Source: Bacteriovoracaceae bacterium
Lineage (GTDB): Bacteria > Bdellovibrionota > Bacteriovoracia > Bacteriovoracales > Bacteriovoracaceae
Assembly (NCBI GenBank): GCA_947441615.1
Contig: CANEUH010000002.1
Span: forward strand, 1 to 64,000
Direction: 5' to 3'
Length of the DNA: 64,000 nt
In this document: piece by piece, positions 1 through 64,000 of the stretch
How the letters are laid out: each line of letters opens with the position of its first letter
Position numbering within the stretch: the stretch's first letter is position 1
Position numbers and translations under genes: made by a program
The notes under the pieces: generated by a model
The model's database searches: none
Seen by the model: the letters and a program-made list of their open reading frames with translations, nothing else
Told to the model about the DNA's origin: nothing

Positions 1-1
1 C

Positions 2-94
2 CTTGATGGAACTGTAAGCTTTGATATTATGGGAAGAAAGGTTGCGGCCAAGAAGACGAATAAAGATTATAGATTCGTAAAACGGGCAGCGTAG
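2..94 (+). pseudogene. C-terminal tail of a gene entering from the left, probably a transposase
   Basis: A reading frame is open from the window edge to TAG at 92-94. It encodes 30 residues rich in Lys and Arg, starting LDGTVSFDIMGRKV. The sequence resembles the basic beta-strand tail of DDE (integrase-type) insertion-sequence transposases, and the repeat pair just downstream looks like an insertion-sequence end. The 5' part lies outside the window, so the family and whether the gene is intact cannot be judged. The assignment is inferred from the short tail and its context. Confidence 0.4.
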
Positions 95-98
95 CCAT

Positions 99-137
99 GT
101 GACATTATCGCCCCGCCGTTAAGGTGACAAAATCCCC
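99..137. repeat. Paired GTGACA repeats, probable insertion-sequence end
   Basis: Two imperfect direct repeats, GTGACATTATCGCC at 99-112 and GTGACAAAATCCCC at 124-137, are spaced 25 bp apart directly after the transposase-like tail. Spaced direct repeats at the ends are typical of insertion sequences whose transposase binds several subterminal sites. A related pair is found near 59.1 kb. Confidence 0.45.
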
Positions 138-206
138 CCGAATTTACATACTTCTTACAGAGTGTACAAAATTTAGGCAGTCCAAGTCCTTAAAAATTCA
201 TAGAAT

Positions 207-812
207 GTGCTGATTGTTTTAATGGTTATAGCATTCCTCATTCGTCTACAAAAATTAGATTTTTCACTTGATGAAGTGGTCTTAGAATTTGAAGAAGTTT
301 TTAAAGCGAAAGGACTCCCTGGCATTCTGGAAGTTATTCTAGAATATATTGACTCTCTGCTGATTAATAACATTGAAGGGGTTGTGATCCCAAAGCAGAA
401 ACGGGAGTGCTGCGCATGTGACAAATGGCATCTTCACGGACGGACAAGCAAAACTGTAAAGACTGGAATAGGTAAAATAAAACTAAGTCTAAGTCTAAGT
501 CTAAGTCTAAGTCTAAGTCTAAATCGAATGAGGTGTTCATCATGCAATACTACTCATTCTCCTTTTAATATCTTCTTTGGACTTAATCGAAGCATCAACT
601 TTACCAATGAACTTCAAAAGAAATGCTGTGAAACAGCTCTAGAGCAAAGTTATAGAAGAAGCGCCAGGAGTCTAAAGCTCATTGGAAAATTAGGTTTAAA
701 TAAAAATGAAGTCCATCGAATTGTTAATCTTTGTGATTTGGATTTTCAAAATATATCAAAACTTAAGGAATTTATTACAAGTAAGGATTGTGATGACTGG
801 AGTTGGTTTTAA
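207..812 (+). pseudogene. N-terminal fragment of a transposase-like protein
   Basis: This frame encodes 201 residues and begins with GTG; an ATG at 222 is an alternative start. The middle has Cys pairs (ECCACDKWHLHGRTSKTVKTG, then MRCSSCNTTHSPF) of the kind seen in the zinc-ribbon N-terminal parts of ISLre2/ISH6-like transposases. The frame stops before any recognisable DDE catalytic domain, so it looks like a truncated remnant. A hexanucleotide repeat sits inside it and gives a run of Leu-Ser pairs. It lies next to other insertion-sequence debris. I am fairly sure it is mobile-element derived and unsure of the family. Confidence 0.45.
483..524 (+). repeat. In-frame hexanucleotide tandem repeat (CTAAGT x6 plus a variant)
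   Basis: Six perfect CTAAGT units at 483-518 are followed by a CTAAAT variant at 519-524. The unit is two codons long, so copy-number change adds or removes Leu-Ser pairs without a frameshift. The tract is likely prone to replication slippage. Confidence 0.9.
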
Positions 813-858
813 CCTTATGTAATAGGGATCATGATGAACCTTAAAGCAGGGATTTCAT

Positions 859-2598
859 ATGAACGCAAAATTTCTCACAATCGCAATGTTGATTTTGGTT
901 TCTAGTTGCTCAAACAATAAAGAGGCAAAGACTGAATCGAGCATGAAACTTTTAAGGACATTGGAGAATAAAGAGATTCAAGTTAATGATCCTTTGATGG
1001 AAGAAATAGAAAGTAGCGCGAGCTATATAAAAATTAAATTATTGGATCTCTTAAAAGGGAAAAGATCTCAGCGTGCTTTTCAAATTATTAAAAAATGCGC
1101 AGGCTATCAATTCGTCACAGATGCTGCGGCAAGTGCTTTAACTGAATATAATACAACTCCAGAAGGTTTAGATTTTATTAAATTAATGCTCTCCAAAGGA
1201 AATTACGAGTTCTTGGCTGCACTAAAAGGAAATACAACTCAAGAAGCCTTTGAGATTATTAAGGAACAGGCAATGGGACTGCCAACTGATCCTCTCGACG
1301 ATTCACAAAATCGTTCTGTTGAGCGAGTTAACATAATAAGATCTTTAGTAGGACACAATACACCAGAAGCAATGGAGCTAATCAAAGCATTAGCAAAAGC
1401 TCCTTCTCTTATTGAAATCCGCATAGCTGTGGCAGATGCTTTAGTTGGAAATGAATCTCCTGAGGCATTAGAGATTATTAGAGAACTTGCGAAAGACCCA
1501 TATCATTTATATCCTTGGGAGAGCAGCCCATATTATCCTGAAAGAGAATCCGGTACTAGAGTTCGTGAAGCTGCGGCAAATGCCTTAGCTGTAAGAACAT
1601 CTCCGGAAGCGTTAGAGATAATGGAAGAACTTGCAAGAGACTACTATTATAAAGTTCGCGCAGCTGTAGCCTCCGCTTTAGTTGGAAACCCGTCACCAAG
1701 AGCCCTAAAACTCGCAAAAATCCTGATCCAAAACAGTGATTTGGAAGTCAGACAAGCCACGTATATCTTTTTTATTAAAAATAAGTCTCCACAGGCATTA
1801 TCGGTTATTAAAGAGATGGCAAAAGGGTTAAATAGTGAGTGGTCAATTTACGGCACACTTGTTTCTGCTGCTTTAAATGGAAATAAATCATCTGAAGCAT
1901 TTGAGATCATAAAAGAGTTGGCAAATGATATCCCTGGCTCCAAAAGCCGCGAAGTAGCGGCAGAGGCTTTAGTTGGAAATAAATCACCTGAAGCATTTGA
2001 GATTCTGAAAGAATTATCAAGAGATCCCAAACCAGATATTCAGGAAGCAGTGGCACGAGCTCTAGCTGGAAATACGTCTCCAGAGGTTCTAGAGATTATT
2101 AAAGAATGGACGAAGAAATTCTCTAGCCTCGATGCTGCAGCATATGCTTTAGTTGGGAACAGATCGCCAGAAGCATTAGAAATTATTAAAGTAATGGCCA
2201 ACGGTAATTTTCTTTTTGAACGCAGAAATGCGGGAGAAGCTTTAGCTGGAAATACATCACAAGAGGCGCTTGAGATTATTAAATCATTGGCAAAAGATTC
2301 TGAAGTAGATGTTCGTAAAGCTGCGGTTAAAGCTTTGACTGGAAATTCATCACCAGAAGCATTAGAGATTATATCAAAATTGAGTAAAGAAAAAGATTGG
2401 TATGCCCGGATAGCAGTGGCAAAAGCTTTAACTGGAAATACATCACCAGAAGCGCTAAAAATTTTGAAAAGTATAAATTTGGATTTTGATTTTAGGATTC
2501 CAAGAGAAATCAAAGAATCTATAGAAAATGCTATTGGAAATAAGTATGCAAATATTCTCTATGACAAGATCTTCTCAAACTCTCAGGTCACACATTAA
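859..2598 (+). CDS. HEAT-like repeat lipoprotein
   Basis: The product has 579 residues and a lipoprotein signal peptide with lipobox VSSC (Cys17). About 15 tandem units of roughly 30-40 residues follow, built around GNxSPEALEII-KELAKD and VRxAAAxALVGN. This two-helix pattern is that of HEAT/PBS-lyase-type repeats, which form solenoid protein-binding scaffolds. Neighbouring units are close at DNA level, for example around 1879 and 1975, so the array has expanded or been homogenised recently. An AGGG ribosome site precedes ATG. Ser after the lipid Cys suggests outer-membrane sorting. The ligand is unknown. Confidence 0.85.
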   Translation: MNAKFLTIAMLILVSSCSNNKEAKTESSMKLLRTLENKEIQVNDPLMEEIESSASYIKIKLLDLLKGKRSQRAFQIIKKCAGYQFVTDAAASALTEYNTTPEGLDFIKLMLSKGNYEFLAALKGNTTQEAFEIIKEQAMGLPTDPLDDSQNRSVERVNIIRSLVGHNTPEAMELIKALAKAPSLIEIRIAVADALVGNESPEALEIIRELAKDPYHLYPWESSPYYPERESGTRVREAAANALAVRTSPEALEIMEELARDYYYKVRAAVASALVGNPSPRALKLAKILIQNSDLEVRQATYIFFIKNKSPQALSVIKEMAKGLNSEWSIYGTLVSAALNGNKSSEAFEIIKELANDIPGSKSREVAAEALVGNKSPEAFEILKELSRDPKPDIQEAVARALAGNTSPEVLEIIKEWTKKFSSLDAAAYALVGNRSPEALEIIKVMANGNFLFERRNAGEALAGNTSQEALEIIKSLAKDSEVDVRKAAVKALTGNSSPEALEIISKLSKEKDWYARIAVAKALTGNTSPEALKILKSINLDFDFRIPREIKESIENAIGNKYANILYDKIFSNSQVTH

Positions 2599-2618
2599 AA
2601 CGCTAGCAATTCATATAC

Positions 2619-2644
2619 GGCTCGAGAAATCGGGCCATTTTTTT
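2619..2644 (+). terminator. Rho-independent terminator after the HEAT-repeat gene
   Basis: A 7-bp stem, GGCTCGA with TCGGGCC including one T-G wobble, encloses a GAAA tetraloop at 2626-2629 and is followed by a run of seven T. It begins 20 bp after the stop codon. Confidence 0.75.
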
Positions 2645-2738
2645 GAGTCTTGTTGGTTAAAGCAAAGAAATCCCATACGTAGACCAAATGTCATCTATTT
2701 AGTAAAAATTCATCACTAATTTATTAATTTTTTGAGTA

Positions 2739-2767
2739 TTGACATGAAAAATCTTGAATGGAATGAT
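2739..2767 (+). promoter_or_regulatory. Sigma-70-type promoter of the small exported protein
   Basis: TTGACA at 2739-2744 is separated by 17 bp from AATGAT at 2762-2767, which matches TATAAT at four of six positions. A start near 2774 would give a leader of about 17 bases before ATG 2791. Confidence 0.5.
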
Positions 2768-2790
2768 TCCAAAAAACCATGGAGTATATA

Positions 2791-3243
2791 ATGAAATCTT
2801 TTTCACTTGTAGCTATTTTTGCTTTCGTCTCAATGACTGCATTTGGAGCTGATTTCCAGGCCACAGCGACTTATTGCAATGGCCCAGTTACAAATGGGGA
2901 TACTTCAAATTGTCCAGCCTTCAGTAATTGGAAGGGAGTAGCGTTAAAAAAATTAAAATTAGTTAAAATTCCTACTTCAAAAGAAGACGAACAAATAATT
3001 CGCCTTGAAGATTCACTTGGAGCAGTATGGGCACAAGATTTATCCAAATGTATTTCGAATTATAATTCGCATCGTGGTTGCTTAGCGAAAGTTGATTTTT
3101 CAAAACCAGGTATCATTTCTTACTCGATCGAAACTTGGGAGATTGGAACGCAAATTGAACGCCTCTCAATTTTCTTGAATGAGCAAAACTCTTTAACTAT
3201 TATGCCTTCTAATGGCGATCAGCTTGACTTCAGTCTTGAATAA
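2791..3243 (+). CDS. Small exported protein of unknown function
   Basis: The start at 2791 is chosen because GGAG at 2781-2784 lies six bases upstream; an ATG at 2779 would overlap that ribosome site. The 150-residue product begins with a signal peptide, MKSFSLVAIFAFVSMTAFG, and a likely cleavage before ADFQA. The mature part has four cysteines (YCNG, NCPAF, KCIS, RGCL), which suggests disulfides in the periplasm or outside. I recognise no family. The gene has its own promoter and follows a terminator, so it is probably a single-gene unit. Confidence 0.75.
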   Translation: MKSFSLVAIFAFVSMTAFGADFQATATYCNGPVTNGDTSNCPAFSNWKGVALKKLKLVKIPTSKEDEQIIRLEDSLGAVWAQDLSKCISNYNSHRGCLAKVDFSKPGIISYSIETWEIGTQIERLSIFLNEQNSLTIMPSNGDQLDFSLE

Positions 3244-3514
3244 CTTTAGACGTAAAAGGAACGCACTTAGATTTAAGCTCTAATCATCAACTCAATAATT
3301 GATCATATTCACGAAAAATATATGAGCAAGGGCAAAAAATGATATTTGTTCATTTTTTAATCAGCTCTATTCTTTTTATTAAATCAGAGATCAAAATTTG
3401 ACATTCTCAATGCAATTTTTGCTTTTTCTTAAATTTATTATTTTTAATTTCATCGACATTGAATTTCTTTTCATCTTTTCTTGCTTGCATCTCTTTAAAA
3501 CCGGAGAAAACTCA

Positions 3515-3949
3515 ATGAATTTTCAAATCCAAAAGATTGAAGCAATTATTTATACTTTTCGTGGACAGAGGGTGATGCTTGATAGTGATTTAGCAAAACT
3601 TTATTGGGTAGAGACAAAGAGAATAAATGAGCAAGTACGAAGAAATCTCGATCGATTTCCTTTGGATTTTATGTTTCAACTTACCCCTGACGAGTTTGAA
3701 ATTTTGAAGTCGCAATCTGCGACTTCAAAATCTGGAAGTGGTGGTAAGCAAAAACTTCCACTCGTCTTCACAGAAAATGGAGTGGCCATGCTTTCTGGAA
3801 TTTTAAACAGTTCACAAGCTATTCAGGTCAATATTGCTATTATGCGAACGTTCACAAAATTAAGAAGTTTTTTGGCAATGGATTCTTCTTTAAAAGAAGA
3901 AGCTTTCTCAATCGTGTATCCACTTCCGACTGTGAAGATAACTAAATAA
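3515..3949 (+). CDS. ORF6N-domain protein, C-terminus replaced
   Basis: The ATG at 3515 follows GGAG and starts MNFQIQKIEAIIYTFRGQRV, the classic start of the ORF6N domain, a presumed DNA-binding domain common on phages and mobile elements. The domain runs through LPLVFTENGVAML and ends near IMRTFTKLRSFLAM. After residue about 130, the usual coiled tail that follows LKEE is missing. It is replaced by a short sequence that is antisense to another small reading frame, so the gene appears truncated by recombination. The 144-residue product may still carry a complete ORF6N domain. Confidence 0.75.
   Translation: MNFQIQKIEAIIYTFRGQRVMLDSDLAKLYWVETKRINEQVRRNLDRFPLDFMFQLTPDEFEILKSQSATSKSGSGGKQKLPLVFTENGVAMLSGILNSSQAIQVNIAIMRTFTKLRSFLAMDSSLKEEAFSIVYPLPTVKITK
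3701..3731. repeat. Perfect 14-bp inverted repeat inside the ORF6N gene
   Basis: The arms at 3701-3714 and 3718-3731 are exact reverse complements with a 3-base spacer, ATC. The repeat encodes the LKSQSATSKS segment. A second palindrome of the same design, encoding a similar peptide in a non-coding place, lies at 5582-5608 beside the other ORF6N copy. A role as a binding site for the ORF6N protein is inferred. Confidence 0.8.
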
Positions 3950-3984
3950 GCTGCTGTTAGAACTCCATCAATAATTTTATCCAT
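3823..3984 (-). pseudogene. Small minus-strand frame, probably the 5' part of a broken gene
   Basis: A strong ribosome site, GAGGAG six bases before ATG (3982-3984), opens a 53-residue frame starting MDKIIDGVLTAAYLVIFTV, a plausible membrane helix. After about residue 28 the frame runs antisense through the ORF6N coding region and stops at 3823-3825. The good start signal and the antisense tail suggest the first part of a real gene was joined to the ORF6N gene by recombination. It lies just after the HigBA-like pair and could have been a third gene of that operon. Confidence 0.35.
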
Positions 3985-3999
3985 AAAATTCTCCTCAAT

Positions 4000-4017
4000 A
4001 TCAATTTTAAAATTGAT
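4000..4017. repeat. 18-bp perfect AT palindrome after the antitoxin gene
   Basis: ATCAATTTTAAAATTGAT is its own reverse complement and touches the antitoxin stop codon. It could be a weak transcription-stop hairpin or a protein-binding site for the small frame beyond it; the sequence does not decide. Confidence 0.5.
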
Positions 4018-4319
4018 TAAGCAACCAGCTTAACTTTCACATCCACACCAGTACGATCAACCATATCTTGCAAAGCAAATGTCATCCAAATCTTAGCGGG
4101 TTCTTTAAAAGCTTTAGCAAATCTGATTGCTTGCTCCAGAGTAACGAAATCTCTTTTATTCTCAATATTGGAAATATAGGATTTTTTCAAACCCAGTTTT
4201 TCGGCAAGTTGTTCTTGCGTCAAACCTTCTCTTGTTCTGTAAGCCTTCACTGCCATAGCAAAAGAAAATTCTTCACCTGATAAGTTCTCCAGTTGTTTTA
4301 TTGCTTTTGATTTTTTCAT
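4017..4319 (-). CDS. HigA-like antitoxin, XRE-family helix-turn-helix
   Basis: The 100-residue protein has an XRE-type DNA-binding domain from about residue 24 to 78, with the helix-turn-helix in GLTQEQLAEKLGLKKSYISN. It lies 11 bp downstream of the HigB/RelE-like toxin gene, with a clear ribosome site AAAGGA before ATG. The toxin-first order with an XRE antitoxin is the standard HigBA arrangement. Such antitoxins bind the toxin and repress the shared promoter. The operator at 4625-4643 is the expected target. Confidence 0.85.
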   Translation of the reverse strand: MKKSKAIKQLENLSGEEFSFAMAVKAYRTREGLTQEQLAEKLGLKKSYISNIENKRDFVTLEQAIRFAKAFKEPAKIWMTFALQDMVDRTGVDVKVKLVA

Positions 4320-4330
4320 ATCTATTTCCT

Positions 4331-4615
4331 TTAGTATTTATGCTTGTTAATTTCTATAACGGTCACAAGCTCAATATCACCATTATCTGTTAATATATAG
4401 AAAGCTCTATAGGCTCGGTTAAGTCTAATTGATCTTTGTCCCAAACGATCTCCCTTCAAAGGCTCATCGTGATAACCTGAAATCTTTCTCACTTCTTTCA
4501 TGCCATCCTCTTCAACTGACGTAACCCAAACCAGAAGCGAATCAACAATGGCTTTTGGGAGATTTTCAAGTTCTTTTAGGGCTTTTTTAGAAATGATCAC
4601 TTTCGCTTGCTTCAT
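4331..4615 (-). CDS. HigB/RelE-family toxin
   Basis: The start at 4615 gives 94 residues, MKQAKVIISKKALKEL onward. A longer frame from GTG 4660 would run through the promoter and is rejected. The motifs LGQRSIRLNRAYRAFYI and VIEINKHKY are typical of RelE/HigB-type ribosome-dependent mRNA interferases or their close relatives. The gene is first in an operon with the XRE antitoxin. The predicted transcription start falls on or next to the A of ATG, so the message may be leaderless. Confidence 0.8.
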   Translation of the reverse strand: MKQAKVIISKKALKELENLPKAIVDSLLVWVTSVEEDGMKEVRKISGYHDEPLKGDRLGQRSIRLNRAYRAFYILTDNGDIELVTVIEINKHKY

Positions 4616-4621
4616 TTTTCC

Positions 4622-4650
4622 AGTGTACAGTGCTTCACTGTACTTGTCAA
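4622..4650 (-). promoter_or_regulatory. Promoter and operator of the HigBA-like operon
   Basis: Reading on the minus strand, TTGACA (4650-4645) is separated by exactly 17 bp from TACACT (4627-4622). The 19-bp inverted repeat GTACAGTG-CTT-CACTGTAC at 4625-4643 fills the spacer and reaches into the -10 box. Binding there by the antitoxin complex would block polymerase. This is one of the best promoter/operator matches in the window. Confidence 0.8.
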
Positions 4651-4847
4651 TACATTTCACTTATTTCTGTTCTAAACTGTGAGCTAAACGTGAGCTAAAA
4701 TAGATAATTCCAGTTAATACCAGAACAAAAAAGACAACAAATAAACTCCTGAACTTTCATCTCTAATTGTTTAATAATATTACATTTTTTAGTGATCTGC
4801 TGTGAAAGAGTGTGAACGGCCAATATCGGCTAAAATGCATCTCAAGG

Positions 4848-4866
4848 AATCCGCCCGTCTCCTCCA
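4848..4866 (+). repeat. tRNA 3'-end-like repeat, copy 1
   Basis: AATCCGCCCGTCTCCTCCA has the layout of a tRNA 3' end: T-stem half CCGCC, acceptor half CGTCTCC, discriminator T and CCA. No matching 5' half (GGAGACG) is present upstream, so this is not a whole tRNA gene. An identical copy lies 161 bp downstream. Such fragments are commonly left at attachment sites of integrating elements. Confidence 0.6.
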
Positions 4867-4872
4867 GATAAA

Positions 4873-4904
4873 AAAACCCACGCTTGCCGTGGGTTTTGTT
4901 TTTT
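4873..4904 (+). terminator. Strong terminator just after tRNA-like repeat copy 1
   Basis: A perfect 10-bp stem, AAAACCCACG and CGTGGGTTTT with loop CTTGC, is followed by GTTTTTT. No protein gene precedes it on this strand. Its position 6 bp after the CCA of the tRNA-like fragment suggests it once ended a tRNA transcript. Confidence 0.8.
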
Positions 4905-5008
4905 ATACGGGGATACAGTGAATGATTGAACCGTGTTCGCGAGAAGGCCATGATGGCCTTCGAGAACGCAAGCTCTGGATGGGTGCCGTAGCTGGATGCG
5001 GAGGCATA

Positions 5009-5027
5009 AATCCGCCCGTCTCCTCCA
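5009..5027 (+). repeat. tRNA 3'-end-like repeat, copy 2
   Basis: This copy is identical to 4848-4866. It is preceded by GCGGAGGCATAAATCCGC, which could fold as a T-arm-like stem-loop, though the usual TTCGA loop is absent. It probably marks the other end of a lost or decayed insertion. Confidence 0.6.
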
Positions 5028-5174
5028 AAATAAAATATCTAACCATACGAAAATTGACTCTCATCCCTTTATAGTAGAACACTCCACAGCAACACCTTTA
5101 AGAACACGCATTTAGCAATCGCAGCCTATAATTTTTAAACGACTTGAATCCGTAATCCTTTCTTTGATTAACTC

Positions 5175-5555
5175 TTGAACAAACGATCGGAACAGTTGGT
5201 AAAACATTTTATGTTTCAGCTTACTGAAAATGAATTTCAAGAACTTCTAAGTTTGACAGAGTTCAAGCAAGAAGGTCGTGGTGGACGCAGAAAACTACCT
5301 TTAGTTTTTACGGAATGTGGGGTCGCAATGCTCTCGTCTGTATTGAATAGCCCAAGAGCTATTTCTGTAAACATTTCCATCATGCGAACTTTTGTGAAGC
5401 TAAGGAGCTTCTTATCCATGGAAACTACTCTGGCCGACAAAGTAGGAAGATTGGAAAAGACCACAAACCACCTTTTTAAGGTTGTTTTTGAGCGCTTGGA
5501 TACACTTGAGGGAGGACTACCATCTCTGCCTAAAGATCGGAAAAAATTAGTTTAA
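5175..5555 (+). pseudogene. 5'-truncated ORF6N-domain gene
   Basis: The product is homologous to the C-terminal two thirds of an ORF6N protein: FMFQLTENEFQELLS, LPLVFTECGVAML, IMRTFVKLRSFL, then the usual tail KVVFERLDTLEGG. The first 40 or so residues of the domain are missing. The only start is a TTG at 5175 inside what looks like degraded coding sequence. It is complementary to the copy at 3515, which keeps the N-terminus but lost the tail. It is most likely a pseudogene. Confidence 0.7.
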
Positions 5556-5581
5556 GTCTCCGGAAGGACTAAACTTAAACT

Positions 5582-5608
5582 TTTGATATCGCAAATTGCG
5601 ATATCAAA
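5582..5608. repeat. 27-bp palindrome resembling the one inside the ORF6N gene
   Basis: The 13-bp arms TTTGATATCGCAA (5582-5594) and TTGCGATATCAAA (5596-5608) are exact reverse complements around one central A. If translated it would read LISQIAISK, close to the LKSQSATSK encoded by the palindrome at 3701-3731. Here it lies 27 bp downstream of the ORF6N remnant and is non-coding. Confidence 0.75.
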
Positions 5609-5775
5609 GATCGCTCTGCTTCAGTACCCTCGCATTTGGGGGTATTTTTTGGGAAATGTGAATCCTGTAGCTACCTTTCAGAGGCCAGCTCTGATTGTGC
5701 TTGGCCGTGCTTAAGCAGGACGTAAACTTTTATATTCACGAGGCATTCCATGAATACTCCAGATAAAAAAATAAG

Positions 5776-5811
5776 AAAGCCTCTGCGATTAAGTTCGCAG
5801 GGGCTTTTTTG
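5776..5811 (+). terminator. Rho-independent terminator
   Basis: A 13-bp stem, AAAGCCTCTGCGA with TCGCAGGGGCTTT including one T-G wobble, has a 6-base loop and runs into T residues, followed by GTTTTACG. The gene it once served is not evident. Confidence 0.75.
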
Positions 5812-5898
5812 TTTTACGATAAATTTATTGCTAACACATCAAAGGTTTATTTTTGATGATTCAGAGGGATTTGGACCGAAGTAAAAAAATGATTCGAA

Positions 5899-6240
5899 TT
5901 ACAAATGGTCTAATTCGAAATTCCGAAGAGCCTTCGGATATTTTAAGTCAGTGAGAGCAATCAGGATAATCGTTTGATCAGCTTTCTGAACGATCCATTT
6001 GACTGAATAGCGACCTTGATAGATAGGAAACTTTCTTAGACTTTCGATCGCATCCGATTCGCCTGATTCTGGGTAGTGCTGAAGTCTTTTCTTTAATGCG
6101 TCTATCTCTTCTTGGAATTCTTCAACTTTTCTAATCGCCATCGCTTCAGAAAATTCCAAATTCGATTCAAGTATCCATACTGCGGAATCTTCCACATCAA
6201 AGAGAAATTTTTCGGTTTCTAGAATTTTGAATTGGGACAT
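5899..6240 (-). CDS. RelE/ParE-family toxin
   Basis: The 113-residue protein has the RelE/ParE layout: an N-terminal strand, two helices rich in Glu and Lys (MAIRKVEEFQEEIDALKKRL), a core with RKFPIYQGRYSVKWIV, and a final strand IILIALTDLKYP. Its ATG overlaps the antitoxin stop codon by one base (TAATG), which implies translational coupling. It probably cuts ribosome-bound mRNA or poisons gyrase; the sequence alone does not decide between the RelE and ParE activities. Confidence 0.8.
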   Translation of the reverse strand: MSQFKILETEKFLFDVEDSAVWILESNLEFSEAMAIRKVEEFQEEIDALKKRLQHYPESGESDAIESLRKFPIYQGRYSVKWIVQKADQTIILIALTDLKYPKALRNFELDHL

Positions 6241-6533
6241 TAGCCAACAGCTTTTTTACTCTTTTTACTAAGGACTCGATTCTTAGCTTTCTCAATTACA
6301 CTGTCAGTTGAATTCCCATCTGACGTCTTTACTTTTCCAGATATGACATCACTTAGCCCTTGGGCGATACCACGAAGAGAGGCGAGCTCCATTTGGATTT
6401 TCTCAAATTCTTCAGCATTTATGAGAACAAATGATTCGCCAGTCTTTCTTGTTATTTTAATGGGTTCATTTCTGGCAGACTCCATCCATTCTTTTAAATT
6501 TGAACGAAAATCATCAGCATTAGTTCTTTCCAT
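6240..6533 (-). CDS. Phd/YefM-family antitoxin
   Basis: The start at 6533 (MERTNADDFRSNLKEWME) is preceded by GAGGTG at a good distance and gives 97 residues; an ATG at 6560 lies in the operator region and is less likely. The N-terminal part with VLINAEEFEKIQMEL is the usual Phd/YefM DNA-binding fold, and the Lys-rich tail should wrap the toxin. Antitoxin-first order with a RelE-type partner matches YefM-YoeB and related modules. Confidence 0.8.
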   Translation of the reverse strand: MERTNADDFRSNLKEWMESARNEPIKITRKTGESFVLINAEEFEKIQMELASLRGIAQGLSDVISGKVKTSDGNSTDSVIEKAKNRVLSKKSKKAVG

Positions 6534-6550
6534 AAGCACCTCGCATCCTG

Positions 6551-6573
6551 ACCGTACCATTAACCGTACGGTT
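6551..6573 (-). promoter_or_regulatory. Operator of the Phd/RelE-like operon
   Basis: The 12-bp palindrome AACCGTACGGTT at 6562-6573 and a second half-site ACCGTAC at 6551-6557 lie just upstream of the antitoxin start. A full site next to a half-site is the operator design known for YefM-type antitoxins. A tentative promoter, TTGCTA - 17 bp - TACGGT on the minus strand, would overlap both sites. Confidence 0.7.
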
Positions 6574-6688
6574 TAGCAATCTAGGAAAAGAATAGGTTTA
6601 AAACCCAAAGGTGACTAAATTAAAAAACAATTAATCCTCTCTTTAACTTAATCATGATTTAATAACGTCACACAAACACTCAAAACAA

Positions 6689-7423
6689 ATGATGAACATG
6701 AAACTTTTAACTCTTCTTATAATATTCTCGACAATGGCGAGTAACGCCTATTCATTATCGAGCCTCAACCTAGAACTAGGTTCCGCACAGAGTAGTTACA
6801 ATCAAGTAAGGATCGACGGTGAAACTGGAACCTTGTTTAACCTTCGACCAGCTTTAAACTCAACTGATTATTATCGCCTAAATTTTATTCAAAAATTCAA
6901 GTCTCCCAGTGGAATAAGAATTCTTTATGCTCCTTTAAAGTTAAGCGGTGAAAAAAAATATAATAACGACATTTCCTTTAATGGAGTTAATTTCGTAGCA
7001 AATCAAACAACTAAAACTCAATATCAGTTTAACTCTTACCGAGGTACCTACTTCAGAGAAATGATCTCAAAAAGAAATCATCTCTTTCGTATTGGAGGGA
7101 CCCTTAAAGTGAGAGATGCATTTATTGAATTAAGTCAAACTGATAGAAGTAAGGCAAGAAAAAGTGTTGGGATCGTTCCGCTCGTTTACATCTATTCTAA
7201 ATATAAATTTGATAATAATGTTCTCATGACTTTTGATTTTGATGGTCTCATCGCTCCTCAGGGGCGAGCTTTTGATGTGGCCTTGATGCTTGGATATTAT
7301 TTCACACCAAGTTTCCAAATCGATTTTGGGTACCGGATGCTTGAGGGGGGCGCAGATAATAATAAAGTTTATAATTTTTCACAAATTAATTATTATTTTA
7401 CCGCTCTTCAGTTTAATTTTTAA
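6689..7423 (+). CDS. Probable outer-membrane beta-barrel protein
   Basis: The 244-residue product has a signal peptide (LLTLLIIFSTMASNAYS). A series of alternating polar and hydrophobic strands follows, with aromatic girdle residues such as YRLNFIQKF, TYFREMI, VPLVYIYSKYKF and ALMLGYYFTPSF. It ends YYFTALQFNF with the C-terminal Phe typical of outer-membrane barrels. Three in-frame ATGs (6689, 6692, 6698) precede the signal peptide and none has a good ribosome site, so the exact start is open. The cargo or role is unknown. Confidence 0.7.
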   Translation: MMNMKLLTLLIIFSTMASNAYSLSSLNLELGSAQSSYNQVRIDGETGTLFNLRPALNSTDYYRLNFIQKFKSPSGIRILYAPLKLSGEKKYNNDISFNGVNFVANQTTKTQYQFNSYRGTYFREMISKRNHLFRIGGTLKVRDAFIELSQTDRSKARKSVGIVPLVYIYSKYKFDNNVLMTFDFDGLIAPQGRAFDVALMLGYYFTPSFQIDFGYRMLEGGADNNKVYNFSQINYYFTALQFNF

Positions 7424-7514
7424 AATTACGAATCATTCTGAGTCAATTAATCCAACACCACAAGTAACGATAAAAAAAGGTTCGCTGTTTAGAACAAAAG
7501 ATTAAAGACTTTTA

Positions 7515-8375
7515 TTACTTCTTAGGCTTAAACCAGCAAAGAGGCCTTAGTCCCATAGTGTGCCCAAGAGACTGATGGCAAGTACCCTCGACTTCATCAT
7601 TCTGAGAAACATCATCATTGAAAGAAGCCTCGCAAAGGGCCCCTTGAAAGAATGTATCTAGACGACATTGAGTGTCCGGATGTTCACCATAAGTTGCAGA
7701 AACAACTTTCATATCTGGCGTTTCAAATTTTGACTCAGGCTGGCCTTTAAGAGAAGCAATAAGTGAAGCAACCGATGCTCCGGCCATGCCACTACGAATG
7801 CAAATTGATTTATCAATATTACTAGTCCAAGCCGCCGCACAAGCATCGATAAGGGCCTTAGGTGCCTTGAGCTTTTTAACAAGGGCAAGGTTATTATCAT
7901 TTAAAAAAACCTTACGAAGACATTTTAGAGTCGCAAAGTAGTCTGACTGTCCTTCACTTGAAGCCCAAGGATTAAATGTTCCAACTTTTGGAGCACCACC
8001 AATATGATGACCAATTTCATGACAAATGACGAGAGCGAACCCATCTTCAGTGATCGTTGAGTGACGAGCAAGTCCGCCGAACATTTTTACACGCCAGCCA
8101 CCAATTCTAGTGGCCTTGGCATCAACAGTTCCATCTTCCCAATTTCTTTCAAATTTAAAAGAGACATCCCTATTGGAAACGATAGGAAAATAAATCGCCT
8201 CAACCTTATCAATGACTGCATTAAATTGATCTTTTGTTAATCCACCTGAAGACTTAAAACCGACTGGGATATAAAGGTTGTTACTTGGAAGAAATCCGGA
8301 TGACCCATCTTCAGAACAAGACCAGCTCATAGCGCAAAATATAAAAAAAAGCGCCAACGAAAGGAAAAGCTTCAT
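7515..8375 (-). CDS. Exported zinc-metalloprotease-like protein
   Basis: The 286-residue protein has a signal peptide and the zinc-binding motif HEIGHHIGG (His119, Glu120, His123). The downstream EGQSDYFA could supply a third ligand, as in gluzincin-type enzymes. Eight or more cysteines in the mature part suggest a disulfide-stabilised extracellular enzyme. AAGGAG lies six bases before ATG, so the start is secure. The Cys after SWS does not fit a lipobox, so a soluble secreted form is more likely. It probably acts on host or periplasmic proteins; the substrate is unknown. Confidence 0.75.
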   Translation of the reverse strand: MKLFLSLALFFIFCAMSWSCSEDGSSGFLPSNNLYIPVGFKSSGGLTKDQFNAVIDKVEAIYFPIVSNRDVSFKFERNWEDGTVDAKATRIGGWRVKMFGGLARHSTITEDGFALVICHEIGHHIGGAPKVGTFNPWASSEGQSDYFATLKCLRKVFLNDNNLALVKKLKAPKALIDACAAAWTSNIDKSICIRSGMAGASVASLIASLKGQPESKFETPDMKVVSATYGEHPDTQCRLDTFFQGALCEASFNDDVSQNDEVEGTCHQSLGHTMGLRPLCWFKPKK

Positions 8376-8561
8376 AACACTCCTTAAAATGTCATGAGAG
8401 ATCTAACCTACAGATAACCGATCATCAAGATTAATGTAATTCCTTTTCAACTAAGCTGTTGAAATCACAAAAAACGTCAACGACTAAAAAAATGACAGAT
8501 CAAATCTTTGCGCCTATAAAATTTTCCAAACCAATTTAACCACATTCAACTATTAATTAAA

Positions 8562-11381
8562 ATGAAGTCCATGAAAACACTCATCTACATTCTCATCTCT
8601 TTATCCCTCTTTTCGTGCGGCCAAGGCCCCCAAAATCGCAAAATAGTTCTGAACCAAACCGGAAAAGTTTCCTTAGTTTTAATGGGTATTGAGAATCAAC
8701 AAGAAATAAAAATTAAATCTCAAGAACTTAACCTTGAAGTATCTGGTGATGAAATTCTCGTGATCAAAGGTGAAGCACAGAAAATTGAGGAATTAAATTT
8801 TGTCGCAAACAATGATTTTGAATACATTCACGATCAGACCATTGGTATCGAAAAACCTCAGGGTTTCACTCCTGATCAATATGCTCTCTACCAAGCAAAA
8901 AAAGATTTTGGTATCACAGACTTTTGGAAAAAATATCCCGAAGCTGATGGACGTGGAGTAAAGGTAGGAATTATTGATGATGGAATTTCTCCCCATCAAC
9001 ATGGCTTTATCACCACCTCCACAGGTGAAAGGAAATTTTTAAGAAAAGGCTCCCAATCAACCTTTACAACTTTTGATCTCATCGATGTTGAAAATGGACT
9101 TGAAGCAGTTGTCGATGAGAATCGCGAATCATACGAAGGAAGTCTTGATTTAAATGCGGATGGTGTTAAGAATACTTGGAAAATTTTTATTCCAGGAGGA
9201 ACTGAAAAAATCTGTATCGACTTGGACAACAATCAAAAGTACGAAGAGAGCGAATGTAAGGGTAGTTTTAGTATAACCGGAGAATTCTTCAATGCTAAGG
9301 ATTCTCGCCTTGTGCTAATGGGCGAGCTTAACCTGAAGGAAAAAAAAATACAAATTCTTCAGCCCGAACGAGGCGGAGATTCTCATGGTGAGGGTGTAGC
9401 ATCAGTTCTTGCGGGTTATCGCATCGGAAATATTGCTGGTTTTGATGGGGTTGCTCCAGGTGCTCAAATTCTTGATTACGATCTTTCTGAATTCACTGAT
9501 AAGGCTTCTGAAAAAGATTACACTCTTTCAACATTTCTAAAGTCTATTGATTGGGTAGGTTCACAGGGCGCCGAAGTCGCTAACATCAGTTATTCACTCT
9601 TTTTTACTTCAACAAAAACTCAAATCTTTATGAGTAAGGCGATTGATAAGATTGTAAAAAAATACAACATGGTCATAAGTTTTTCGGCCGGAAACAATGG
9701 ACCTGGTCTTGGATCACTTAATAGGCTAGGTATTTATCCCTCTTCCACACTGGTTGCAGGTGCATACATCTCAAAAGAACTCGATGAGAGAGTTCATGGA
9801 AATACCGGAGTGCCCGAAGAAGGAAGAGTTGTGTATTACTCTTCACGAGGCCCTGGTCTTGGCGTCGGTCCTTTATTAATTGCTCCTCTTTCTAGCCTAG
9901 TAAATTCATCACCAGATGGTGGACATAGGGCCTTTAGTGGAACGAGTTCTGCCTCACCCGCCCTAGCTGGTGCCGCTACTGTTTTGGTTTCGGCAATAAA
10001 ACAGCTTAATCTTAGATTTGATGCATCGACAGTAGTTCATGCCCTTCGTCTATCGGGTAGAAGGCTTAAATATGAACCTTTTATTTTTCAAGGCTACGGT
10101 CTTCCACAACTTGAAGAGGCGCTTTCAATCTATCAAGAAATGATTAAGGGAGAAAAACTCACTGATGTTAAGATTGCAGTTGACCGTGATGGTATTGATG
10201 GAGTTGCACAAAGAGGAATTTTTATTCAAACATCTAAGGTTCAGGGAATTACAACTCGGAAGATATCACTGACTGGAATATTATCAGAGATTTCTCCAGC
10301 TGATAAAAAAGTGAATACTTTAACGCCTGTTAAGGTTACCTACACTAAAGGTATCATAGGTCCTCGCGAACTTTGGATATCTTCATCTGCGTCTAATCTT
10401 TCAGTTGATATTAATCCTGAAGAACTCATTGAAAATAATGTGGAAGGATTCGGAGAAATCAGATTGATTTCTTTAAATGATAATAAGCTTGTCACAGTCA
10501 TTCCAGTTACAGTTGTTAAGGACGAAAATGTGCTAGAAAATCCATCCATGGTTTTTACACTAACGACTCATGAAGGGCTGCGTTTCCCTCTACAAATTCC
10601 AGATGGAGTGAAAGGCTTTAAAGTTAGTGCAAAAGTCCTCGAAGGAGATGAAAAAGGAGCGATGCTATCTATATTTGATCCAAACTCTATCAGAACAATC
10701 CAGCAGAGAATTTCTTCGGACGTTTGGGTATCAACACCTTCACCTGGTATGTACCAAGTTGGACTGTCTATGACAGGTGGAACCGAAAGAGTTCTTAAAG
10801 TGAAGATAGCAGTTGAAGCCTTCAAATTTAACTTAAAAACCAAGTCAGCAAAAGGCCAGAACGCAAACATTGTTATAACTAATTTTAATTTTGCAACCAG
10901 TGCTATTTTAAGTCTTGTTCCCATGCAAAGTTTGATTGCAAGTGAACTCATCAACTCAAAAGATTTAAATGCTCCAACAGAGATTTCAAAAGAGCTAACA
11001 GAAGGTAGCTATTCGGTAGAATTACGCTCAACTTTAAATGCGGATTTTTCTTATCTATATGGTACATGTAATATTAAAGAGGAATATCCGGATGGTAAAA
11101 TAAAACTAAATTCATCTTTTTCCATAAATGCTCCCGCCTCGGGTCTAAAGGCAACGATTCGTTGCATGCCGTTTGACTTGGGTGCCGAATTTGAAGAAAC
11201 ACAAGAATGGGAAATGAGACTCTTTAAACTTGGTCAGCCTCAAAATCAAAGAATAGATATTTTGAAAGATCAAACGAAGGGGACTTTATTCAAAAATCTA
11301 AATCCAGGCCCGCATGAGGTTAGGATGACTGATCCTTTTTCAACGAATTCTATCTTAATTGGAACTGTTGATATCATTTGA
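8562..11381 (+). CDS. Subtilisin-like (S8 family) serine protease lipoprotein
   Basis: The 939-residue protein has a lipobox LFSC (Cys19) and then an S8 catalytic domain at about 125-520. Asp139 lies in VGIIDDGIS, His275 in DSHGEGVA, the oxyanion Asn in SAGNNG near 378, and Ser462 in SGTSSASP, so the triad is complete. About 130 residues sit between the Asp and His motifs, longer than usual. The C-terminal 400 residues are beta-rich and probably act in substrate or wall binding. It is anchored to a membrane and likely degrades external protein. ATG 8571 is an alternative start. Confidence 0.9.
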   Translation: MKSMKTLIYILISLSLFSCGQGPQNRKIVLNQTGKVSLVLMGIENQQEIKIKSQELNLEVSGDEILVIKGEAQKIEELNFVANNDFEYIHDQTIGIEKPQGFTPDQYALYQAKKDFGITDFWKKYPEADGRGVKVGIIDDGISPHQHGFITTSTGERKFLRKGSQSTFTTFDLIDVENGLEAVVDENRESYEGSLDLNADGVKNTWKIFIPGGTEKICIDLDNNQKYEESECKGSFSITGEFFNAKDSRLVLMGELNLKEKKIQILQPERGGDSHGEGVASVLAGYRIGNIAGFDGVAPGAQILDYDLSEFTDKASEKDYTLSTFLKSIDWVGSQGAEVANISYSLFFTSTKTQIFMSKAIDKIVKKYNMVISFSAGNNGPGLGSLNRLGIYPSSTLVAGAYISKELDERVHGNTGVPEEGRVVYYSSRGPGLGVGPLLIAPLSSLVNSSPDGGHRAFSGTSSASPALAGAATVLVSAIKQLNLRFDASTVVHALRLSGRRLKYEPFIFQGYGLPQLEEALSIYQEMIKGEKLTDVKIAVDRDGIDGVAQRGIFIQTSKVQGITTRKISLTGILSEISPADKKVNTLTPVKVTYTKGIIGPRELWISSSASNLSVDINPEELIENNVEGFGEIRLISLNDNKLVTVIPVTVVKDENVLENPSMVFTLTTHEGLRFPLQIPDGVKGFKVSAKVLEGDEKGAMLSIFDPNSIRTIQQRISSDVWVSTPSPGMYQVGLSMTGGTERVLKVKIAVEAFKFNLKTKSAKGQNANIVITNFNFATSAILSLVPMQSLIASELINSKDLNAPTEISKELTEGSYSVELRSTLNADFSYLYGTCNIKEEYPDGKIKLNSSFSINAPASGLKATIRCMPFDLGAEFEETQEWEMRLFKLGQPQNQRIDILKDQTKGTLFKNLNPGPHEVRMTDPFSTNSILIGTVDII

Positions 11382-11404
11382 AAATGATAGAAGTTGATAT
11401 ATGT

Positions 11405-11443
11405 TTCTAATTGTTCAAATCGATAAGATTTGATCAGTTAGAA
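11405..11443. repeat. Long imperfect hairpin between convergent genes
   Basis: Arms 11405-11421 and 11427-11443 pair over 17 bp with two non-Watson-Crick positions and a 5-base loop. There is no T-tract on either side, so a classical terminator is uncertain. It lies 24 bp after the protease stop and could stabilise the 3' end. Confidence 0.5.
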
Positions 11444-11562
11444 CAGGCCAATTGATCGAGTTGATGACAATCACTACCGTTATTAAGCTCATAAAAGTCG
11501 TTACCAGTGATCACGCTTGCTGCAGATCTAACGATCGCTAATGCTTGAGAGATCTTCAAAGC
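11434..11562 (-). pseudogene. Gene remnant, C-terminal fragment
   Basis: A minus-strand frame from 11562 to TGA at 11436-11434 reads like real protein: ISQALAIVRSAASVITGNDF, then a Cys-containing end DCHQLDQLACSN. No ribosome site precedes it and a stop codon cuts it off upstream; TTG at 11559 is the only start. It may be the surviving 3' end of a small exported protein gene. This rests on amino-acid flavour only. Confidence 0.3.
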
Positions 11563-11657
11563 TTACTGACAAAATGAAAGAGGAGCAAACCCATGATGAA
11601 AAATGATGATTTCATTCATCTGATTATACTCCACTTTTACCAAGGGATCTTTGGAGT

Positions 11658-12341
11658 TTAGTTAAGGCCGTTCCCAATCCGACTGATCATCCTTCCCACA
11701 GCATACGGAACTGAATAGTCTCTACTCGTTGTATAAGAAGAAGCATGACGAAATCCAAGCTTGTGAAGCCATTCGTGAACAAGGTTTGCAGCGACTCCTC
11801 CAATAGAATTTGTGTTAAAATATTTTGTATTAACCCAGATCCTAGTTGTTCCAGAATTGGTGTAGCCTACAGTCGAGGTAGCGGCATAGTAGAGTTCAAC
11901 CTCCATATCCATTGTGTTATTTTTAAGAGGCTGAAGGGTTTCTGCTCCCTCTAACATTTTTTGATAAATTTGTGAGTTAGTATACCCTCCATTATCAACA
12001 AATGTTTTTGACCCGTTGTAGGTATGATTGATAACTGCTGTTCTAAACTCCTCGGTTGCTACGACTCTCTTGATCAGCTCAATCGCCTGATCAAATTTAT
12101 CTTGCTGAGTAGTTGTTGTGTTTAAAAATTTTATGTTCGTATCAAATGTGTAAGCCTCATTCGGAAGGGCCGTAGATAAATCGACACTTGAATCTGGGTT
12201 ATCTGTCGGTACTGGAATACATTCGGCTGGAATATCTGCTGTTTGAGTTGACGTTAAATTTTGGCAATCGACTAAATCTCCTTTGTTACAGGATGAAAGT
12301 GAAATAACTAGCAATGATAATGTGAAAATCTTTTTCATCAT
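11658..12341 (-). CDS. Metzincin-like zinc-protease lipoprotein
   Basis: The 227-residue protein has lipobox LSSC (Cys18) and, near the C-terminus, HEWLHKLGFRH (His189, Glu190, His193, His199). This is an HExxHxxGxxH zinc site of metzincin type. The downstream Met-turn is less clear; the M in AVGRMISR may serve. AAGGAAGG lies upstream of two adjacent ATGs. Two-thirds of the mature chain precedes the site, as in small astacin- or matrixin-like proteases. It is probably anchored to the outer membrane and active outside or in the periplasm. Confidence 0.75.
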   Translation of the reverse strand: MMKKIFTLSLLVISLSSCNKGDLVDCQNLTSTQTADIPAECIPVPTDNPDSSVDLSTALPNEAYTFDTNIKFLNTTTTQQDKFDQAIELIKRVVATEEFRTAVINHTYNGSKTFVDNGGYTNSQIYQKMLEGAETLQPLKNNTMDMEVELYYAATSTVGYTNSGTTRIWVNTKYFNTNSIGGVAANLVHEWLHKLGFRHASSYTTSRDYSVPYAVGRMISRIGNGLN

Positions 12342-12504
12342 CTTGAACCTTCCTTGATACAGAGTTTCGAGGACTGAATCCTCACACAGAGTATTTTGGT
12401 GTTCAAAGTGGGTAGATTTTTCTCTCTTGGTGAAAATTTAATCGAGAAGGAATAAGCTACTTATTTTTAGCTTTGATTCTAGAAATGATTGTTCAGAAAT
12501 TAAT

Positions 12505-12533
12505 AAAAAAAAAGGCCAGGATAAATCCTGGCC
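12505..12533 (-). terminator. Terminator of the HU/IHF-like gene
   Basis: On the minus strand, GGCCAGG-ATTTAT-CCTGGCC (12533-12514) is followed by nine T. It lies 23 bp after the stop codon of the DNA-binding protein gene. Confidence 0.9.
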
Positions 12534-12556
12534 TCACTTTTTAAATTTGAGAAAAT

Positions 12557-12862
12557 TTAAGCTTCACGGATAACGTATTTATCTTTTCCTTCATCCACCA
12601 TTTCTTTAAGTTCTTTACCAACTTTAAAGAAAGGAACTTTTTTAGGAGAGACTTTCACGACTTTACCCGTTTTAGGATTTCGTCCCTCGTAAGCCTTGTA
12701 ATTTCGATTAGCAAAAGAACCAAAACCTCTGATCTCAATTCGCTCATCATCGAAGAGCGCTTGGATCATACTATCAAAACAGATATTCACAATTTTTTCT
12801 GCTTGATGATGAGGAAGGTTAGCTTGTTTTTCAATCATGGCAATCAAATCAGCTTTGGTCAT
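12557..12862 (-). CDS. HU/IHF-family DNA-bending protein
   Basis: The 101-residue protein aligns over its whole length with the HU/IHF family. The helical dimerisation part MTKADLIAMIEKQANLPHHQ comes first, then RIEIRGFGSF and the DNA-binding arm RNYKAYEGRNPKTGKVVKVSPKK. The arm carries the NPKTG variant of the conserved NPxTG turn. The C-terminal extension DEGKDKYVIREA is a few residues longer than HU. The sequence looks nearer to IHF subunit beta than to HU, but this is not certain. It is a monocistronic unit with its own terminator. Confidence 0.9.
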   Translation of the reverse strand: MTKADLIAMIEKQANLPHHQAEKIVNICFDSMIQALFDDERIEIRGFGSFANRNYKAYEGRNPKTGKVVKVSPKKVPFFKVGKELKEMVDEGKDKYVIREA

Positions 12863-13104
12863 GCTCCACTCCTGTTGCGGACAATCTTTATATGATTTTG
12901 ATCGCTTATCGGTCGATTTCTGAAATAGTTTAGTGATTGCCTACAAGTCTAGGCATTTGAATATTCACCCATAAAAGCTTTTATTGCCTAAGCTTTGGAA
13001 ATAACAGACTTCAAGTAGCATTTCGCCATCAAAATCTTTATAGAAGATAGAATGGTTTAAGGATTATCTGGAATTAATCGATAAGTCATTGAGGATTAAG
13101 GACT

Positions 13105-14724
13105 ATGAGGGCTCGATTAAATAAATTAACAAGGACAGTTTGGGTTATCTGCCTACTCTCTTTCTTTGTGTCTTGTCAGGACACGATACCTCAGCGTTCA
13201 ACGATCACTCCAGGCTCTACTTTAGAGGAAACTCCCAAATGCAGTGAGGATCAAGAACTCGTTCCTGAAACTGTAGATGGCGAAACGACTTACTCTTGCA
13301 AAGATAAAGAAATTAAAAGACCGGATAATGCTATTTTTTGGAAATCCGATTTTTGCGCCTGTAAAAATGGTAAGCCTGTTTCCTACGGAAATTGCTCGCA
13401 GTTTTGTTCGGATAAAAACACCGACGGTGCAGAAAGACTCTACGCAAACTTTAGCGTGAGTGAGGCAATATCCCTAGGTGGATTTGGAAATGTCTATGCT
13501 TGGTGTAAAGTGAGTTTACCTAGTGATACTCAAAATCCTGAGTGTCAAATAGAAGCAAAAGATGAATCGGGTACTATTAAAATGATTGATGTCACCCTAC
13601 CAGTCAATACAAACTCCCTCACTGCAAATATTCAAGATACCCTAGCGAACGACAAAACTTATGTCTTAACTTTAGTTGAGAAAAATTCTGGATCACGATC
13701 AAACTCAATCCAGCTGATTAAATTTTCAGAGACTCCTTCAAATACGATTTTGGGACCTCTGAAAAATGTACCCGTCACACAATATTCGTGTATGGTCAGA
13801 GATTTTTCTGAAGATCAGGCGACTGGTGATATTTATTTTGAGTCAGCTTATAGGATGCACTTTTATTTTATCCCAAGAATTCCTCCAAGACCGATTCCTG
13901 CTGGAAACTCTCTTCTTATTTGCCATGATATTTTTAATCCACTTTATGGACTTATTGATCAGGAGCTCTACCCGAGATTTGAGCAATTGGCCGGAGTGTT
14001 TAATCTTTGGGATTCAACGGACCCTCGTTTTTATGACAATAATGGTAACGGAGCAAGAGACATTAATGAACTCATTATCCAAAAGACAAAAAATTTTGGA
14101 GCAACCATTCCAGCGAGCTCATCTTTTTTCCAAGAGTTTACTTGGGCTTCAGCTCCTGAGCTTGAAAACCAGGCCGGAAACAATAGCAACTCAACTCAGG
14201 GCCTAGGTTACTTCATGGTGCCTTGGATTGATCAATCAACCTTTAAATCATATTGCCTTAATTCGAGTCACTATAATAGCAGTAATGCTATTTACAAGGC
14301 GTTGAGAGACATTATTGGTGTCGATACCGAGGGCCTCTACATTGGTGAAAAATCCCCTGAAGCAGTTACGGATAGTAGTGGAAATGTGACGACTGGTTAT
14401 GCAGATTATATTCTTGTTCGTGAAAGTGATTTAAAACAAGTATGGTTTTATCTGAAAAACGGTGTCCCTACTGTTCCAACTGATGACATTGTCGCTAACG
14501 TTGCAGTTTACTTCTACTACCCACTCAATAAAGTTTCACCATTTGTAAAAACCTCTACTCAAAGAGTCTTTAGAGTTCGAGGCAGTAGAGAGATTTTTAC
14601 TGGAACAAATAATAATTCGAATTCTGGAACTAGTTCATTGAATGGCAACTCATCAAACTCATCAGGAAGCGTCTCAACTTACCCAACCCATGACAGAAAG
14701 ATTGGTTGTATTCCAAAATTCTAG
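13105..14724 (+). CDS. Large Cys-containing lipoprotein of unknown function
   Basis: The 539-residue product has lipobox FVSC (Cys24). A short Cys-rich segment follows (CSEDQELVP to CSQFCSDK, residues about 47-97) with a CACKNGKPVSYGNCSQFC cluster. Then come beta-rich stretches that could be Ig-like, and a low-complexity Asn/Ser tail near 505-525. I recognise no enzyme motif. Its stop codon shares a CTAG with the stop of the convergent gene. Export to the cell surface is likely; the role is unknown. Confidence 0.75.
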   Translation: MRARLNKLTRTVWVICLLSFFVSCQDTIPQRSTITPGSTLEETPKCSEDQELVPETVDGETTYSCKDKEIKRPDNAIFWKSDFCACKNGKPVSYGNCSQFCSDKNTDGAERLYANFSVSEAISLGGFGNVYAWCKVSLPSDTQNPECQIEAKDESGTIKMIDVTLPVNTNSLTANIQDTLANDKTYVLTLVEKNSGSRSNSIQLIKFSETPSNTILGPLKNVPVTQYSCMVRDFSEDQATGDIYFESAYRMHFYFIPRIPPRPIPAGNSLLICHDIFNPLYGLIDQELYPRFEQLAGVFNLWDSTDPRFYDNNGNGARDINELIIQKTKNFGATIPASSSFFQEFTWASAPELENQAGNNSNSTQGLGYFMVPWIDQSTFKSYCLNSSHYNSSNAIYKALRDIIGVDTEGLYIGEKSPEAVTDSSGNVTTGYADYILVRESDLKQVWFYLKNGVPTVPTDDIVANVAVYFYYPLNKVSPFVKTSTQRVFRVRGSREIFTGTNNNSNSGTSSLNGNSSNSSGSVSTYPTHDRKIGCIPKF

Positions 14725-15398
14725 AGATTTCGCTTTCTCCAATGCTTAATGATTATGCTAACACCAGGGGAGAGCTCGTCATGAAACATATTGTAAAAAG
14801 TCGTGAGAGAAATACTTGTAAAGGTCAGATTGACAATCATTCCAAGCATAAAGACTTTAGATCGAGACCATTTTTTATTAAAAAAGATCTGCTTAAAAAG
14901 CCAGGACAGGATCATTAAACCAAGCCAAATTCCTGCATAGATCTTGAGATCTGTTTTTCTTAATAAAAGACCGATAGCTGAATTAAGAGCTTTTTCGTCT
15001 CTTAAAAGCTCCACTATGCAATTCAAGACTTTCGGTCGCTCTAGTAGAAAGTGCTCAAGTAAACTACCTCGACTTCTCTCAAGGATAAAATTTTTCACTT
15101 TACTCTCAGACATCTTAGTGAAGGGACTATCCTTCAACATGTCTTTAGCTAACTGAATAACTCTCTCATCCATCATGGAAGCTGCTGTAAAAGATTCGTG
15201 ACCAAGTTTTTTTAATTTTTCGGAGATATTAGGCACCCGCTTCATCGCTTCTTTATTTATTTTGTCGATGTTAACGGCAGTTTGAACCTGCTTTCCCCTT
15301 TCAGACTCAACCTCATTTACAATCGCATCAACATCATCTTCCTGGCATAGACCAGGAAGAGATGTGAGGCAAATAAAAAGAATGAGGAGAAATCTCAT
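14721..15398 (-). CDS. Membrane protein coupled to secF, unknown function
   Basis: The 225-residue protein has a signal peptide (MRFLLILFICLTSLPGLC), a long charged periplasmic helical part, and two membrane helices near 153-168 and 182-202 followed by a basic tail. Its ATG overlaps the secF stop (ATGA), so it is translated from the queA-secF operon message. I do not recognise a family. The coupling to secF makes a part in protein export or envelope assembly plausible, but this is inference from position. Confidence 0.7.
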   Translation of the reverse strand: MRFLLILFICLTSLPGLCQEDDVDAIVNEVESERGKQVQTAVNIDKINKEAMKRVPNISEKLKKLGHESFTAASMMDERVIQLAKDMLKDSPFTKMSESKVKNFILERSRGSLLEHFLLERPKVLNCIVELLRDEKALNSAIGLLLRKTDLKIYAGIWLGLMILSWLFKQIFFNKKWSRSKVFMLGMIVNLTFTSISLTTFYNMFHDELSPGVSIIIKHWRKRNL

Positions 15399-16294
15399 GC
15401 AGCTTTTTTTGAAGTCATCTTCTCGTAAAAAGCGGTCATTGGAATAGCGATGAAAATTGTAGAATAGACACCAAGGATAACCCCGATTGTCATAGCAAAG
15501 AAGAAATCATGAATCACTGAACCACCCCATACAAGCATCACAACTGACACTCCAAGGACTGTAAGGGAAGTAATGATTGTTCGAGACATTGTTTCATTTA
15601 AAGCGCGGTTAATGGTCTCAACCGTTGATAAATGAGGGTGCATCGTTTCGATCTCTCTCACTCGGTCATAAATCACAACCGTATCGTTCACTGAATAACC
15701 AATAATTGCGAGGAGGGCCGCCACGATCTGAAGCGAGAATTCTTTTTGCGTTAAAATAAACGCACCAATGATAATAGTCACGTCATGAATAAGAGCTGCA
15801 ATAGCTCCCGGAGCAAATTTGTAATCAAATCTGAGAGCAAGATAGATCATAATCGCAAGGATCGCCCACATAAGAGCTTTAAAGGCAGACGTTCTAAGTT
15901 CTGCTCCGGCCTTGGGACCCACGATATCGTTTTTTAAGATTTCAAATTTCCCCTCACCATACTTTCCATTAAGGACAGTACTCACTTGATTTGAAACAGC
16001 ATTAAGGTCACCCTTATCTGATTCAAGCTTTAAAAGAAATTCATTTGAATTATCATCACCAATTGACTGAAGCTGAGAGAGTGGAACTTGGCCCACTTTC
16101 ATCATTTCACGAAGCTCAGAGAGTTCAACTTTTTGATTGAACTTCACTTGAATCTCTACTCCCCCACGGAAATCAACACCGTAGTTAAGTCCTTTCGTAA
16201 AGAACATCACAAAACTCGCTATCACTAAAATAAGGGATATTAGACCCGCTACTTTGAACATCCCTACATAATTTACATTTCTTGCTGTTGTCAT
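15395..16294 (-). CDS. secF: Protein translocase subunit SecF
   Basis: The 299-residue protein has the SecF layout: one N-terminal helix, GLNYGVDFRGGVEIQVKF, a periplasmic domain of about 90 residues, then five membrane helices including IAALLAIIGYSVNDTVVIYDRVRE and the TSLTVLGVSVVML segment. SecDF uses the proton gradient to pull proteins out of the SecYEG channel on the periplasmic side. It follows secD by 17 bp. Confidence 0.97.
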   Translation of the reverse strand: MTTARNVNYVGMFKVAGLISLILVIASFVMFFTKGLNYGVDFRGGVEIQVKFNQKVELSELREMMKVGQVPLSQLQSIGDDNSNEFLLKLESDKGDLNAVSNQVSTVLNGKYGEGKFEILKNDIVGPKAGAELRTSAFKALMWAILAIMIYLALRFDYKFAPGAIAALIHDVTIIIGAFILTQKEFSLQIVAALLAIIGYSVNDTVVIYDRVREIETMHPHLSTVETINRALNETMSRTIITSLTVLGVSVVMLVWGGSVIHDFFFAMTIGVILGVYSTIFIAIPMTAFYEKMTSKKAA

Positions 16295-16311
16295 AAATCT
16301 AATCCTTTAAA

Positions 16312-18018
16312 TTAAATGCTCAAAGTCTTCTTCGTTCCGTCTCCAACGTATTTCTCAAAGAGAACCTTACTTACAAAATACGAAGTATAAACGGTTGTAC
16401 AAATACCAATTAATAGAGTGACGGCAAATCCTCTCACGGGACCAGTACCGAAGTTTAAAAGACAAATACCAGCAAGTGCGGTTGTAATGTTCGCATCGGC
16501 AATCGCCCAGAAAGCTTTTTCAAAACCAGTTCTCACGGCTTCAAAAGGAGTCATTCCTGCTCTCATTTCTTCTCTAATACGCTCGTAAATAAGAATGTTT
16601 CCATCCACCGCCATACCTACAGTAAGAGCGATACCAGCAATCCCTGGAAGAGAGAGTGTTGCCCCAACTAAAATTAAGCAAGAAAGAGTGAAAAGAACGT
16701 TAAGAACAATAGTCACTGTCGCAATCACACCTGAGAGCTTGTAGTAAAAACACATAAACGATAGAACAAGAAATGATCCCACGAGGGCGGCCATTTGAGC
16801 TTTATCAATGGCATCAGCACCAAGAGAAGGTCCAACTACACGCTGCTCTTCAAAAACTAATTCGACTGGAAGGGCACCGGCACGAAGAACGAGAGCAAGG
16901 TCTCTTGCTTCCATCATCGTTGCATTATAGTCTCCAGCCCCTAAAGTAATCTGAGCAGATCCACCAGCAATACGACCTTGAACAACGGGAGCTGAGTAAA
17001 CGTTACCATCGAGAACGATCGCTAGACGCTTCCCTGTATTAGCACCTGTGATCTCTTCAAAAATTTTCGCTCCCTGAGGCTTAAACTCTAAACCAACATA
17101 AGGGCGGTTCTGCTGCTGATCAATTCGCACTGTAGCTTCTTGAAGCTCTTCACCCGTTAAGCTTGAACCCGCTTCAACGAGGTAAGGCTCAAGGTTCGTC
17201 ACAACATTAGTGTTTTTATTCACCGTTTTAGAAAAAGCAATTTCAAATCCTTTCGGAAGATCTGAAACCAAGTGAGTGTTGATCGCACGAACGTAGTCCG
17301 ACCATCTCTCCCCTTTCTTATATTCAATTCCAGCTTTTTTAACTTTATCAAGCCACTCGTTAAGAGTCGCAAGTGGGATTTCATCGTTCACGAATTTAAA
17401 TTCTAGTTTCGCTGTCCGACCAATAAGATCTTTCGCGCGAGAAATATCTTTTACACCAGGAAGCTGAACAACAATTCTGTCACGTCCTTGGGACACGATC
17501 TCTGGCTCAGTGACACCAAATTCATCAATACGGTTTCTAATGACTTCGATTGATTTTGAAAGGGCCGTGTCTTCAATCTCACGAATAAAATCTCTCCCAA
17601 GACCATATTGAAGAGTCACACCTTCATCTTTAGTTAAACGAAGTGGGTAGTTATAAAACTCACGAAGCTTATCCTTAGCAGCATCTCGATCTGATTCTTT
17701 TGCTAAAACAATTGTGTGTTTTGGATCTGCCAAATCAGAAGCATCGAGTGAGCCCATGGTTGATTCAATGCCTGCGTCCTTCAAAGTGGCCTGCGCTTTA
17801 CGAGCATAGCCAACCATTTCGTCGCGGTAGACTTTATTGAAGTCAATTCCAAGAACCATGTACAATCCACCCTGAAGATCAAGGCCCAAATTAATTTTGG
17901 ACTTCACAGGAAAAGAGCTGTCTTGTTTGAGGTTAAAAAACGTTGGCGTTACTGCCATAACTGAAGCAATTACGAAAATTGCTAAAACACTAAATCGAAA
18001 CCACCATCCCTTGGCCAT
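16312..18018 (-). CDS. secD: Protein translocase subunit SecD
   Basis: The 568-residue protein starts with a membrane helix and the signature KINLGLDLQGGLYMVLGID. It continues with the large periplasmic P1 domain, with EVIRNRIDEFGVTEPEIVSQG and RIVVQLPGVKD. It ends with the membrane domain carrying GMAVDGNILIYERIREE, the D4 motif shared with RND proteins. It partners SecF in the inner membrane. A hairpin in the 112-bp gap after tatA may adjust the amount of secDF message. Confidence 0.97.
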   Translation of the reverse strand: MAKGWWFRFSVLAIFVIASVMAVTPTFFNLKQDSSFPVKSKINLGLDLQGGLYMVLGIDFNKVYRDEMVGYARKAQATLKDAGIESTMGSLDASDLADPKHTIVLAKESDRDAAKDKLREFYNYPLRLTKDEGVTLQYGLGRDFIREIEDTALSKSIEVIRNRIDEFGVTEPEIVSQGRDRIVVQLPGVKDISRAKDLIGRTAKLEFKFVNDEIPLATLNEWLDKVKKAGIEYKKGERWSDYVRAINTHLVSDLPKGFEIAFSKTVNKNTNVVTNLEPYLVEAGSSLTGEELQEATVRIDQQQNRPYVGLEFKPQGAKIFEEITGANTGKRLAIVLDGNVYSAPVVQGRIAGGSAQITLGAGDYNATMMEARDLALVLRAGALPVELVFEEQRVVGPSLGADAIDKAQMAALVGSFLVLSFMCFYYKLSGVIATVTIVLNVLFTLSCLILVGATLSLPGIAGIALTVGMAVDGNILIYERIREEMRAGMTPFEAVRTGFEKAFWAIADANITTALAGICLLNFGTGPVRGFAVTLLIGICTTVYTSYFVSKVLFEKYVGDGTKKTLSI

Positions 18019-18109
18019 GTCTACTCCGTATCTTTAAAATAAAAGGTCTTTATCTAACTTAATGAGATATAAAATCTTAAACAATTTAAGGAATTAGAGC
18101 AATGAAGAA

Positions 18110-18125
18110 GGGGCCATTAGGCCCC
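18110..18125 (-). terminator. GC-rich hairpin between tatA and secD
   Basis: A perfect 6-bp stem GGGGCC/GGCCCC with a 4-base loop lies 5 bp after the tatA stop. The bases that follow on the minus strand (TTCTTCATT) form only a poor T-tract, so partial termination or message processing is more likely than a full stop. Confidence 0.5.
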
Positions 18126-18130
18126 TATGA

Positions 18131-18388
18131 TTAGCTTTGAGTTGTATCTTTATTTTCTGAGTCAGCTGGTTTATCTGTTTTCGCTTCCTGCTGAGCAGCG
18201 TCAGCTATTTTATTTGTCTCCGAATCTCCGGAATTTTGCAACTGGTCGCCAAGACCTTTCGCCGCATCCTGAAATTCCCTGATTCCCTTACCGAGACCCT
18301 TAGCAAGCTCAGGAAGCTTTTTCGGTCCAATAAAAATCAGTGCAATAAGAAATATGACGACTAATTCGCCAAAGCCAAGTCCAAACAT
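18131..18388 (-). CDS. tatA: Twin-arginine translocase subunit TatA
   Basis: The 85-residue protein has the TatA/E form: membrane helix LGFGELVVIFLIALIFIGPK, the hinge FIGPKKLPELAKGLGKGIREF, an amphipathic helix, then an acidic unstructured tail. TatA multimers form the pore for folded proteins with twin-arginine signals. It starts 3 bp after yajC in the Sec operon. No tatB or tatC is present in this window. Confidence 0.93.
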   Translation of the reverse strand: MFGLGFGELVVIFLIALIFIGPKKLPELAKGLGKGIREFQDAAKGLGDQLQNSGDSETNKIADAAQQEAKTDKPADSENKDTTQS

Positions 18389-18391
18389 GAA

Positions 18392-18730
18392 TTACTTCTT
18401 TGCTTCAGAAAAAATAGCTGAAGCTGATCCACCGATATGAGACTTAAGAACTTTCATTTTAGTTCCGCCCTCAAGCTCAAGAGTCACCACTTTTTCAGCA
18501 ATCCCGCTGACTTTTCCAAGGATCCCTGACTTGGTGTAAACTTCGTCACCATGAGAGAGTTTATTGATAAACGATTGCTCTTCTTCCATACGTTTTTTCT
18601 GAGGACGAATCATAAGAAAATACATGACTAAGAAAATTAAAACGAAAGGAACAAATGAAACCCATGCAGGTTGAGCTGGTGTACCTGCAGCTGCTTGTGC
18701 GTGCGCAGAAGAAATAAGTAAATCAAACAT
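18392..18730 (-). CDS. yajC: Preprotein translocase accessory subunit YajC
   Basis: The 112-residue protein has one membrane helix (VPFVLIFLVMYFLMI) and then the YajC signature RPQKKRMEEEQSFINKLSHGDEVYTKSGILGKV. YajC associates with SecDF in the inner membrane. It lies 12 bp after tgt, the usual tgt-yajC-secD order, here with tatA inserted. Confidence 0.95.
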   Translation of the reverse strand: MFDLLISSAHAQAAAGTPAQPAWVSFVPFVLIFLVMYFLMIRPQKKRMEEEQSFINKLSHGDEVYTKSGILGKVSGIAEKVVTLELEGGTKMKVLKSHIGGSASAIFSEAKK

Positions 18731-18742
18731 AATTATCCTTTT

Positions 18743-19855
18743 TTATTCCCATAAGTTGGAAGTGTAGTTGTTATAAAATTTCTGGTAAAAATCGTCAAAC
18801 TCTCCTCGAAAAATGGCTTCGCGAGAGTCTTTGACCATCTGTAAATAAAAGTGAATGTTGTGATAACTAATCAACTGACCCGAAAGGTATTCTCCGACAT
18901 TAAATAAATGCCGAATATAACTCCTGGAATATCGCACACAAACCTGACAGGAGCATTCTGGATCAGGGGGAAGCTGATCCTCTAGGAATCTCGCCTTTTT
19001 AATATTTAAGGGGCCATGCGTTGTAAGAAACTGTCCATTGCGGGCATTTCTTGTTGGGAGCACGCAGTCAAACATATCCAATCCAGCTTTTATTCCATTG
19101 AGTACATCAAGTGGTTTCCCGACACCCATCAGGTAGCGAGGTTTATCTTTCGGCATCGCTGGAACAAATTTTTTACAAAACTCGACCATCTCTTCATTCT
19201 TTTCTCCGACCGATAATCCACCTAAGGCATAACCATCGAAGTTAAGTTCCTTTAGACCCTCCATGCTCTCCATACGAAGATCAAAATGTAGTCCACCTTG
19301 AATAATCCCAAAAAGATGCTGATGAGACTTTAACTCAACTGACTTACATCTTTTGGCCCAGCGATGGGTGAGTTCCATCGAAGTCTTAAGTGTTTCTTTT
19401 GAAGCGGGAAGTTTCGGGCACTCATCAAAGGCCATCACGATATCTGACCCCAGTGCCCTTTGAATTTCTATGGATTTTTCTGGCGTAATAAGATGCTTTG
19501 ATCCATCAATGTGGGACTGAAAAGTCACACCCTCCTCTGTCAGTTTATTAATATCTGAGAGAGAAAAAACCTGATATCCACCGGAGTCTGTAAGGATCGG
19601 ACGGTTCCAACTCATAAACTTATGGAGTCCCCCCATTTTTTCAATGAGCTCGTGCCCAGGACGAAGAAATAGATGATAAGTATTTCCTAGAATGATTTGG
19701 GCATTCATGCGCTCAAGATCTTCCTGCCAAAGTGTCTTCACACTCGCGCGCGTTCCTACTGGCATAAAGATAGGAGTTTCAATCACGCCATGTGAAGTAT
19801 AAATGCGCCCCGCTCGGGCCTCACCTGAAGATGCTTCTAGCTGAAAAAAAGTCAT
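18743..19855 (-). CDS. tgt: tRNA-guanine transglycosylase
   Basis: The 370-residue enzyme replaces G34 by preQ1 in GUN-anticodon tRNAs. It has ILTDSGGYQVFSL with the proposed catalytic Asp, the second Asp in GMDMFDCVLPTRNARNG-type context (here LDMFDCVLPTRNARNG), and the zinc site CSCQVCVRYSRSYIRHL. Length and motifs are normal for the bacterial family. It sits 32 bp after queA, the next enzyme of the queuosine pathway. Confidence 0.97.
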   Translation of the reverse strand: MTFFQLEASSGEARAGRIYTSHGVIETPIFMPVGTRASVKTLWQEDLERMNAQIILGNTYHLFLRPGHELIEKMGGLHKFMSWNRPILTDSGGYQVFSLSDINKLTEEGVTFQSHIDGSKHLITPEKSIEIQRALGSDIVMAFDECPKLPASKETLKTSMELTHRWAKRCKSVELKSHQHLFGIIQGGLHFDLRMESMEGLKELNFDGYALGGLSVGEKNEEMVEFCKKFVPAMPKDKPRYLMGVGKPLDVLNGIKAGLDMFDCVLPTRNARNGQFLTTHGPLNIKKARFLEDQLPPDPECSCQVCVRYSRSYIRHLFNVGEYLSGQLISYHNIHFYLQMVKDSREAIFRGEFDDFYQKFYNNYTSNLWE

Positions 19856-19871
19856 GACGCTAACCTAGCAT

Positions 19872-19900
19872 GTCGAAAAGGTAGCGTCTACCTTTTCGAC
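19872..19900 (-). repeat. 13-bp perfect inverted repeat across the queA stop codon
   Basis: The arms at 19872-19884 and 19888-19900 are exact reverse complements with a 3-base loop. The last codons and stop of queA lie inside one arm. No T-tract follows, so it is more likely a processing or stabilising hairpin between queA and tgt than a terminator. Confidence 0.7.
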
Positions 19901-20952
19901 TTTCTTAGAATGAGCATTCCGTCTCCATAGGAGAAAAAACGATACTTATTTTCAATGGCGGTTTGATAAAGAGAAAGAGTTTTTTCTCTTCCTATGAGTG
20001 AACTTACAAGCATAATGAGACTAGACTGGGGTAAATGGAAATTCGTAACTAAAGCATCAATAGAGTGAACTTCTTTCCCAGGATGAAGAAAGATGGAGGT
20101 CGATTTCATCTCTCCTGGTTTTGAAAACTCAATATTTCCATTGGACCAAGAACTCTCAAGACTTCTTAGAGTGGTGGTTCCTACGGCGACTCGAAATTGT
20201 GCCTCACGGATGATCTTTAAATTTTCTTCATCAATCGTAAAAAATTCCTCATGCATTTTATGATCTAAGATATGCGCTGATTTCACGGGAGAAAAGGTTC
20301 CCGCTCCTACGTGAAGTGTGACTGTGCCCATCTTAAGTCCAAAAGACTTAAGCTTATTTAAAAGTTCTTCAGAAAAATGGAGCCCTGCTGTGGGTGCGGC
20401 CACAGATCCAGCTTCTTTGGCAAAGACCGTCTGATAGTTTTTTTTATCTAGATCATCTGATTCACCATTTCTTATATAAGGAGGGATAGGAATTTTTCCG
20501 ATTGTCTCGAGGATGTTTAACAATTGCTCGTGAGACTTATTAAAAGACACACTAAAAGTTCCATCACCAATAACCCTTTCTAACTTGGCACTCAAATCGC
20601 CGAAATTGAAAACTTCCCCTGCCTTTCTTTTTCCTGAGGCCCTGATCATAGCGGGATAAAGATCATCCTGGTGAAGAAGTGAGAGGATAAAAACTTCTAC
20701 TTCACCCCCAGAAACCTTGTTTCCAATGAGACGACAGGGAAAAACCCTAGATCGGTTAAAAACGAGGGTGGTATTTTTAGGAAGAAATTCTTGAATTTCA
20801 CTAAAAGTTGAATGGATGACCTGATCCCTCGCTTCATCGTACACCATGAGCTTGGAAGAATGCCTATCCGGTACCGGTCGATCGGCAATAAGCTCACTTG
20901 GGAGGTCAAAATCATAGCTTTTGAGCTCAAAATCAGTCATTTTTTCACACAC
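19888..20952 (-). CDS. queA: S-adenosylmethionine:tRNA ribosyltransferase-isomerase
   Basis: The 354-residue enzyme transfers the ribosyl group of SAM to preQ1 in tRNA to make epoxyqueuosine. It shows the family signatures YDFDLPSELIADRPV, TLVFNRSRVFPCRLIG, VAAPTAGLHFSEELL, TLHVGAGTFSPV and TNFHLPQSSLIMLVSSLIG. It is the first gene of the minus-strand operon queA-tgt-yajC-tatA-secD-secF. An ATG slightly upstream gives MCEKMTDFELKSYDF; the second Met at residue 5 is also possible. Confidence 0.97.
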   Translation of the reverse strand: MCEKMTDFELKSYDFDLPSELIADRPVPDRHSSKLMVYDEARDQVIHSTFSEIQEFLPKNTTLVFNRSRVFPCRLIGNKVSGGEVEVFILSLLHQDDLYPAMIRASGKRKAGEVFNFGDLSAKLERVIGDGTFSVSFNKSHEQLLNILETIGKIPIPPYIRNGESDDLDKKNYQTVFAKEAGSVAAPTAGLHFSEELLNKLKSFGLKMGTVTLHVGAGTFSPVKSAHILDHKMHEEFFTIDEENLKIIREAQFRVAVGTTTLRSLESSWSNGNIEFSKPGEMKSTSIFLHPGKEVHSIDALVTNFHLPQSSLIMLVSSLIGREKTLSLYQTAIENKYRFFSYGDGMLILRKSKR

Positions 20953-21003
20953 TCTTTAAAAATTTTAGGGGCCTATGTAGGATGCTTTTAGGAGATCATT
21001 ACC

Positions 21004-21285
21004 ATGAGAACATACCTTATTCTAGCTTTGTGTCTTGTTAGCTCGGGATTATTTGCAGACGTTAATCGTACTGCAGCCGAAGAGGCAATTATCCTCAATC
21101 AGGAGCTTCAATTCCTTGAGGATTCAGTTGGAAATATCCAGTCTGCATCACTAAATAACTCTGATGCGGCCAAAAGAGACCGAGCTCTAAATGAATCAAA
21201 GATTGAGAACACCTATTTTGGTGATGATCTTGAGGAAGATAGAGTGAATACGAAAGCTTCGACTCAAAAAAGACGCGGTCTTTAG
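21004..21285 (+). CDS. Small exported protein of unknown function
   Basis: The 93-residue product has a signal peptide (MRTYLILALCLVSSGLFA) cleaved before DVNRT. The mature part is a short, charged, mostly helical segment with many Glu, Asp and Asn. AGGAG precedes ATG by ten bases. It is divergent from queA across 51 bp and its stop overlaps the stop of the convergent gene downstream. No family is recognised. Confidence 0.65.
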   Translation: MRTYLILALCLVSSGLFADVNRTAAEEAIILNQELQFLEDSVGNIQSASLNNSDAAKRDRALNESKIENTYFGDDLEEDRVNTKASTQKRRGL

Positions 21286-21527
21286 GCCGTAACGAGACCG
21301 AACTTTTTACCTAAATCGATCAATTTCTGGAGAATTTCATCCAAAAAATTCTTAATCACTAAAAACATCGCGTAGTTTTCAACCTGCTCTAAGAGTAGGT
21401 TGAAAATATTTTTGAGAACCGTCACAAGTGGTTCAAGATTAAATTTCTTAATGAGTAAATCCAACATAGAGCTCGCCTCTTGAACTTCTTTACCCTTGAC
21501 GACGTAAAGCGGATTTTTATTTTTCAT
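21282..21527 (-). CDS. Small protein coupled to the ParA gene
   Basis: The 81-residue product has a stretch of amphipathic helix (MLDLLIKKFNLEPLVTVLKN, then NLLLEQVENYAMFLVIKN). Its ATG overlaps the parA stop (ATGA), so both proteins are probably made together. I know no family. A partner or membrane adaptor of the ParA ATPase is possible, since ParA proteins often act with a small coupled protein. Confidence 0.65.
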   Translation of the reverse strand: MKNKNPLYVVKGKEVQEASSMLDLLIKKFNLEPLVTVLKNIFNLLLEQVENYAMFLVIKNFLDEILQKLIDLGKKFGLVTA

Positions 21528-22378
21528 GAATGTAATTCCTTATTCACCGTCTCAGTCATGGCCACAAATTGTCTCTGAAGATCCTTATATTCATTAGATT
21601 TAAAATGAAACACAGATTTTCTTTGAGCAAGAGACTTCCCGAATTGAACTTTATTTGTGAAGGCTTCGTGAACAGTTGCCTCGCCGAGAGTTACTTTGAT
21701 TTGCTCTAGATCTGTCGCTGCTTGTTTTCTTCTGGTATCAAATAAATTCGGAATGTAGCCCAAGTTTTTTGGAGTCGAAGTGATTTCCATTTCAGCAATG
21801 TCCTGAACCACTTGCTGGATATTTTTTAGCCCTTGTTCAGAGAAGCGATCAGGAACGAATGGGTACAAGACACCATCTACTGCACACAAGATATTCACAA
21901 CAAGAAGCCCCAACGTTGGTGGGCCATCGATAATGATCACATCATATTGAGAGCGTAGCTCGAATTTTTCAATGAACTTCTTTAAAATAAGCTGACGAGC
22001 ACCATTAATGCCAGCAACCGTGAGTTCAAAACCCGAGAGTTCTTGGCCAGAGGGAATGAGATCAATTCCTTCCTCGCTTTTAAAAATCACATCATTAATA
22101 AACGTTGGAGTGTGGAGCGCTTTGAGTTCTTTCACGGAATTAATAAGAAGGTGGTGAATATTTTTTCTATTCTCATCATGTGGCATATCAAAAAGAGAAG
22201 AAAAATTTCCTTGAGGGTCCATATCAATGCAGAGAACTTTTTTACCTTGATGTAAAAACGCATGGGCAAGATTAAACGCCATGGTCGTTTTCCCAACTCC
22301 ACCTTTTTGATTCATCAGAGCGATCACTCGCCCTTGATTTTTTGAAGACACTTGCTCTGATTTAAAAAAAGAAAACAT
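21524..22378 (-). CDS. ParA/Soj-family ATPase
   Basis: The start at 22378 follows GGGGAG seven bases upstream and gives 284 residues. The deviant Walker A motif is QKGGVGKTT (residues about 24-32), followed by CIDMDPQGNFS and VIIDGPPTLGLL. These are the marks of ParA/MinD ATPases that form ATP-dependent dimers on DNA or membrane. No parB or recognisable parS is nearby, so it may be an orphan that positions some other cargo rather than the chromosome origin. It is coupled to a small unknown protein. Confidence 0.9.
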   Translation of the reverse strand: MFSFFKSEQVSSKNQGRVIALMNQKGGVGKTTMAFNLAHAFLHQGKKVLCIDMDPQGNFSSLFDMPHDENRKNIHHLLINSVKELKALHTPTFINDVIFKSEEGIDLIPSGQELSGFELTVAGINGARQLILKKFIEKFELRSQYDVIIIDGPPTLGLLVVNILCAVDGVLYPFVPDRFSEQGLKNIQQVVQDIAEMEITSTPKNLGYIPNLFDTRRKQAATDLEQIKVTLGEATVHEAFTNKVQFGKSLAQRKSVFHFKSNEYKDLQRQFVAMTETVNKELHS

Positions 22379-22607
22379 AGTTAAACTCCCCTCATTGCCA
22401 ACAAAACTGGTCAAAAAAATCTTGGATGGTTAAATTTTGCCTCCCCGCACTTATTTTGTAAACTATCGATTTCAAAAGAGTTTCAACCCAATTCCTGACA
22501 GCGCCAGTTGGTCAAATGAGACAATAAAATCAAGGAAATCGCGCAAGTCTAAGGAATTTTATGAAAAGTCCCGATAAACAAAGAGACGGATCGAAAAGGA
22601 TAAGACC

Positions 22608-25600
22608 ATGGCCGGTTTAAAAACTTTCTGGATTTTGATTTATTCCCTCTTATTGCTCGCTGCTTGCGTGCCTCAGACCAAGCAAACCGAGTGTCAAGAT
22701 AATGAAGCTTTCAATGCAGCTCTCAGAACTTGTGTTCCAGTAGTGGGAGGACCATCATCATTTATTAACGTAGGAACTTACTCACCAGCTTTTACTCAAA
22801 CAAGACATAAAGAAGATACGACAACACTTCAATTTTCTATATCAGTCTCTAACCCTTATAACCAAACTTATACAGTAGCTTGGGAGCGTGTCTTTAATGG
22901 TGCACCTTCAGCAATGTGTTCAAATTCCCTCACATGTTCTTTTTCCGCATATCTTCTTGGTACAACTTATGGAGAAGTTGGGACACATATCCTTACTGCA
23001 AAAATTCTTGACGGTAATGGAAGTGTGGTTGATACACATAGTTTCGAATTAAAAATTAATGAGCTCCCGAAACCAATTATTAACACTGCTTCTATTTCAC
23101 CAACTCAGTATGCTTTTACAGTAACTCCAGGACAAGCGAGTACAGAATTTAAATTTAATATTAAAAATAATCAGGCTACGATAGCACTCTCTCACTATTA
23201 CAGAACGGAATGGACGATTGAGCAAAACGGCGCCATTCTTTATACCGAAAATGATACCTTCACTAACTTTTCTCCATCTGGAACAAACCTTGCTTATTTA
23301 GGAACTTCTCCCACTCCTTACTTTAATCCAAGCACTCTTGGCGTAGGAAGTTATATTGTAAGAGCTGTCGTCAAAAATGATGTTCCCGGTGAAGTGGTGG
23401 ATGAACACCAGTGGAACGTGACAGTGAATCATCCAGCTTTAAAAAACATTAATAACCGAGATATCTATGAAGCCTCCGCTAACGCTGGGTTTGGCACCAT
23501 ATCTAATGCCTATAATGGAATTGCTTACAATGCATACACTCCAACCCCTGCTATAAACTTTGTTCCTCAGAGTAGTGGTACGGCAACTTTCACCCAGCAG
23601 GGAAATTATTGCGTAAGTGTAACAGATGGTGAGGGTACCTATCCTGGTGATGGTTTAGGCGTAAAAGTAAACTTCTTTATTGATGGAGCGACTCAAATTT
23701 ACAGTGGAACAACAACAGCTTTGGATTCAAAAATTTGTTTATCTGATGCTGCCGCGACGACATTAAGTAATATGCTTTTTTCAAATACGACAACGACTGG
23801 CAGCCAATATCACACTTTGGTAGCAAGAGTGGTTGATGAGGCGACCAACCAAGAATATGCATCATCTAACATGCCTGGTATGGGGTCGTATCCAGTAACA
23901 TGGGACTTCTTAGTAAAGCCAGCCAATGCAGCTCCGACGGTGGCTTTTACAAATTTAGCCCTCAATGGAATCAGCTGTGCAGCTGCCATTGGAAACTCAA
24001 AAACATGTTCTATCACGCAAGATACACCATTTACTGTTGGCGCTTTTGTGACTGATGACTTTTATAATACATCATCAAATGATAACTCGGATCATCAAAA
24101 TAAATTCTTTTACACCATGACTCTGATGAGGAGTGGTACTCCGGTTACAACTTGTACAAAAACAGTCTCAAACGTAAATGATTTAGGAGGACCAGCAGGA
24201 TTTGGTGGAACGAACGACGATCACCTTGGGCCGGATTATCTTTGCGGATTCACTGTTAATAGCTACGATACCAATGGGCCTGTTAATCCATTAGATTACA
24301 CTTACAGCGTCCTTATTTCTTTTTCTGATGTAGGCTCACCTATTCCTGGAACAACTTCTGCGACTGGAAATACTCTGGTCTATAACCTTAATGTTAGTGA
24401 GAAGAATACGCCTCCTGTCGTTAACCCTCAAGGAATTTTACTAGCTGGTTCTTACGCCGCAAACGGAAGCACAACTCCTAGTACCATACTTGATCCCGCA
24501 TCACCGGCAAGCTTTATTACTGAAGGCGAAACTCTTCAGTTTAAGTTAAATGTTACAGATGCTGAAAGAGATAATCACCAATTAGTCGTAAAAAAGTGTA
24601 GTGAGTCGACTTGTGTTGCTGTTGGAGGAACGAGTCAAATCATTGCTACTAGTTTTGCAACTAAAACAAACAGTATCATTACAACTGACACGACGATAAA
24701 CTATTCTCTACTTGAAGATTTTATTCCAATCACCGTCGGTAGTGGGGTCAACCATCTTGTGGGTTTTAAAATTGAGGTCGTAGACTGCCCAAGCATATTA
24801 ACCAATGCAGCAGAAGCCTTGGCTTGTAGTAGTTCTCAATACCCTGCTGCTACTCATACTGCGACTCCAAGACTACCTAACCCAGTCGTTGCACAAATTT
24901 TCCAAGTCAATGTTAGAAATAAAAATCCTGCTCCTTTCTTTGGTGGCACTCCGAGTCCTTTAACAACAGCTTCCTTAACTGCAATGGTTGGTTACCCAAT
25001 CACTATTCATCCCGGAAGTGTTACCGATGACAGTCTTGTTCCTAGTGAAGCAAATATTCAGTACCAGTGGTATGTTGATCCTGATGGAGGTAGTAACTCT
25101 TTCTCCCCAATCTCAGGTGCTACAAAACAAATTCTTCGATGGACTCCTTCAAATGGTATTTCGGCTGGTACGATTGTTAATCTTGCCATTTGTGTAACTG
25201 ATGGGACTAACATCAATCCACTTCCAACGACACCGGGTGCTCTTTCGGCAACTTCTACTGCAACAAATGGATCAAACTGTCTTAAATCTTGGAATGTAAC
25301 TGTGAAACCGAATGTGGTTCCAGTTAATTATTTTGGGACTCCAGGCGACGCAGGGAACTCCCTTGCTATCTGGCAAGATACTACAAACACTGGTGCTGAC
25401 AAGAAAGTAATCTACTCTGCATACACAGATCCAACCGGAAAAATTTATGTAGAAAAAACTGTCTTTGATGCTAACGGAACTATCTTTAATAATGACTCCA
25501 CGGGCTTTAGAAGTGTCGTTTTTGATGCCATCAAAGGTGGCGGACAATTAGCAAGTTCAGTGAAAGATATTTCGCTTGCGGGTACAGATACACATCTTTA

Positions 25601-27119
25601 CATAGCGTATCAAGCAGCTCATTCCTCTAACCCAGGTGCTCCTCAAATAAGAGTGAGAAGAATTGATAAGAGTTACGGATTAGGAATTGGTGAAAAACTC
25701 GGGAACTACCCTCATAAAGGGAAATTTGGCTTTACCTATGATGGGCCATTAGCAAACTCACTTTGGCCAGTTTATTCTGACACAAGTGGTATTACTATTT
25801 CGCAAGCAAGTTTTGGCGCTCCAATTCGTGTTGATTTTGTGTCTGCCTTAAGTGAGACCAATGCAACCCCTGTTCAAAATACCTTAACAACAAATACAGT
25901 GCCGATGCTTGTTGATGATGCTCCAGCTACGAATCAATTATGTTCGGGCTCGACTTCTGGATGTTCTCTATCTGGTAACGCAACAAGGTTTCAAAACTTT
26001 ATAAATAATCTTTCTACCGATAGGCTTCTTCAGGGCGTAACTGCTGATGCGAGTGGTGGCCAAGTATTCCTATACGGAAGTCTAAGTGGTAGCGAATATC
26101 TAGATACTAATACAACTGTCAATACTTATGTGACTGGTAAACTAGGTAAAATTATGATCACAGGTAGTAAGTGGTACTTACCGTTTGTTGATCTCACAAC
26201 GGGTTCAACTATTGGTCAAATTAGAGTTCTCGTTGCAGATGCTGGTGCTCCAAATATACTGAATTCATCTCTTGCCGTGGCAAGTAATATCACCTATTCC
26301 ACAATTGGACCGGTAAATTATTTCACAAATGACTTAAACCCATCTGGGAATATTGTTATTGGCTCAGTCAGTACTTCAAACATCGCAAAGCTTCATGTCT
26401 TTGATGTTTCTGGAAACTCTGTTCCTACTCCAGGAACAAGTTCAGCTGACCTTTTTGGTGGAGCTCCTGTTGATCCACTAAGTTTAAGAATGGGTGTGCC
26501 ATCTTCAGGAACAACATTTTATTTCTTTGCAGCGAAGGTATTAGATTCATTACCAAGTACTTACAAATGGAATATTAGCCGTTGCTCGGCTGGTTTTGCA
26601 TGTACATTTGATAATACAGATAATCTTTCACTAAGTAACGTTACTGGAAACTTGTTTGGAACTTCTTCATTAAAAGATTTGTCCATCGAAGTTTACCCTC
26701 GTTTCCCAACGGAAGCTAGAATCCTTGTATCTTCCCAATTTGGTCACTCAGAGCCTCATCTTTATTCAGTACGATACAGGACAGATAATAAAATTTCATG
26801 CGGAGAAATGCCAATTGGTCTATGTCCAAAAATAAACCTTCACACGAACTCTACCTCCCAAAGGCTCTCAAGCACCGCTCAGATTGCCACGGCAAGGATT
26901 GATTTAGACATGACCATAGGCTCTGGGGGATCGACAAGTATTAGCCCTAATGAGAACAAAAAAGATGTTCTTTTTGCTATTTTCCCAGTTCAATCTGGAA
27001 CTGGTTCTTACATACCTCAAGTTGGAATTTTTAATGCCCATAATGAGCTTATTGATTCCAATACGACAGATGCTACAGGTACATTAGGCCACAGATCCGC
27101 CTTCTTTAGCGATAATTAA
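22608..27119 (+). CDS. Giant lipoprotein with Ig/PKD-like domains
   Basis: The 1503-residue product has lipobox LAAC (Cys20) followed by a short Cys segment QTECQDNEAFNAALRTC. The rest is beta-rich. Early domains of about 100 residues end in patterns like DTHSFELKIN and DEHQWNVTVN. Later ones start like NTPPVVNPQG or NKNPAPFFGG with EGETLQFKLNVTDAERD, as in cadherin- or PKD-like folds. The last 500 residues look like a beta-propeller or sheet domain. It is probably a surface adhesin or structural protein. The family is not known to me. Confidence 0.8.
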   Translation: MAGLKTFWILIYSLLLLAACVPQTKQTECQDNEAFNAALRTCVPVVGGPSSFINVGTYSPAFTQTRHKEDTTTLQFSISVSNPYNQTYTVAWERVFNGAPSAMCSNSLTCSFSAYLLGTTYGEVGTHILTAKILDGNGSVVDTHSFELKINELPKPIINTASISPTQYAFTVTPGQASTEFKFNIKNNQATIALSHYYRTEWTIEQNGAILYTENDTFTNFSPSGTNLAYLGTSPTPYFNPSTLGVGSYIVRAVVKNDVPGEVVDEHQWNVTVNHPALKNINNRDIYEASANAGFGTISNAYNGIAYNAYTPTPAINFVPQSSGTATFTQQGNYCVSVTDGEGTYPGDGLGVKVNFFIDGATQIYSGTTTALDSKICLSDAAATTLSNMLFSNTTTTGSQYHTLVARVVDEATNQEYASSNMPGMGSYPVTWDFLVKPANAAPTVAFTNLALNGISCAAAIGNSKTCSITQDTPFTVGAFVTDDFYNTSSNDNSDHQNKFFYTMTLMRSGTPVTTCTKTVSNVNDLGGPAGFGGTNDDHLGPDYLCGFTVNSYDTNGPVNPLDYTYSVLISFSDVGSPIPGTTSATGNTLVYNLNVSEKNTPPVVNPQGILLAGSYAANGSTTPSTILDPASPASFITEGETLQFKLNVTDAERDNHQLVVKKCSESTCVAVGGTSQIIATSFATKTNSIITTDTTINYSLLEDFIPITVGSGVNHLVGFKIEVVDCPSILTNAAEALACSSSQYPAATHTATPRLPNPVVAQIFQVNVRNKNPAPFFGGTPSPLTTASLTAMVGYPITIHPGSVTDDSLVPSEANIQYQWYVDPDGGSNSFSPISGATKQILRWTPSNGISAGTIVNLAICVTDGTNINPLPTTPGALSATSTATNGSNCLKSWNVTVKPNVVPVNYFGTPGDAGNSLAIWQDTTNTGADKKVIYSAYTDPTGKIYVEKTVFDANGTIFNNDSTGFRSVVFDAIKGGGQLASSVKDISLAGTDTHLYIAYQAAHSSNPGAPQIRVRRIDKSYGLGIGEKLGNYPHKGKFGFTYDGPLANSLWPVYSDTSGITISQASFGAPIRVDFVSALSETNATPVQNTLTTNTVPMLVDDAPATNQLCSGSTSGCSLSGNATRFQNFINNLSTDRLLQGVTADASGGQVFLYGSLSGSEYLDTNTTVNTYVTGKLGKIMITGSKWYLPFVDLTTGSTIGQIRVLVADAGAPNILNSSLAVASNITYSTIGPVNYFTNDLNPSGNIVIGSVSTSNIAKLHVFDVSGNSVPTPGTSSADLFGGAPVDPLSLRMGVPSSGTTFYFFAAKVLDSLPSTYKWNISRCSAGFACTFDNTDNLSLSNVTGNLFGTSSLKDLSIEVYPRFPTEARILVSSQFGHSEPHLYSVRYRTDNKISCGEMPIGLCPKINLHTNSTSQRLSSTAQIATARIDLDMTIGSGGSTSISPNENKKDVLFAIFPVQSGTGSYIPQVGIFNAHNELIDSNTTDATGTLGHRSAFFSDN

Positions 27120-27131
27120 TAACAAAAACTC

Positions 27132-27161
27132 TGCCAGGATAGACTTAAATCAATCCTGGCA
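27132..27161 (+). terminator. Hairpin after the first giant lipoprotein gene
   Basis: A perfect 9-bp stem TGCCAGGAT/ATCCTGGCA has a 12-base loop and begins 13 bp after the stop. The following CATTTGATGG is not a good T-tract, so termination may be incomplete. Confidence 0.5.
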
Positions 27162-27269
27162 CATTTGATGGGCACTCTCTTCTTTTTTTCCTCGACAAGA
27201 CAGTTAGTTAGAATCGATTTTCATTCTAGGAAAGACCTAAATTATAATGGGATTATAACGATAGGCTAA

Positions 27270-30200
27270 ATGATGAATTATCATCTTTTACTTTTATCTA
27301 TACTTATTCTTCTTGGGGCCTGTCAGGTCGATCAGCAAATTGTGTCTTCTAATCAAGCTACAACTATCTCAACTCCCTCTCTTGAATTCTCGGTCACTCT
27401 TCCTTCTTCAGGGAGGAAGAAAAAAGATAATGTTCTTAGTATCTCATTAACGCATTCTAAAATTTTAAGTGTTTCTGGCACACCTTATATAAAAGCGAAC
27501 CTCAGCGGAGTTGAAAAAAAATTCAACTACGCTACTGGTTCTGGAACTCATACGATTACATTTAACTACAAAGTCGCTGCATTAGATGAAGATCAAGATG
27601 GAATTGAAATTGATCCATTGATTTATTTAAATAGTGGCAGCATTAAATACATAGATGATCTAGGACTTCAGAAAAAAGTCTCACTTGAACTACAACTACC
27701 AACCTATGAAATCATTATTGATGGATCCCCACCTTTTTTAATGGCCACCACCTACCCTGGACCAGGCTTTTACAAATCTGGAGATTTTTTAAACTATGTC
27801 CTAACTTTCAATGAACCTGTCATTGTAAAAAATGCACTCGCCCTTAATTTGATTTTGGGTTCAACAAATAATTCTTTTGAATATGTGTCAGGTTCAAATA
27901 CTCAAAACGTTTTTTTTAGAAAAAAAATTGAATCTACTGATTTAGATAATGATGGAACGATTCGTTTTACCTCTTATAGTTTGACCCCAACTTTTACGGA
28001 TCTTGCAGGAAATACAATTTCCTATACTTTTCCATTAGTAAATAAAACTGGCATCTATATCAATTTCCCTATTCCTAAAGTGAATTCGAGTTCCTCAATT
28101 TCTATGCCTTCAAACGACACGTATCTATTTGGGGAAAATCTTGACTTCGAAGTGACCTTCTCGTCCGCTATCCTCGTGACAGGAACTCCGTATATTGATA
28201 TTTTTCTGAATTCTGGGAGCGGCAAAGCATATTTCGTAAATTCACCTTCACCTACGAAGGCCCTCTTTCGCTACAGGCCCAATTATGGAGACGAAGATCT
28301 CACAGATGGGATCAAGCTTGGAACAATAATACACCAAGGAACTGGTTCGATTAAATCAGGAGATAATCTCGTTAGTGCTGAACTAACTCTACCAACGATT
28401 GACACCAGCGGAATAAAAGTCAATTCACCACCAATTCCAAGAACTATTTTCTCCTATGCTGCACTTCCCGGGCTCTATAAGTCAGGACAAATAATTGATA
28501 TCGCTCTGATGTTTAATCGACCTATTACTGTTAATACTTCTGGAGGTACTCCAAGGATTCCAATTTATGTCGGTAAAGACACTGTTTACGCTAGATATGA
28601 CTCCTTATCTGGTACTCAAACCGCAATCTTTAGATACACCGTAGGAACTACGGAGTATGACCTTGATGGAATTACTTTAAGCTCCGTGATTGATCTTCAT
28701 GGCGGTTCTATTACAGATACTTCTTCAGGTTCCGAAGCTCTCTTAACATATGTCACACCGAACACAAATGGGATTAATGTCGATGGAGCTAGGCCAGCCA
28801 TTTTCTCTGTTCAATCACCTGCAAGTGGAACTTATGGTCCCACAAAATCTTTAGATTTTGTCGTGATATTTAATGAAGTAGTTAAGGTCACTGGTACTCC
28901 GAAAATTCAGCTCACCATTGGTTCTTCCACTGTCGATGCTACATATATTTCGGGGACAAATTCAAACTCACTTCTTTTTCGGTACCCCATTCAAAGTGAT
29001 GATGAAGACACCGATGGTATTCAGGTGGGAAATATTACTGGAGGATTAATCCAAGATTCTTATGACAACACGGTCAGCTATCCATTAACTCTCTCCGTAG
29101 ACAGTTCAGGGATAAAAGTTGATGGTATATCACCTACTGTTTCAAGTGTGGTCACATCACCGGCGTCGGGCAATTTAACCACAGGAAGTCAGATCGATAT
29201 TATTGTGACATATTCAGAAAAAGTCGTTGTTGAGGGGGCGCCGTACATAAACATCAACCTAGGAGGACTTATAAAGAAAGCCTCTTTTTTTTCTATCGAT
29301 GCAACTGGAAAAATTTTAAGATTTAAATATATTATTGAAGAGGGTATCGAAGATCTCGATGGGATAATTACATCTAATCAAGTTCTAGTCCAACCAAATC
29401 TGGATCATATAAAAGATCCATATCAAAATATTGCCTCTCTCAGTTTTTTTCCTTTTCTTCCGGCCCCATCTTTTCTTATGGCACCATCAATTAAAATTGA
29501 TTCAAAGGCGCCAATAATCTCTAGTGTGACAGAATCACTTGGAGGAAACTACAATGCTGGTGACACATTAGACTTTTATGTCAACTGGTCTGAACCAGTC
29601 ACTATAACAGGATCACCGACCTTAACTCTTAATATTGACGGTCAAAATTTTTCTTTAACTCATACTGTTGTTAATTCTACTCAAACAAAGTTTTCTTATA
29701 CTATTACAAGCTTAACTCCAAACTCAAATTATCTTTATCTGAACACGAAAATTAATCTGAATTCAGGGACAATTAAAGATGATAACGGACTAAGCTTAGA
29801 TGCTAATATAAATTTTACTCCACCTTCTTTAGCCGATGTCATTATTGATACTGTCCAACCTAAGATTGAGATTATTAATTCTCCTTCACTGTCAAAGACC
29901 TATTATAAAAATGAGTTTGCCTACATTAACGTGACATTTTCCGAATCTCTGACTTTAACTTCTCCAAGTAGCATAAAGCTTAATCTTACAGTAGGTTCAA
30001 GTAGCGTAACTGCTGACTATGACTCAACTTTAAGTACCCCGCTTGTTATGGTTTTTAAGTACACAGTGGCGGCAGGACAAGTTGACAGTGATGGTATCGT
30101 TGTAAATTCAATCACTCTTAATTCAGGCACAATCGAAGACAAAGCAGGGAATACTGCAATCCTTACATTAACGCCCAAGTTGTTATCTCAGATAAAAGTT

Positions 30201-31598
30201 AATGGTAACAACGGTATTATTTTAAGTATTACCCCACCGGAGGATAAAATTTACGAAACAGCTGAGTACTTAGATTTTTATGTGAAATTTGATCGTTCCG
30301 TTTTTGTGACAAATACACCTTGCTTAAAATTAACAATCGATGGAGGAGTTTTTAGATATGCTTGTTATGAGAGTGGATCAGGAACCGACACTTTATTATT
30401 TCGATATGAAGTTGCTTTCAATGAAAGCGCTATCAATGGAGTGACTCTAACTTCACCTATACTTCTTAATCAGTTAAGCCCTGTTGCAACGATCAAAGAT
30501 TCTATTGCTGAAGATTTAATACTTACTTTTGTCCCATCTCCTAAAAACTATCCTAACCTAATCATTGATTCCGTTCCCGTAGCAAATAAAGCAAAAGTTT
30601 CTACTAATTCGACTTATTATAAACAACAATCAAATGGGTATATTGAATATAACTTAACATATGAAAATAACGTTACTGTAACAAATACTCCTCGAATTAG
30701 ATTAAAAATTGGATCTACCACTGCTTATGCAAACTACTCCAGTGGATCCGGTACTAGTGTCATTAAGTTTCGCTACAATTATACAACGACCGCTCCCATT
30801 GATCTCGATGGAATAACAGTCTATAGTCCAGTTGAAGCAAATATTTATGGGACTATGACTTCCTCTGGAACCAATGTTATTAATTATCCTCTCGTCATAA
30901 ATGAAAAAGACTATCTTTATCCTTCAGGTATAGTCGCAAGATATAATTTTCAACCGGCAAATGTGACTCTCACTCCATGTGGAGCTGAAATGTGTATCGA
31001 TAATTCTGCAGGTATATCTATTAAGGATATATCTGGGCAGGGTAATAACATCAGTACTTACTCCGGAACTGGGCCAGTCATTAAAACAGGTTTTGGGACC
31101 AATCTCACTGAGTATGCTCAATTTGATAATAATAGCAGAATAGAAATCCCAGAAATTTTAAATCCAAGAACGATCGTTCTTGTCTTGAGAAATCCATCAG
31201 ATGTTGAACTGAGCACTCCAGGTAAATATCACGTTCTCATGAGTATTCCTAATGTAGAAGATTATATCACCATGAGGTCCAGTGGAGACTTTGACGGAAT
31301 CAATGACGTCATGATTTCTTTCCCTATTTCAATGAGAAAGAATAATGGCAGCCTTCTCAGCGATACTGACGATGACATGATTTTGACAAATATTTCAGGA
31401 GCAAGTGTCTGGAGTGGAGATACAAATAATATTCTCACTTTTCAAATTGGTAATGGTTTAGAACTAGCTGGAACGATATTTGGCGGAGATAGTTTCAACG
31501 GTCAAATAGCTGAAATCCTCATCTTCAGCTTAATTCCTTCGACTACAGTTCAGAGTCAGCTCAGAACAGAACTTAATAGCATTCACGGGGTTTACTAA
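27270..31598 (+). CDS. Giant lipoprotein with ten Ig-like repeats and a lectin-like end
   Basis: The 1442-residue product has lipobox LGAC (Cys18). It then has ten repeats of about 110-120 residues with a common plan: GxYKSGDxLDFxVxFSE, then VTGTPxLxLxIG, then YxSGSGTxxLxFRYxV, then DxDGI and a line such as GGTIKDxxGN. The DxDGI loop may bind calcium. The last 230 residues, from GIVARYNFQP to the end, resemble a concanavalin A/LamG-type domain with EIPEILNPRTIVLVL and NGQIAEILIF. A carbohydrate- or prey-binding surface adhesin is a reasonable inference. Confidence 0.8.
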   Translation: MMNYHLLLLSILILLGACQVDQQIVSSNQATTISTPSLEFSVTLPSSGRKKKDNVLSISLTHSKILSVSGTPYIKANLSGVEKKFNYATGSGTHTITFNYKVAALDEDQDGIEIDPLIYLNSGSIKYIDDLGLQKKVSLELQLPTYEIIIDGSPPFLMATTYPGPGFYKSGDFLNYVLTFNEPVIVKNALALNLILGSTNNSFEYVSGSNTQNVFFRKKIESTDLDNDGTIRFTSYSLTPTFTDLAGNTISYTFPLVNKTGIYINFPIPKVNSSSSISMPSNDTYLFGENLDFEVTFSSAILVTGTPYIDIFLNSGSGKAYFVNSPSPTKALFRYRPNYGDEDLTDGIKLGTIIHQGTGSIKSGDNLVSAELTLPTIDTSGIKVNSPPIPRTIFSYAALPGLYKSGQIIDIALMFNRPITVNTSGGTPRIPIYVGKDTVYARYDSLSGTQTAIFRYTVGTTEYDLDGITLSSVIDLHGGSITDTSSGSEALLTYVTPNTNGINVDGARPAIFSVQSPASGTYGPTKSLDFVVIFNEVVKVTGTPKIQLTIGSSTVDATYISGTNSNSLLFRYPIQSDDEDTDGIQVGNITGGLIQDSYDNTVSYPLTLSVDSSGIKVDGISPTVSSVVTSPASGNLTTGSQIDIIVTYSEKVVVEGAPYININLGGLIKKASFFSIDATGKILRFKYIIEEGIEDLDGIITSNQVLVQPNLDHIKDPYQNIASLSFFPFLPAPSFLMAPSIKIDSKAPIISSVTESLGGNYNAGDTLDFYVNWSEPVTITGSPTLTLNIDGQNFSLTHTVVNSTQTKFSYTITSLTPNSNYLYLNTKINLNSGTIKDDNGLSLDANINFTPPSLADVIIDTVQPKIEIINSPSLSKTYYKNEFAYINVTFSESLTLTSPSSIKLNLTVGSSSVTADYDSTLSTPLVMVFKYTVAAGQVDSDGIVVNSITLNSGTIEDKAGNTAILTLTPKLLSQIKVNGNNGIILSITPPEDKIYETAEYLDFYVKFDRSVFVTNTPCLKLTIDGGVFRYACYESGSGTDTLLFRYEVAFNESAINGVTLTSPILLNQLSPVATIKDSIAEDLILTFVPSPKNYPNLIIDSVPVANKAKVSTNSTYYKQQSNGYIEYNLTYENNVTVTNTPRIRLKIGSTTAYANYSSGSGTSVIKFRYNYTTTAPIDLDGITVYSPVEANIYGTMTSSGTNVINYPLVINEKDYLYPSGIVARYNFQPANVTLTPCGAEMCIDNSAGISIKDISGQGNNISTYSGTGPVIKTGFGTNLTEYAQFDNNSRIEIPEILNPRTIVLVLRNPSDVELSTPGKYHVLMSIPNVEDYITMRSSGDFDGINDVMISFPISMRKNNGSLLSDTDDDMILTNISGASVWSGDTNNILTFQIGNGLELAGTIFGGDSFNGQIAEILIFSLIPSTTVQSQLRTELNSIHGVY

Positions 31599-31652
31599 CT
31601 CACTCAACTACTCTCCCATTTGATTTTTTTCTTAACGTGTTATGATAGTTGA

Positions 31653-32540
31653 ATGAAGCTTTTTGCTCTTCTGCTAATATTTATTTCATTCACGACGATT
31701 TCGGCCCAGGCGTTTGAGCTGATTGTGATCCAAGCGGTCTCAGAGACCAAAAAAACTTTCATCACGAGAAACGGAAAGCGCCAAGGAATTCAGCCTGGGG
31801 TGACGGGAACTTTTACCGCTGAAGATGTTTCAGTTCTAGCGAAAGCGATCAACGTCTCTGGAAACTTCACCCAGTGGCAACTCATAAATTCTGATGCCAT
31901 TTTTCCCTTTGAAAAAGGGGCGATCATCACCTACTACTCTGCGACTGAATACATCTGGGCCTTGGCCCCAGAGCTAGAGAGAAGAAAGTATATTAAAAGC
32001 CAAATCCACACTCCAAGACGCTCCCTTATTTTTAAAGGGGCCTTAAGTCGAGGGCTTTCGGAAACAGTTTCTGAAACCACCGCCACTACTCCAACTCGCG
32101 GTGGCTACATGGGTGAAGTTTATTTTGAGCGGGATATCTTTGGATACCTCGCCTTTGATTTTGGTCTACGCTATGAGCGTGAGGTGATTAACTATAGTGG
32201 AGCTTCTTTAATTACTCAGAGAAATCTCGCCATCATTGGGCTTTTATATTACTTCGAGTTTTTCCCTGACTACATCTCAGGTGGGCAATTCTTCTTAGGC
32301 GCAGGCATGGGTTATGGGCTCTCCAATACCTCAACCGTGGGGCTCTCTCAATCAGGCCCCGTGTCTCTTCTACCAACGGTAAAAATGGGAGTTAGTTTTC
32401 CCTTTAATGATCAATGGGGATTTATTCTTGATGGAGCTTCAGAGAGTTTAAGTACTAAGGAAGAGCAAGAAGATGGAAATATTCAAACAACGAATCAGAC
32501 GAATTTTAAAGTAGGCTTTGGTCTCAGAAGAATTTTTTAG
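31653..32540 (+). CDS. Outer-membrane beta-barrel protein with N-terminal periplasmic part
   Basis: The 295-residue product has a signal peptide ending SAQA and then a soluble segment of about 100 residues. From about residue 120 it has barrel-like strands (YMGEVYFERDIFGYLAFDFGLRYERE, LAIIGLLYYFEFF) and a C-terminal Phe (VGFGLRRIF). It lies 54 bp after the repeat lipoprotein on the same strand and ends at a strong shared terminator. It may help display that lipoprotein, but only the position supports this. Confidence 0.7.
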   Translation: MKLFALLLIFISFTTISAQAFELIVIQAVSETKKTFITRNGKRQGIQPGVTGTFTAEDVSVLAKAINVSGNFTQWQLINSDAIFPFEKGAIITYYSATEYIWALAPELERRKYIKSQIHTPRRSLIFKGALSRGLSETVSETTATTPTRGGYMGEVYFERDIFGYLAFDFGLRYEREVINYSGASLITQRNLAIIGLLYYFEFFPDYISGGQFFLGAGMGYGLSNTSTVGLSQSGPVSLLPTVKMGVSFPFNDQWGFILDGASESLSTKEEQEDGNIQTTNQTNFKVGFGLRRIF

Positions 32541-32542
32541 CC

Positions 32543-32567
32543 AAAAAAAAGGGGGCCTTGGGCCCCC
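32543..32567 (-). terminator. Shared terminator between convergent genes
   Basis: A perfect 7-bp GC stem GGGGGCC/GGCCCCC with loop TTG is preceded by eight A on the plus strand. It is therefore a strong terminator for the minus-strand oxygenase gene, and its hairpin may also end the plus-strand gene. Confidence 0.9.
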
Positions 32568-32574
32568 TTAAGAA

Positions 32575-33534
32575 TTACTTACCATTTTTAGTGAGACCAA
32601 TTTCTTCAAGACGAATTTTTAACCACTCATTAGAGTTAATTGCTTCATACTTCTCCCCTGTTCCACGGCAAGATGGAATACAAGAAAGAACTGTATCTGG
32701 ATTTGGATGCGTGAAAAACGGCATTGAGTAACGGTTCTTAGAAGCATCATCAGGATTAACTACTCTGTGAGTTGTCGCTGGAATCACGTCATTAGTGATT
32801 CTAGAAAGCATATCGCCGGAATCAACCACCAGCTGCTTTTCATTACACATAACTGGAAGCCACTTACCATCACGGTCAAGAAGCTCGAGTCCTGAAGACG
32901 TAGCTCCAACCATCACAGTAATAAGGTTAATGTCTTCGTGAGCAGCTGCTCGAACGGCATTCTTAGGAGCATCAGCACTTAGAGGCGGATAATGAATGGC
33001 ACGAATAATCGAGTTACCATCCTGAAGCATGCTACGGAAATAAGTTTGAGGAACATCGAGAGCAAGGCCCAATGAATCTAGGACAATTGTGGATGTTGTA
33101 TCCATGCCGTTATAAAGCTTAAGCATGATGTCTTTGAATTCAGCAATTTCAGTTGGCCAAAGATTCTCTGGGAAAAACTTTCTGAATCTTTCTTCGTTCA
33201 CTAGAGTCTCACGGCCCACGTGCCAGAACTCTTTAAGGTCAGGGTATTTAGAATCTTTAGCGTGCTCAACACCAAACGCAGTGTAACCACGCTGACCTCC
33301 GCCTTCTTTACAGATATATTTTTTCTTTGTTTCAACTGGAAGATGAAAGAACTCATGAGCAAGATCATAGGCCTTTTGAGTTGTCTTATGGTCCACTGGA
33401 TGATCCACCAGGATAATAAATCCGTAATCTTTTAGACCTCTAAAGAGTTCGTTCGTGAACTTAACTTTATCGTTATTAGTTCCATTAACAAAACTCATTA
33501 AACTTAGCTCTGGTACTTTACGAATGGCGTCCAT
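32575..33534 (-). CDS. Isopenicillin N synthase-like 2OG-Fe(II) oxygenase
   Basis: The 319-residue protein has the DIOX_N region at about 8-120 (GLKDYGFIILVDHPV) and the Fe(II)/2-oxoglutarate core. The iron ligands are His199 and Asp201 in AAHEDINLIT and His256 in ATTHRVVNP, and the 2-oxoglutarate Arg268 is in NRYSMPFF. These proteins use 2-oxoglutarate and oxygen to hydroxylate or cyclise a small molecule or amino acid. The gene stands alone, so the substrate cannot be guessed from neighbours. Confidence 0.9.
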   Translation of the reverse strand: MDAIRKVPELSLMSFVNGTNNDKVKFTNELFRGLKDYGFIILVDHPVDHKTTQKAYDLAHEFFHLPVETKKKYICKEGGGQRGYTAFGVEHAKDSKYPDLKEFWHVGRETLVNEERFRKFFPENLWPTEIAEFKDIMLKLYNGMDTTSTIVLDSLGLALDVPQTYFRSMLQDGNSIIRAIHYPPLSADAPKNAVRAAAHEDINLITVMVGATSSGLELLDRDGKWLPVMCNEKQLVVDSGDMLSRITNDVIPATTHRVVNPDDASKNRYSMPFFTHPNPDTVLSCIPSCRGTGEKYEAINSNEWLKIRLEEIGLTKNGK

Positions 33535-33658
33535 GGGGGCCCTCCTGAATTATTGAGATGTATCTAAATAATACTGAATGACAGGGGAAGTCTAAGAAAA
33601 AAATTAGATCGCTCTTAGCGATAAAATACTATAGAAAAATTACAGGGTTTTATAAGTA

Positions 33659-34387
33659 TTACTTATAGAATCGGGGCGAATCTTGAAGCACCCGAGAGGT
33701 CTTATTCCCTTGAACTGGAGAGGGGGCGTATTTAATTAAGCTTTTGAGGGCCTTAAGACTTGGTAGGGCATTCTCCATCCCCTCAAATTTGGCCGAGACC
33801 TCTAAAATGCATTCATTTCGAAATCGCCAGACTTCTATGGTGGGTCTTTTTTTAAAGATTGATTCATCTGTTATAAGCTTCCATTTTGTCGCCTTCACCA
33901 CAACTTCTCTTAGGTTCGATAGAAGTGGTGCTGAGACTTCTACCATTTTTAGAAATTCATCATGCTCTGGAGTTAGATCTTTTCCTGGGGATTTAAAAGA
34001 ACAAGTTGAAACGAATTTGGGCTTTGAAGTGTCATAAATAACGTCGGCCTCACACTTAAGTTCACCATGATTTGACATCGATAATTCTGCATAGATTTGA
34101 TCTTCCACGAGAAGCTTTTGATTATCTTTAGGACGAAACTTAAGAGTGAGATCTTCTTCCTGTTCCGAATTAACCCGGTAGCGGTAATTAAGACCTAATT
34201 CACTTAATCTATTCCCTTCTTTTTCATAAAAAATAATTTTTTGAGATTCTTCATTTTCTTTAACGAGTTTATCGAGGACAAAACATGGATAAGTAATTTT
34301 CACTTCTCCAGAATTGATGGGCGCAGGAATCAGGGCCCCATAGGACGAAGTCGTTAAAAGAACTAGGATGAGAAATGCTTTCTTCAC
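33659..34387 (-). CDS. Exported protein of unknown function
   Basis: The 242-residue product has a signal peptide (MKKAFLILVLLTTSSYG). The mature part shows alternating strands with charged residues pointing one way: YRYRVNSEQEEDLTLKFRP, GELKCEADVIYD, IEVWRFRNECILEVSAKFEG. This pattern recalls CYTH-type tunnel proteins (thiamine triphosphatase/adenylate cyclase fold), but the diagnostic ExExK start is not evident, so this is only a suggestion. Confidence 0.6.
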   Translation of the reverse strand: MKKAFLILVLLTTSSYGALIPAPINSGEVKITYPCFVLDKLVKENEESQKIIFYEKEGNRLSELGLNYRYRVNSEQEEDLTLKFRPKDNQKLLVEDQIYAELSMSNHGELKCEADVIYDTSKPKFVSTCSFKSPGKDLTPEHDEFLKMVEVSAPLLSNLREVVVKATKWKLITDESIFKKRPTIEVWRFRNECILEVSAKFEGMENALPSLKALKSLIKYAPSPVQGNKTSRVLQDSPRFYK

Positions 34388-34445
34388 AGGGATACTTATA
34401 TGACGTATTGATTTCTCTAGATAGGTGGTGTGAAAAACTTGCAGG

Positions 34446-35117
34446 TTATTGAAACATCATCGTTCCAAGTCTCACCCAATCGGATTTTTCTCGGACTGCA
34501 ATTTTATAGTCTTGGCTCATGCCCATAGAGGTTTGAAGCTTCATATTGAGCTCATTTTGAAGCTTTTCTTTTTCAACCTGAAGATCTTGAAAACACCTTC
34601 CGGCCTCGGCCTCAAAATTCTCTGTTCTGAGGGTTCCCATGGTCATGAGACCCTTGAGCTTTAATTTACTGCACTTAAGAAGAAGCTCCGCACTCGCCTC
34701 AAGATCCGTGTATGTTTCAAATCCAGATTTTTCGGCTTCATGGGAGGTATTAAACTGAAGAAAAACGAACACCTCACGAGAAAGACGCTCCTCTGCCTTC
34801 ATCATTTTTTCGACTAACTCTCTGTCATCGACTGAATGGATCGCGTAAAGATTTGTCACACTGAAGAGCTGATTCACTTTATTAGTCTGGATGTTTCCAA
34901 TCATGTGCCAGCGGATTTCTGGGCAATCATTCTGGAGAGAAAAAGACTTCTCTAAAAGTTCTTGAACTCGATTTTCACCAAAATCACGATGACCCAATTC
35001 ATAATAGATTTTGATTTCTTCAATGCTTCTTGTTTTAGAGACAATCAGAAGTCGAGTGTTATTTAACTCAGACTTAATGGTTCGTAATTTTTGGGCGAAG
35101 AGATCTTTTTGAGTCAA
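34446..35117 (-). CDS. YggS/PLPBP-family pyridoxal phosphate-binding protein
   Basis: The 223-residue protein has the family's layout: Lys in LLIVSKTRSIEEI for the PLP Schiff base, the GENRVQELLEK motif, WHMIGNIQTNKV, GLMTMGTL, and a C-terminal GMSQDYKIAVREKSDWVRLGT. These TIM-barrel proteins keep PLP and amino-acid pools balanced and have no known catalysis. It is the last gene of the glpX-START-phasin-yggS set, 3 bp after the phasin-like gene. Confidence 0.95.
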   Translation of the reverse strand: MTQKDLFAQKLRTIKSELNNTRLLIVSKTRSIEEIKIYYELGHRDFGENRVQELLEKSFSLQNDCPEIRWHMIGNIQTNKVNQLFSVTNLYAIHSVDDRELVEKMMKAEERLSREVFVFLQFNTSHEAEKSGFETYTDLEASAELLLKCSKLKLKGLMTMGTLRTENFEAEAGRCFQDLQVEKEKLQNELNMKLQTSMGMSQDYKIAVREKSDWVRLGTMMFQ

Positions 35118-35120
35118 AGC

Positions 35121-35453
35121 TCACTCCTCTTCACCCTTAGATTTTTTTTTCTTTTTAAGACTGATGGTGGCCTTAATTTCAAAATCATACTTTTCTACGA
35201 TTTTTTCAATCTCATTACTTAAGTCAATTTTATCAAGATAAGTTTTGAGTTCGTTTTTTACACCGGCGACAAATTCTGTTTTTGTGCTCTTCGCATTTTC
35301 AACTAGACTCCCAACGATATCTTTTGGAAGGGGCACATCTTTAAGAATGGCTCGAACACTCTCCTCAGTCATGAAGGCGGCCGTGACACCAGTGGTGAGA
35401 ACTTTCTTTAAGATACCTTCTACTTTCCCGTCCTTATCGCGCTCATCAGTCAT
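35121..35453 (-). CDS. Phasin-like small helical protein
   Basis: The 110-residue protein has a hydrophobic helix near the start (ILKKVLTTGVTAAFMTEESV), a VPLPKDIVGSLVENAKSTKTEF segment and a Lys-rich tail (LKKKKKSKGEEE). This resembles the PhaI/PhaF-type phasins that coat polyhydroxyalkanoate granules and bind DNA through basic tails. No PHA synthase is in the window. The start codon overlaps the upstream stop by one base. Confidence 0.6.
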   Translation of the reverse strand: MTDERDKDGKVEGILKKVLTTGVTAAFMTEESVRAILKDVPLPKDIVGSLVENAKSTKTEFVAGVKNELKTYLDKIDLSNEIEKIVEKYDFEIKATISLKKKKKSKGEEE

Positions 35454-35884
35454 TACAGACTCGCTGCTTTTTTAGCAAAAGCTTTCATGGCCAAAGGAAG
35501 ATTTGTATTAACAAGAGTCTTTTCAATGAGACCTAATCCAGGAAGAAATCCCTTGAATTCAACTTCAAGTGAATAAGTCACTTCCGTTCTCGCTTGACCT
35601 AAATCTTTAAGAGTCCATTTCCCATTATTAATTTTCATCATGTCTCCAGACACTAGTGACCAGTTCACTTCTTTGTTAGGAGTATGATTAAGCTTAATTG
35701 TATAAGAAATCTTCTTAATTAAATTTAAGTTCATCGTCACTGTTGCACCATCGGGAGATTCATTTTTAATCTCTACCGACTCTACGCCATCAACGAACTG
35801 CGGATAAGATTTATAGTCAACAATCGCCTTATAAAATTTGTCTGCTGGGACGTCAAAAATTTCTTTTTTCTCTGCTTTTGCCAT
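35453..35884 (-). CDS. COQ10/RatA-like START-domain protein
   Basis: The 143-residue protein is a single SRPBCC (START) domain with IFDVPADKFYKAIVDYKSYPQFV at the start, the classical opening of the COQ10/RatA subfamily. It also has TYSLEVEFKGFLPG and a C-terminal helix. Such proteins bind lipids or quinone-like molecules in a deep pocket. It follows glpX by 12 bp and overlaps the next gene by one base, so it is part of an operon. Confidence 0.85.
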   Translation of the reverse strand: MAKAEKKEIFDVPADKFYKAIVDYKSYPQFVDGVESVEIKNESPDGATVTMNLNLIKKISYTIKLNHTPNKEVNWSLVSGDMMKINNGKWTLKDLGQARTEVTYSLEVEFKGFLPGLGLIEKTLVNTNLPLAMKAFAKKAASL

Positions 35885-35896
35885 AAAAAATCCTTT

Positions 35897-36850
35897 TTAA
35901 TAGCGTGGTTTCTTATCAAAATGATGTTCAGCTCTGATGTGTCTAATTGTACCAGATTCCGAACGCATCACAATAGAGTGAGTATAACAACCCCACGATT
36001 TAAAGATAACGCCATCCAAGAAATTTCCTGTTGTCACACCAGTGGCGCAAAACATGAGGTTACCTTTAGCGAGTTCATCAATTTTAAAAACGCGGTTAAT
36101 GTCTTCAATGCCCATCTTCCTTGCTCTTTCAATTTCACCTGGATTACGGGGTTTTAAAATCCCTTGAAACTCTCCCCCAATACATTGAAGAGCAGCGGCC
36201 GCGATCACACCTTCTGGTGCTCCACCGATACCAAAGAGAATATCAACTCCAGAATTAGGATTCGCAGTCGCAATCGCAGCTGAAACATCCCCATCACCGA
36301 TGAGATTAATTCTCGCACCTGCAGCACGAATTTCTTCAATGAGATCTTTATGGCGAGGTCGATCTAAAACAATGGCAGTGAGATCATTAACACGGCATTT
36401 TTTCGCATCTGCTAGGCGCTTAAGGTTTTCAGTCGGAGTCTGTCTGATATCAATCACCCCTCTTGCCTCTTTTCCTGCTGCAATTTTTAACATGTATGTA
36501 TCAGGAGCATGAAGAAGATTTCCTGCTTCGCCAATTGCCATCACTGAAATGGAGTTTGGGCCACCGTGAGCACAGATCGTTGTCCCTTCAAGAGGATCGA
36601 GAGCGATTTCTAATTTAGAGCCTTTTCCTGAGCCGACTTTTTCACCAATATAGAGCATCGGTGCTTCATCGCGCTCGCCTTCACCAATCACCACGGTTGC
36701 ATCACAATCAATCGAGTCCAGCATCGCTCTCATAGCATCGACTGCCGCCTGATCGGCTGCTTTTTCATCCCCTCGGCCCATCAGTCTAGCGGAAGCAATG
36801 GCGGCCATCTCTGTTACTCGAACAAATTCCATAGCAAGGTTACGGTTCAT
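35897..36850 (-). CDS. glpX: Class II fructose-1,6-bisphosphatase
   Basis: The 317-residue enzyme removes the 1-phosphate of fructose 1,6-bisphosphate in gluconeogenesis. It shows the GlpX motifs VVIGEGERDEAPMLY, IALDPLEGTT, VLDRPRHKDLI, GDGDVSAAI and GIGGAPEGVIAAAAL. The acidic residues of the first two motifs bind the metal and substrate. The start MNRNLAMEFVRVTE is usual for the family. It leads a four-gene operon. Confidence 0.97.
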   Translation of the reverse strand: MNRNLAMEFVRVTEMAAIASARLMGRGDEKAADQAAVDAMRAMLDSIDCDATVVIGEGERDEAPMLYIGEKVGSGKGSKLEIALDPLEGTTICAHGGPNSISVMAIGEAGNLLHAPDTYMLKIAAGKEARGVIDIRQTPTENLKRLADAKKCRVNDLTAIVLDRPRHKDLIEEIRAAGARINLIGDGDVSAAIATANPNSGVDILFGIGGAPEGVIAAAALQCIGGEFQGILKPRNPGEIERARKMGIEDINRVFKIDELAKGNLMFCATGVTTGNFLDGVIFKSWGCYTHSIVMRSESGTIRHIRAEHHFDKKPRY

Positions 36851-36916
36851 AGCTCAATCTCCAATGAAGAATATTTCGCATGAATCATACCTTGAATGTT
36901 AAGGATGATGAAGTCT

Positions 36917-37633
36917 TTAGCTTAATTGACGCATAAGAAATGTTTTCGCCTCGGCAGGTAAAAGATCCTCACCTATGAGGCCTATAAGATTTTTGACACG
37001 ATCAAGCTTCTCTAGGTCGATATTTTGATCAATCTGAAATACCCATTCATCTTCAGTTAAGAGTGGAGAATCAACATTTCTTTTTGACAAGATTCGTCCA
37101 GTTTTAACTCCTACACCATCTTCCCACTCAACAAATGTTTCCATGAAAAGAATCTGAGATTTCGCCATTTCTCCATCTCCATGCTGCCACACGAAAACTT
37201 CTACTGGACCGTCGGATCTCAGCCAATACTTAAGCCTAGCTGGGATTTCAAGGCCTCCATCAACTTTGTGGAGAGGCTTTAGTCTTTTTACTATTTCTTC
37301 AAGATCAAGAAAATGCTGAACTTTCTCTAAGATGTCTCTTTTTTTAGCAAACTCCACACCTAGACGATTCGAAGTATGCCACTTTACCGTTCCCAAAATA
37401 TCGAGATTTTTACCCAACCAGTGGATGTGACCTTTTAAAATATGGTCCTGCTTAAAACTGTGAACTTCCTCTTTTAAAGAAAGCTGCATTCCTGAATGAG
37501 AAATATCTTTAATTTCATATACCCTAGCATTATCATCGGACTTGAAAGTCAAATAACAAAAGGGAAATCGAGGAAGAACTCTTTTTTCATGTTTTTCAAA
37601 ATCACTTTTTATTAGATTAAAACGTCTTTCCAT
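36917..37633 (-). CDS. PilZ-domain protein
   Basis: The start at 37633 is chosen because GAGG lies five bases upstream; a GTG at 37639 is inside that site. The N-terminal part (about 15-110) has the PilZ motifs: RVLPRFPF for the RxxxR-like loop and DISHSGMQL for the D/NxSxxG loop, then VKWHTSNRLGVEF. PilZ domains bind cyclic di-GMP. The remaining 120 residues (GLEIPARLKYWLRSDGPVEV onward) are of unknown fold. It probably couples c-di-GMP to motility or envelope functions. Confidence 0.8.
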   Translation of the reverse strand: MERRFNLIKSDFEKHEKRVLPRFPFCYLTFKSDDNARVYEIKDISHSGMQLSLKEEVHSFKQDHILKGHIHWLGKNLDILGTVKWHTSNRLGVEFAKKRDILEKVQHFLDLEEIVKRLKPLHKVDGGLEIPARLKYWLRSDGPVEVFVWQHGDGEMAKSQILFMETFVEWEDGVGVKTGRILSKRNVDSPLLTEDEWVFQIDQNIDLEKLDRVKNLIGLIGEDLLPAEAKTFLMRQLS

Positions 37634-37711
37634 ATACACCTCATAGTTCTCTTATTGTAGGTGTTCCGCTAAGATTAGGGAGCTAGGTAAATTTTGGTAA
37701 GTGGGAAGAGT

Positions 37712-38335
37712 ATGGAAAAAAATGATCTTGAAATTGATAATCTACCCAATCGGTTGACGTTCTTTAGAATGCTCATGATTCCTATTGTTGTTCTCGCCCT
37801 CCATTTTACTGAAAACACCCCGCCATGGCTGATCGATTATCACGACTATTTAGGACACATTGCTTGCTGGATTTTTGTTGCGGCAAGTATTACTGATTTC
37901 TTAGATGGATACATCGCAAGAAAAAGAAATATTGTTACGGTCTTTGGATCTTTTCTTGATCCTATTGCGGATAAATTTTTAGTTGTCTCGGGTCTCATTA
38001 TGCTATCCGTTTTAAACCGGGTTCATCCAGTCGTTGTGATCATTTTAGTTCTTCGTGAGATGTACATGACGTCTTTAAGACTTCTCGCTCTCACGGAGGA
38101 TGTTGATGTTCCCGTCAGTTGGATGGGAAAATGGAAAACCGCCACACAAATGATCGCCATGCCCATGCTCATGCTCCATGACGAACTCTTTGGTATTGAC
38201 CTCCCATTCGTAGGGACGATACTTATTTATCTCTCAGCTCTTTTGTCCATGTGGTCAGCTCTCATGTATTCAGTCTCCATGATAAAAAAACTCCAAGAAA
38301 AAAGGGCCGAGAAAAAGAGATTAAAAAAATCTTAG
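37712..38335 (+). CDS. pgsA: CDP-diacylglycerol-glycerol-3-phosphate phosphatidyltransferase
   Basis: The start at 37712 follows GGGAAGAG and gives 207 residues. The enzyme makes phosphatidylglycerol phosphate in the inner membrane. The CDP-alcohol phosphotransferase motif is complete: Asp62 and Asp65 in DFLDGYIAR, then Gly79, Asp83 and Asp87 in FGSFLDPIADK. Several membrane helices and the opening LPNRLTFFRMLMIP are typical of PgsA. An upstream TTG at 37694 is less likely. Confidence 0.93.
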   Translation: MEKNDLEIDNLPNRLTFFRMLMIPIVVLALHFTENTPPWLIDYHDYLGHIACWIFVAASITDFLDGYIARKRNIVTVFGSFLDPIADKFLVVSGLIMLSVLNRVHPVVVIILVLREMYMTSLRLLALTEDVDVPVSWMGKWKTATQMIAMPMLMLHDELFGIDLPFVGTILIYLSALLSMWSALMYSVSMIKKLQEKRAEKKRLKKS

Positions 38336-38346
38336 AGGAGTTCGTC

Positions 38347-39258
38347 TTGAATAAATATATTCTTTGTTGTGTATCCTCTGAAAAATTAAATGAGAACTTT
38401 CTTAAAGCGGTTCAGGATTTTTTAACTCAATCGGGTGCCTTTATTGAAAGGAGTGAGGTCTTAAGTGAGCAAGGCTTAAAGGCCATCGACATACATCTTT
38501 CTTTTCCTCATGACGTAGAGAAAATAAAATTTGAACTCATGGAAATATCAAATCAATTTCAAGTGGATTTGGCACTTATTCCGCATGATGGAAAGCGCCT
38601 AAATACAAAACTCATCGTTTTTGACATGGACTCGACTCTTATTCAACATGAAGTCATCGACGAGATGGCCTTCGTTTATGGGATTGGTGAAAAAGTTAAA
38701 TTAATCACTGAGAGGGCCATGAACGGAGAACTTAATTTTGACGACGCCCTACGGGAGAGAGTTGCTCTTTTAAAGGGTCTCAAAAAAAGGGACATGGAAA
38801 AGATTGTCGAAAATCTAAAAGTCACTCCCGGAGTTGAGCGACTCATCAAAGAAGTCAAAAAGAAAGGATATAAGACAGCTATTGTAAGTGGTGGGTTTAA
38901 ATATTTTGCTGAATATTTTAAACATAAACTTCAAATGGATTATGCTTTTGCCAATGAACTCGAATTTAACGGCGATGAACTTTCAGGAAAAGTTCTAGGA
39001 AGTATTATTAATGCTCAAGAGAAAGCTCGAATTCTTGAAGAAATTGCCAAGAAAGAAAATATGACTCTTGATCAAGTGGTCGCCGTGGGTGATGGCGCTA
39101 ATGATTTATTGATGCTCGCTAAAGCTGGATTCGGAATTGCTTTTCACGCAAAAGATAAGGTTAAAAAAGAAGCAAAACACAGACTGAATTTCGGCCCAAT
39201 GACAACTCTCCTCTACTTTTTGGGAATCCCAGGGAATCATCTGGATGAAACTTTATAA
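38347..39258 (+). CDS. serB: Phosphoserine phosphatase
   Basis: The start is a TTG at 38347, six bases after GGAG and 12 bp after the pgsA stop; a longer frame would read through pgsA. The 303-residue enzyme makes serine from phosphoserine. A regulatory ACT-like part occupies about 1-80 and a HAD phosphatase domain follows, with VFDMDSTLI (Asp93 nucleophile, Asp95), IVSGGFKYFAEY and VGDGANDLLMLAKAGFGIAFHA. It ends by overlapping the LRR gene by 14 bp. Confidence 0.93.
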   Translation: MNKYILCCVSSEKLNENFLKAVQDFLTQSGAFIERSEVLSEQGLKAIDIHLSFPHDVEKIKFELMEISNQFQVDLALIPHDGKRLNTKLIVFDMDSTLIQHEVIDEMAFVYGIGEKVKLITERAMNGELNFDDALRERVALLKGLKKRDMEKIVENLKVTPGVERLIKEVKKKGYKTAIVSGGFKYFAEYFKHKLQMDYAFANELEFNGDELSGKVLGSIINAQEKARILEEIAKKENMTLDQVVAVGDGANDLLMLAKAGFGIAFHAKDKVKKEAKHRLNFGPMTTLLYFLGIPGNHLDETL

Positions 39259-39859
39259 AAACCTCACCTCAGCTTTAAAAGAGCGAGAAGATGTATCTCT
39301 ATTAAAGATCAAGATCTCTGGTGATGAACTTCCTGATGACATTTTTAACTTCCCCCATTTAAAGGAGCTTTACCTCGACGGTCACTGCAAACAATTTCCT
39401 GCAAAAATTGATGGTCTAAAAGAATTAAAAATATTATCTCTTAAATGGAATCAATTCACAGGAGATCTATCCTCTATCTTTCAATTACCAAAACTAGAAA
39501 ATATTAAAATCATTGAGACCCCTTTGAAGTCACTTTTTCTTCCCTTGGGCCATAGTGTGGCACCGGTTAAGTCACTCACGATAAAAGATTGTGGCCTTTT
39601 AACTCTTCCAGAGGAAATTTCGGTTTTAAGCGAATTAACTGAGATTTATCTTTCAGGTAATGGACTCAGATCTCTTCCCTTCTCCATTGTTGAATTAAAG
39701 AAATTAAAACGCATGAACTTGGATCAAAATCATTTTTCACAATTTCCAGATCATATTACAAAAAATACCTCGCTCTCTCATCTCTCCATAGATCAGAATC
39801 AATTCTCTGAAGAAGAAAAAGAACGAATAGAAAGAGAATTTAATATCACCGTTCACTAG
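39245..39859 (+). CDS. Leucine-rich repeat protein, cytoplasmic
   Basis: The 204-residue protein has leucine-rich repeats of about 23 residues, such as LKELYLDGHCKQFPAKIDGL, LTEIYLSGNGLRSLPFSIVEL and LKRMNLDQNHFSQFPDHI. There is no signal peptide. The start codon lies 14 bp before the serB stop, so translation is coupled. LRR proteins bind other proteins; in host-interacting bacteria some are effectors, but nothing here shows export. The ligand is unknown. Confidence 0.8.
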   Translation: MKLYKNLTSALKEREDVSLLKIKISGDELPDDIFNFPHLKELYLDGHCKQFPAKIDGLKELKILSLKWNQFTGDLSSIFQLPKLENIKIIETPLKSLFLPLGHSVAPVKSLTIKDCGLLTLPEEISVLSELTEIYLSGNGLRSLPFSIVELKKLKRMNLDQNHFSQFPDHITKNTSLSHLSIDQNQFSEEEKERIEREFNITVH

Positions 39860-39963
39860 TACCGCCAGCAACCGACAAAATCACTCAAGACTTTGCCAAC
39901 CTTTTAGATTGCCAGCGAATCCTCTATCAATAAACTTAATGAACGATCCGATAATGTGGAAAG

Positions 39964-40857
39964 ATGAGCCGATTGATAAAGACATTTTTAGTAACCTTAT
40001 TTCCTATGTTTTTAGTTATAGGTGCCGATGTTATTAGTAAAAATTGGGCTGACCAACTTGAAGAAATCAAAACCATAGGTTTTATTAAATTTAAACTCAT
40101 CCATAATCACGGAATTATTCTAGGTACATTCTCTGATCTTCCCTTAAATGTAAAAGAAGTGGGTCTTCTGACTCTTGGATCTATTATTTTAGCCTCTTAC
40201 TTTATTGGTCTATGGCTCATTCCAATTAAATCACGGGTCATATATATTGGCCTTTCTCTACTCGTCGGCGGGATCATGGGTAACGTTATCGACAGGATCA
40301 ATGATTTTTCAGTGATTGATTTTATCACAATTAATGCCGAAGGCACTTACCCATACTTAAACATCGCAGACCTAAGTCAAATATTTGCCTACGTCATTCT
40401 TTTCTACGGTCTTCATAAAGATTCCCAATATTACTGGCCAACAAATGATTGGAGACTTAAGTTTCTGATTAATCCAAAATTTCAATTAAGGGCATCGTGC
40501 CTCAATGCTTCTATAACATTTTTTAGTGGATTAATAATTCTCACTTTCTCATTTTCATTTTTTAAAAGTTTTATTCCAGATAATCTTCATGTCCCCTATT
40601 TTGTACTAGGTCTATTCGTTTCAATGATTCTCTCGAGCCTTTCTTTTCTCATGTCCATTATTGTCACTCATCGAGTAGCTGGTCCCATTTATGCGATAAA
40701 AAGACACATTCTTCAGACGATGGCCGGTGAAAATATCAAATTCAAACTACGAGAAAATGATGAATTTAAAGATATTGAAGAAACCCTTAATAATCTCAGT
40801 GAAAAAATGAACTCTGAAGCAATAGCAGACTCAAAATCCAAAAAAGACCCGGCCTAA
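39964..40857 (+). CDS. lspA: LspA-like signal peptidase II fused to a membrane HAMP-like module
   Basis: Residues 1-155 match lipoprotein signal peptidase: IHNHGIILGTFSD near 46-58, GNVIDRINDFSVIDF with catalytic Asp119, and LNIADLSQ with Asp136. Residues about 183-235 add two membrane helices. These run into THRVAGPIYAIKRHILQTMA and DEFKDIEETLNNLSEKM, a HAMP-like linker arrangement used in signalling proteins. Typical LspA has 160-170 residues and no such tail. The enzyme removes lipoprotein signal peptides in the inner membrane; the added part may sense or tether. The catalytic residues appear intact. Confidence 0.85.
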   Translation: MSRLIKTFLVTLFPMFLVIGADVISKNWADQLEEIKTIGFIKFKLIHNHGIILGTFSDLPLNVKEVGLLTLGSIILASYFIGLWLIPIKSRVIYIGLSLLVGGIMGNVIDRINDFSVIDFITINAEGTYPYLNIADLSQIFAYVILFYGLHKDSQYYWPTNDWRLKFLINPKFQLRASCLNASITFFSGLIILTFSFSFFKSFIPDNLHVPYFVLGLFVSMILSSLSFLMSIIVTHRVAGPIYAIKRHILQTMAGENIKFKLRENDEFKDIEETLNNLSEKMNSEAIADSKSKKDPA

Positions 40858-40860
40858 TAC

Positions 40861-41850
40861 CTAATAGGCAACAGTCTCTCCTTCATCTAATAACAGAAAT
40901 TCATCCGGGGAAATGGTGAATTTCTTGAGAGCAAGATTGAGATCCGTTATGGGATCATCTATTCCCTCATCTGCCATTTGAAAAGTTCCAAAATGCATCG
41001 CAATCGACTGCTTGGCGGACAAATCGATATGGGCCAAAACCGCTTCATGTGAATCCATGTGATGAAATTTCATAAACCATCGAGGCTTGTAGGCCCCAAT
41101 GGGGAGTAAGGCAATATCTGGAGGACCTAAACGTTTTTTTATATCAAGAAAGTGCTTTCCATAACCAGTGTCACCACCAAAGTAAATTTTTTGAACTCCA
41201 CTATCAATCATAAAACTACCCCAAAGACACTCGTTTTTGTCCCATAACCCACGGGCCGACCAATGCTGCGATGGAGTGAAGGTGAATTTAATATCCTTTA
41301 TTCTTTCTTCTTCCCACCAATCAAGTGCTTTAACATTTTTTAGACCTTCGTGGAGAAGAAGTTTCTCGTCTCCAAGTGGAACAAGAATCAAAGGGTTAAA
41401 TTTTTCATCCAATTTTTTTAACGTTTCTAGATCTAAATGATCGTAGTGATTATGCGAGATGATGACGACATCAATTTTGGGAAGAGATTCAAATGAAAGA
41501 CCAGCGTCCCTCACTCTTTTTGGGCCAGCAAAACTAACGGGGCTTGCTCGCTCTGAGTAAATGGGATCAGTTAGAACATTAAGATCATTATATTGAATAA
41601 GAAAAGTCGCATGATTAATAAAAGTAATATTTGATTTTTCTCCCTTCATGATTTGTCTCATGGAGTGATTTTTATTTAATACTTTCTCAGGCCACTTTTC
41701 CGGAGTTGAGGTCATTTTCCATTTCAATACATCCCAAAGGGATTTTAGGTGATTCGAAACAGGATTAAAAAAATGATCACCATCAAAGTGATCTGATTTA
41801 GGATAGGAAAAACAAACCAAAGGAAAAAAAAGAATGATAAATTTAAGCAT
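40861..41850 (-). CDS. Metallo-beta-lactamase-fold hydrolase, NAPE-PLD/UlaG-like
   Basis: The 329-residue protein starts with a hydrophobic segment that may be a signal peptide or anchor (MLKFIILFFPLVCFSYP). It then has the lactamase-fold core: TFINHATFLIQYNDLNVLTDP, the zinc motif HNHYDHLD (133-140), YFGGDTGYGKHF and AMHFGTFQMADE. This is the layout of N-acyl-phosphatidylethanolamine phospholipase D relatives. It may act on a lipid or phosphoester in the periplasm. Its end lies 3 bp from the convergent lspA-like gene. Confidence 0.88.
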   Translation of the reverse strand: MLKFIILFFPLVCFSYPKSDHFDGDHFFNPVSNHLKSLWDVLKWKMTSTPEKWPEKVLNKNHSMRQIMKGEKSNITFINHATFLIQYNDLNVLTDPIYSERASPVSFAGPKRVRDAGLSFESLPKIDVVIISHNHYDHLDLETLKKLDEKFNPLILVPLGDEKLLLHEGLKNVKALDWWEEERIKDIKFTFTPSQHWSARGLWDKNECLWGSFMIDSGVQKIYFGGDTGYGKHFLDIKKRLGPPDIALLPIGAYKPRWFMKFHHMDSHEAVLAHIDLSAKQSIAMHFGTFQMADEGIDDPITDLNLALKKFTISPDEFLLLDEGETVAY

Positions 41851-41890
41851 GACCTTTATTTTAAATCATAAATAACTTTTGGTCTAAATG

Positions 41891-41912
41891 AAAAGGCCCT
41901 CCGAAGAGGGCC
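41891..41912 (-). terminator. Terminator of the ClpB-like gene
   Basis: On the minus strand a 7-bp stem GGCCCTC/GAGGGCC with a stable TTCG loop is followed by TTTTCATTT, just 6 bp after the stop codon. Confidence 0.88.
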
Positions 41913-41918
41913 GTTTAA

Positions 41919-44306
41919 CTAATGTAGCTCTTCTTTTGTATCAGTCATCTCATGGATCACCATTTCATGCCCATCCCAACTCATGAGAAGCTCTCCACCC
42001 TGAAGATCTCCTTGAAGAATTTTCTTTGAGAGTGGTCTCGTTACCAACCGCTGAAACACACTATTAAGAGGTCTAGCTCCATACTGAAAATCAAATCCCT
42101 GCTCTTCTAATGTTTCATAGGCCTTTTTATCTAATTTAAGAGTCACTTTTTTAGACTTTAGTCTTTCGTTTAAAAAACGAAGCTGTTTATCAACGAGTTG
42201 CCTCATAATGCGTTTATCAAGCCCATGATAGGTTAAAACAGCATCAATTCTTCCCAGAACCTCGGGCTTAAAATCTTCCTTCGGTTGCTTGGAGTTTGAA
42301 GTCATCATAATAATCGTGTTTTTAAAATTAACTGTTCTTCCTTTATTATCAGTTAGACGACCATCATCCAAAATTTGAAGTAAGATATCAGAAAAATCGG
42401 GATGAGCTTTTTCAATCTCATCAAACAGAACAACGCTATAAGGTTTTCTTCTGATAGCTTCAGTTAGTACTCCACCCTCTTCGTAACCTACGTACCCTGC
42501 AGGTGCCCCGATTAATTTTGCAACAGAGTGCTTTTCAGAGAATTCAGACAAGTCAAATCGAACGATATTCTCCTCATTATCAAATAAGTACTGTGTGATC
42601 GCCTTGGCCGTTTCTGTTTTACCTACACCTGTAGGTCCTAGTAACAGAAATGACCCCAGTGGCCTTGTTTCATCAGAGAGTCCAGCGTAACTCGCGATCA
42701 GGGTCTCACATATTTCATGGATTGATTCTTCCTGCCCAAAGACTCTTTTATTCAAAATATCCTCAAGCTGAAGAATAGAATCTTGTTTAGATTTTAAAAT
42801 CTTCTCAACTGGAATACCTGTTTGACGAGAAATAACCTGAGCAATATGTTTTTTACCAAGTACCCACTCATGTTGAAGGGATTCCATTTCCTTTTCAGTT
42901 TGAGGAATAAGCATATATTTTATTTTTGAAGCTTCCTCATAATGACCTGTCCGCTGAGCGTTCTCTAATTCGAAATTTAACCTATCCAGGCGATTTTTAA
43001 TTTCAGAAACTTTCTTAAGGGAAGAAATCTCTTTTTCCCATGAAATTTTTCCTTCTTTAACTTTGACCTCAAGAAAATCAATTTCTTTTTGAAGATCAAA
43101 ATTCTCCTTGTCCATTTGTGCATAAATCTTTTTAGATCTAAGCTCAGCTTCAAGTTCCACAAGTTTCGCCGGCATGGCCTCGGCGGATAACTTTAAGGCG
43201 GAAGATGATTCATCCAAAAGATCAATCGCCTTATCTGGTAAATTTTTATCAGTGATGTATTGATCTGAAAGAAAGACAGCATTATAAATAGCATCATCAG
43301 AGATTTTAATCCCATGGTGAGCTTCCATTTTTGATCTCACTCCCATTAAAATTTCAACCGAGTCTTCCTTACTTGGCTCATGCACAGGAACCGACCTGAA
43401 ACGACGCTCAAGGGCAGGATCATTTAAAATATACTTTTGATATTCATCAAAAGTCGTGGCGCCGATACAGTGAAGTTCACCTCGGGCAAGAGCTGGTTTT
43501 AATAGATTTGCAGCATCCATTGCTCCATCAGTTCGACCAGCACCAACAAGTTGGTGTATTTCATCAATGAAAAGAACGACTTCACCGGATTTTGATTTTA
43601 CAAATTTTAGAAGATTTTGAATTCTCTCTTCAAAGTCCCCGCGGTACTTAGTTCCCGCCATGAGGGAGCCCATTTCTAGTGAGTAAACAGTTTTCCCCTT
43701 GAGGACATCGGGAACATCGCCTTTAACAATTTGCTCGGCGAGACCTTCGACAATTGCCGTTTTACCAACACCGGCCGGTCCAACGAGAACAGGATTATTT
43801 TTTGCCCTACGGCCCAAAATTTCAATCACTGAACGAATTTCTTTAGTTCTTCCAATAACTGGATCAAGTTTTCCATTGGACGCCAATTCATTAAGATTAA
43901 TTAAAAACTGTGGGACCTCTACTTCTTCAGCTGTATCTGAAAATTTCGAGTAATCAACTTTAAGACTTGGAAAAATTTGAACTAAAAATTTTAATAAATG
44001 TTTTTCAGAAACTTCTTGCTTCCCATGCTGAACAGAGTCCCCACTCGCTAGAGTGATCCATTCTTGAAGCTTCGGAGAGGTCTTTAAACTATCAATAGAT
44101 ACTTGCCCGGTAGTCCTAGGCAAGGCATTAAGAAGTAACTCCACTTCTTTTAAATTATCTTTCATTGCTTTTGATGAATAAGAGGATTTATTTAGGATGA
44201 GACCCATCAGTAAATGCTCTGGAGAGAGTTCCGTATTTTTTCTCTTAAGGGCCTCAGATTGAGCAATATCAAGAGAGCCCAAAACCACTTGATCAAATTT
44301 ATTCAT
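41919..44306 (-). CDS. ClpA/ClpB-type AAA+ chaperone with short middle domain
   Basis: The start at 44306 follows AAGGAG six bases upstream and gives 795 residues. A Clp N-domain occupies about 1-145. The first AAA+ domain has Walker A GPAGVGKT (176-183) and Walker B VVLFIDEIHQL. A reduced coiled middle region follows, and the second AAA+ domain has GPTGVGKTETAK and VVLFDEIEKAH. No ClpP-binding IGL-type loop is seen: the stretch between TSNSKQPK and LGRIDAVL is very short. A disaggregase-like role close to ClpB is more likely than a protease regulator. Other Clp genes are not in the window. Confidence 0.88.
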   Translation of the reverse strand: MNKFDQVVLGSLDIAQSEALKRKNTELSPEHLLMGLILNKSSYSSKAMKDNLKEVELLLNALPRTTGQVSIDSLKTSPKLQEWITLASGDSVQHGKQEVSEKHLLKFLVQIFPSLKVDYSKFSDTAEEVEVPQFLINLNELASNGKLDPVIGRTKEIRSVIEILGRRAKNNPVLVGPAGVGKTAIVEGLAEQIVKGDVPDVLKGKTVYSLEMGSLMAGTKYRGDFEERIQNLLKFVKSKSGEVVLFIDEIHQLVGAGRTDGAMDAANLLKPALARGELHCIGATTFDEYQKYILNDPALERRFRSVPVHEPSKEDSVEILMGVRSKMEAHHGIKISDDAIYNAVFLSDQYITDKNLPDKAIDLLDESSSALKLSAEAMPAKLVELEAELRSKKIYAQMDKENFDLQKEIDFLEVKVKEGKISWEKEISSLKKVSEIKNRLDRLNFELENAQRTGHYEEASKIKYMLIPQTEKEMESLQHEWVLGKKHIAQVISRQTGIPVEKILKSKQDSILQLEDILNKRVFGQEESIHEICETLIASYAGLSDETRPLGSFLLLGPTGVGKTETAKAITQYLFDNEENIVRFDLSEFSEKHSVAKLIGAPAGYVGYEEGGVLTEAIRRKPYSVVLFDEIEKAHPDFSDILLQILDDGRLTDNKGRTVNFKNTIIMMTSNSKQPKEDFKPEVLGRIDAVLTYHGLDKRIMRQLVDKQLRFLNERLKSKKVTLKLDKKAYETLEEQGFDFQYGARPLNSVFQRLVTRPLSKKILQGDLQGGELLMSWDGHEMVIHEMTDTKEELH

Positions 44307-44369
44307 ATTCAACTCCTTCACCTTAATCACAAGATGATACCAGATTCTTTGACGTCAAGACTTCTGGAT

Positions 44370-45386
44370 TTAAAGTTTAATGATTTCTTTAAGTTTTACT
44401 CTCTTCGTTCGATCAACTATTTTTATGACATTTGTCAGTATCGCTTCACCAGAGAGAATGTCGCCTAGGGCCTTAGATTCTTTTTTATCCATATCTCTTT
44501 TCATTAACTGGTAGTTTATAAGCGAGTTATTGTGGCAAACAACCCACTCATGACTAAATTTTGTTTCTGGCAAAACTCTGACGAGTCTTTCCTCAGGATT
44601 TCTATAACTAAAAGTCTTAGAAAATGCTTGAACGGTTAGAGGTAGAAGCTTTCGATCTTTTTTTGCCATTTGTGAAATTCGTTCAATTTCATCATCTTGC
44701 TTTACATGTATAAATTGATGACACCAGTCTTGAGTCCCATTCATGGGACAGGTCGTTTCTTTAGAGCATGGGAAAAGCACATTATATTCTTTTGACAAAA
44801 GATAATCTCTAAGGATTAACATTTCAGAAAAAAATTCCTTGGTACCTGGTTCGATAAATAAGATGTGATCTGGAGAAATTTTCTCAATATAGTCAATTGC
44901 AACCTTCGCCCCCATCTCATTAGCAGAATGTCCAAACAATAAGAACTTTGAATTTTCTGTCTTCCAACTCCATCTTTCGCTTTGCTTAAGTTCATCTTGA
45001 TAAAAAGCCTCCCAGATTTTACGGGACTGACTTTTCATAAGAATTGACTTTTCAATCTGATAAAAAGAACCGCTTCCTCCCAATCCTTTCATGGCAAAAG
45101 TGAACGTTCCCGGCCCAGCTCCTAGATCAATGAAGTCGGATTTTTTAATCAAATCAATCCATTCAGTTGGTAGCCAATGAAAAACTGATTGAAGTTTAGG
45201 GATGTTGGTTAAAAGATAAAAAACAGTATAAGCTGAAACGAGTCTCGGGTCTTTTAAGTACTCATTTATATCTTTTCTATTCTTGGTGAAATTCGTTGAA
45301 ACTTCATCAATTGCTCGGATGAGATCTTGTTCACTTTTAAAATCATAAATCAAATGAGGCAAGAGTTCAGTGAGTGTCAATTTCAT
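44370..45386 (-). CDS. Rsm22-like ribosomal methyltransferase
   Basis: The 338-residue protein has the SAM-binding motif FIDLGAGPGTFTFA (about 85-98), IEPGTKEFF near 178 and a Cys cluster PCSKETTCPMNGTQDWCHQF typical of Rsm22 proteins, which may hold an iron-sulfur or zinc site. Rsm22 homologues act with the small ribosomal subunit. The gene sits 1 bp from the LysR gene start region on the same strand and 40-60 bp before the ClpB-like gene. The exact target base or residue is unknown. Confidence 0.82.
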   Translation of the reverse strand: MKLTLTELLPHLIYDFKSEQDLIRAIDEVSTNFTKNRKDINEYLKDPRLVSAYTVFYLLTNIPKLQSVFHWLPTEWIDLIKKSDFIDLGAGPGTFTFAMKGLGGSGSFYQIEKSILMKSQSRKIWEAFYQDELKQSERWSWKTENSKFLLFGHSANEMGAKVAIDYIEKISPDHILFIEPGTKEFFSEMLILRDYLLSKEYNVLFPCSKETTCPMNGTQDWCHQFIHVKQDDEIERISQMAKKDRKLLPLTVQAFSKTFSYRNPEERLVRVLPETKFSHEWVVCHNNSLINYQLMKRDMDKKESKALGDILSGEAILTNVIKIVDRTKRVKLKEIIKL

Positions 45387-46265
45387 TTAATTACCAATCG
45401 CCTTTAATATCTTCTTCTGATGGTCCGTATCGATCTTCTTTTTTACCATCCCGAGCCAATACTCTTCGGATAGCTTTGGGATCGTTCCAATTTTAAAAAG
45501 TCGACCAGACTTAATCCAGGAACTGGCACTCTCGTCACCAAGGATCACTAATCCCTGACCTCGAACCGCAAGTTCTTTTAATAAAGCTGTATCCTGAGCT
45601 TCAATTGTAACATCAAAATGGAGCCCCTGCTCTAACATAAATTTCTCAAAGTCATGCCTAATTGGATTTTGAAAACCTGGAAGCACAAACTTCCCTCCGC
45701 CCAAGGATGAAGGAAAATTTCTTTTTAATCCAACAAACTCCTTCGCCCCACAAACAGAGACTTTCTCTTTAGAGATGAGGGAGTAAATCATCTCTTTCCC
45801 TTCCTCTAAAGGCTTAAAGTTACCTAAAAAAAGATCAATTTTCCCAGAAAGAAGTAATTCAAAAAGTTCCTCACCAGTTCCTTCAATTACTTTTACCTTA
45901 ACTGAAGGAACACTCATAACAGCTGATATCGCGAAGGCCATTATCGATTTTGGTACAGACTCCTGGGCCCCGAGCGAAATTTCCTTAACGCCGGCATCTT
46001 TAGCGTGGCCTAAATTTGAGACGAGCTCATCTTCAAGTTGCTTGATTGCACGGGCATACTTAAGGACATATTCTCCCTCTGAGGTTATGACCATCTTTTT
46101 TCCAACACGTTCAAAAAGCTTCAGATTAAGATTTTCTTCAAATTGCTTCAGTTGCGCACTAAGCGCAGGCTGACCGACAAGGAGTTTCTTTGATGCCCCA
46201 GAAATAGATCCCTCTTCAGCAATAATGAGAAAATACTTTAGGTGATGTAAATTAATCCAAGCCAC
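45387..46265 (-). CDS. LysR-family regulator, NhaR-like
   Basis: The 292-residue protein has a LysR winged helix at about 3-62 (WINLHHLKYFLIIAEEGSIS, then GQPALSAQLKQFEENL) and a substrate-binding domain at about 90-290. The WINxHHLxYF opening is shared with NhaR-type regulators of sodium response and biofilm genes. It starts with GTG preceded by GAAGG. It is divergent from the peptide-ABC-HlyD-TolC operon, with a candidate operator in between, so it probably controls that operon and itself. Confidence 0.9.
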   Translation of the reverse strand: MAWINLHHLKYFLIIAEEGSISGASKKLLVGQPALSAQLKQFEENLNLKLFERVGKKMVITSEGEYVLKYARAIKQLEDELVSNLGHAKDAGVKEISLGAQESVPKSIMAFAISAVMSVPSVKVKVIEGTGEELFELLLSGKIDLFLGNFKPLEEGKEMIYSLISKEKVSVCGAKEFVGLKRNFPSSLGGGKFVLPGFQNPIRHDFEKFMLEQGLHFDVTIEAQDTALLKELAVRGQGLVILGDESASSWIKSGRLFKIGTIPKLSEEYWLGMVKKKIDTDHQKKILKAIGN

Positions 46266-46290
46266 GGCTACCTTCGATTAAAATGAATAA

Positions 46291-46321
46291 TTGTATAACT
46301 TTTATCGATTTTTATTATACA
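46291..46321 (+). promoter_or_regulatory. Divergent promoter region with LysR-type operator
   Basis: An inverted repeat TGTATAA (46292-46298) and TTATACA (46315-46321) with a 16-bp gap lies between the LysR gene and the export operon. It overlaps a candidate promoter for the operon, TTGTAT (46291-46296), 16 bp, TATTAT (46313-46318). LysR regulators bind such interrupted dyads. The match is by eye only. Confidence 0.5.
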
Positions 46322-46376
46322 TCATAGAGTGCTAGATTAGCAATATCGAGACATATTCTAATTACAGGAGTTATAA

Positions 46377-46493
46377 ATGAAGGCTATATTAATATTAACA
46401 TTGATGATGACAATGGTAATATTTTGTCATGATTCTTTTGGGAAAATCAATTTGGAACGCCCAAATGAGCCCCGTCCTACGACCATTCGTTAA
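46377..46493 (+). CDS. 38-residue exported peptide upstream of the export operon
   Basis: AGGAG lies six bases before an ATG that opens a 38-codon frame. The product has a Lys, then a hydrophobic stretch (AILILTLMMTMVIF), Cys17 and a polar tail ending RPNEPRPTTIR. It looks like a short secreted or membrane peptide; the FC junction is not a good lipobox. It is the first gene after the divergent promoter, 14 bp before the membrane-domain gene, so it could be a cargo, a subunit or a leader peptide. The length is below that of usual gene calls. Confidence 0.55.
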   Translation: MKAILILTLMMTMVIFCHDSFGKINLERPNEPRPTTIR

Positions 46494-46507
46494 TAAAAGG
46501 TAATACT

Positions 46508-47380
46508 TTGATAACAAAATCCTACGTTTCAACAATTAAAGAACTTAGAATGCCAAAAAAGTACATTTTGTATTCCGTACTTTATGGCATCACGACATTA
46601 ATCGTACCGCTCTCAGTCCAGTTTCTAGTGAATAACCTTGCTCTCTCAGGAATATGGATCAATATTTTTGGGTTTATTATTATCATCGGGGCAGGACTCA
46701 CGATCTCATTACTTTTAAGATATTCTCAAATTGTTTTAAATGAAAATTTGCAACGTGAGTTGTTTTTAAGTGAAATTTCAAAATGGAAATCTGAAATCGA
46801 AGAAAAAAACAGAACTCTTTTCATGGAAATCTTTTTTGCCATTAAGTCATTTTCAAAATCCTTTACTTCTTTAATAGAAATTTTTCTTGTTACTTTCTTT
46901 GGCATTATTGTCATGATGGCCTTTCATCCAGCATTTTTAATCCTCGCAATTATTACAGGCGCAACACTTTATCAAATAAGAGAATCCACCAAACCTGCGA
47001 TTGAATCCTCAATTGAAGAGTCGAATCAAAAATATGAACTTTTCAGACTCGCTAACACAGGTACAAATATTGGCGCAACTGAGATAGATAATTATCTAGC
47101 GAATCGCCATGAGAAGTTTAGATTCATTAGTTCTAATACTATTAAAATTTTTATTCTTTTTGTTGTAGGTCAACTTCTTTTGTTAGGAGGAGGCTCATGG
47201 CTTATCCAAATACATCAGCTCTCCATCGGACAACTTGTATCTGCAGAAATTATTTTTTCAGGAATTACTGTATCACTAAATAAGCTACCCTCTGCTCTAG
47301 AGGCTCTTTATGAGTTTGAAACAAACATGTATAAATTACTAAAAGCTAAGGGGGATGAAAATGAACAAGCCCATTTATGA
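46508..47380 (+). CDS. ABC exporter membrane domain without ATPase domain
   Basis: The product has 290 residues and starts with TTG after AAAGG. It has about six membrane helices, with the pattern of type I ABC exporter membrane domains: helix pairs near 18-72, a long cytoplasmic/periplasmic helix with ENLQRELFLSEISKWKSEIE, helices near 115-150, and the last pair near 215-260. It ends at the point where a nucleotide-binding domain would begin; no Walker A or signature motif follows, and the HlyD gene overlaps its end by 20 bp. So an ATPase must come from elsewhere, or the protein works without one. Confidence 0.8.
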   Translation: MITKSYVSTIKELRMPKKYILYSVLYGITTLIVPLSVQFLVNNLALSGIWINIFGFIIIIGAGLTISLLLRYSQIVLNENLQRELFLSEISKWKSEIEEKNRTLFMEIFFAIKSFSKSFTSLIEIFLVTFFGIIVMMAFHPAFLILAIITGATLYQIRESTKPAIESSIEESNQKYELFRLANTGTNIGATEIDNYLANRHEKFRFISSNTIKIFILFVVGQLLLLGGGSWLIQIHQLSIGQLVSAEIIFSGITVSLNKLPSALEALYEFETNMYKLLKAKGDENEQAHL

Positions 47381-48389
47381 AAGCACCCTCCCCTTGGAGA
47401 CAAATAATAAAATGGGTGTTATTTTTATCATAACACTTTTTATTATCATTCCGTTTTTACCATGGATCGCATTCACTTCAGGTGAGGGGCATGTTTCTGC
47501 CGTTGATCCTAATGAAAGAGTTCAATCAATCACTATTCCTGTTAATGGTTTTATCTCCCAGTGGCTTGTGAGTGAAGGTGATCTCGTCAAGAAAGGTCAA
47601 ACTATTGCAAAACTCCAGGATAATGATCCAGAACTGGTTCAAAGATATCAACGTGAATTAGAGGCAGCGAAGGCAGCGACTCAGTCAGCGGCACTTATGT
47701 TTGAAACATCAAAACTTAATCTTCAAAGACAAAGAAGTCTTTTTGAACAAGGTTTATCCGCAAGAAAGGAATATGAAAAAGCTAAAATTGAAAGTTCTAA
47801 GATGGAAATGGAGTATTCTAAGTCACTTGCAACACTAACGAAGGCAGAAACACAGTTTTCTAGACAATTACAAATTATAACATCTCCCCGTGATGGAGTG
47901 ATATCAAGAATTTTGCCAGGTGAAAAAGGGCAGATCATTAAGGCAGGTGCTGCGATTGCAGTACTGACACCTGAAATTACAACACATGCTGTAGAACTTT
48001 GGGTTGATGGTAATGACACGGCTTTAATTTCAAATGGTCAAGAGGCGATCATTCAATTTGAAGGATGGCCTTCAATCCAAGTGCCAGGATGGCCTTCAAT
48101 AGCAATTGGAACCTTTAAGGCGAAGGTTCACCTCGTTGATGCAGCAAGTTCATATAAAGGAAAATTTAGAGTTCTTCTAAAGCCTTTGGGAGAATGGCCA
48201 TCAAAGAAATTTTTAAGACCTGGTGCCCATGCCAAAGGAAACATTATCATGACGAAATCATTCATTATGAAGGAAGTTTGGAGGCAGCTCACTGGATTTC
48301 CAGCAATACTTGAGCCCATCGAGGATGAGTTAAACAAATTAATGAAACAAAAATATAATAATGATAGCGAAGGTGAAAATTCAAAATGA
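47361..48389 (+). CDS. HlyD-type membrane fusion protein
   Basis: The start at 47361 is chosen because the GGGGG ribosome site leaves no room for an ATG at 47355. The 342-residue protein has an N-terminal membrane helix (MGVIFIITLFIIIPFLPWI). A lipoyl-type half-motif follows, VNGFISQWLVSEGDLVKKGQ, then a coiled hairpin at about 95-170, then SPRDGVISRILPGEKGQIIKAGAAIAVL and a beta-barrel domain with a repeated GWPSI pair. It should bridge the inner-membrane part and the TolC-like channel. Confidence 0.88.
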   Translation: MNKPIYESTLPLETNNKMGVIFIITLFIIIPFLPWIAFTSGEGHVSAVDPNERVQSITIPVNGFISQWLVSEGDLVKKGQTIAKLQDNDPELVQRYQRELEAAKAATQSAALMFETSKLNLQRQRSLFEQGLSARKEYEKAKIESSKMEMEYSKSLATLTKAETQFSRQLQIITSPRDGVISRILPGEKGQIIKAGAAIAVLTPEITTHAVELWVDGNDTALISNGQEAIIQFEGWPSIQVPGWPSIAIGTFKAKVHLVDAASSYKGKFRVLLKPLGEWPSKKFLRPGAHAKGNIIMTKSFIMKEVWRQLTGFPAILEPIEDELNKLMKQKYNNDSEGENSK

Positions 48390-49735
48390 TACACATCATC
48401 CTCGTAGCCATTTTTCATTTCAGCGCCCAAGCTATTTCTGAGCATGAAGTTATTAAATCAGTCATTGATCATTTTCCACTCATCGAGGAAGCTGAACTAA
48501 AATACAAGTCAGCTCAAGAGGATGTAATTACGAGCGAAGGCGCCTTCGATCACAAGTTCACCTTTAAGTCTAGAAACCGAATTGAAGATAAGTATGACAA
48601 TCAATATTTTGAAACAAGTATAGAGAGACAAACCTCATTAGGTGGGTTGGGACTCATCGCTGGACATAGGCAAGGTAGAGGAAAATTCCCCTACTATGAT
48701 GGTAAATATGTTACTTCGGGTGCCGGTGAAATATTTGCGGGACTAACAATGCCTCTTTTGAGGGATTTTAAAACTGATGAATTTAGAACGGAATTACAAA
48801 TTTCAAACTTTAAATCGAAGGCGCAAAAAGCAGAATTAGACATAAAATTAAATGTCTATATTCATAAAGCATTATCTCTTTATTATAAATATCTCTTTAA
48901 TAATCAAAAAATTAAAATTAGAAAAGATATTCTAGAAATCGCTGAAAAAAGACAGGAGATGCTTGAGAAAAAATTTAAGGCTGGAGATATAGAAAAACTT
49001 AAAATCATTGATAACCAAAGATCAGTCGATAAAAGAAAAGATGAACTTCTTAAGGCCGAAATTGAATGGATCGATTCAAAAACACAATTAGATCTTTATC
49101 TTAAAGACTCTACGGGGAACCAAATTTCATTAACGAAGGATCTTCTTCCGGTTGATGATATAAAACCTGTGAATAAAGAAATTATAAATCTCAATAATTT
49201 GCCTCAAGTTTCACTCATCGATCAGGAAATTAAAGTCATCAATGCAAAGAAAGAACTTTATGAACAATCAAAACTACCAGGTTTAAAAGTTGAAGTACTT
49301 GGCTCAAGAGAACTCTCTGGCAATCGACCTTATGACCAAGAAGCCCTACAAGTTGGTCTTAAATTTGATATTCCTTTTGAAAACAGAAAGGCAAAAGGAG
49401 CTTCTCTTTCAAGCGAGTACAAATTTTTGGCGCTAAAAAAACAAAGAGACTATCTAGAACAAAACTTATTTCAACAATACACTTTCTCCCATGAGGGAAC
49501 AAAACTCAGTCAAATAAGATGGCAAGTCGTTTCAAATGAATATCAAGAAACACTAAAACTTTCTCAGGCCGAAAAGACTAAATGGGAGCAAGGAGCATCA
49601 GATTTATATATTGTGAACTTAAGAGAGCAAGATACTGCTGATGCAGAAATAAAAAAATGGAATGTCTGGTATGAATACCATCAGTTTCATATCGATAGTC
49701 GTTTATTTTCAGGCACTATAAAAGAAAGTTATTAA
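48386..49735 (+). CDS. TolC-family outer-membrane channel protein
   Basis: The 449-residue protein has a signal peptide and the outer-membrane efflux protein layout: long coiled helices (IRKDILEIAEKRQEMLEKKFKAG, then KAEIEWIDSKTQLDLYL), a strand pair with FETSIERQTSLGGLG, and a second half from about 250. Its ATG overlaps the hlyD stop (ATGA). It completes a tripartite envelope-spanning export path with the two genes upstream. Confidence 0.87.
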   Translation: MIHIILVAIFHFSAQAISEHEVIKSVIDHFPLIEEAELKYKSAQEDVITSEGAFDHKFTFKSRNRIEDKYDNQYFETSIERQTSLGGLGLIAGHRQGRGKFPYYDGKYVTSGAGEIFAGLTMPLLRDFKTDEFRTELQISNFKSKAQKAELDIKLNVYIHKALSLYYKYLFNNQKIKIRKDILEIAEKRQEMLEKKFKAGDIEKLKIIDNQRSVDKRKDELLKAEIEWIDSKTQLDLYLKDSTGNQISLTKDLLPVDDIKPVNKEIINLNNLPQVSLIDQEIKVINAKKELYEQSKLPGLKVEVLGSRELSGNRPYDQEALQVGLKFDIPFENRKAKGASLSSEYKFLALKKQRDYLEQNLFQQYTFSHEGTKLSQIRWQVVSNEYQETLKLSQAEKTKWEQGASDLYIVNLREQDTADAEIKKWNVWYEYHQFHIDSRLFSGTIKESY

Positions 49736-50052
49736 ATGCAGCTTCTATCAGACCTGATATCTTGATCTACATCTATACAGTGAAAATGCCCCTTCCGTAG
49801 ACTAGACCTTATTCTCACCTGCAAACCTTCGCATTCCTCTGGGTCTAGGAGATAGTTGATAGCCTGCTCAAACTCACCAATTCTTAGTCCTTGAATAAAA
49901 CTCTGGCAATCAATCACTACTTTGTTTGGAATATTGGTTTTAAGCACAAAGCTTCTTTCTAGAGGACCATCTTTAGTCATCCTGCTGACCCGGATTTCAT
50001 CTGCCGTTGCAGTAAAGGCAGTCAAGACGAGTAGTACTAAAAGTGATTTCAT
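49732..50052 (-). CDS. Small exported Cys-containing protein, unknown
   Basis: The 106-residue product has a signal peptide (MKSLLVLLVLTAFTATA). Five cysteines follow (IDCQSF, PEECEG, FHCIDV, RSCI), so disulfides are likely. Its 3' end overlaps the TolC gene end by 4 bp, tail to tail. No family is recognised. Confidence 0.6.
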   Translation of the reverse strand: MKSLLVLLVLTAFTATADEIRVSRMTKDGPLERSFVLKTNIPNKVVIDCQSFIQGLRIGEFEQAINYLLDPEECEGLQVRIRSSLRKGHFHCIDVDQDIRSDRSCI

Positions 50053-50236
50053 ATGTTCTCCGATTAAGTGACTTATCGGAGAGAGAAGAGTTTAGTGGAG
50101 AAGGATCCTGACTAATTTAATTTCGTGGGCATTTTATTCCCTTTATGACAAACAATGCCTAATAAGATGATACATATCATGAGTCTTAATGAGGATTTAA
50201 ATACCAAAGCCACTTCCCAAAGAATACTCTAAGTAC

Positions 50237-50824
50237 ATGAAAAAGCTTATTCTTTTATGCTTTTATCTTCTTATTATCATCACAAATAGCTACGGATTTG
50301 ATGAACGATTTAGCGCCTTCATACGAATTGAAAAAACGGCACATTCATTAAAAATTAGACCCAATGGAGAAGGTTCATCAATTCCTGCTGTTGGATATAC
50401 TAAAGAAGTTTCAAAAAAAATATCAAAACTTGAGGATGGATCAGAAGCCGTAATAGAAGGTTTTATTCGATACACTTATCTTAAAACGGAAGGAACTCAC
50501 CATTCACAACCAATCATTATGATCCAAGATATACATCCAGTTTCTTTAAAAGAACTTGGTGTTGGCCCTGAATCAATGATTGCAGATCAGCTACCGCTTA
50601 GATCCACAAAAAATGAATATATTCCTCCATCAATACCAATTACAACAGAGGTCGCCTCGGCAATGACTCTTACAACGAGTCTACTTCTCATGAACGAACT
50701 AACTTCCGCGAATACTTCGTATAGCCTAGATAAGGATTTGAGAACGACACTTTTTCTTTCAACTGGGTTAGTGGCAACCATCGTTTTAATATACGACCAA
50801 ATTCAAGGGAAAAATAAACCATGA
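50237..50824 (+). CDS. Exported protein with C-terminal membrane helices, unknown
   Basis: The 195-residue product has a signal peptide (MKKLILLCFYLLIIITNSYG). A soluble domain of about 110 residues follows, with strands such as AVIEGFIRYTYLKTEG and QPIIMIQDIHPVSL. One or two membrane helices near 140-185 (TTEVASAMTLTTSLLLM, LFLSTGLVATIVLIYDQ) come last. Its stop overlaps the next start (ATGA). It is adjacent to the export operon and may belong to the same function, but this is positional evidence. Confidence 0.65.
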   Translation: MKKLILLCFYLLIIITNSYGFDERFSAFIRIEKTAHSLKIRPNGEGSSIPAVGYTKEVSKKISKLEDGSEAVIEGFIRYTYLKTEGTHHSQPIIMIQDIHPVSLKELGVGPESMIADQLPLRSTKNEYIPPSIPITTEVASAMTLTTSLLLMNELTSANTSYSLDKDLRTTLFLSTGLVATIVLIYDQIQGKNKP

Positions 50825-51951
50825 AATACTTTTTAATTTGGGCAATATTCTCCTCGATAAATGCTTTTGCAACTCCCCTACTTCAAATGAATAAGGCTTT
50901 TCATTCTATAACTGAACTAGGTCCATATCTGAGAAATGAAGAAGAATTTCAAAACAAAAAGAATCGAAAAATAATTCAAAAAAATTTAAAAGAACTTGAT
51001 TCAGCATTTCAAGTTGCTGGGCACGATCATTTAATCAAGCATGATCTCTTTGCCCCTTCTTATGAACTCCTCTCTTCCAACATAAAAGAAAGTTCTCTCT
51101 CATTTGAAAAAGACAAAAAAGATTATTCATTCTGGATATTAAAAGAAACACTAACACTTTGTATGGACTGCCACACAAGACTTCCAATGAGCGTCACATC
51201 TAGCTTCCAAAACGGAGAATTAACGATTGATCCTAATAAAATTAAAGATCCCTATGATCTAGGTGTTGCCTACCTCATAGTAAGAAGATTTATCGATGCA
51301 AAAGATAACTTCACGAGGAGTATTCAGGACCGGATTATAAAAAAAGAAACAGGAAGACTCCTCTTACCATTTCAACAAATCCTAATGATTGAAGTAAAAG
51401 TCAAAAAAGATCCAACTTCGATGATTTCAATTATAAATGATTATCTTTCAAAAAAACATCTGCCACCAACAGTGGAAAACGAATTAAAACTTTGGAAAAC
51501 GAGGCTTGAAATTTGGCAGAAAGAAAAGGCAATTACAAATCAAATTGAAAATGAACAAGAGCTAAAGAAATTTATAAAAAGAAGACTTGAACCATTAAAA
51601 GAAGAAGATTCATTTAATGATTCTCTAAAAGTTGATCTATTGTTTGGCACCGGAATCATTTCTCAATACTTTTTTGAAAATCAAAATTCTCCCTCAGCTC
51701 CAGAAATAAGCTATTGGATGGGTTGGATGGAAAAAAGACTTAAAAAAGAAAACTTTTTAAGTACCGGAAATCTCTATTTCAAGCAATGTATCAAAAAATA
51801 CCCTCAAACTCCAATCGCTAAGGAATGCTTAAAGGAATACACAGAGAGTGTTGAGTTTGACTTCTCAGGCTCTGGAGGAATGGCGATTCCAAGTGAAATA
51901 AAAAAAGAACTAAAGGATTTAAGTGACTTACTTGAGGAAAAAAAGAAATGA
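50821..51951 (+). CDS. Exported helical protein with one CxxCH haem-binding motif
   Basis: The 376-residue product has a signal peptide ending AFAT. A helical domain has the haem attachment motif CMDCH (114-118). Helical repeats follow that could be TPR-like (DLGVAYLIVRRFIDAKDNFTRSIQ, ISYWMGWMEKRLKKENFLSTGNLYF). A single haem per chain would be bound covalently in the periplasm. The distal Met is not obvious, so electron transfer or sensing is possible. It is coupled to the upstream gene by ATGA. Confidence 0.7.
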   Translation: MKYFLIWAIFSSINAFATPLLQMNKAFHSITELGPYLRNEEEFQNKKNRKIIQKNLKELDSAFQVAGHDHLIKHDLFAPSYELLSSNIKESSLSFEKDKKDYSFWILKETLTLCMDCHTRLPMSVTSSFQNGELTIDPNKIKDPYDLGVAYLIVRRFIDAKDNFTRSIQDRIIKKETGRLLLPFQQILMIEVKVKKDPTSMISIINDYLSKKHLPPTVENELKLWKTRLEIWQKEKAITNQIENEQELKKFIKRRLEPLKEEDSFNDSLKVDLLFGTGIISQYFFENQNSPSAPEISYWMGWMEKRLKKENFLSTGNLYFKQCIKKYPQTPIAKECLKEYTESVEFDFSGSGGMAIPSEIKKELKDLSDLLEEKKK

Positions 51952-52135
51952 AAGAAAGTTAACATAATTAAATGAAGGTCAGAAAATTTTCTGGAACACA
52001 GAATCCTTCTTAGGATTGAACTCATAAAGTACAAAAAAGTTCATGAAACAGTCCACAAAGGGTTATCTACTTGGGAAGTCATGTGTTCTAAATTTAAGGC
52101 AAAATAAAAAACTAAGAGATCATCCAGCTGTAAAA

Positions 52136-52154
52136 TCTACAAGGAATCTGTAGA
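52136..52154 (+). promoter_or_regulatory. Small inverted repeat upstream of the nuclease gene
   Basis: TCTACA and TGTAGA (52136-52141, 52149-52154) are reverse complements with a 7-base gap, 23 bp before ATG 52178. It could be an operator or a hairpin in the leader. The gene has no clear ribosome site. Confidence 0.35.
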
Positions 52155-52177
52155 GACATACAAACCAAAAAAATCAC

Positions 52178-53026
52178 ATGAAACAAAACGGCAAAAAACA
52201 ATTCAAAATTCTAAAAGCAAGTGGATACCCAGAGCCCTTTTCAAAAGATAAGCTCACTCTATCCCTTGAAAGAACCGGACTCCCCAGAAAAGAATGTGAA
52301 CACATTTGCGAAAAAGTTTCAAAAGAGATCTCTGAGGGGTCAAAAACAAGAGATATTTACAACAAAGCGCTAAAGCTCGTTAAGCAATCTTCTCCTATTG
52401 CAACTGTTCACTACTCATTAAAAAAATCACTCTTTGAATTAGGCCCGGAAGGGCATCATTTTGAAACATTTGTATCAAAATACTTTGAAGAGATTGGGTA
52501 TAAAACTGAAACGAGAAAGATTATCAGAGGAAAATTTGTCTCTCATGAAATTGATGTTCTTGCAGAATTAAATGGTAAGGAGCATTTTACAGAATGCAAA
52601 TTTCATAACCATGCTGGCTTAAAAAATGATGTCAAAATTAGCCTCTACGTTAAAGCTAGATGGGATGATTTAAAAGATGGGCCTCAAGGAAAGAAATTGA
52701 AAAATTTCTCCATCGCAAGCAATACTGCTTTTACAGATGATGCCATCACATATGCAAACGGTACTGGCCTACATCTATTGGGCATCAATATGCCAGAGGG
52801 TGATTCATTTTTGGATAAAATAAAAAAGCTAAAACTCTATCCGATCACTTCCTTAAGATATTTACCAAAAACATACAAAAAAATTTTCCTAAACAATAAT
52901 ATTATTCTTGCAAGAGATGTCACTTCAAATGCACATAGATTACTAGATTATGGGATGAATCAAAATGACATCAATATAGTAATTAAAGAAATAGAAATAC
53001 TTACATTAAGGAAATCATGGAAATAA
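52178..53026 (+). CDS. ATP-cone domain fused to a PD-(D/E)xK nuclease
   Basis: The 282-residue protein starts with an ATP-cone domain (about 9-88: KASGYPEPFSKDKLTLSLER, then SPIATVHYSLKKSLF), which binds nucleotides in ribonucleotide reductases and NrdR. A restriction-endonuclease-like core follows: FETFVSKYFEEIGY, then Asp126 in HEIDVLAEL and Glu139-Lys141 in TECKFH. All the PD-(D/E)xK residues are there. It overlaps the beta-CASP gene by 10 bp. Nucleotide level may control cleavage. No methylase is nearby, so it is not a normal restriction enzyme. Confidence 0.85.
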   Translation: MKQNGKKQFKILKASGYPEPFSKDKLTLSLERTGLPRKECEHICEKVSKEISEGSKTRDIYNKALKLVKQSSPIATVHYSLKKSLFELGPEGHHFETFVSKYFEEIGYKTETRKIIRGKFVSHEIDVLAELNGKEHFTECKFHNHAGLKNDVKISLYVKARWDDLKDGPQGKKLKNFSIASNTAFTDDAITYANGTGLHLLGINMPEGDSFLDKIKKLKLYPITSLRYLPKTYKKIFLNNNIILARDVTSNAHRLLDYGMNQNDINIVIKEIEILTLRKSWK

Positions 53027-54312
53027 TTTTCTGGGGATCAACAGAAGGGGTTACAGGATCAATGACCTTTGTTCGTCTTCCAGAAGGTCTTATTTGTGTC
53101 GACGCTGGCCTATACCAAGGAACAGAAGAAACAGAAGCTCTAAATGAAAAACCACTTCCCTTTAATCCTAACGAAATTAATGCGGTCATCCTTACTCACG
53201 CCCATCTGGATCATTCCGGCTATTTACCTCTTTTAATTAAAAATGGATTTAAGGGGAAAATCTTTTGTACAAGGCCCACAGCAGCTCTGATTAAAATTAT
53301 TCTTGAGGATAGCGCCAAAATTCCTGAACAACATTACTATGATGAAGAGCATGTCAAAGAAACACTGAAACATCTCTCTATTATCGAGTGGAATGAATCA
53401 AAATCTCTCTTTGGTGGAAGCTTTAAACTCATCCCAGCTGGCCATATTTTAGGAGCATCCTCATTAAGCCTTGAATCAGAAGGCAAAACAATTGTTTTTT
53501 CTGGAGACCTTGGAAGGAAAGATGATCCAATGATAAAGGCACCTCTTCCGTGTCCACCTTGTGATGCCGTTATTATGGAGTCCACTTATGGTCATCGAAA
53601 AAGAACTGGGGATATAGAAAAAGAACTAAACTCTTTTTTAATGAAAATATCTAGAGAGTCTCGAATTGGAATTATTGCTAGTTTTGCCGTCGCCAGAGGG
53701 CAATTACTCATAACTCTCATTAATGATTTTTTTATTCGACATCCCGATGAGAAAGTTCGTGTTGTTTTTGACAGTCCTATGATGGGGCTTGCGAATGAGG
53801 TCTATGAAAAATATTCTTATCTCACAAAAATACCAGGAACAATAAAAAATGCCCTTCTTGGACAAGAAGGTATTGAACACCAAGGACAATGGGATGGCCT
53901 AAAGAAAAAAAAGGGGCCCCTCATCATCATAAGCTCAAGTGGGATGCTGACAGGAGGGCGAATTGGAAGACATTTAGAGAATTGGCAAGATGACAAAACG
54001 GCAATACTTTTTTTAACTGGTTATCAAAGTGAAGGAACACCAGGAAGAGAACTCCTAAATGGACATCGTACGATAAAAAGCACCTCAGGAAAAATGATTC
54101 ATTGGGAAGGAGAAGTTTTATCTTCAGATGCTTTTTCATCACATGCTGACCATGACGAGTTGATTGAATGGACGAATGAACTTAATTGCGAATCCAAAAT
54201 CTTTCTTATTCATGGAGAAAAAGATGCGAAAATGAATTTAAAAAATGATTTATCTTCAAAATTTTCATTCGTTCACATCCCATCTAAGTCGGAAATATTT
54301 AATCTCAAATGA
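53017..54312 (+). CDS. Beta-CASP metallo-beta-lactamase-fold RNA-processing nuclease
   Basis: The 431-residue protein has the lactamase core with HAHLDH (61-66), AGHILGASSLSLE and SGDLGRKDDPMI. The beta-CASP insertion has VIMESTYGHRKR and SSSGMLTGGRIGRHLENW, and the RMMBL tail has FSSHADHDELIEW. The family contains CPSF73-like and archaeal RNA 3'-end nucleases. It is translationally linked to the ATP-cone nuclease. Confidence 0.92.
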   Translation: MEIIFWGSTEGVTGSMTFVRLPEGLICVDAGLYQGTEETEALNEKPLPFNPNEINAVILTHAHLDHSGYLPLLIKNGFKGKIFCTRPTAALIKIILEDSAKIPEQHYYDEEHVKETLKHLSIIEWNESKSLFGGSFKLIPAGHILGASSLSLESEGKTIVFSGDLGRKDDPMIKAPLPCPPCDAVIMESTYGHRKRTGDIEKELNSFLMKISRESRIGIIASFAVARGQLLITLINDFFIRHPDEKVRVVFDSPMMGLANEVYEKYSYLTKIPGTIKNALLGQEGIEHQGQWDGLKKKKGPLIIISSSGMLTGGRIGRHLENWQDDKTAILFLTGYQSEGTPGRELLNGHRTIKSTSGKMIHWEGEVLSSDAFSSHADHDELIEWTNELNCESKIFLIHGEKDAKMNLKNDLSSKFSFVHIPSKSEIFNLK

Positions 54313-54350
54313 AGTACAATAAAACGATAAATGAAGGTTTTTATTTTATC

Positions 54351-54803
54351 CTAAACTTTATGTTTTAAAATAATCATATTTGCATGAGAGTGTTTATTCA
54401 CGTACTGAGTGAACGAGCTCTCAAAGATGCCCCGTTTTTCTCTTGCCGCAAGAATAATCGTGTCAATGTTTTTTTCTGCAACGAATTCACAAAACTTTCT
54501 TTTGGGATCATCACTAAAAAGACAATCCATGAAAATTATTCCCTTAAAATCAAGACCTACAAATGCTTCTGACAGTTTTCCTAATCCTGCGACTGATGAC
54601 TCCTGAATCTTTTTTTGATCATCGATCAAAGGGTAAACAATTGAACTTTCGCCTAAGCCGATAGCATATGTAGTTGTCATATTGACTGTAACGAAATGGA
54701 TTTCAGAGTTATTTAAAAATTCTAATTGGTTCATTGCCTTAAATATTTCAGCATGAGGATCATTTAAATTAATAGCAACTGCGACTTTCGAAGAAAATGA
54801 CAT
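54351..54803 (-). CDS. Universal stress protein (UspA-like)
   Basis: The 150-residue protein has a single Usp domain. KVAVAINLNDPHAEIFKAMNQL is the first strand and helix, IDTIILAAREKRG stands where the nucleotide-loop GxRGxxG normally is, and it ends SHANMIILKHKV. The loop is changed (AAREKRG), so nucleotide binding may be lost. It is convergent with the nuclease pair. Confidence 0.8.
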   Translation of the reverse strand: MSFSSKVAVAINLNDPHAEIFKAMNQLEFLNNSEIHFVTVNMTTTYAIGLGESSIVYPLIDDQKKIQESSVAGLGKLSEAFVGLDFKGIIFMDCLFSDDPKRKFCEFVAEKNIDTIILAAREKRGIFESSFTQYVNKHSHANMIILKHKV

Positions 54804-54991
54804 AGTGGCCCCCTATTAATGTTATTCTACGATCCTGAATAGCCCTTAACCAATGATGGCCGTCATCCAAGAAATTGATTTTGATCAAGAAAAAAAACAT
54901 AAAGATTCCAAGCCATTAGATCTTTTTTAACAAGTGTAAACTTAAGTCCAAGAAAAGCCGATAAGTAAACGATATTACTAAGGAATTTACT

Positions 54992-57529
54992 ATGCAGAAA
55001 ATCTTTTTATTTTTGTCCTTCTTTCTCTTTCTTATCCCGAAAGGGGAAGCAAATCCTTGTAACAAAAAAAACCTCTATTTCTTGTTGTCCAATGATGGAG
55101 AGGGAAAATCTCAATTCTATAGCCGAAAGCAGGCGAACGATTGTCTAGTTCTTGCAAAAGAGGGAAAAGTATCTGGTATTACAGTAAAAAAAGAAAATGA
55201 TGGATATCATAAATTTGAAGTAGAAGGTGCTTCTTTGGATGGAGAACCCTACGTCAGGTATCTAAAACAAAATAAAAATGACTTCTTCCTATCCAATACC
55301 CTTGTTGGTGGATTCAAATATAAGGATAGAAATCGAAAAGGTATTAGAACAAGCACTGTTGCAAAATTTGAAGCGAAATCCTGTGAGTTAACTTCTAGTC
55401 AATGCGAATCCCAAAACAAAAATTTTAATCAAGACTATTGCCAGTGTGAAGAGAAAGAAAAACTTTATTGTGGAGAAAAAAAATGGCGTTTTGAAAAATA
55501 TAATTCAAAAAAAGAAGAGTGTAACAAAGATGAGGAAAAGACCTGGGATGATCAAGCTTGTGAATGTAGTAATGTAAAATACTGTGGTGAGAAGAATTGG
55601 AGCAAAAATAAAAAAGAACGTGAAGCTGAAAAGTGCTCAGACAAAGAAGGCCATTCCTGGAATGAAGAAAGCTGTTCATGTACAGAAAAACGCTATTGTG
55701 GAGAAAAAGACTGGAGTTTCTCTAAATATGAAAAAGAATCAAGAAATTGTGAGAAAGATCCAAAATACACATGGGATCCTATTAGCTGTAATTGCGAAAT
55801 AGACGCAAAAACAACGCATATGTGTAATGGAAAACCCTACGACTTATCAAAATACAATTCTGAGAAAAACGCATGTGAATCGAGAAACAATCAAAGCACC
55901 CCTGATAAACATTTTGAATGGGACGAAGAGAAGTGTACCTGTGAAAAAGAAAAAATAGGACATATGTGTGGGAATGGAGAATCCATTTCAGTTAAAAAGT
56001 TTGAGCGTCAAAAGAACAGATGTCTTGAAAAAATGGAGCACGATGACAGGTTCTCTTGGGATGATGATACTTGTGATTGTCTAAAAAAGAAAAAAGTTAA
56101 AGATAAAAACAGTTGTGGTGGCAAAGGGTGGTCACAAAATAAAATTGATCGTAAGAAGAATCATTGCGATAGTATAGATGGAAAATGGAATGCTGAGGAT
56201 TGCTCATGTGAAGATCCTTGTTATGAAGTTGAAACACGACAAGAAGTCGAAGAGACACCTTGCGAAGATGTACTACCTAAATTGGGTGATGTATCCGTAG
56301 GCGACCTTCAAGCGAAAGTCTGTGAAAAAGCAATTCCTGAAGCAGATCAAAAAAGAATTAAAGAACAATGCCAAAAAGAAATTGAGGCCCTCCAGAAATC
56401 ATCCATTGATAATACTCCAACCCAAAAATTTGCTATAAAAATTAAGTACAGTTCGAATGAGCAAATTCTTTGTAGTGAGAATACCGTCTCAGTTAATCAT
56501 TTAGACCAACTAGAGCACCCACTACCTGCAAACGTACCAACAACAGACTTGTCAAAATTTGAGGGCGACTGCTCAAAAGGAATGGGACTTAAAGACGGTG
56601 ATTTAAAACAATATCGTAACTACGGTAAGATTAGTTGCGCGCAGTGGGACTCAATTCAGGAAGCAAATAAAGAAATTTTAAAAATTGCAAACGATACAAC
56701 TGTGAAGTTTCTCAATGATCTTGGAATCACTGGTAAAATCTCATCTCAAGAAATGAATGATTTATTATCAAAATCAAAAATTACGATGAACGTTATAGGA
56801 ACGGCCAATAGATCCAATAACGGCACTGGTATTACTCTTCAAGATCTTGCTAAAAAAAGACAAGAAGAAGCAGAAAGAGTGATGAAAGAAGAAGTCACTA
56901 AAAAATTGAAAGAGTATGTCACTGACCCAAATTACACTGTTCCTAATTCTGAAAATATCTTTAAAAAAGCTGGTTTCGCTCAGGCCATTGGGCCTCTTAA
57001 TCCAAGTAGTTCAATTAAATCTATGCATTCAGTCCTTATGGAGCCCGAAACTCCAGTTGATTTAAAAAAATGCCATACCGAAGGTCAGAATAATCCCAAA
57101 AAGACATACGACTGCTCCGTGAATTATTTTATCGATACAGAATGTCCCAAATTATCTGAGGATTTGAAACGCCAGTTCTGTAGTCAAACAAAAGAGCAAC
57201 TAATGGCGCAAAAAGATTCATCCTTCCTTGAAGGATTTAAAATGTTCCAAGTCGGAGTAAGTTTAAGCTCGGAAAAGTCACGGCCTGTTTACGGAGAAAT
57301 TGGTACGATCGAAGTTGACTGTAGCGCAGAACTTGGAACCGAAGTCATTCCTGGATCAGAAACAAAAATTACGGATTACTTAAAGGTGACGAAACCTGGT
57401 TTCTTTAGGCGCCTTAAAAAAGATTGCCGCGAAGAAAGAAGAAAACTTAATGATGAATATGGTCGAAAGAATGTTAGGAAAGCCGCTAATCAACGCAAAA
57501 ATCCTAATGGTATCGTGATTGGCCAATAA
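54992..57529 (+). CDS. Secreted protein with repeated four-cysteine modules
   Basis: The 845-residue product has a signal peptide (cleavage near EANPC). Six full modules and one partial module follow at about 131-406. Each has the plan C-(G)-x16-17-C-x11-19-C-x-C, with conserved GEKxW at the start and W-D/N-x4-C-x-C at the end; for example the cysteines are 160, 177, 190, 192 and 198, 215, 228, 230. The spacing suggests two disulfides per module. The C-terminal half (about 430-845) has scattered Cys and a helical part (TLQDLAKKRQEEAERVMKEE) that resembles OmpA-like regions only weakly. The function is unknown. Confidence 0.8.
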   Translation: MQKIFLFLSFFLFLIPKGEANPCNKKNLYFLLSNDGEGKSQFYSRKQANDCLVLAKEGKVSGITVKKENDGYHKFEVEGASLDGEPYVRYLKQNKNDFFLSNTLVGGFKYKDRNRKGIRTSTVAKFEAKSCELTSSQCESQNKNFNQDYCQCEEKEKLYCGEKKWRFEKYNSKKEECNKDEEKTWDDQACECSNVKYCGEKNWSKNKKEREAEKCSDKEGHSWNEESCSCTEKRYCGEKDWSFSKYEKESRNCEKDPKYTWDPISCNCEIDAKTTHMCNGKPYDLSKYNSEKNACESRNNQSTPDKHFEWDEEKCTCEKEKIGHMCGNGESISVKKFERQKNRCLEKMEHDDRFSWDDDTCDCLKKKKVKDKNSCGGKGWSQNKIDRKKNHCDSIDGKWNAEDCSCEDPCYEVETRQEVEETPCEDVLPKLGDVSVGDLQAKVCEKAIPEADQKRIKEQCQKEIEALQKSSIDNTPTQKFAIKIKYSSNEQILCSENTVSVNHLDQLEHPLPANVPTTDLSKFEGDCSKGMGLKDGDLKQYRNYGKISCAQWDSIQEANKEILKIANDTTVKFLNDLGITGKISSQEMNDLLSKSKITMNVIGTANRSNNGTGITLQDLAKKRQEEAERVMKEEVTKKLKEYVTDPNYTVPNSENIFKKAGFAQAIGPLNPSSSIKSMHSVLMEPETPVDLKKCHTEGQNNPKKTYDCSVNYFIDTECPKLSEDLKRQFCSQTKEQLMAQKDSSFLEGFKMFQVGVSLSSEKSRPVYGEIGTIEVDCSAELGTEVIPGSETKITDYLKVTKPGFFRRLKKDCREERRKLNDEYGRKNVRKAANQRKNPNGIVIGQ

Positions 57530-57648
57530 TCCAATTAAGCGGCTCCCTACTCTGATAGTGGCCGCTGCACCTAAATGAGACTGTTAATAGCAATGCTCTG
57601 AACTGAATTGATCTATAAAAAGCAAAATAAAGGTAATTTTGGAGGAAT

Positions 57649-57682
57649 ACTCCCTTATAGTGTAACACCACTATAAGGGAGT
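57649..57682 (-). terminator. Long perfect hairpin after gltA
   Basis: The arms ACTCCCTTATAGTG (57649-57662) and CACTATAAGGGAGT (57669-57682) are exact reverse complements with a 6-base loop. It starts 5 bp after the gltA stop. On the minus strand the next bases are ATTCCTCCAAAATT, a weak T-tract; a factor-dependent stop or message stabiliser is possible. Confidence 0.6.
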
Positions 57683-57687
57683 CGTTG

Positions 57688-58965
57688 TTAACGAGATTTA
57701 ATATCTTTGTAGGAATTCTTTGTATCACCTGTAAAAATTTGTCTCGGTCGACAAATCTTAAATCCTGGTTGCTCTACCATTTCTTTCCACTGCGCCATCC
57801 AGCCTGGAAGTCTTCCCATGGCAAACATCACTGTAAACATATTCGTAGGAATTCCAAGAGCTCGATAAATAATTCCTGAATAGAAATCCACATTCGGGTA
57901 AAGTTTTCTAGACACGAAGTACTCATCTTTAAGAGCAACGGCTTCTAGCCCTTTTGCAATATCAAGAAGTGGATCTTTAACTCCAAGAGTGTTGAGAACT
58001 GAATCACAGGCCACCTTAATAATTTTGGCCCGAGGATCAAAATTCTTATATACACGGTGACCAAATCCCATCAAACGCGATGAAGAGTTTTTATCTTTAA
58101 CTTCAGCTAAAAAAGTATTGTAGTCTTTACCTGAGTTTTTAATCTCTTCAAGCATCTCTAGAACAGCTTGGTTCGCTCCTCCGTGGAGTGGGCCCCAAAG
58201 AGCATCAATTCCAGCAGAGATTGTGGCAAAAATATTGGCCTTCGAGGATCCAACAAGTCTTACAGATGATGTTGAGCAGTTTTGCTCATGATCCACGTGA
58301 AGAATCAAAAGGACATCAAGAGCTTTAGCGACTTCTTTTTTAACGTTTTTATCACCAGTCATCATGTAGATAAAATCTGAGCAGTAATCTAGGGACTTAT
58401 CAGACTTGATAAATTCCTTACCTTGAGATTGGCGATAGGCATAGGCCGCAACAACTTTAAGTTGTCCCATAAGCTGAGCAATCGCTTGATCTTTTTGTGC
58501 TGGAGTTAGATCTTGAGCACAAAGATCATGGTAATAAGCAGAAAGAGAAACCATATTTGAAGAAAGAACTGCCATCGGATGGGCATCCTTAGGGAATGCC
58601 TTAATCATGGTCTTAATTCCTTCAGGGACATCGTTATAAGAAGCTATCGCCTCTTCAAAGGCCTTGAGTTCAGCGGCTGAAGGAAGTTTTCCATAAAAAA
58701 CTAAATATGAAGTTTCTAAAAAAGAAGATTTTTCAGCAAGCTCCTCAATGGAGTAACCGCGATACTTTAAAATTCCTAGTTCACCATCTAGGAAAGTAAT
58801 CGAGCTCGTACAGGCCCCAGTGTTCATGTAACCTGAATCAAGTGTTACATAACCTGTTTCGGCACGGAGTTTAGTAATATCAATTGATTTTTCGCCCTCA
58901 GTACCAGTGAAAACGGGAAGCTCTATGGTCTTGTCACCTAGAACGAGTTTTGCCTTGTCAGACAT
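57688..58965 (-). CDS. gltA: Citrate synthase (type I, hexameric type)
   Basis: The 425-residue enzyme condenses acetyl-CoA and oxaloacetate. It has LDGELGILKYRGYSIEELAE at the start, the active-site His segments VDHEQNCSTSSVRL, GPLHGGANQAVLEML and GFGHRVYKNFDPRAK, and the C-terminal MGRLPGWMAQWKEMVE. AAGGAG precedes ATG. It is a single-gene unit. Confidence 0.97.
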   Translation of the reverse strand: MSDKAKLVLGDKTIELPVFTGTEGEKSIDITKLRAETGYVTLDSGYMNTGACTSSITFLDGELGILKYRGYSIEELAEKSSFLETSYLVFYGKLPSAAELKAFEEAIASYNDVPEGIKTMIKAFPKDAHPMAVLSSNMVSLSAYYHDLCAQDLTPAQKDQAIAQLMGQLKVVAAYAYRQSQGKEFIKSDKSLDYCSDFIYMMTGDKNVKKEVAKALDVLLILHVDHEQNCSTSSVRLVGSSKANIFATISAGIDALWGPLHGGANQAVLEMLEEIKNSGKDYNTFLAEVKDKNSSSRLMGFGHRVYKNFDPRAKIIKVACDSVLNTLGVKDPLLDIAKGLEAVALKDEYFVSRKLYPNVDFYSGIIYRALGIPTNMFTVMFAMGRLPGWMAQWKEMVEQPGFKICRPRQIFTGDTKNSYKDIKSR

Positions 58966-59319
58966 GGATGCTCCTTAAAAAGAATATGATCTTGAGAATA
59001 TTTTTGAAGTTAAACGATCGCATTTTAGCGAATTTCCAACTCTATGTCTAAATACTCTTATGGCCATCTGATCGGAAAAGTAGGGTCAAAAGTTAAATTC
59101 TTCTATCAAAAGTGGTGACAAAACTTCACAGGCACTGGTGACAAAACCGCTCCAGTAATGCACTGTGCATGATAGGTCATTTTTGATTTAGCGGTGCATC
59201 TTGTAGTTGAAATTTATCTAAAAAGTTAAATAAATCAATCATTTTAAGAATTTGGCAATCAAATTGCTCACCCAATCAAATAATTCAAACATGACGTTTG
59301 GTTACTTATAGGAGAGAGC
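58966..59319. other. Intergenic region with insertion-sequence-end-like repeats
   Basis: No coding frame is supported. Two GGTGACAAAAC repeats lie in the middle. The left part should hold the gltA promoter and the right part the promoter of the next gene, but no strong match was found by eye. Confidence 0.55.
59114..59147. repeat. Solo insertion-sequence-end-like repeat pair
   Basis: GGTGACAAAAC occurs at 59114-59124 and 59137-59147, 23 bp apart. The same GGTGACAAAA core, in a pair spaced 25 bp, follows the transposase-like tail at the left edge. This looks like the end of an element with no body left. Confidence 0.55.
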
Positions 59320-60516
59320 ATGAAAAAAGCTTCTGCATCGTTTTTAGTTTTATTTTTCTCTGCCATCTTGGTTTCCTTCCATTCGTTTGCCCAGCACCAT
59401 CAAGGCCGAGGCCATGGTCGTTACAGACCCGAGAGGCCGGACTATAACCAGGGGAACTACAATACTGGTCGTGAGATTTTAAGAGAGCAAGTTAACCAAA
59501 ATATCCGCTCATATGAAAGGCTTAGGCTCTCAGATCTTTTTAGACTCTCCTACCAAGAGCAAAGAAATATTGAAATCATCTCTCTCAGTTTAACGGCCCA
59601 GTCCTATTCCTATAGTTCAGCTCAAATTGAATTAAGCCAATTTGGACGTCTCATCGGAACTCAAATCGTTTCGAGACAACTAAACACTGTTAACTTTTAT
59701 CTTCCAGCAAGAACGATGGTCGATGGCCTTGAACTCACTTCTGGACAGGAAGTTTATCTGGGTTCCATAGTTGCCGAAGTCATCATGAACAGAGGCGAAG
59801 GCCCTTATCACTCTGGACAAGTTCAGCCAAATTCAACTCACACCCTTAGAGTTAATCAATCGACCTTAGGATATGGCTCTATTTCTCTAGTGGATTTAGT
59901 TAAACAGCAACTTAGATTAGACCTTAGAGGGGCAGAAATCCAAGGAGTGACAGTTTTTGGTGAAGCTTCTCGTTATGCTAGAGAGGCCAGTGTACAATTA
60001 GAACTCAATAGAAGGCCCGTCGGAATCCCCCAGTATTTTTCTAGATTGAATAGACAGGTAGAGCTTTCAATCTATTCCTTTGAAGAAGTTCAAGACCTAA
60101 ATCTCATCGTGAATGGAGATGCTCAAATCATAGATGTCATTATCCGTGTTGGCCAAGTTCGCTCTCAAAGACCACCTATTCCAGGACCAAGTTTTCCATC
60201 AGTTCAAAGATTTCAAATCCGTCACGAGATCTCTCCCATGATTCCTTATGAGCTTTCTAGAGCATTGGGATATGAGAGACGATTCATCCGCGCTATCACG
60301 ATCGAAGCTCGCTCTAGAGGCCAATTGCAAGCTCAACTCTCTTTACTAGCAAAGTACGGTGAATCTCAAGGGGTACTATTTATTGGCCAAAATCAAATGA
60401 AGGCCACTCTGCAGCTGAGAAGACCAATGCTTGCTGAAGAACTTAGACTTGAGACCTCATCTTCAATTCTAGTTGAAGCATTAGAAGTCGTGTTTGATTC
60501 GAACTCACGCTTTTAA
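59320..60516 (+). CDS. Exported protein with three beta-rich repeats, unknown
   Basis: The 398-residue product has a signal peptide ending SFA and then a His/Gly/Arg-rich linker (QHHQGRGHGRYRPERP). Three diverged units of about 100 residues follow, starting near 68 (RLSDLFRLSYQEQRNIEIIS), 188 (SLVDLVKQQLRLDLRGAEI) and 305 (PYELSRALGYERRFIRAIT). Each continues with a strand pattern like ELRLETSSSILVEALEVVF. GGAGAGAG precedes ATG. The fold and role are unknown; it is probably periplasmic or on the surface. Confidence 0.7.
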   Translation: MKKASASFLVLFFSAILVSFHSFAQHHQGRGHGRYRPERPDYNQGNYNTGREILREQVNQNIRSYERLRLSDLFRLSYQEQRNIEIISLSLTAQSYSYSSAQIELSQFGRLIGTQIVSRQLNTVNFYLPARTMVDGLELTSGQEVYLGSIVAEVIMNRGEGPYHSGQVQPNSTHTLRVNQSTLGYGSISLVDLVKQQLRLDLRGAEIQGVTVFGEASRYAREASVQLELNRRPVGIPQYFSRLNRQVELSIYSFEEVQDLNLIVNGDAQIIDVIIRVGQVRSQRPPIPGPSFPSVQRFQIRHEISPMIPYELSRALGYERRFIRAITIEARSRGQLQAQLSLLAKYGESQGVLFIGQNQMKATLQLRRPMLAEELRLETSSSILVEALEVVFDSNSRF

Positions 60517-60581
60517 TCTCAAATCCATTTACATTAATTATCGCTCCCATTAAGGTTTAATTACTTAATGGGAGCTGTCAT

Positions 60582-61280
60582 TTGAAATGGGAAAAACCCT
60601 TAATTGAGGGAACAATACTTAAAAGATATAAGAGATTTCTCGCTGATGTTATTATTCATGAAGAGCAGCATACGGTTCATGTTCCCAATACTGGTAGTAT
60701 GACCAGCTGTTGGGAGGCAAATGGGAAATGTGCTGTCTCTTTATCAGATAATCCGAATAGAAAAATGCCATACACTCTAGAACTAACTCATAATGGGGAA
60801 TCTTGGATCGGTGTCAATACCGCTAACGCCAACAAGCTCGTCAAAGAGTGGCTGAATGAACAAAAAATACCAGAATTAAAAAACTACCCCATCATTAGGC
60901 CCGAAAAAAAAATTGGCGATTCGAGAATCGATTTTTATTTAGAAGGTGATCCAGATCAACCACCCTGCTATGTGGAAGTGAAAAGTGTCACCCTAAAACT
61001 AGATGAGCTTGCTCAATTTCCCGATGCAGTAACAGAGCGAGGCCAAAAACACTTAATGGAGCTCATGGAACTAAAGAAAAAAGGCTTTAGAACCGTAATG
61101 CTCTATATTGTTCAAAGGGAAGATGTGGATCGAATGAGGCCAGCACATTCTATAGATGTCAATTATGGAAAACTTCTAAAAGAAGCATTCCATTCCGGAG
61201 TTGAAGTGCTTGTTTACCAATGCAAAATGGGAACCGAGGAAATAAAACTAAAAAGAAGAATTCCTTTAGATCTGGAGTGA
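60582..61280 (+). CDS. sfsA: SfsA-family DNA/RNA-binding protein
   Basis: The start is TTG at 60582, seven bases after GGAG. The 232-residue protein has the SfsA signatures: KRYKRFLADV near the start, HVPNTGSMTSCWE, IDFYLEG and YVEVKSVTLK, FPDAVTERGQKHLMEL, and DVNYGKLLKEAFHSGVEVL. It has an OB-like N-terminal part and a nuclease-like C-terminal fold. SfsA is linked to sugar-fermentation regulation in E. coli, but its biochemical role is unclear. It is followed without gap by the nucleotidyltransferase gene. Confidence 0.93.
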   Translation: MKWEKPLIEGTILKRYKRFLADVIIHEEQHTVHVPNTGSMTSCWEANGKCAVSLSDNPNRKMPYTLELTHNGESWIGVNTANANKLVKEWLNEQKIPELKNYPIIRPEKKIGDSRIDFYLEGDPDQPPCYVEVKSVTLKLDELAQFPDAVTERGQKHLMELMELKKKGFRTVMLYIVQREDVDRMRPAHSIDVNYGKLLKEAFHSGVEVLVYQCKMGTEEIKLKRRIPLDLE

Positions 61281-61282
61281 CA

Positions 61283-62086
61283 TTGCTAAAATTAGTATTT
61301 TACACAAAAGACATTCGCCTTAAAGTAAGACTTTCTCATCCCGATGATGATTTTACTAAGAGCTATATCTGGAAGGAAAAATTGGAATTTATCATTTCAG
61401 ATAATGGTGATTTTATGATGGCCTGGACCTCTCTATTACCAGACCTTGACCCATTTTATGCGGAACCGTTTGTAGACCTCATGGGTACCCGTTATCCTGT
61501 CTCAGAAAATTATGATTCTCTCTTTAAACTCTGCCCAGATCTCGTCTTTAAGAATTCAACAGATGAATGGGTGTTCTACGGTGGAACCTTTAATCCCTGG
61601 CACCAAGGCCACCAGGCCTGCTTGAACTTATTACCAGAAGAAAAAGTTTGTCTTCTCATTCCAGACCGGAACCCATTAAAAGAACTGCGAGAAATCCATC
61701 CAGTAACAACAGTCCTAGAGATTAGTACAAAAGCGAAATTTAAAAATAGACAATATCTTGTCCCCTCTTTTCTTATGCAACATAAAAAAAACCCGACTAT
61801 AGAATGGGTTGAAAGGATGAAAGAGAGATTTCCTGATACAAAAATGTCTCTCATGATGGGATTTGATTGCTTCAAGGACATTAGATCTTGGATTCGATAC
61901 AAAGAACTATTGGTTTTATTGGATACCATCTATGTTGTTTCTAGACTTGATAGTCATCAAGAGAGGGAACAAGAACTAGATAAAATCAAATCAGTTGCAT
62001 CGAATTTAAAGATTATATTTTTAGGCAACCATGAATATGAGCACTTAAGCTCAACAGAGATGAGAAATAAAAAAGGGAGACCTTAG
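61283..62086 (+). CDS. NadD-like nucleotidyltransferase with an N-terminal extension
   Basis: The start is TTG at 61283, five bases after GGAG, 2 bp after sfsA. The 267-residue protein has an extension of about 95 residues with no known domain. The HIGH-superfamily core follows with VFYGGTFNPWHQGHQACL (HxGH at 107-110), and MGFDCFKDIRSW and SSTEMR near the end, as in nicotinate-mononucleotide adenylyltransferase. The usual NadD has about 200 residues. It probably makes NaAD, but the extension raises other options. Confidence 0.78.
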   Translation: MLKLVFYTKDIRLKVRLSHPDDDFTKSYIWKEKLEFIISDNGDFMMAWTSLLPDLDPFYAEPFVDLMGTRYPVSENYDSLFKLCPDLVFKNSTDEWVFYGGTFNPWHQGHQACLNLLPEEKVCLLIPDRNPLKELREIHPVTTVLEISTKAKFKNRQYLVPSFLMQHKKNPTIEWVERMKERFPDTKMSLMMGFDCFKDIRSWIRYKELLVLLDTIYVVSRLDSHQEREQELDKIKSVASNLKIIFLGNHEYEHLSSTEMRNKKGRP

Positions 62087-62096
62087 TCTCCCTTTT
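62075..62096 (+). terminator. Terminator overlapping the stop codon of the NadD-like gene
   Basis: A perfect 7-bp stem GGGAGAC/GTCTCCC with a 4-base loop contains the stop codon (62084-62086) in its loop and right arm. TTTT follows. The very short 3' end is notable. Confidence 0.85.
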
Positions 62097-62106
62097 GAGT
62101 CAAAAT

Positions 62107-62703
62107 CTAGTAACAAACAGTATCGCAGGTATAACCTTCGCAATAAACTGGCCAGCCGGCCCAGTCATATCCACACTGGTAGTCGTAATAATAGCAATCA
62201 TCATAACATGTACGAGTTCCACCACTATTGTTAGATGATCCACCATTCCCACCACCGCTAGCAAGTCCAACTGCAAGAGCAACAATGAGAAGCCCTACTG
62301 CAAGATAAACAAGAACCTCACCATTCCAAGAAGCACCATGAGAATAAGCACGCTTCATTGAATCCATCATATACCTAGAGGCTTCTTCAGAGCTCATTTT
62401 GTTAATAGTGATCATCGAAAAAGCTGTTTCAAGATCTTTAGCAACTTTCGCATTTTTAACCTGAGTTTTAGCGAACTCAATCATTTGAGCATTTGTAAGA
62501 CCAGATTTTTGTAATTCACGAACGGTCGAAGTAAACTTTTTTAACTGACCTTCATAAAAATTTCTATCTTCTTGATCCCACTCTACAGTCAAAGAATAGT
62601 TCATCTCATCAAAAGCAGCCTTTAAACCGTTTTGAGTAGATGCACTCGCTTGAACAGTAAAGATGGCGAACACCATTAAAAAAGTAAAAAATTTTCTAAA
62701 CAC
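62107..62703 (-). CDS. Exported membrane protein with Cys/Tyr-rich tail, unknown
   Basis: The 198-residue product has a signal peptide (MFRKFFTFLMVFAIFTVQASA), a helical domain of about 90 residues and one membrane helix (EVLVYLAVGLLIVALAVGL). A Gly/Ser/Asn linker leads to a tail rich in Cys and Tyr (CYDDCYYYDYQCGYDW, then CEGYTCDTVCY). The tail could be displayed outside the inner membrane and cross-linked. No family is recognised. Confidence 0.65.
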   Translation of the reverse strand: MFRKFFTFLMVFAIFTVQASASTQNGLKAAFDEMNYSLTVEWDQEDRNFYEGQLKKFTSTVRELQKSGLTNAQMIEFAKTQVKNAKVAKDLETAFSMITINKMSSEEASRYMMDSMKRAYSHGASWNGEVLVYLAVGLLIVALAVGLASGGGNGGSSNNSGGTRTCYDDCYYYDYQCGYDWAGWPVYCEGYTCDTVCY

Positions 62704-62819
62704 TATAGACCTCCGGGTGGATAGTTTGGGTTTGTGCTAATTTGTAAATATCGAATTAAAAAAATATCGTAAAGATTAATTAATCTCAGTCCGTTAAATA
62801 TCGGTGTCACATTGGCACT

Positions 62820-64000
62820 TTAGAGACCCTTAAGGTTAAGAGACTTTAAAATTTTAAGTTTATCCAAGAAAGGAACAGTGCAGACCTCGTCACAAGTCTG
62901 AAGAATGCCCTCGATAAGTTGAACCCGGATATTTGAACTGGTCGTAAGTTTTTTCCGTAACTCAAACATGAATTGTTCACCTTTTTCTTCGCCTAAAATC
63001 TTCTTAATTTCCCAAAGCATCCCAAAAACAAAGTCTGTATTGGCGTATTCTCCCATCTCGAACTGAATCATATAGTCTTGTTTACGTTCAGCATTTTTAC
63101 CATTGTAGGTATTATATCTTTTAATATGCATCGCAAGTTTAGGAGAATTAGCAATTTGACCAGCAAAAACATCGGCCATCCCCTCAATGATCGCTGTAGA
63201 ATGACTTAGGACAAGGTGATCCGAAAGTGCCACGTGTGAGTATTCGTGATAAATGATCTCTGGAACAACGGCGGTATCAAGCCAATACCATTTTCTTGAA
63301 AACAATTTTGTAATGGGATCTAAAAACTGATAACCCACTTCCATGATGATACTTGAACCAACAGTCCTAATGAGGTTTTCTGTAGAAAGAGGACTTGGAG
63401 CTCCGTCTTGGGTTAAAGCGATAACCGCCCCAGCAAGAAATCTCTGAAGTGATTGCATATGGATTTGGTTTCTAAAACTACCCATAAGAACAGAGAATTC
63501 ACGATTCGCTAAATTGTTTGTTTTAAGATCTCTGATGTGAATCTTTTTAGACGGTCTAAACCAGATCTCATTTCCCCAGGGTTTAACCCCTCGAGAGCTC
63601 AGTCCCTCCCCGGCAGGAATAGTGAGGGCGTTATTATACTGAGGATCAAGTTTATCGTTAGCAAAGTGACCTAGTTCAGAGAATTGATTGGTAAGTTCAA
63701 TTCTTACAACTATTTTCTTCAAATTCTTAACATAATCGGATTTAACTTTGTGGATAAAATAATTTCGAGCGACGGTAAGATGATAGTACGCAGTCGCTGC
63801 TCTAAATGTTAACTCACTCTCGGCATCAAAACGAATCGCTTCATCTGATTTACCTTTAACGATTTTAAAATATTCTCCATCAAAACTATCATTAGAAATA
63901 AGATCAGTTAAAGTAACTTCTTGGATGACAGGTTTTTTGTTATCGTTTCTAACAAGTGCTTCAAAAGATCTCTCCGTTACTTGCGAAAAGACTTGAGTTG
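62820..64000 (-). CDS. Zinc-protease-like protein, N-terminus beyond the window
   Basis: The frame is open from the right edge to TAG at 62822-62820 (393 residues visible); an in-frame TTG at 63722 is probably not the true start, since coding-like sequence continues upstream without a stop. The zinc motif HEYSH lies in VPEIIYHEYSHVALSDHL, and AIIEGMADVFAGQI about 20 residues later provides a likely Glu ligand, as in gluzincins. Two Cys close the chain (CDEVCTVPF). It may be an exported protease like the two others in the window, but no signal peptide is visible. Confidence 0.7.
   Translation of the reverse strand, partial: TQVFSQVTERSFEALVRNDNKKPVIQEVTLTDLISNDSFDGEYFKIVKGKSDEAIRFDAESELTFRAATAYYHLTVARNYFIHKVKSDYVKNLKKIVVRIELTNQFSELGHFANDKLDPQYNNALTIPAGEGLSSRGVKPWGNEIWFRPSKKIHIRDLKTNNLANREFSVLMGSFRNQIHMQSLQRFLAGAVIALTQDGAPSPLSTENLIRTVGSSIIMEVGYQFLDPITKLFSRKWYWLDTAVVPEIIYHEYSHVALSDHLVLSHSTAIIEGMADVFAGQIANSPKLAMHIKRYNTYNGKNAERKQDYMIQFEMGEYANTDFVFGMLWEIKKILGEEKGEQFMFELRKKLTTSSNIRVQLIEGILQTCDEVCTVPFLDKLKILKSLNLKGL

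Follow-up and report, generated by a model that had tools for sequence, protein, structure and literature searches.

The defining part of a textbook ABC exporter is its ATPase, the nucleotide-binding domain (NBD). On the membrane domain (TMD) the NBD engages two coupling helices, one at the tip of intracellular loop 1 and one at that of loop 2. AaeXAB-AaeR and other FUSC pumps are built differently and combine a divergent LysR regulator, a small peptide and an HlyD-type adaptor. An ABC-type membrane domain lacking the NBD occurs in SbmA/BacA (SLiPT), for which we know of no HlyD or TolC partners. SbmA is thought to be derived from a full-length ABC ancestor, is a proton-driven importer and carries an extra TM0 domain (PMC13316013). 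The artificially truncated LmrA-MD was reported as a secondary multidrug translocator (PMC6155054). The energised inner-membrane components listed for tripartite pumps are ABC, RND and MFS proteins (PMC8277102).

The operon described here was found in a window of 64,000 nucleotides, the whole stretch of DNA that was analysed, from a draft genome of a Bacteriovoracaceae bacterium (GCA_947441615.1, contig CANEUH010000002.1). With the type I and other ABC tripartite exporters HlyB-HlyD-TolC, PrtD and PCAT it shares the type IV ABC membrane fold and the presence of an HlyD adaptor and a TolC-type factor in one operon, but it has no NBD, coupling helices or C39 domain and is linked to a LysR gene. 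The TMD resembles SbmA/BacA in lacking an NBD, but with 290 aa it has no TM0 region, and no SbmA_BacA match was obtained in Pfam or NCBIfam. LmrA-MD is likewise an exporter membrane domain without an NBD; it is a laboratory truncation without tripartite partners, whereas here the NBD and the coupling loops were removed naturally and together. A divergent LysR gene, a small peptide and an HlyD-type adaptor are shared with AaeXAB-AaeR, and this gene order suggested a FUSC/AaeB identity. That identity was ruled out, as the Pfam search of the operon gave no FUSC match and the TMD, unlike the FUSC protein AaeB, has the ABC type IV fold. Each part is of a known kind, and SbmA and a laboratory construct provide earlier cases of ABC membrane domains without an NBD; a search limited to the open-access literature gave no description of NBD-less or NBD-dead ABC-HlyD-TolC systems or of the extensive decay of NBDs in this family.

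Layout and conservation of the operon

The TMD gene (46508..47380, forward strand, TTG start) is followed on the same strand by the genes for an HlyD-type periplasmic adaptor of 344 aa with a FEGWP...GWP motif (47355..48389; HlyD_3 and HlyD_D23 matches) and for a TolC-type outer-membrane factor of 449 aa (48386..49735; PF02321, E 2.7e-20). The first two genes overlap by 26 bases, and the TolC gene also overlaps the HlyD gene. A LysR-type regulator (45387..46265, reverse strand; PF00126 and PF03466) is encoded divergently, and the region between contains a LysR-type box, TAT-N11-ATA, at 46303..46319, which is also present in four relatives and occurs at loci L037, L038, L039, L040 and L041. In seven genomes of the same genus the LysR protein is 63-89% identical and its gene adjoins the operon. 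At some 24 loci from several phyla a LysR gene precedes the TMD gene at a distance of no more than about 460 bp, and an upstream LysR gene is frequent in the wider HlyD family, in Bdellovibrionota, sphingomonads, Legionella, Acidobacteriota and Planctomycetota. When the operon neighbours were compared across phyla, only LysR recurred clearly, and no cargo gene recurring across the NBD-less clade was found.

A small lipoprotein-like exported peptide of 38 aa with Cys17 is encoded directly upstream of the TMD gene (46377..46493, forward strand). Its frame, position and Cys17 are retained in three relatives (G008, G006 and G012), and a peptide of similar kind with 39 aa is present at L047. No counterpart was found in L039 or in most other relatives examined, and the peptide is therefore accessory at most. 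Downstream, a conserved gene for an exported protein of 106 aa (49732..50052, reverse strand) converges on the operon and separates it from two further genes for exported proteins (50237-51951). The latter are not retained beside the operon in several relatives, and the gene with the haem motif is missing there in some. Because of the intervening opposite-strand gene and the poor retention, both were placed outside the transcription unit.

An earlier note, made from the sequence alone, had described a lone six-helix ABC membrane domain without an ATPase, followed by HlyD and TolC genes in overlapping order and preceded by an exported 38-residue peptide and a divergent LysR gene with an interrupted dyad. 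All of these features were found again in the present analysis. The note had also assigned the two downstream exported proteins to the system, which did not hold. As to the conservation of the gene neighbourhood, which it proposed to examine, the TMD-HlyD-TolC set and LysR are conserved, the two downstream genes for exported proteins are not kept beside the operon in several relatives, and the peptide is kept in few relatives only.

An NBD-less TMD gene followed by HlyD and TolC genes was present in about 20 genomes of the same genus and in about 27 of the 369 genomes searched in the phylum, with TMD orthologues of about 280-320 aa. Between two close genomes dN/dS was 0.019 for HlyD and 0.027 for TolC; for the TMD dN was 0.055 with dS saturated, and many positions of the NBD-less TMD are invariant. 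As judged from these comparisons, the operon is under strong purifying selection. The draft genome that contains the window is in 40 contigs, so that an annotation error, a frameshift, an assembly artefact or a decaying remnant had to be considered. Gene length and gene order are the same in many independent genomes, the neighbouring genes have dN/dS values near 0.02, and the two coupling loops are shortened together (see below). The chance of such an artefact is practically negligible. The recurrence of the NBD-less order rules out an assembly accident, a case that the earlier note had allowed for, and its view that a simple frameshift does not explain the gene was borne out: the gene ends at the linker to the NBD, overlaps the next gene and has the same form in many genomes.

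The membrane domain and its missing ATPase

The TMD gave no Pfam or NCBIfam match above cut-off. A profile of its relatives matched HlyB (E 1e-13), ComA, BmrA and PCAT1 along the full length of the membrane domain, with HlyB as the best profile match in the PDB. The AlphaFold2 model (pLDDT 91, pTM 0.86) consists of a short N-terminal helix and six long helices, and a Foldseek search of the PDB with this model returned TmrAB, PrtD, HlyB and PCAT1. By profile and predicted structure, the TMD is thus a type IV ABC exporter membrane fold. The C terminus of the protein coincides with the start of the NBD linker in relatives, and the NBD motifs (Walker A, signature, Walker B and H-loop) are absent from the TMD gene, the operon and the 64-kb window. 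The earlier note's statement that the window holds no ABC ATPase was confirmed, the sole PF00005 match on the contig lying at 79 kb, outside the window.

The lengths of both intracellular loops separated proteins with and without an NBD completely. Loop 1 has 40 residues in 56 of 56 NBD-bearing proteins, dead NBDs included, but 27-35 residues in 30 of 30 NBD-less proteins; for loop 2 the corresponding values are 39-41 and 22-37 residues in the same 56 and 30 proteins. Within the NBD-less set, L193 runs off the end of its contig, and only its shortened loops are certain. Three transmembrane spacings are the same in both groups. In the window TMD the shortened loop 1 comprises residues 79-107 (46742..46828, forward strand) and the shortened loop 2 residues 175-200 (47030..47107, forward strand). 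Coupling helices 1 and 2 are missing from these loops by the length comparison and by the model, in which TM2 and TM3 as well as TM4 and TM5 are linked by short turns (H161-183 to H190-234 in the latter case). The model of a full-length relative (L087), of lower confidence with a pLDDT of 80, has short helices at both loop sites (115-121 and 215-218). An arginine that 98% of the NBD-bearing proteins carry next to coupling helix 1 is lost in the NBD-less clade.

These data bear on the suggestion of the earlier note that an ATPase is shared in trans, from another operon. In some YddA-type ABC transporters TMD and NBD are encoded in separate genes or operons (PMC13316013), and the genome contains 37 PF00005 matches, one of them on the contig of the window. 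Among the 30 of these 37 matches that were retrieved, of which the lone ones most similar to the NBD of the family were assigned to a type, no orphan exporter-type NBD was found. The lone NBDs examined were LolD/MacB-, Lpt-, Mla-, Pst- or ABC-F-like and thus belong to other types of system, the most exporter-like ones adjoining MacB/FtsX permeases. The co-conserved lone ATPase for which the note had proposed a search did not appear among them, and no NBD gene adjoins the operon in close relatives; in distant relatives the NBD is fused to the TMD and usually dead. Because every NBD-less protein has shortened coupling loops, although their exact length is kept even around dead NBDs, and because no orphan exporter-type NBD was found among the matches retrieved, an ATPase acting in trans is very improbable; the loss of the conserved arginine speaks against it as well.

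The TMD might instead pair with a full-length exporter such as the paralogue G000:C1:97341 and be the partner without an NBD in a heterodimer. Heterodimeric exporters in which one site is degenerate are known, for example TmrAB (PMC8277102), and many genomes with the NBD-less operon also carry a full-length paralogue. However, the NBD of this paralogue lacks the Walker A, Walker B and H-loop residues and scores under the PF00005 cut-off, the paralogue has its own HlyD and TolC, and no match to it was obtained in the draft genomes G002, G005 and G016, which carry the NBD-less operon. Such a heterodimer was considered very improbable.

Decay of NBDs in the wider family

The HlyD protein of the window belongs to a large family with the FEGWP...GWP motif, of which more than 580 relatives are encoded in the genome collection; no phage relatives of it were found. 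The family operon has nearly always the order ABC-HlyD-TolC. NBD-bearing relatives occur in Bdellovibrionota, sphingomonads, Legionella, Francisella, Bacteroidota and Acidobacteriota, and most family operons encode an ABC protein of some 510-600 residues whose NBD is decayed. Among the 69 NBD-bearing relatives nearest to the window HlyD, none of the four catalytic NBD motifs was retained in 55 and all four in only 2, a share of dead NBDs that may drop further out. Walker A was kept in 13 of these proteins, the signature in 6, the Walker B DE in 5 and the H-loop histidine in 2, the H-loop assignments being dependent on the alignment. Defective NBDs were also present in two examples from Bacteroidota and in Novosphingobium aromaticivorans (homologue SARO_RS19820 of strain DSM 12444), and the window's own genome contains a paralogous operon with a dead NBD that is conserved across the genus.

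Two Bdellovibrionota loci that do not belong to the window clade (L085 and L189) also lack the NBD. In the Spirochaetota loci L136 and L137 the TMD is fused straight to HlyD in one polypeptide, as it is in L192, where a break in the HlyD frame follows farther downstream. In the tree of HlyD+TolC the absence of the NBD requires at least three changes, two of which are forced by well-supported branches; a grouping of the Spirochaete fusion and the clade of the window was rejected with p=0.046 only. A tree of the TMD alone suggests four losses, but in AU tests on it the joined groups, and so a single loss of the NBD, were not rejected (p 0.58 and 0.48). Judging from these trees, more than one loss of the NBD is probable. 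The members of this one operon family form a natural and widely conserved series in which the NBD is live, dead or absent, the coupling loops being shortened wherever it is absent.

The family as a whole may have abandoned ATP hydrolysis, first through dead NBDs and then, in several lineages, through deletion of NBD and loops or fusion to HlyD, and may now work as an ion-driven secondary pump via HlyD and TolC; we rate this wider proposal at somewhat less than an even chance. If it is true, a pump from an ATP-driven class now runs on another energy source, which would be a new energy class in tripartite export. In sphingomonads and Bacteroidota, genes that carry the annotation 'ABC transporter ATP-binding protein' may not encode a working ATPase.

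Proposed mechanism and candidate ion-coupling residues

For the operon itself (46508-49735) we favour, with a confidence a little better than even, a LysR-controlled tripartite efflux pump that is ion-driven (or ungated) and whose inner-membrane part arose from a type IV ABC exporter by loss of the ATPase. A dimer of the 290-aa TMD would serve as inner-membrane gate and contain the substrate cavity, and the HlyD protein would join this dimer to the TolC-like duct. The operon would be turned on by the LysR protein when it senses a small molecule, and this molecule would also be the exported substrate. Since the NBD and both coupling loops are gone, ATP can hardly drive alternating access via an NBD. 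By analogy with SbmA and NBD-truncated LmrA, and in view of the residues described below, a proton (or sodium) gradient is the most likely driver. It would bring about alternating access by acting on carboxylates in TM3 and TM6. SbmA, which is related to ABC membrane domains, is driven by protons (PMC13316013), and NBD-truncated LmrA was reported as an ion-coupled translocator that needs E314 in TM6, which faces TM3 (PMC6155054). The latter is used here as a precedent rather than as a demonstrated general rule.

Three glutamates of the TMD are suggestive as candidate ion-coupling groups, the pattern being correlative. E124 in TM3 (codon 46877..46879, forward strand), which by the helix boundaries of the monomer model would lie within the membrane, is acidic in 96% of the NBD-less clade compared with 9% of the NBD-bearing relatives. 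E247 in TM6 (47246..47248, forward strand) is invariant in the NBD-less clade (100%, compared with 86%), and at E265, also in TM6 (47300..47302, forward strand), the residue is acidic in 100% of the clade; both are also common in NBD-bearing relatives.

The main rival to an ion-driven pump is a TMD that acts as a passive gate, as a facilitated-diffusion channel or as an assembly platform anchoring HlyD and TolC. The energy source of the TMD is a proposed one, and a structural role would fit the decay of NBDs in many lineages, the retention of the loops around dead NBDs and the direct TMD-HlyD fusions. On the other hand, the acidic residue in TM3 is carried and kept in the NBD-less clade but absent in relatives, those in TM6 are kept, and the strong purifying selection on the operon with its many invariant TMD positions also speaks against such a role. 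The passive or platform role is therefore regarded as unlikely, though less so than an ATPase in trans. The earlier note had offered a passive or a proton-driven membrane domain as the alternative to a shared ATPase; this alternative, a passive or ion-driven part, is now favoured, though short of proof.

For the old dispute over ion drive in ABC membrane domains (LmrA, MsbA and SbmA) these operons are natural test objects, in what would be the direction of export instead of import. In live relatives 71-81 residues, in most cases 76, separate the equivalent of E265 from the Walker lysine that follows it, as determined by counting and not by residue alignment. The spacing between E314 and K388 of LmrA, counted in the same way and useful as a lead only, is 74 and thus near the depth of the E265 equivalent.

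Paralogous operon with a defective ATPase domain

A second ABC-HlyD-TolC operon, paralogous to the one without an ATPase domain (NBD), was present in the window's own genome (G000:C1:95543-98240; locus L066, 6117-10343). Its ABC protein comprised 583 amino acids and had retained a conserved yet catalytically dead NBD, with VKSFSSI at the Walker A position and VTPDFEQ at the Walker B position. Several genomes of the same genus shared this operon, including the catalytically dead NBD. In public records, homologues with defective NBDs at loci L231-L233 and in the plasmid matches H1-H15 were named 'ABC transporter ATP-binding protein'.

Small genes flanking the NBD-less operon

Peptides of 38-39 amino acids, exported or lipoprotein-like, were encoded upstream of the membrane-domain gene at five loci (window 46377-46493; L038, L040, L041 and L047), all with a cysteine at position 16-17. 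Converging on tolC, in several relatives too, was a conserved gene for a 106-amino-acid exported protein (window 49732-50052); no family match was found for this protein.

Further NBD-less loci

In the Spirochaetota loci L136 (585-2831) and L137 (112-2349) the ABC membrane domain was directly joined to HlyD in a single polypeptide of about 745 amino acids without an NBD, and TolC came next. A further NBD-less fusion of membrane domain to HlyD was located at L192 (6187-7739; genome G326), where the HlyD frame was broken shortly past the junction.

The NBD-less operon also occurred at a contig end (L079; G268:C4) of a metagenome-assembled genome labelled Bdellovibrionaceae. Despite this label, the operon sequence grouped with the window's genus, a mismatch that may reflect horizontal transfer or mis-binning.
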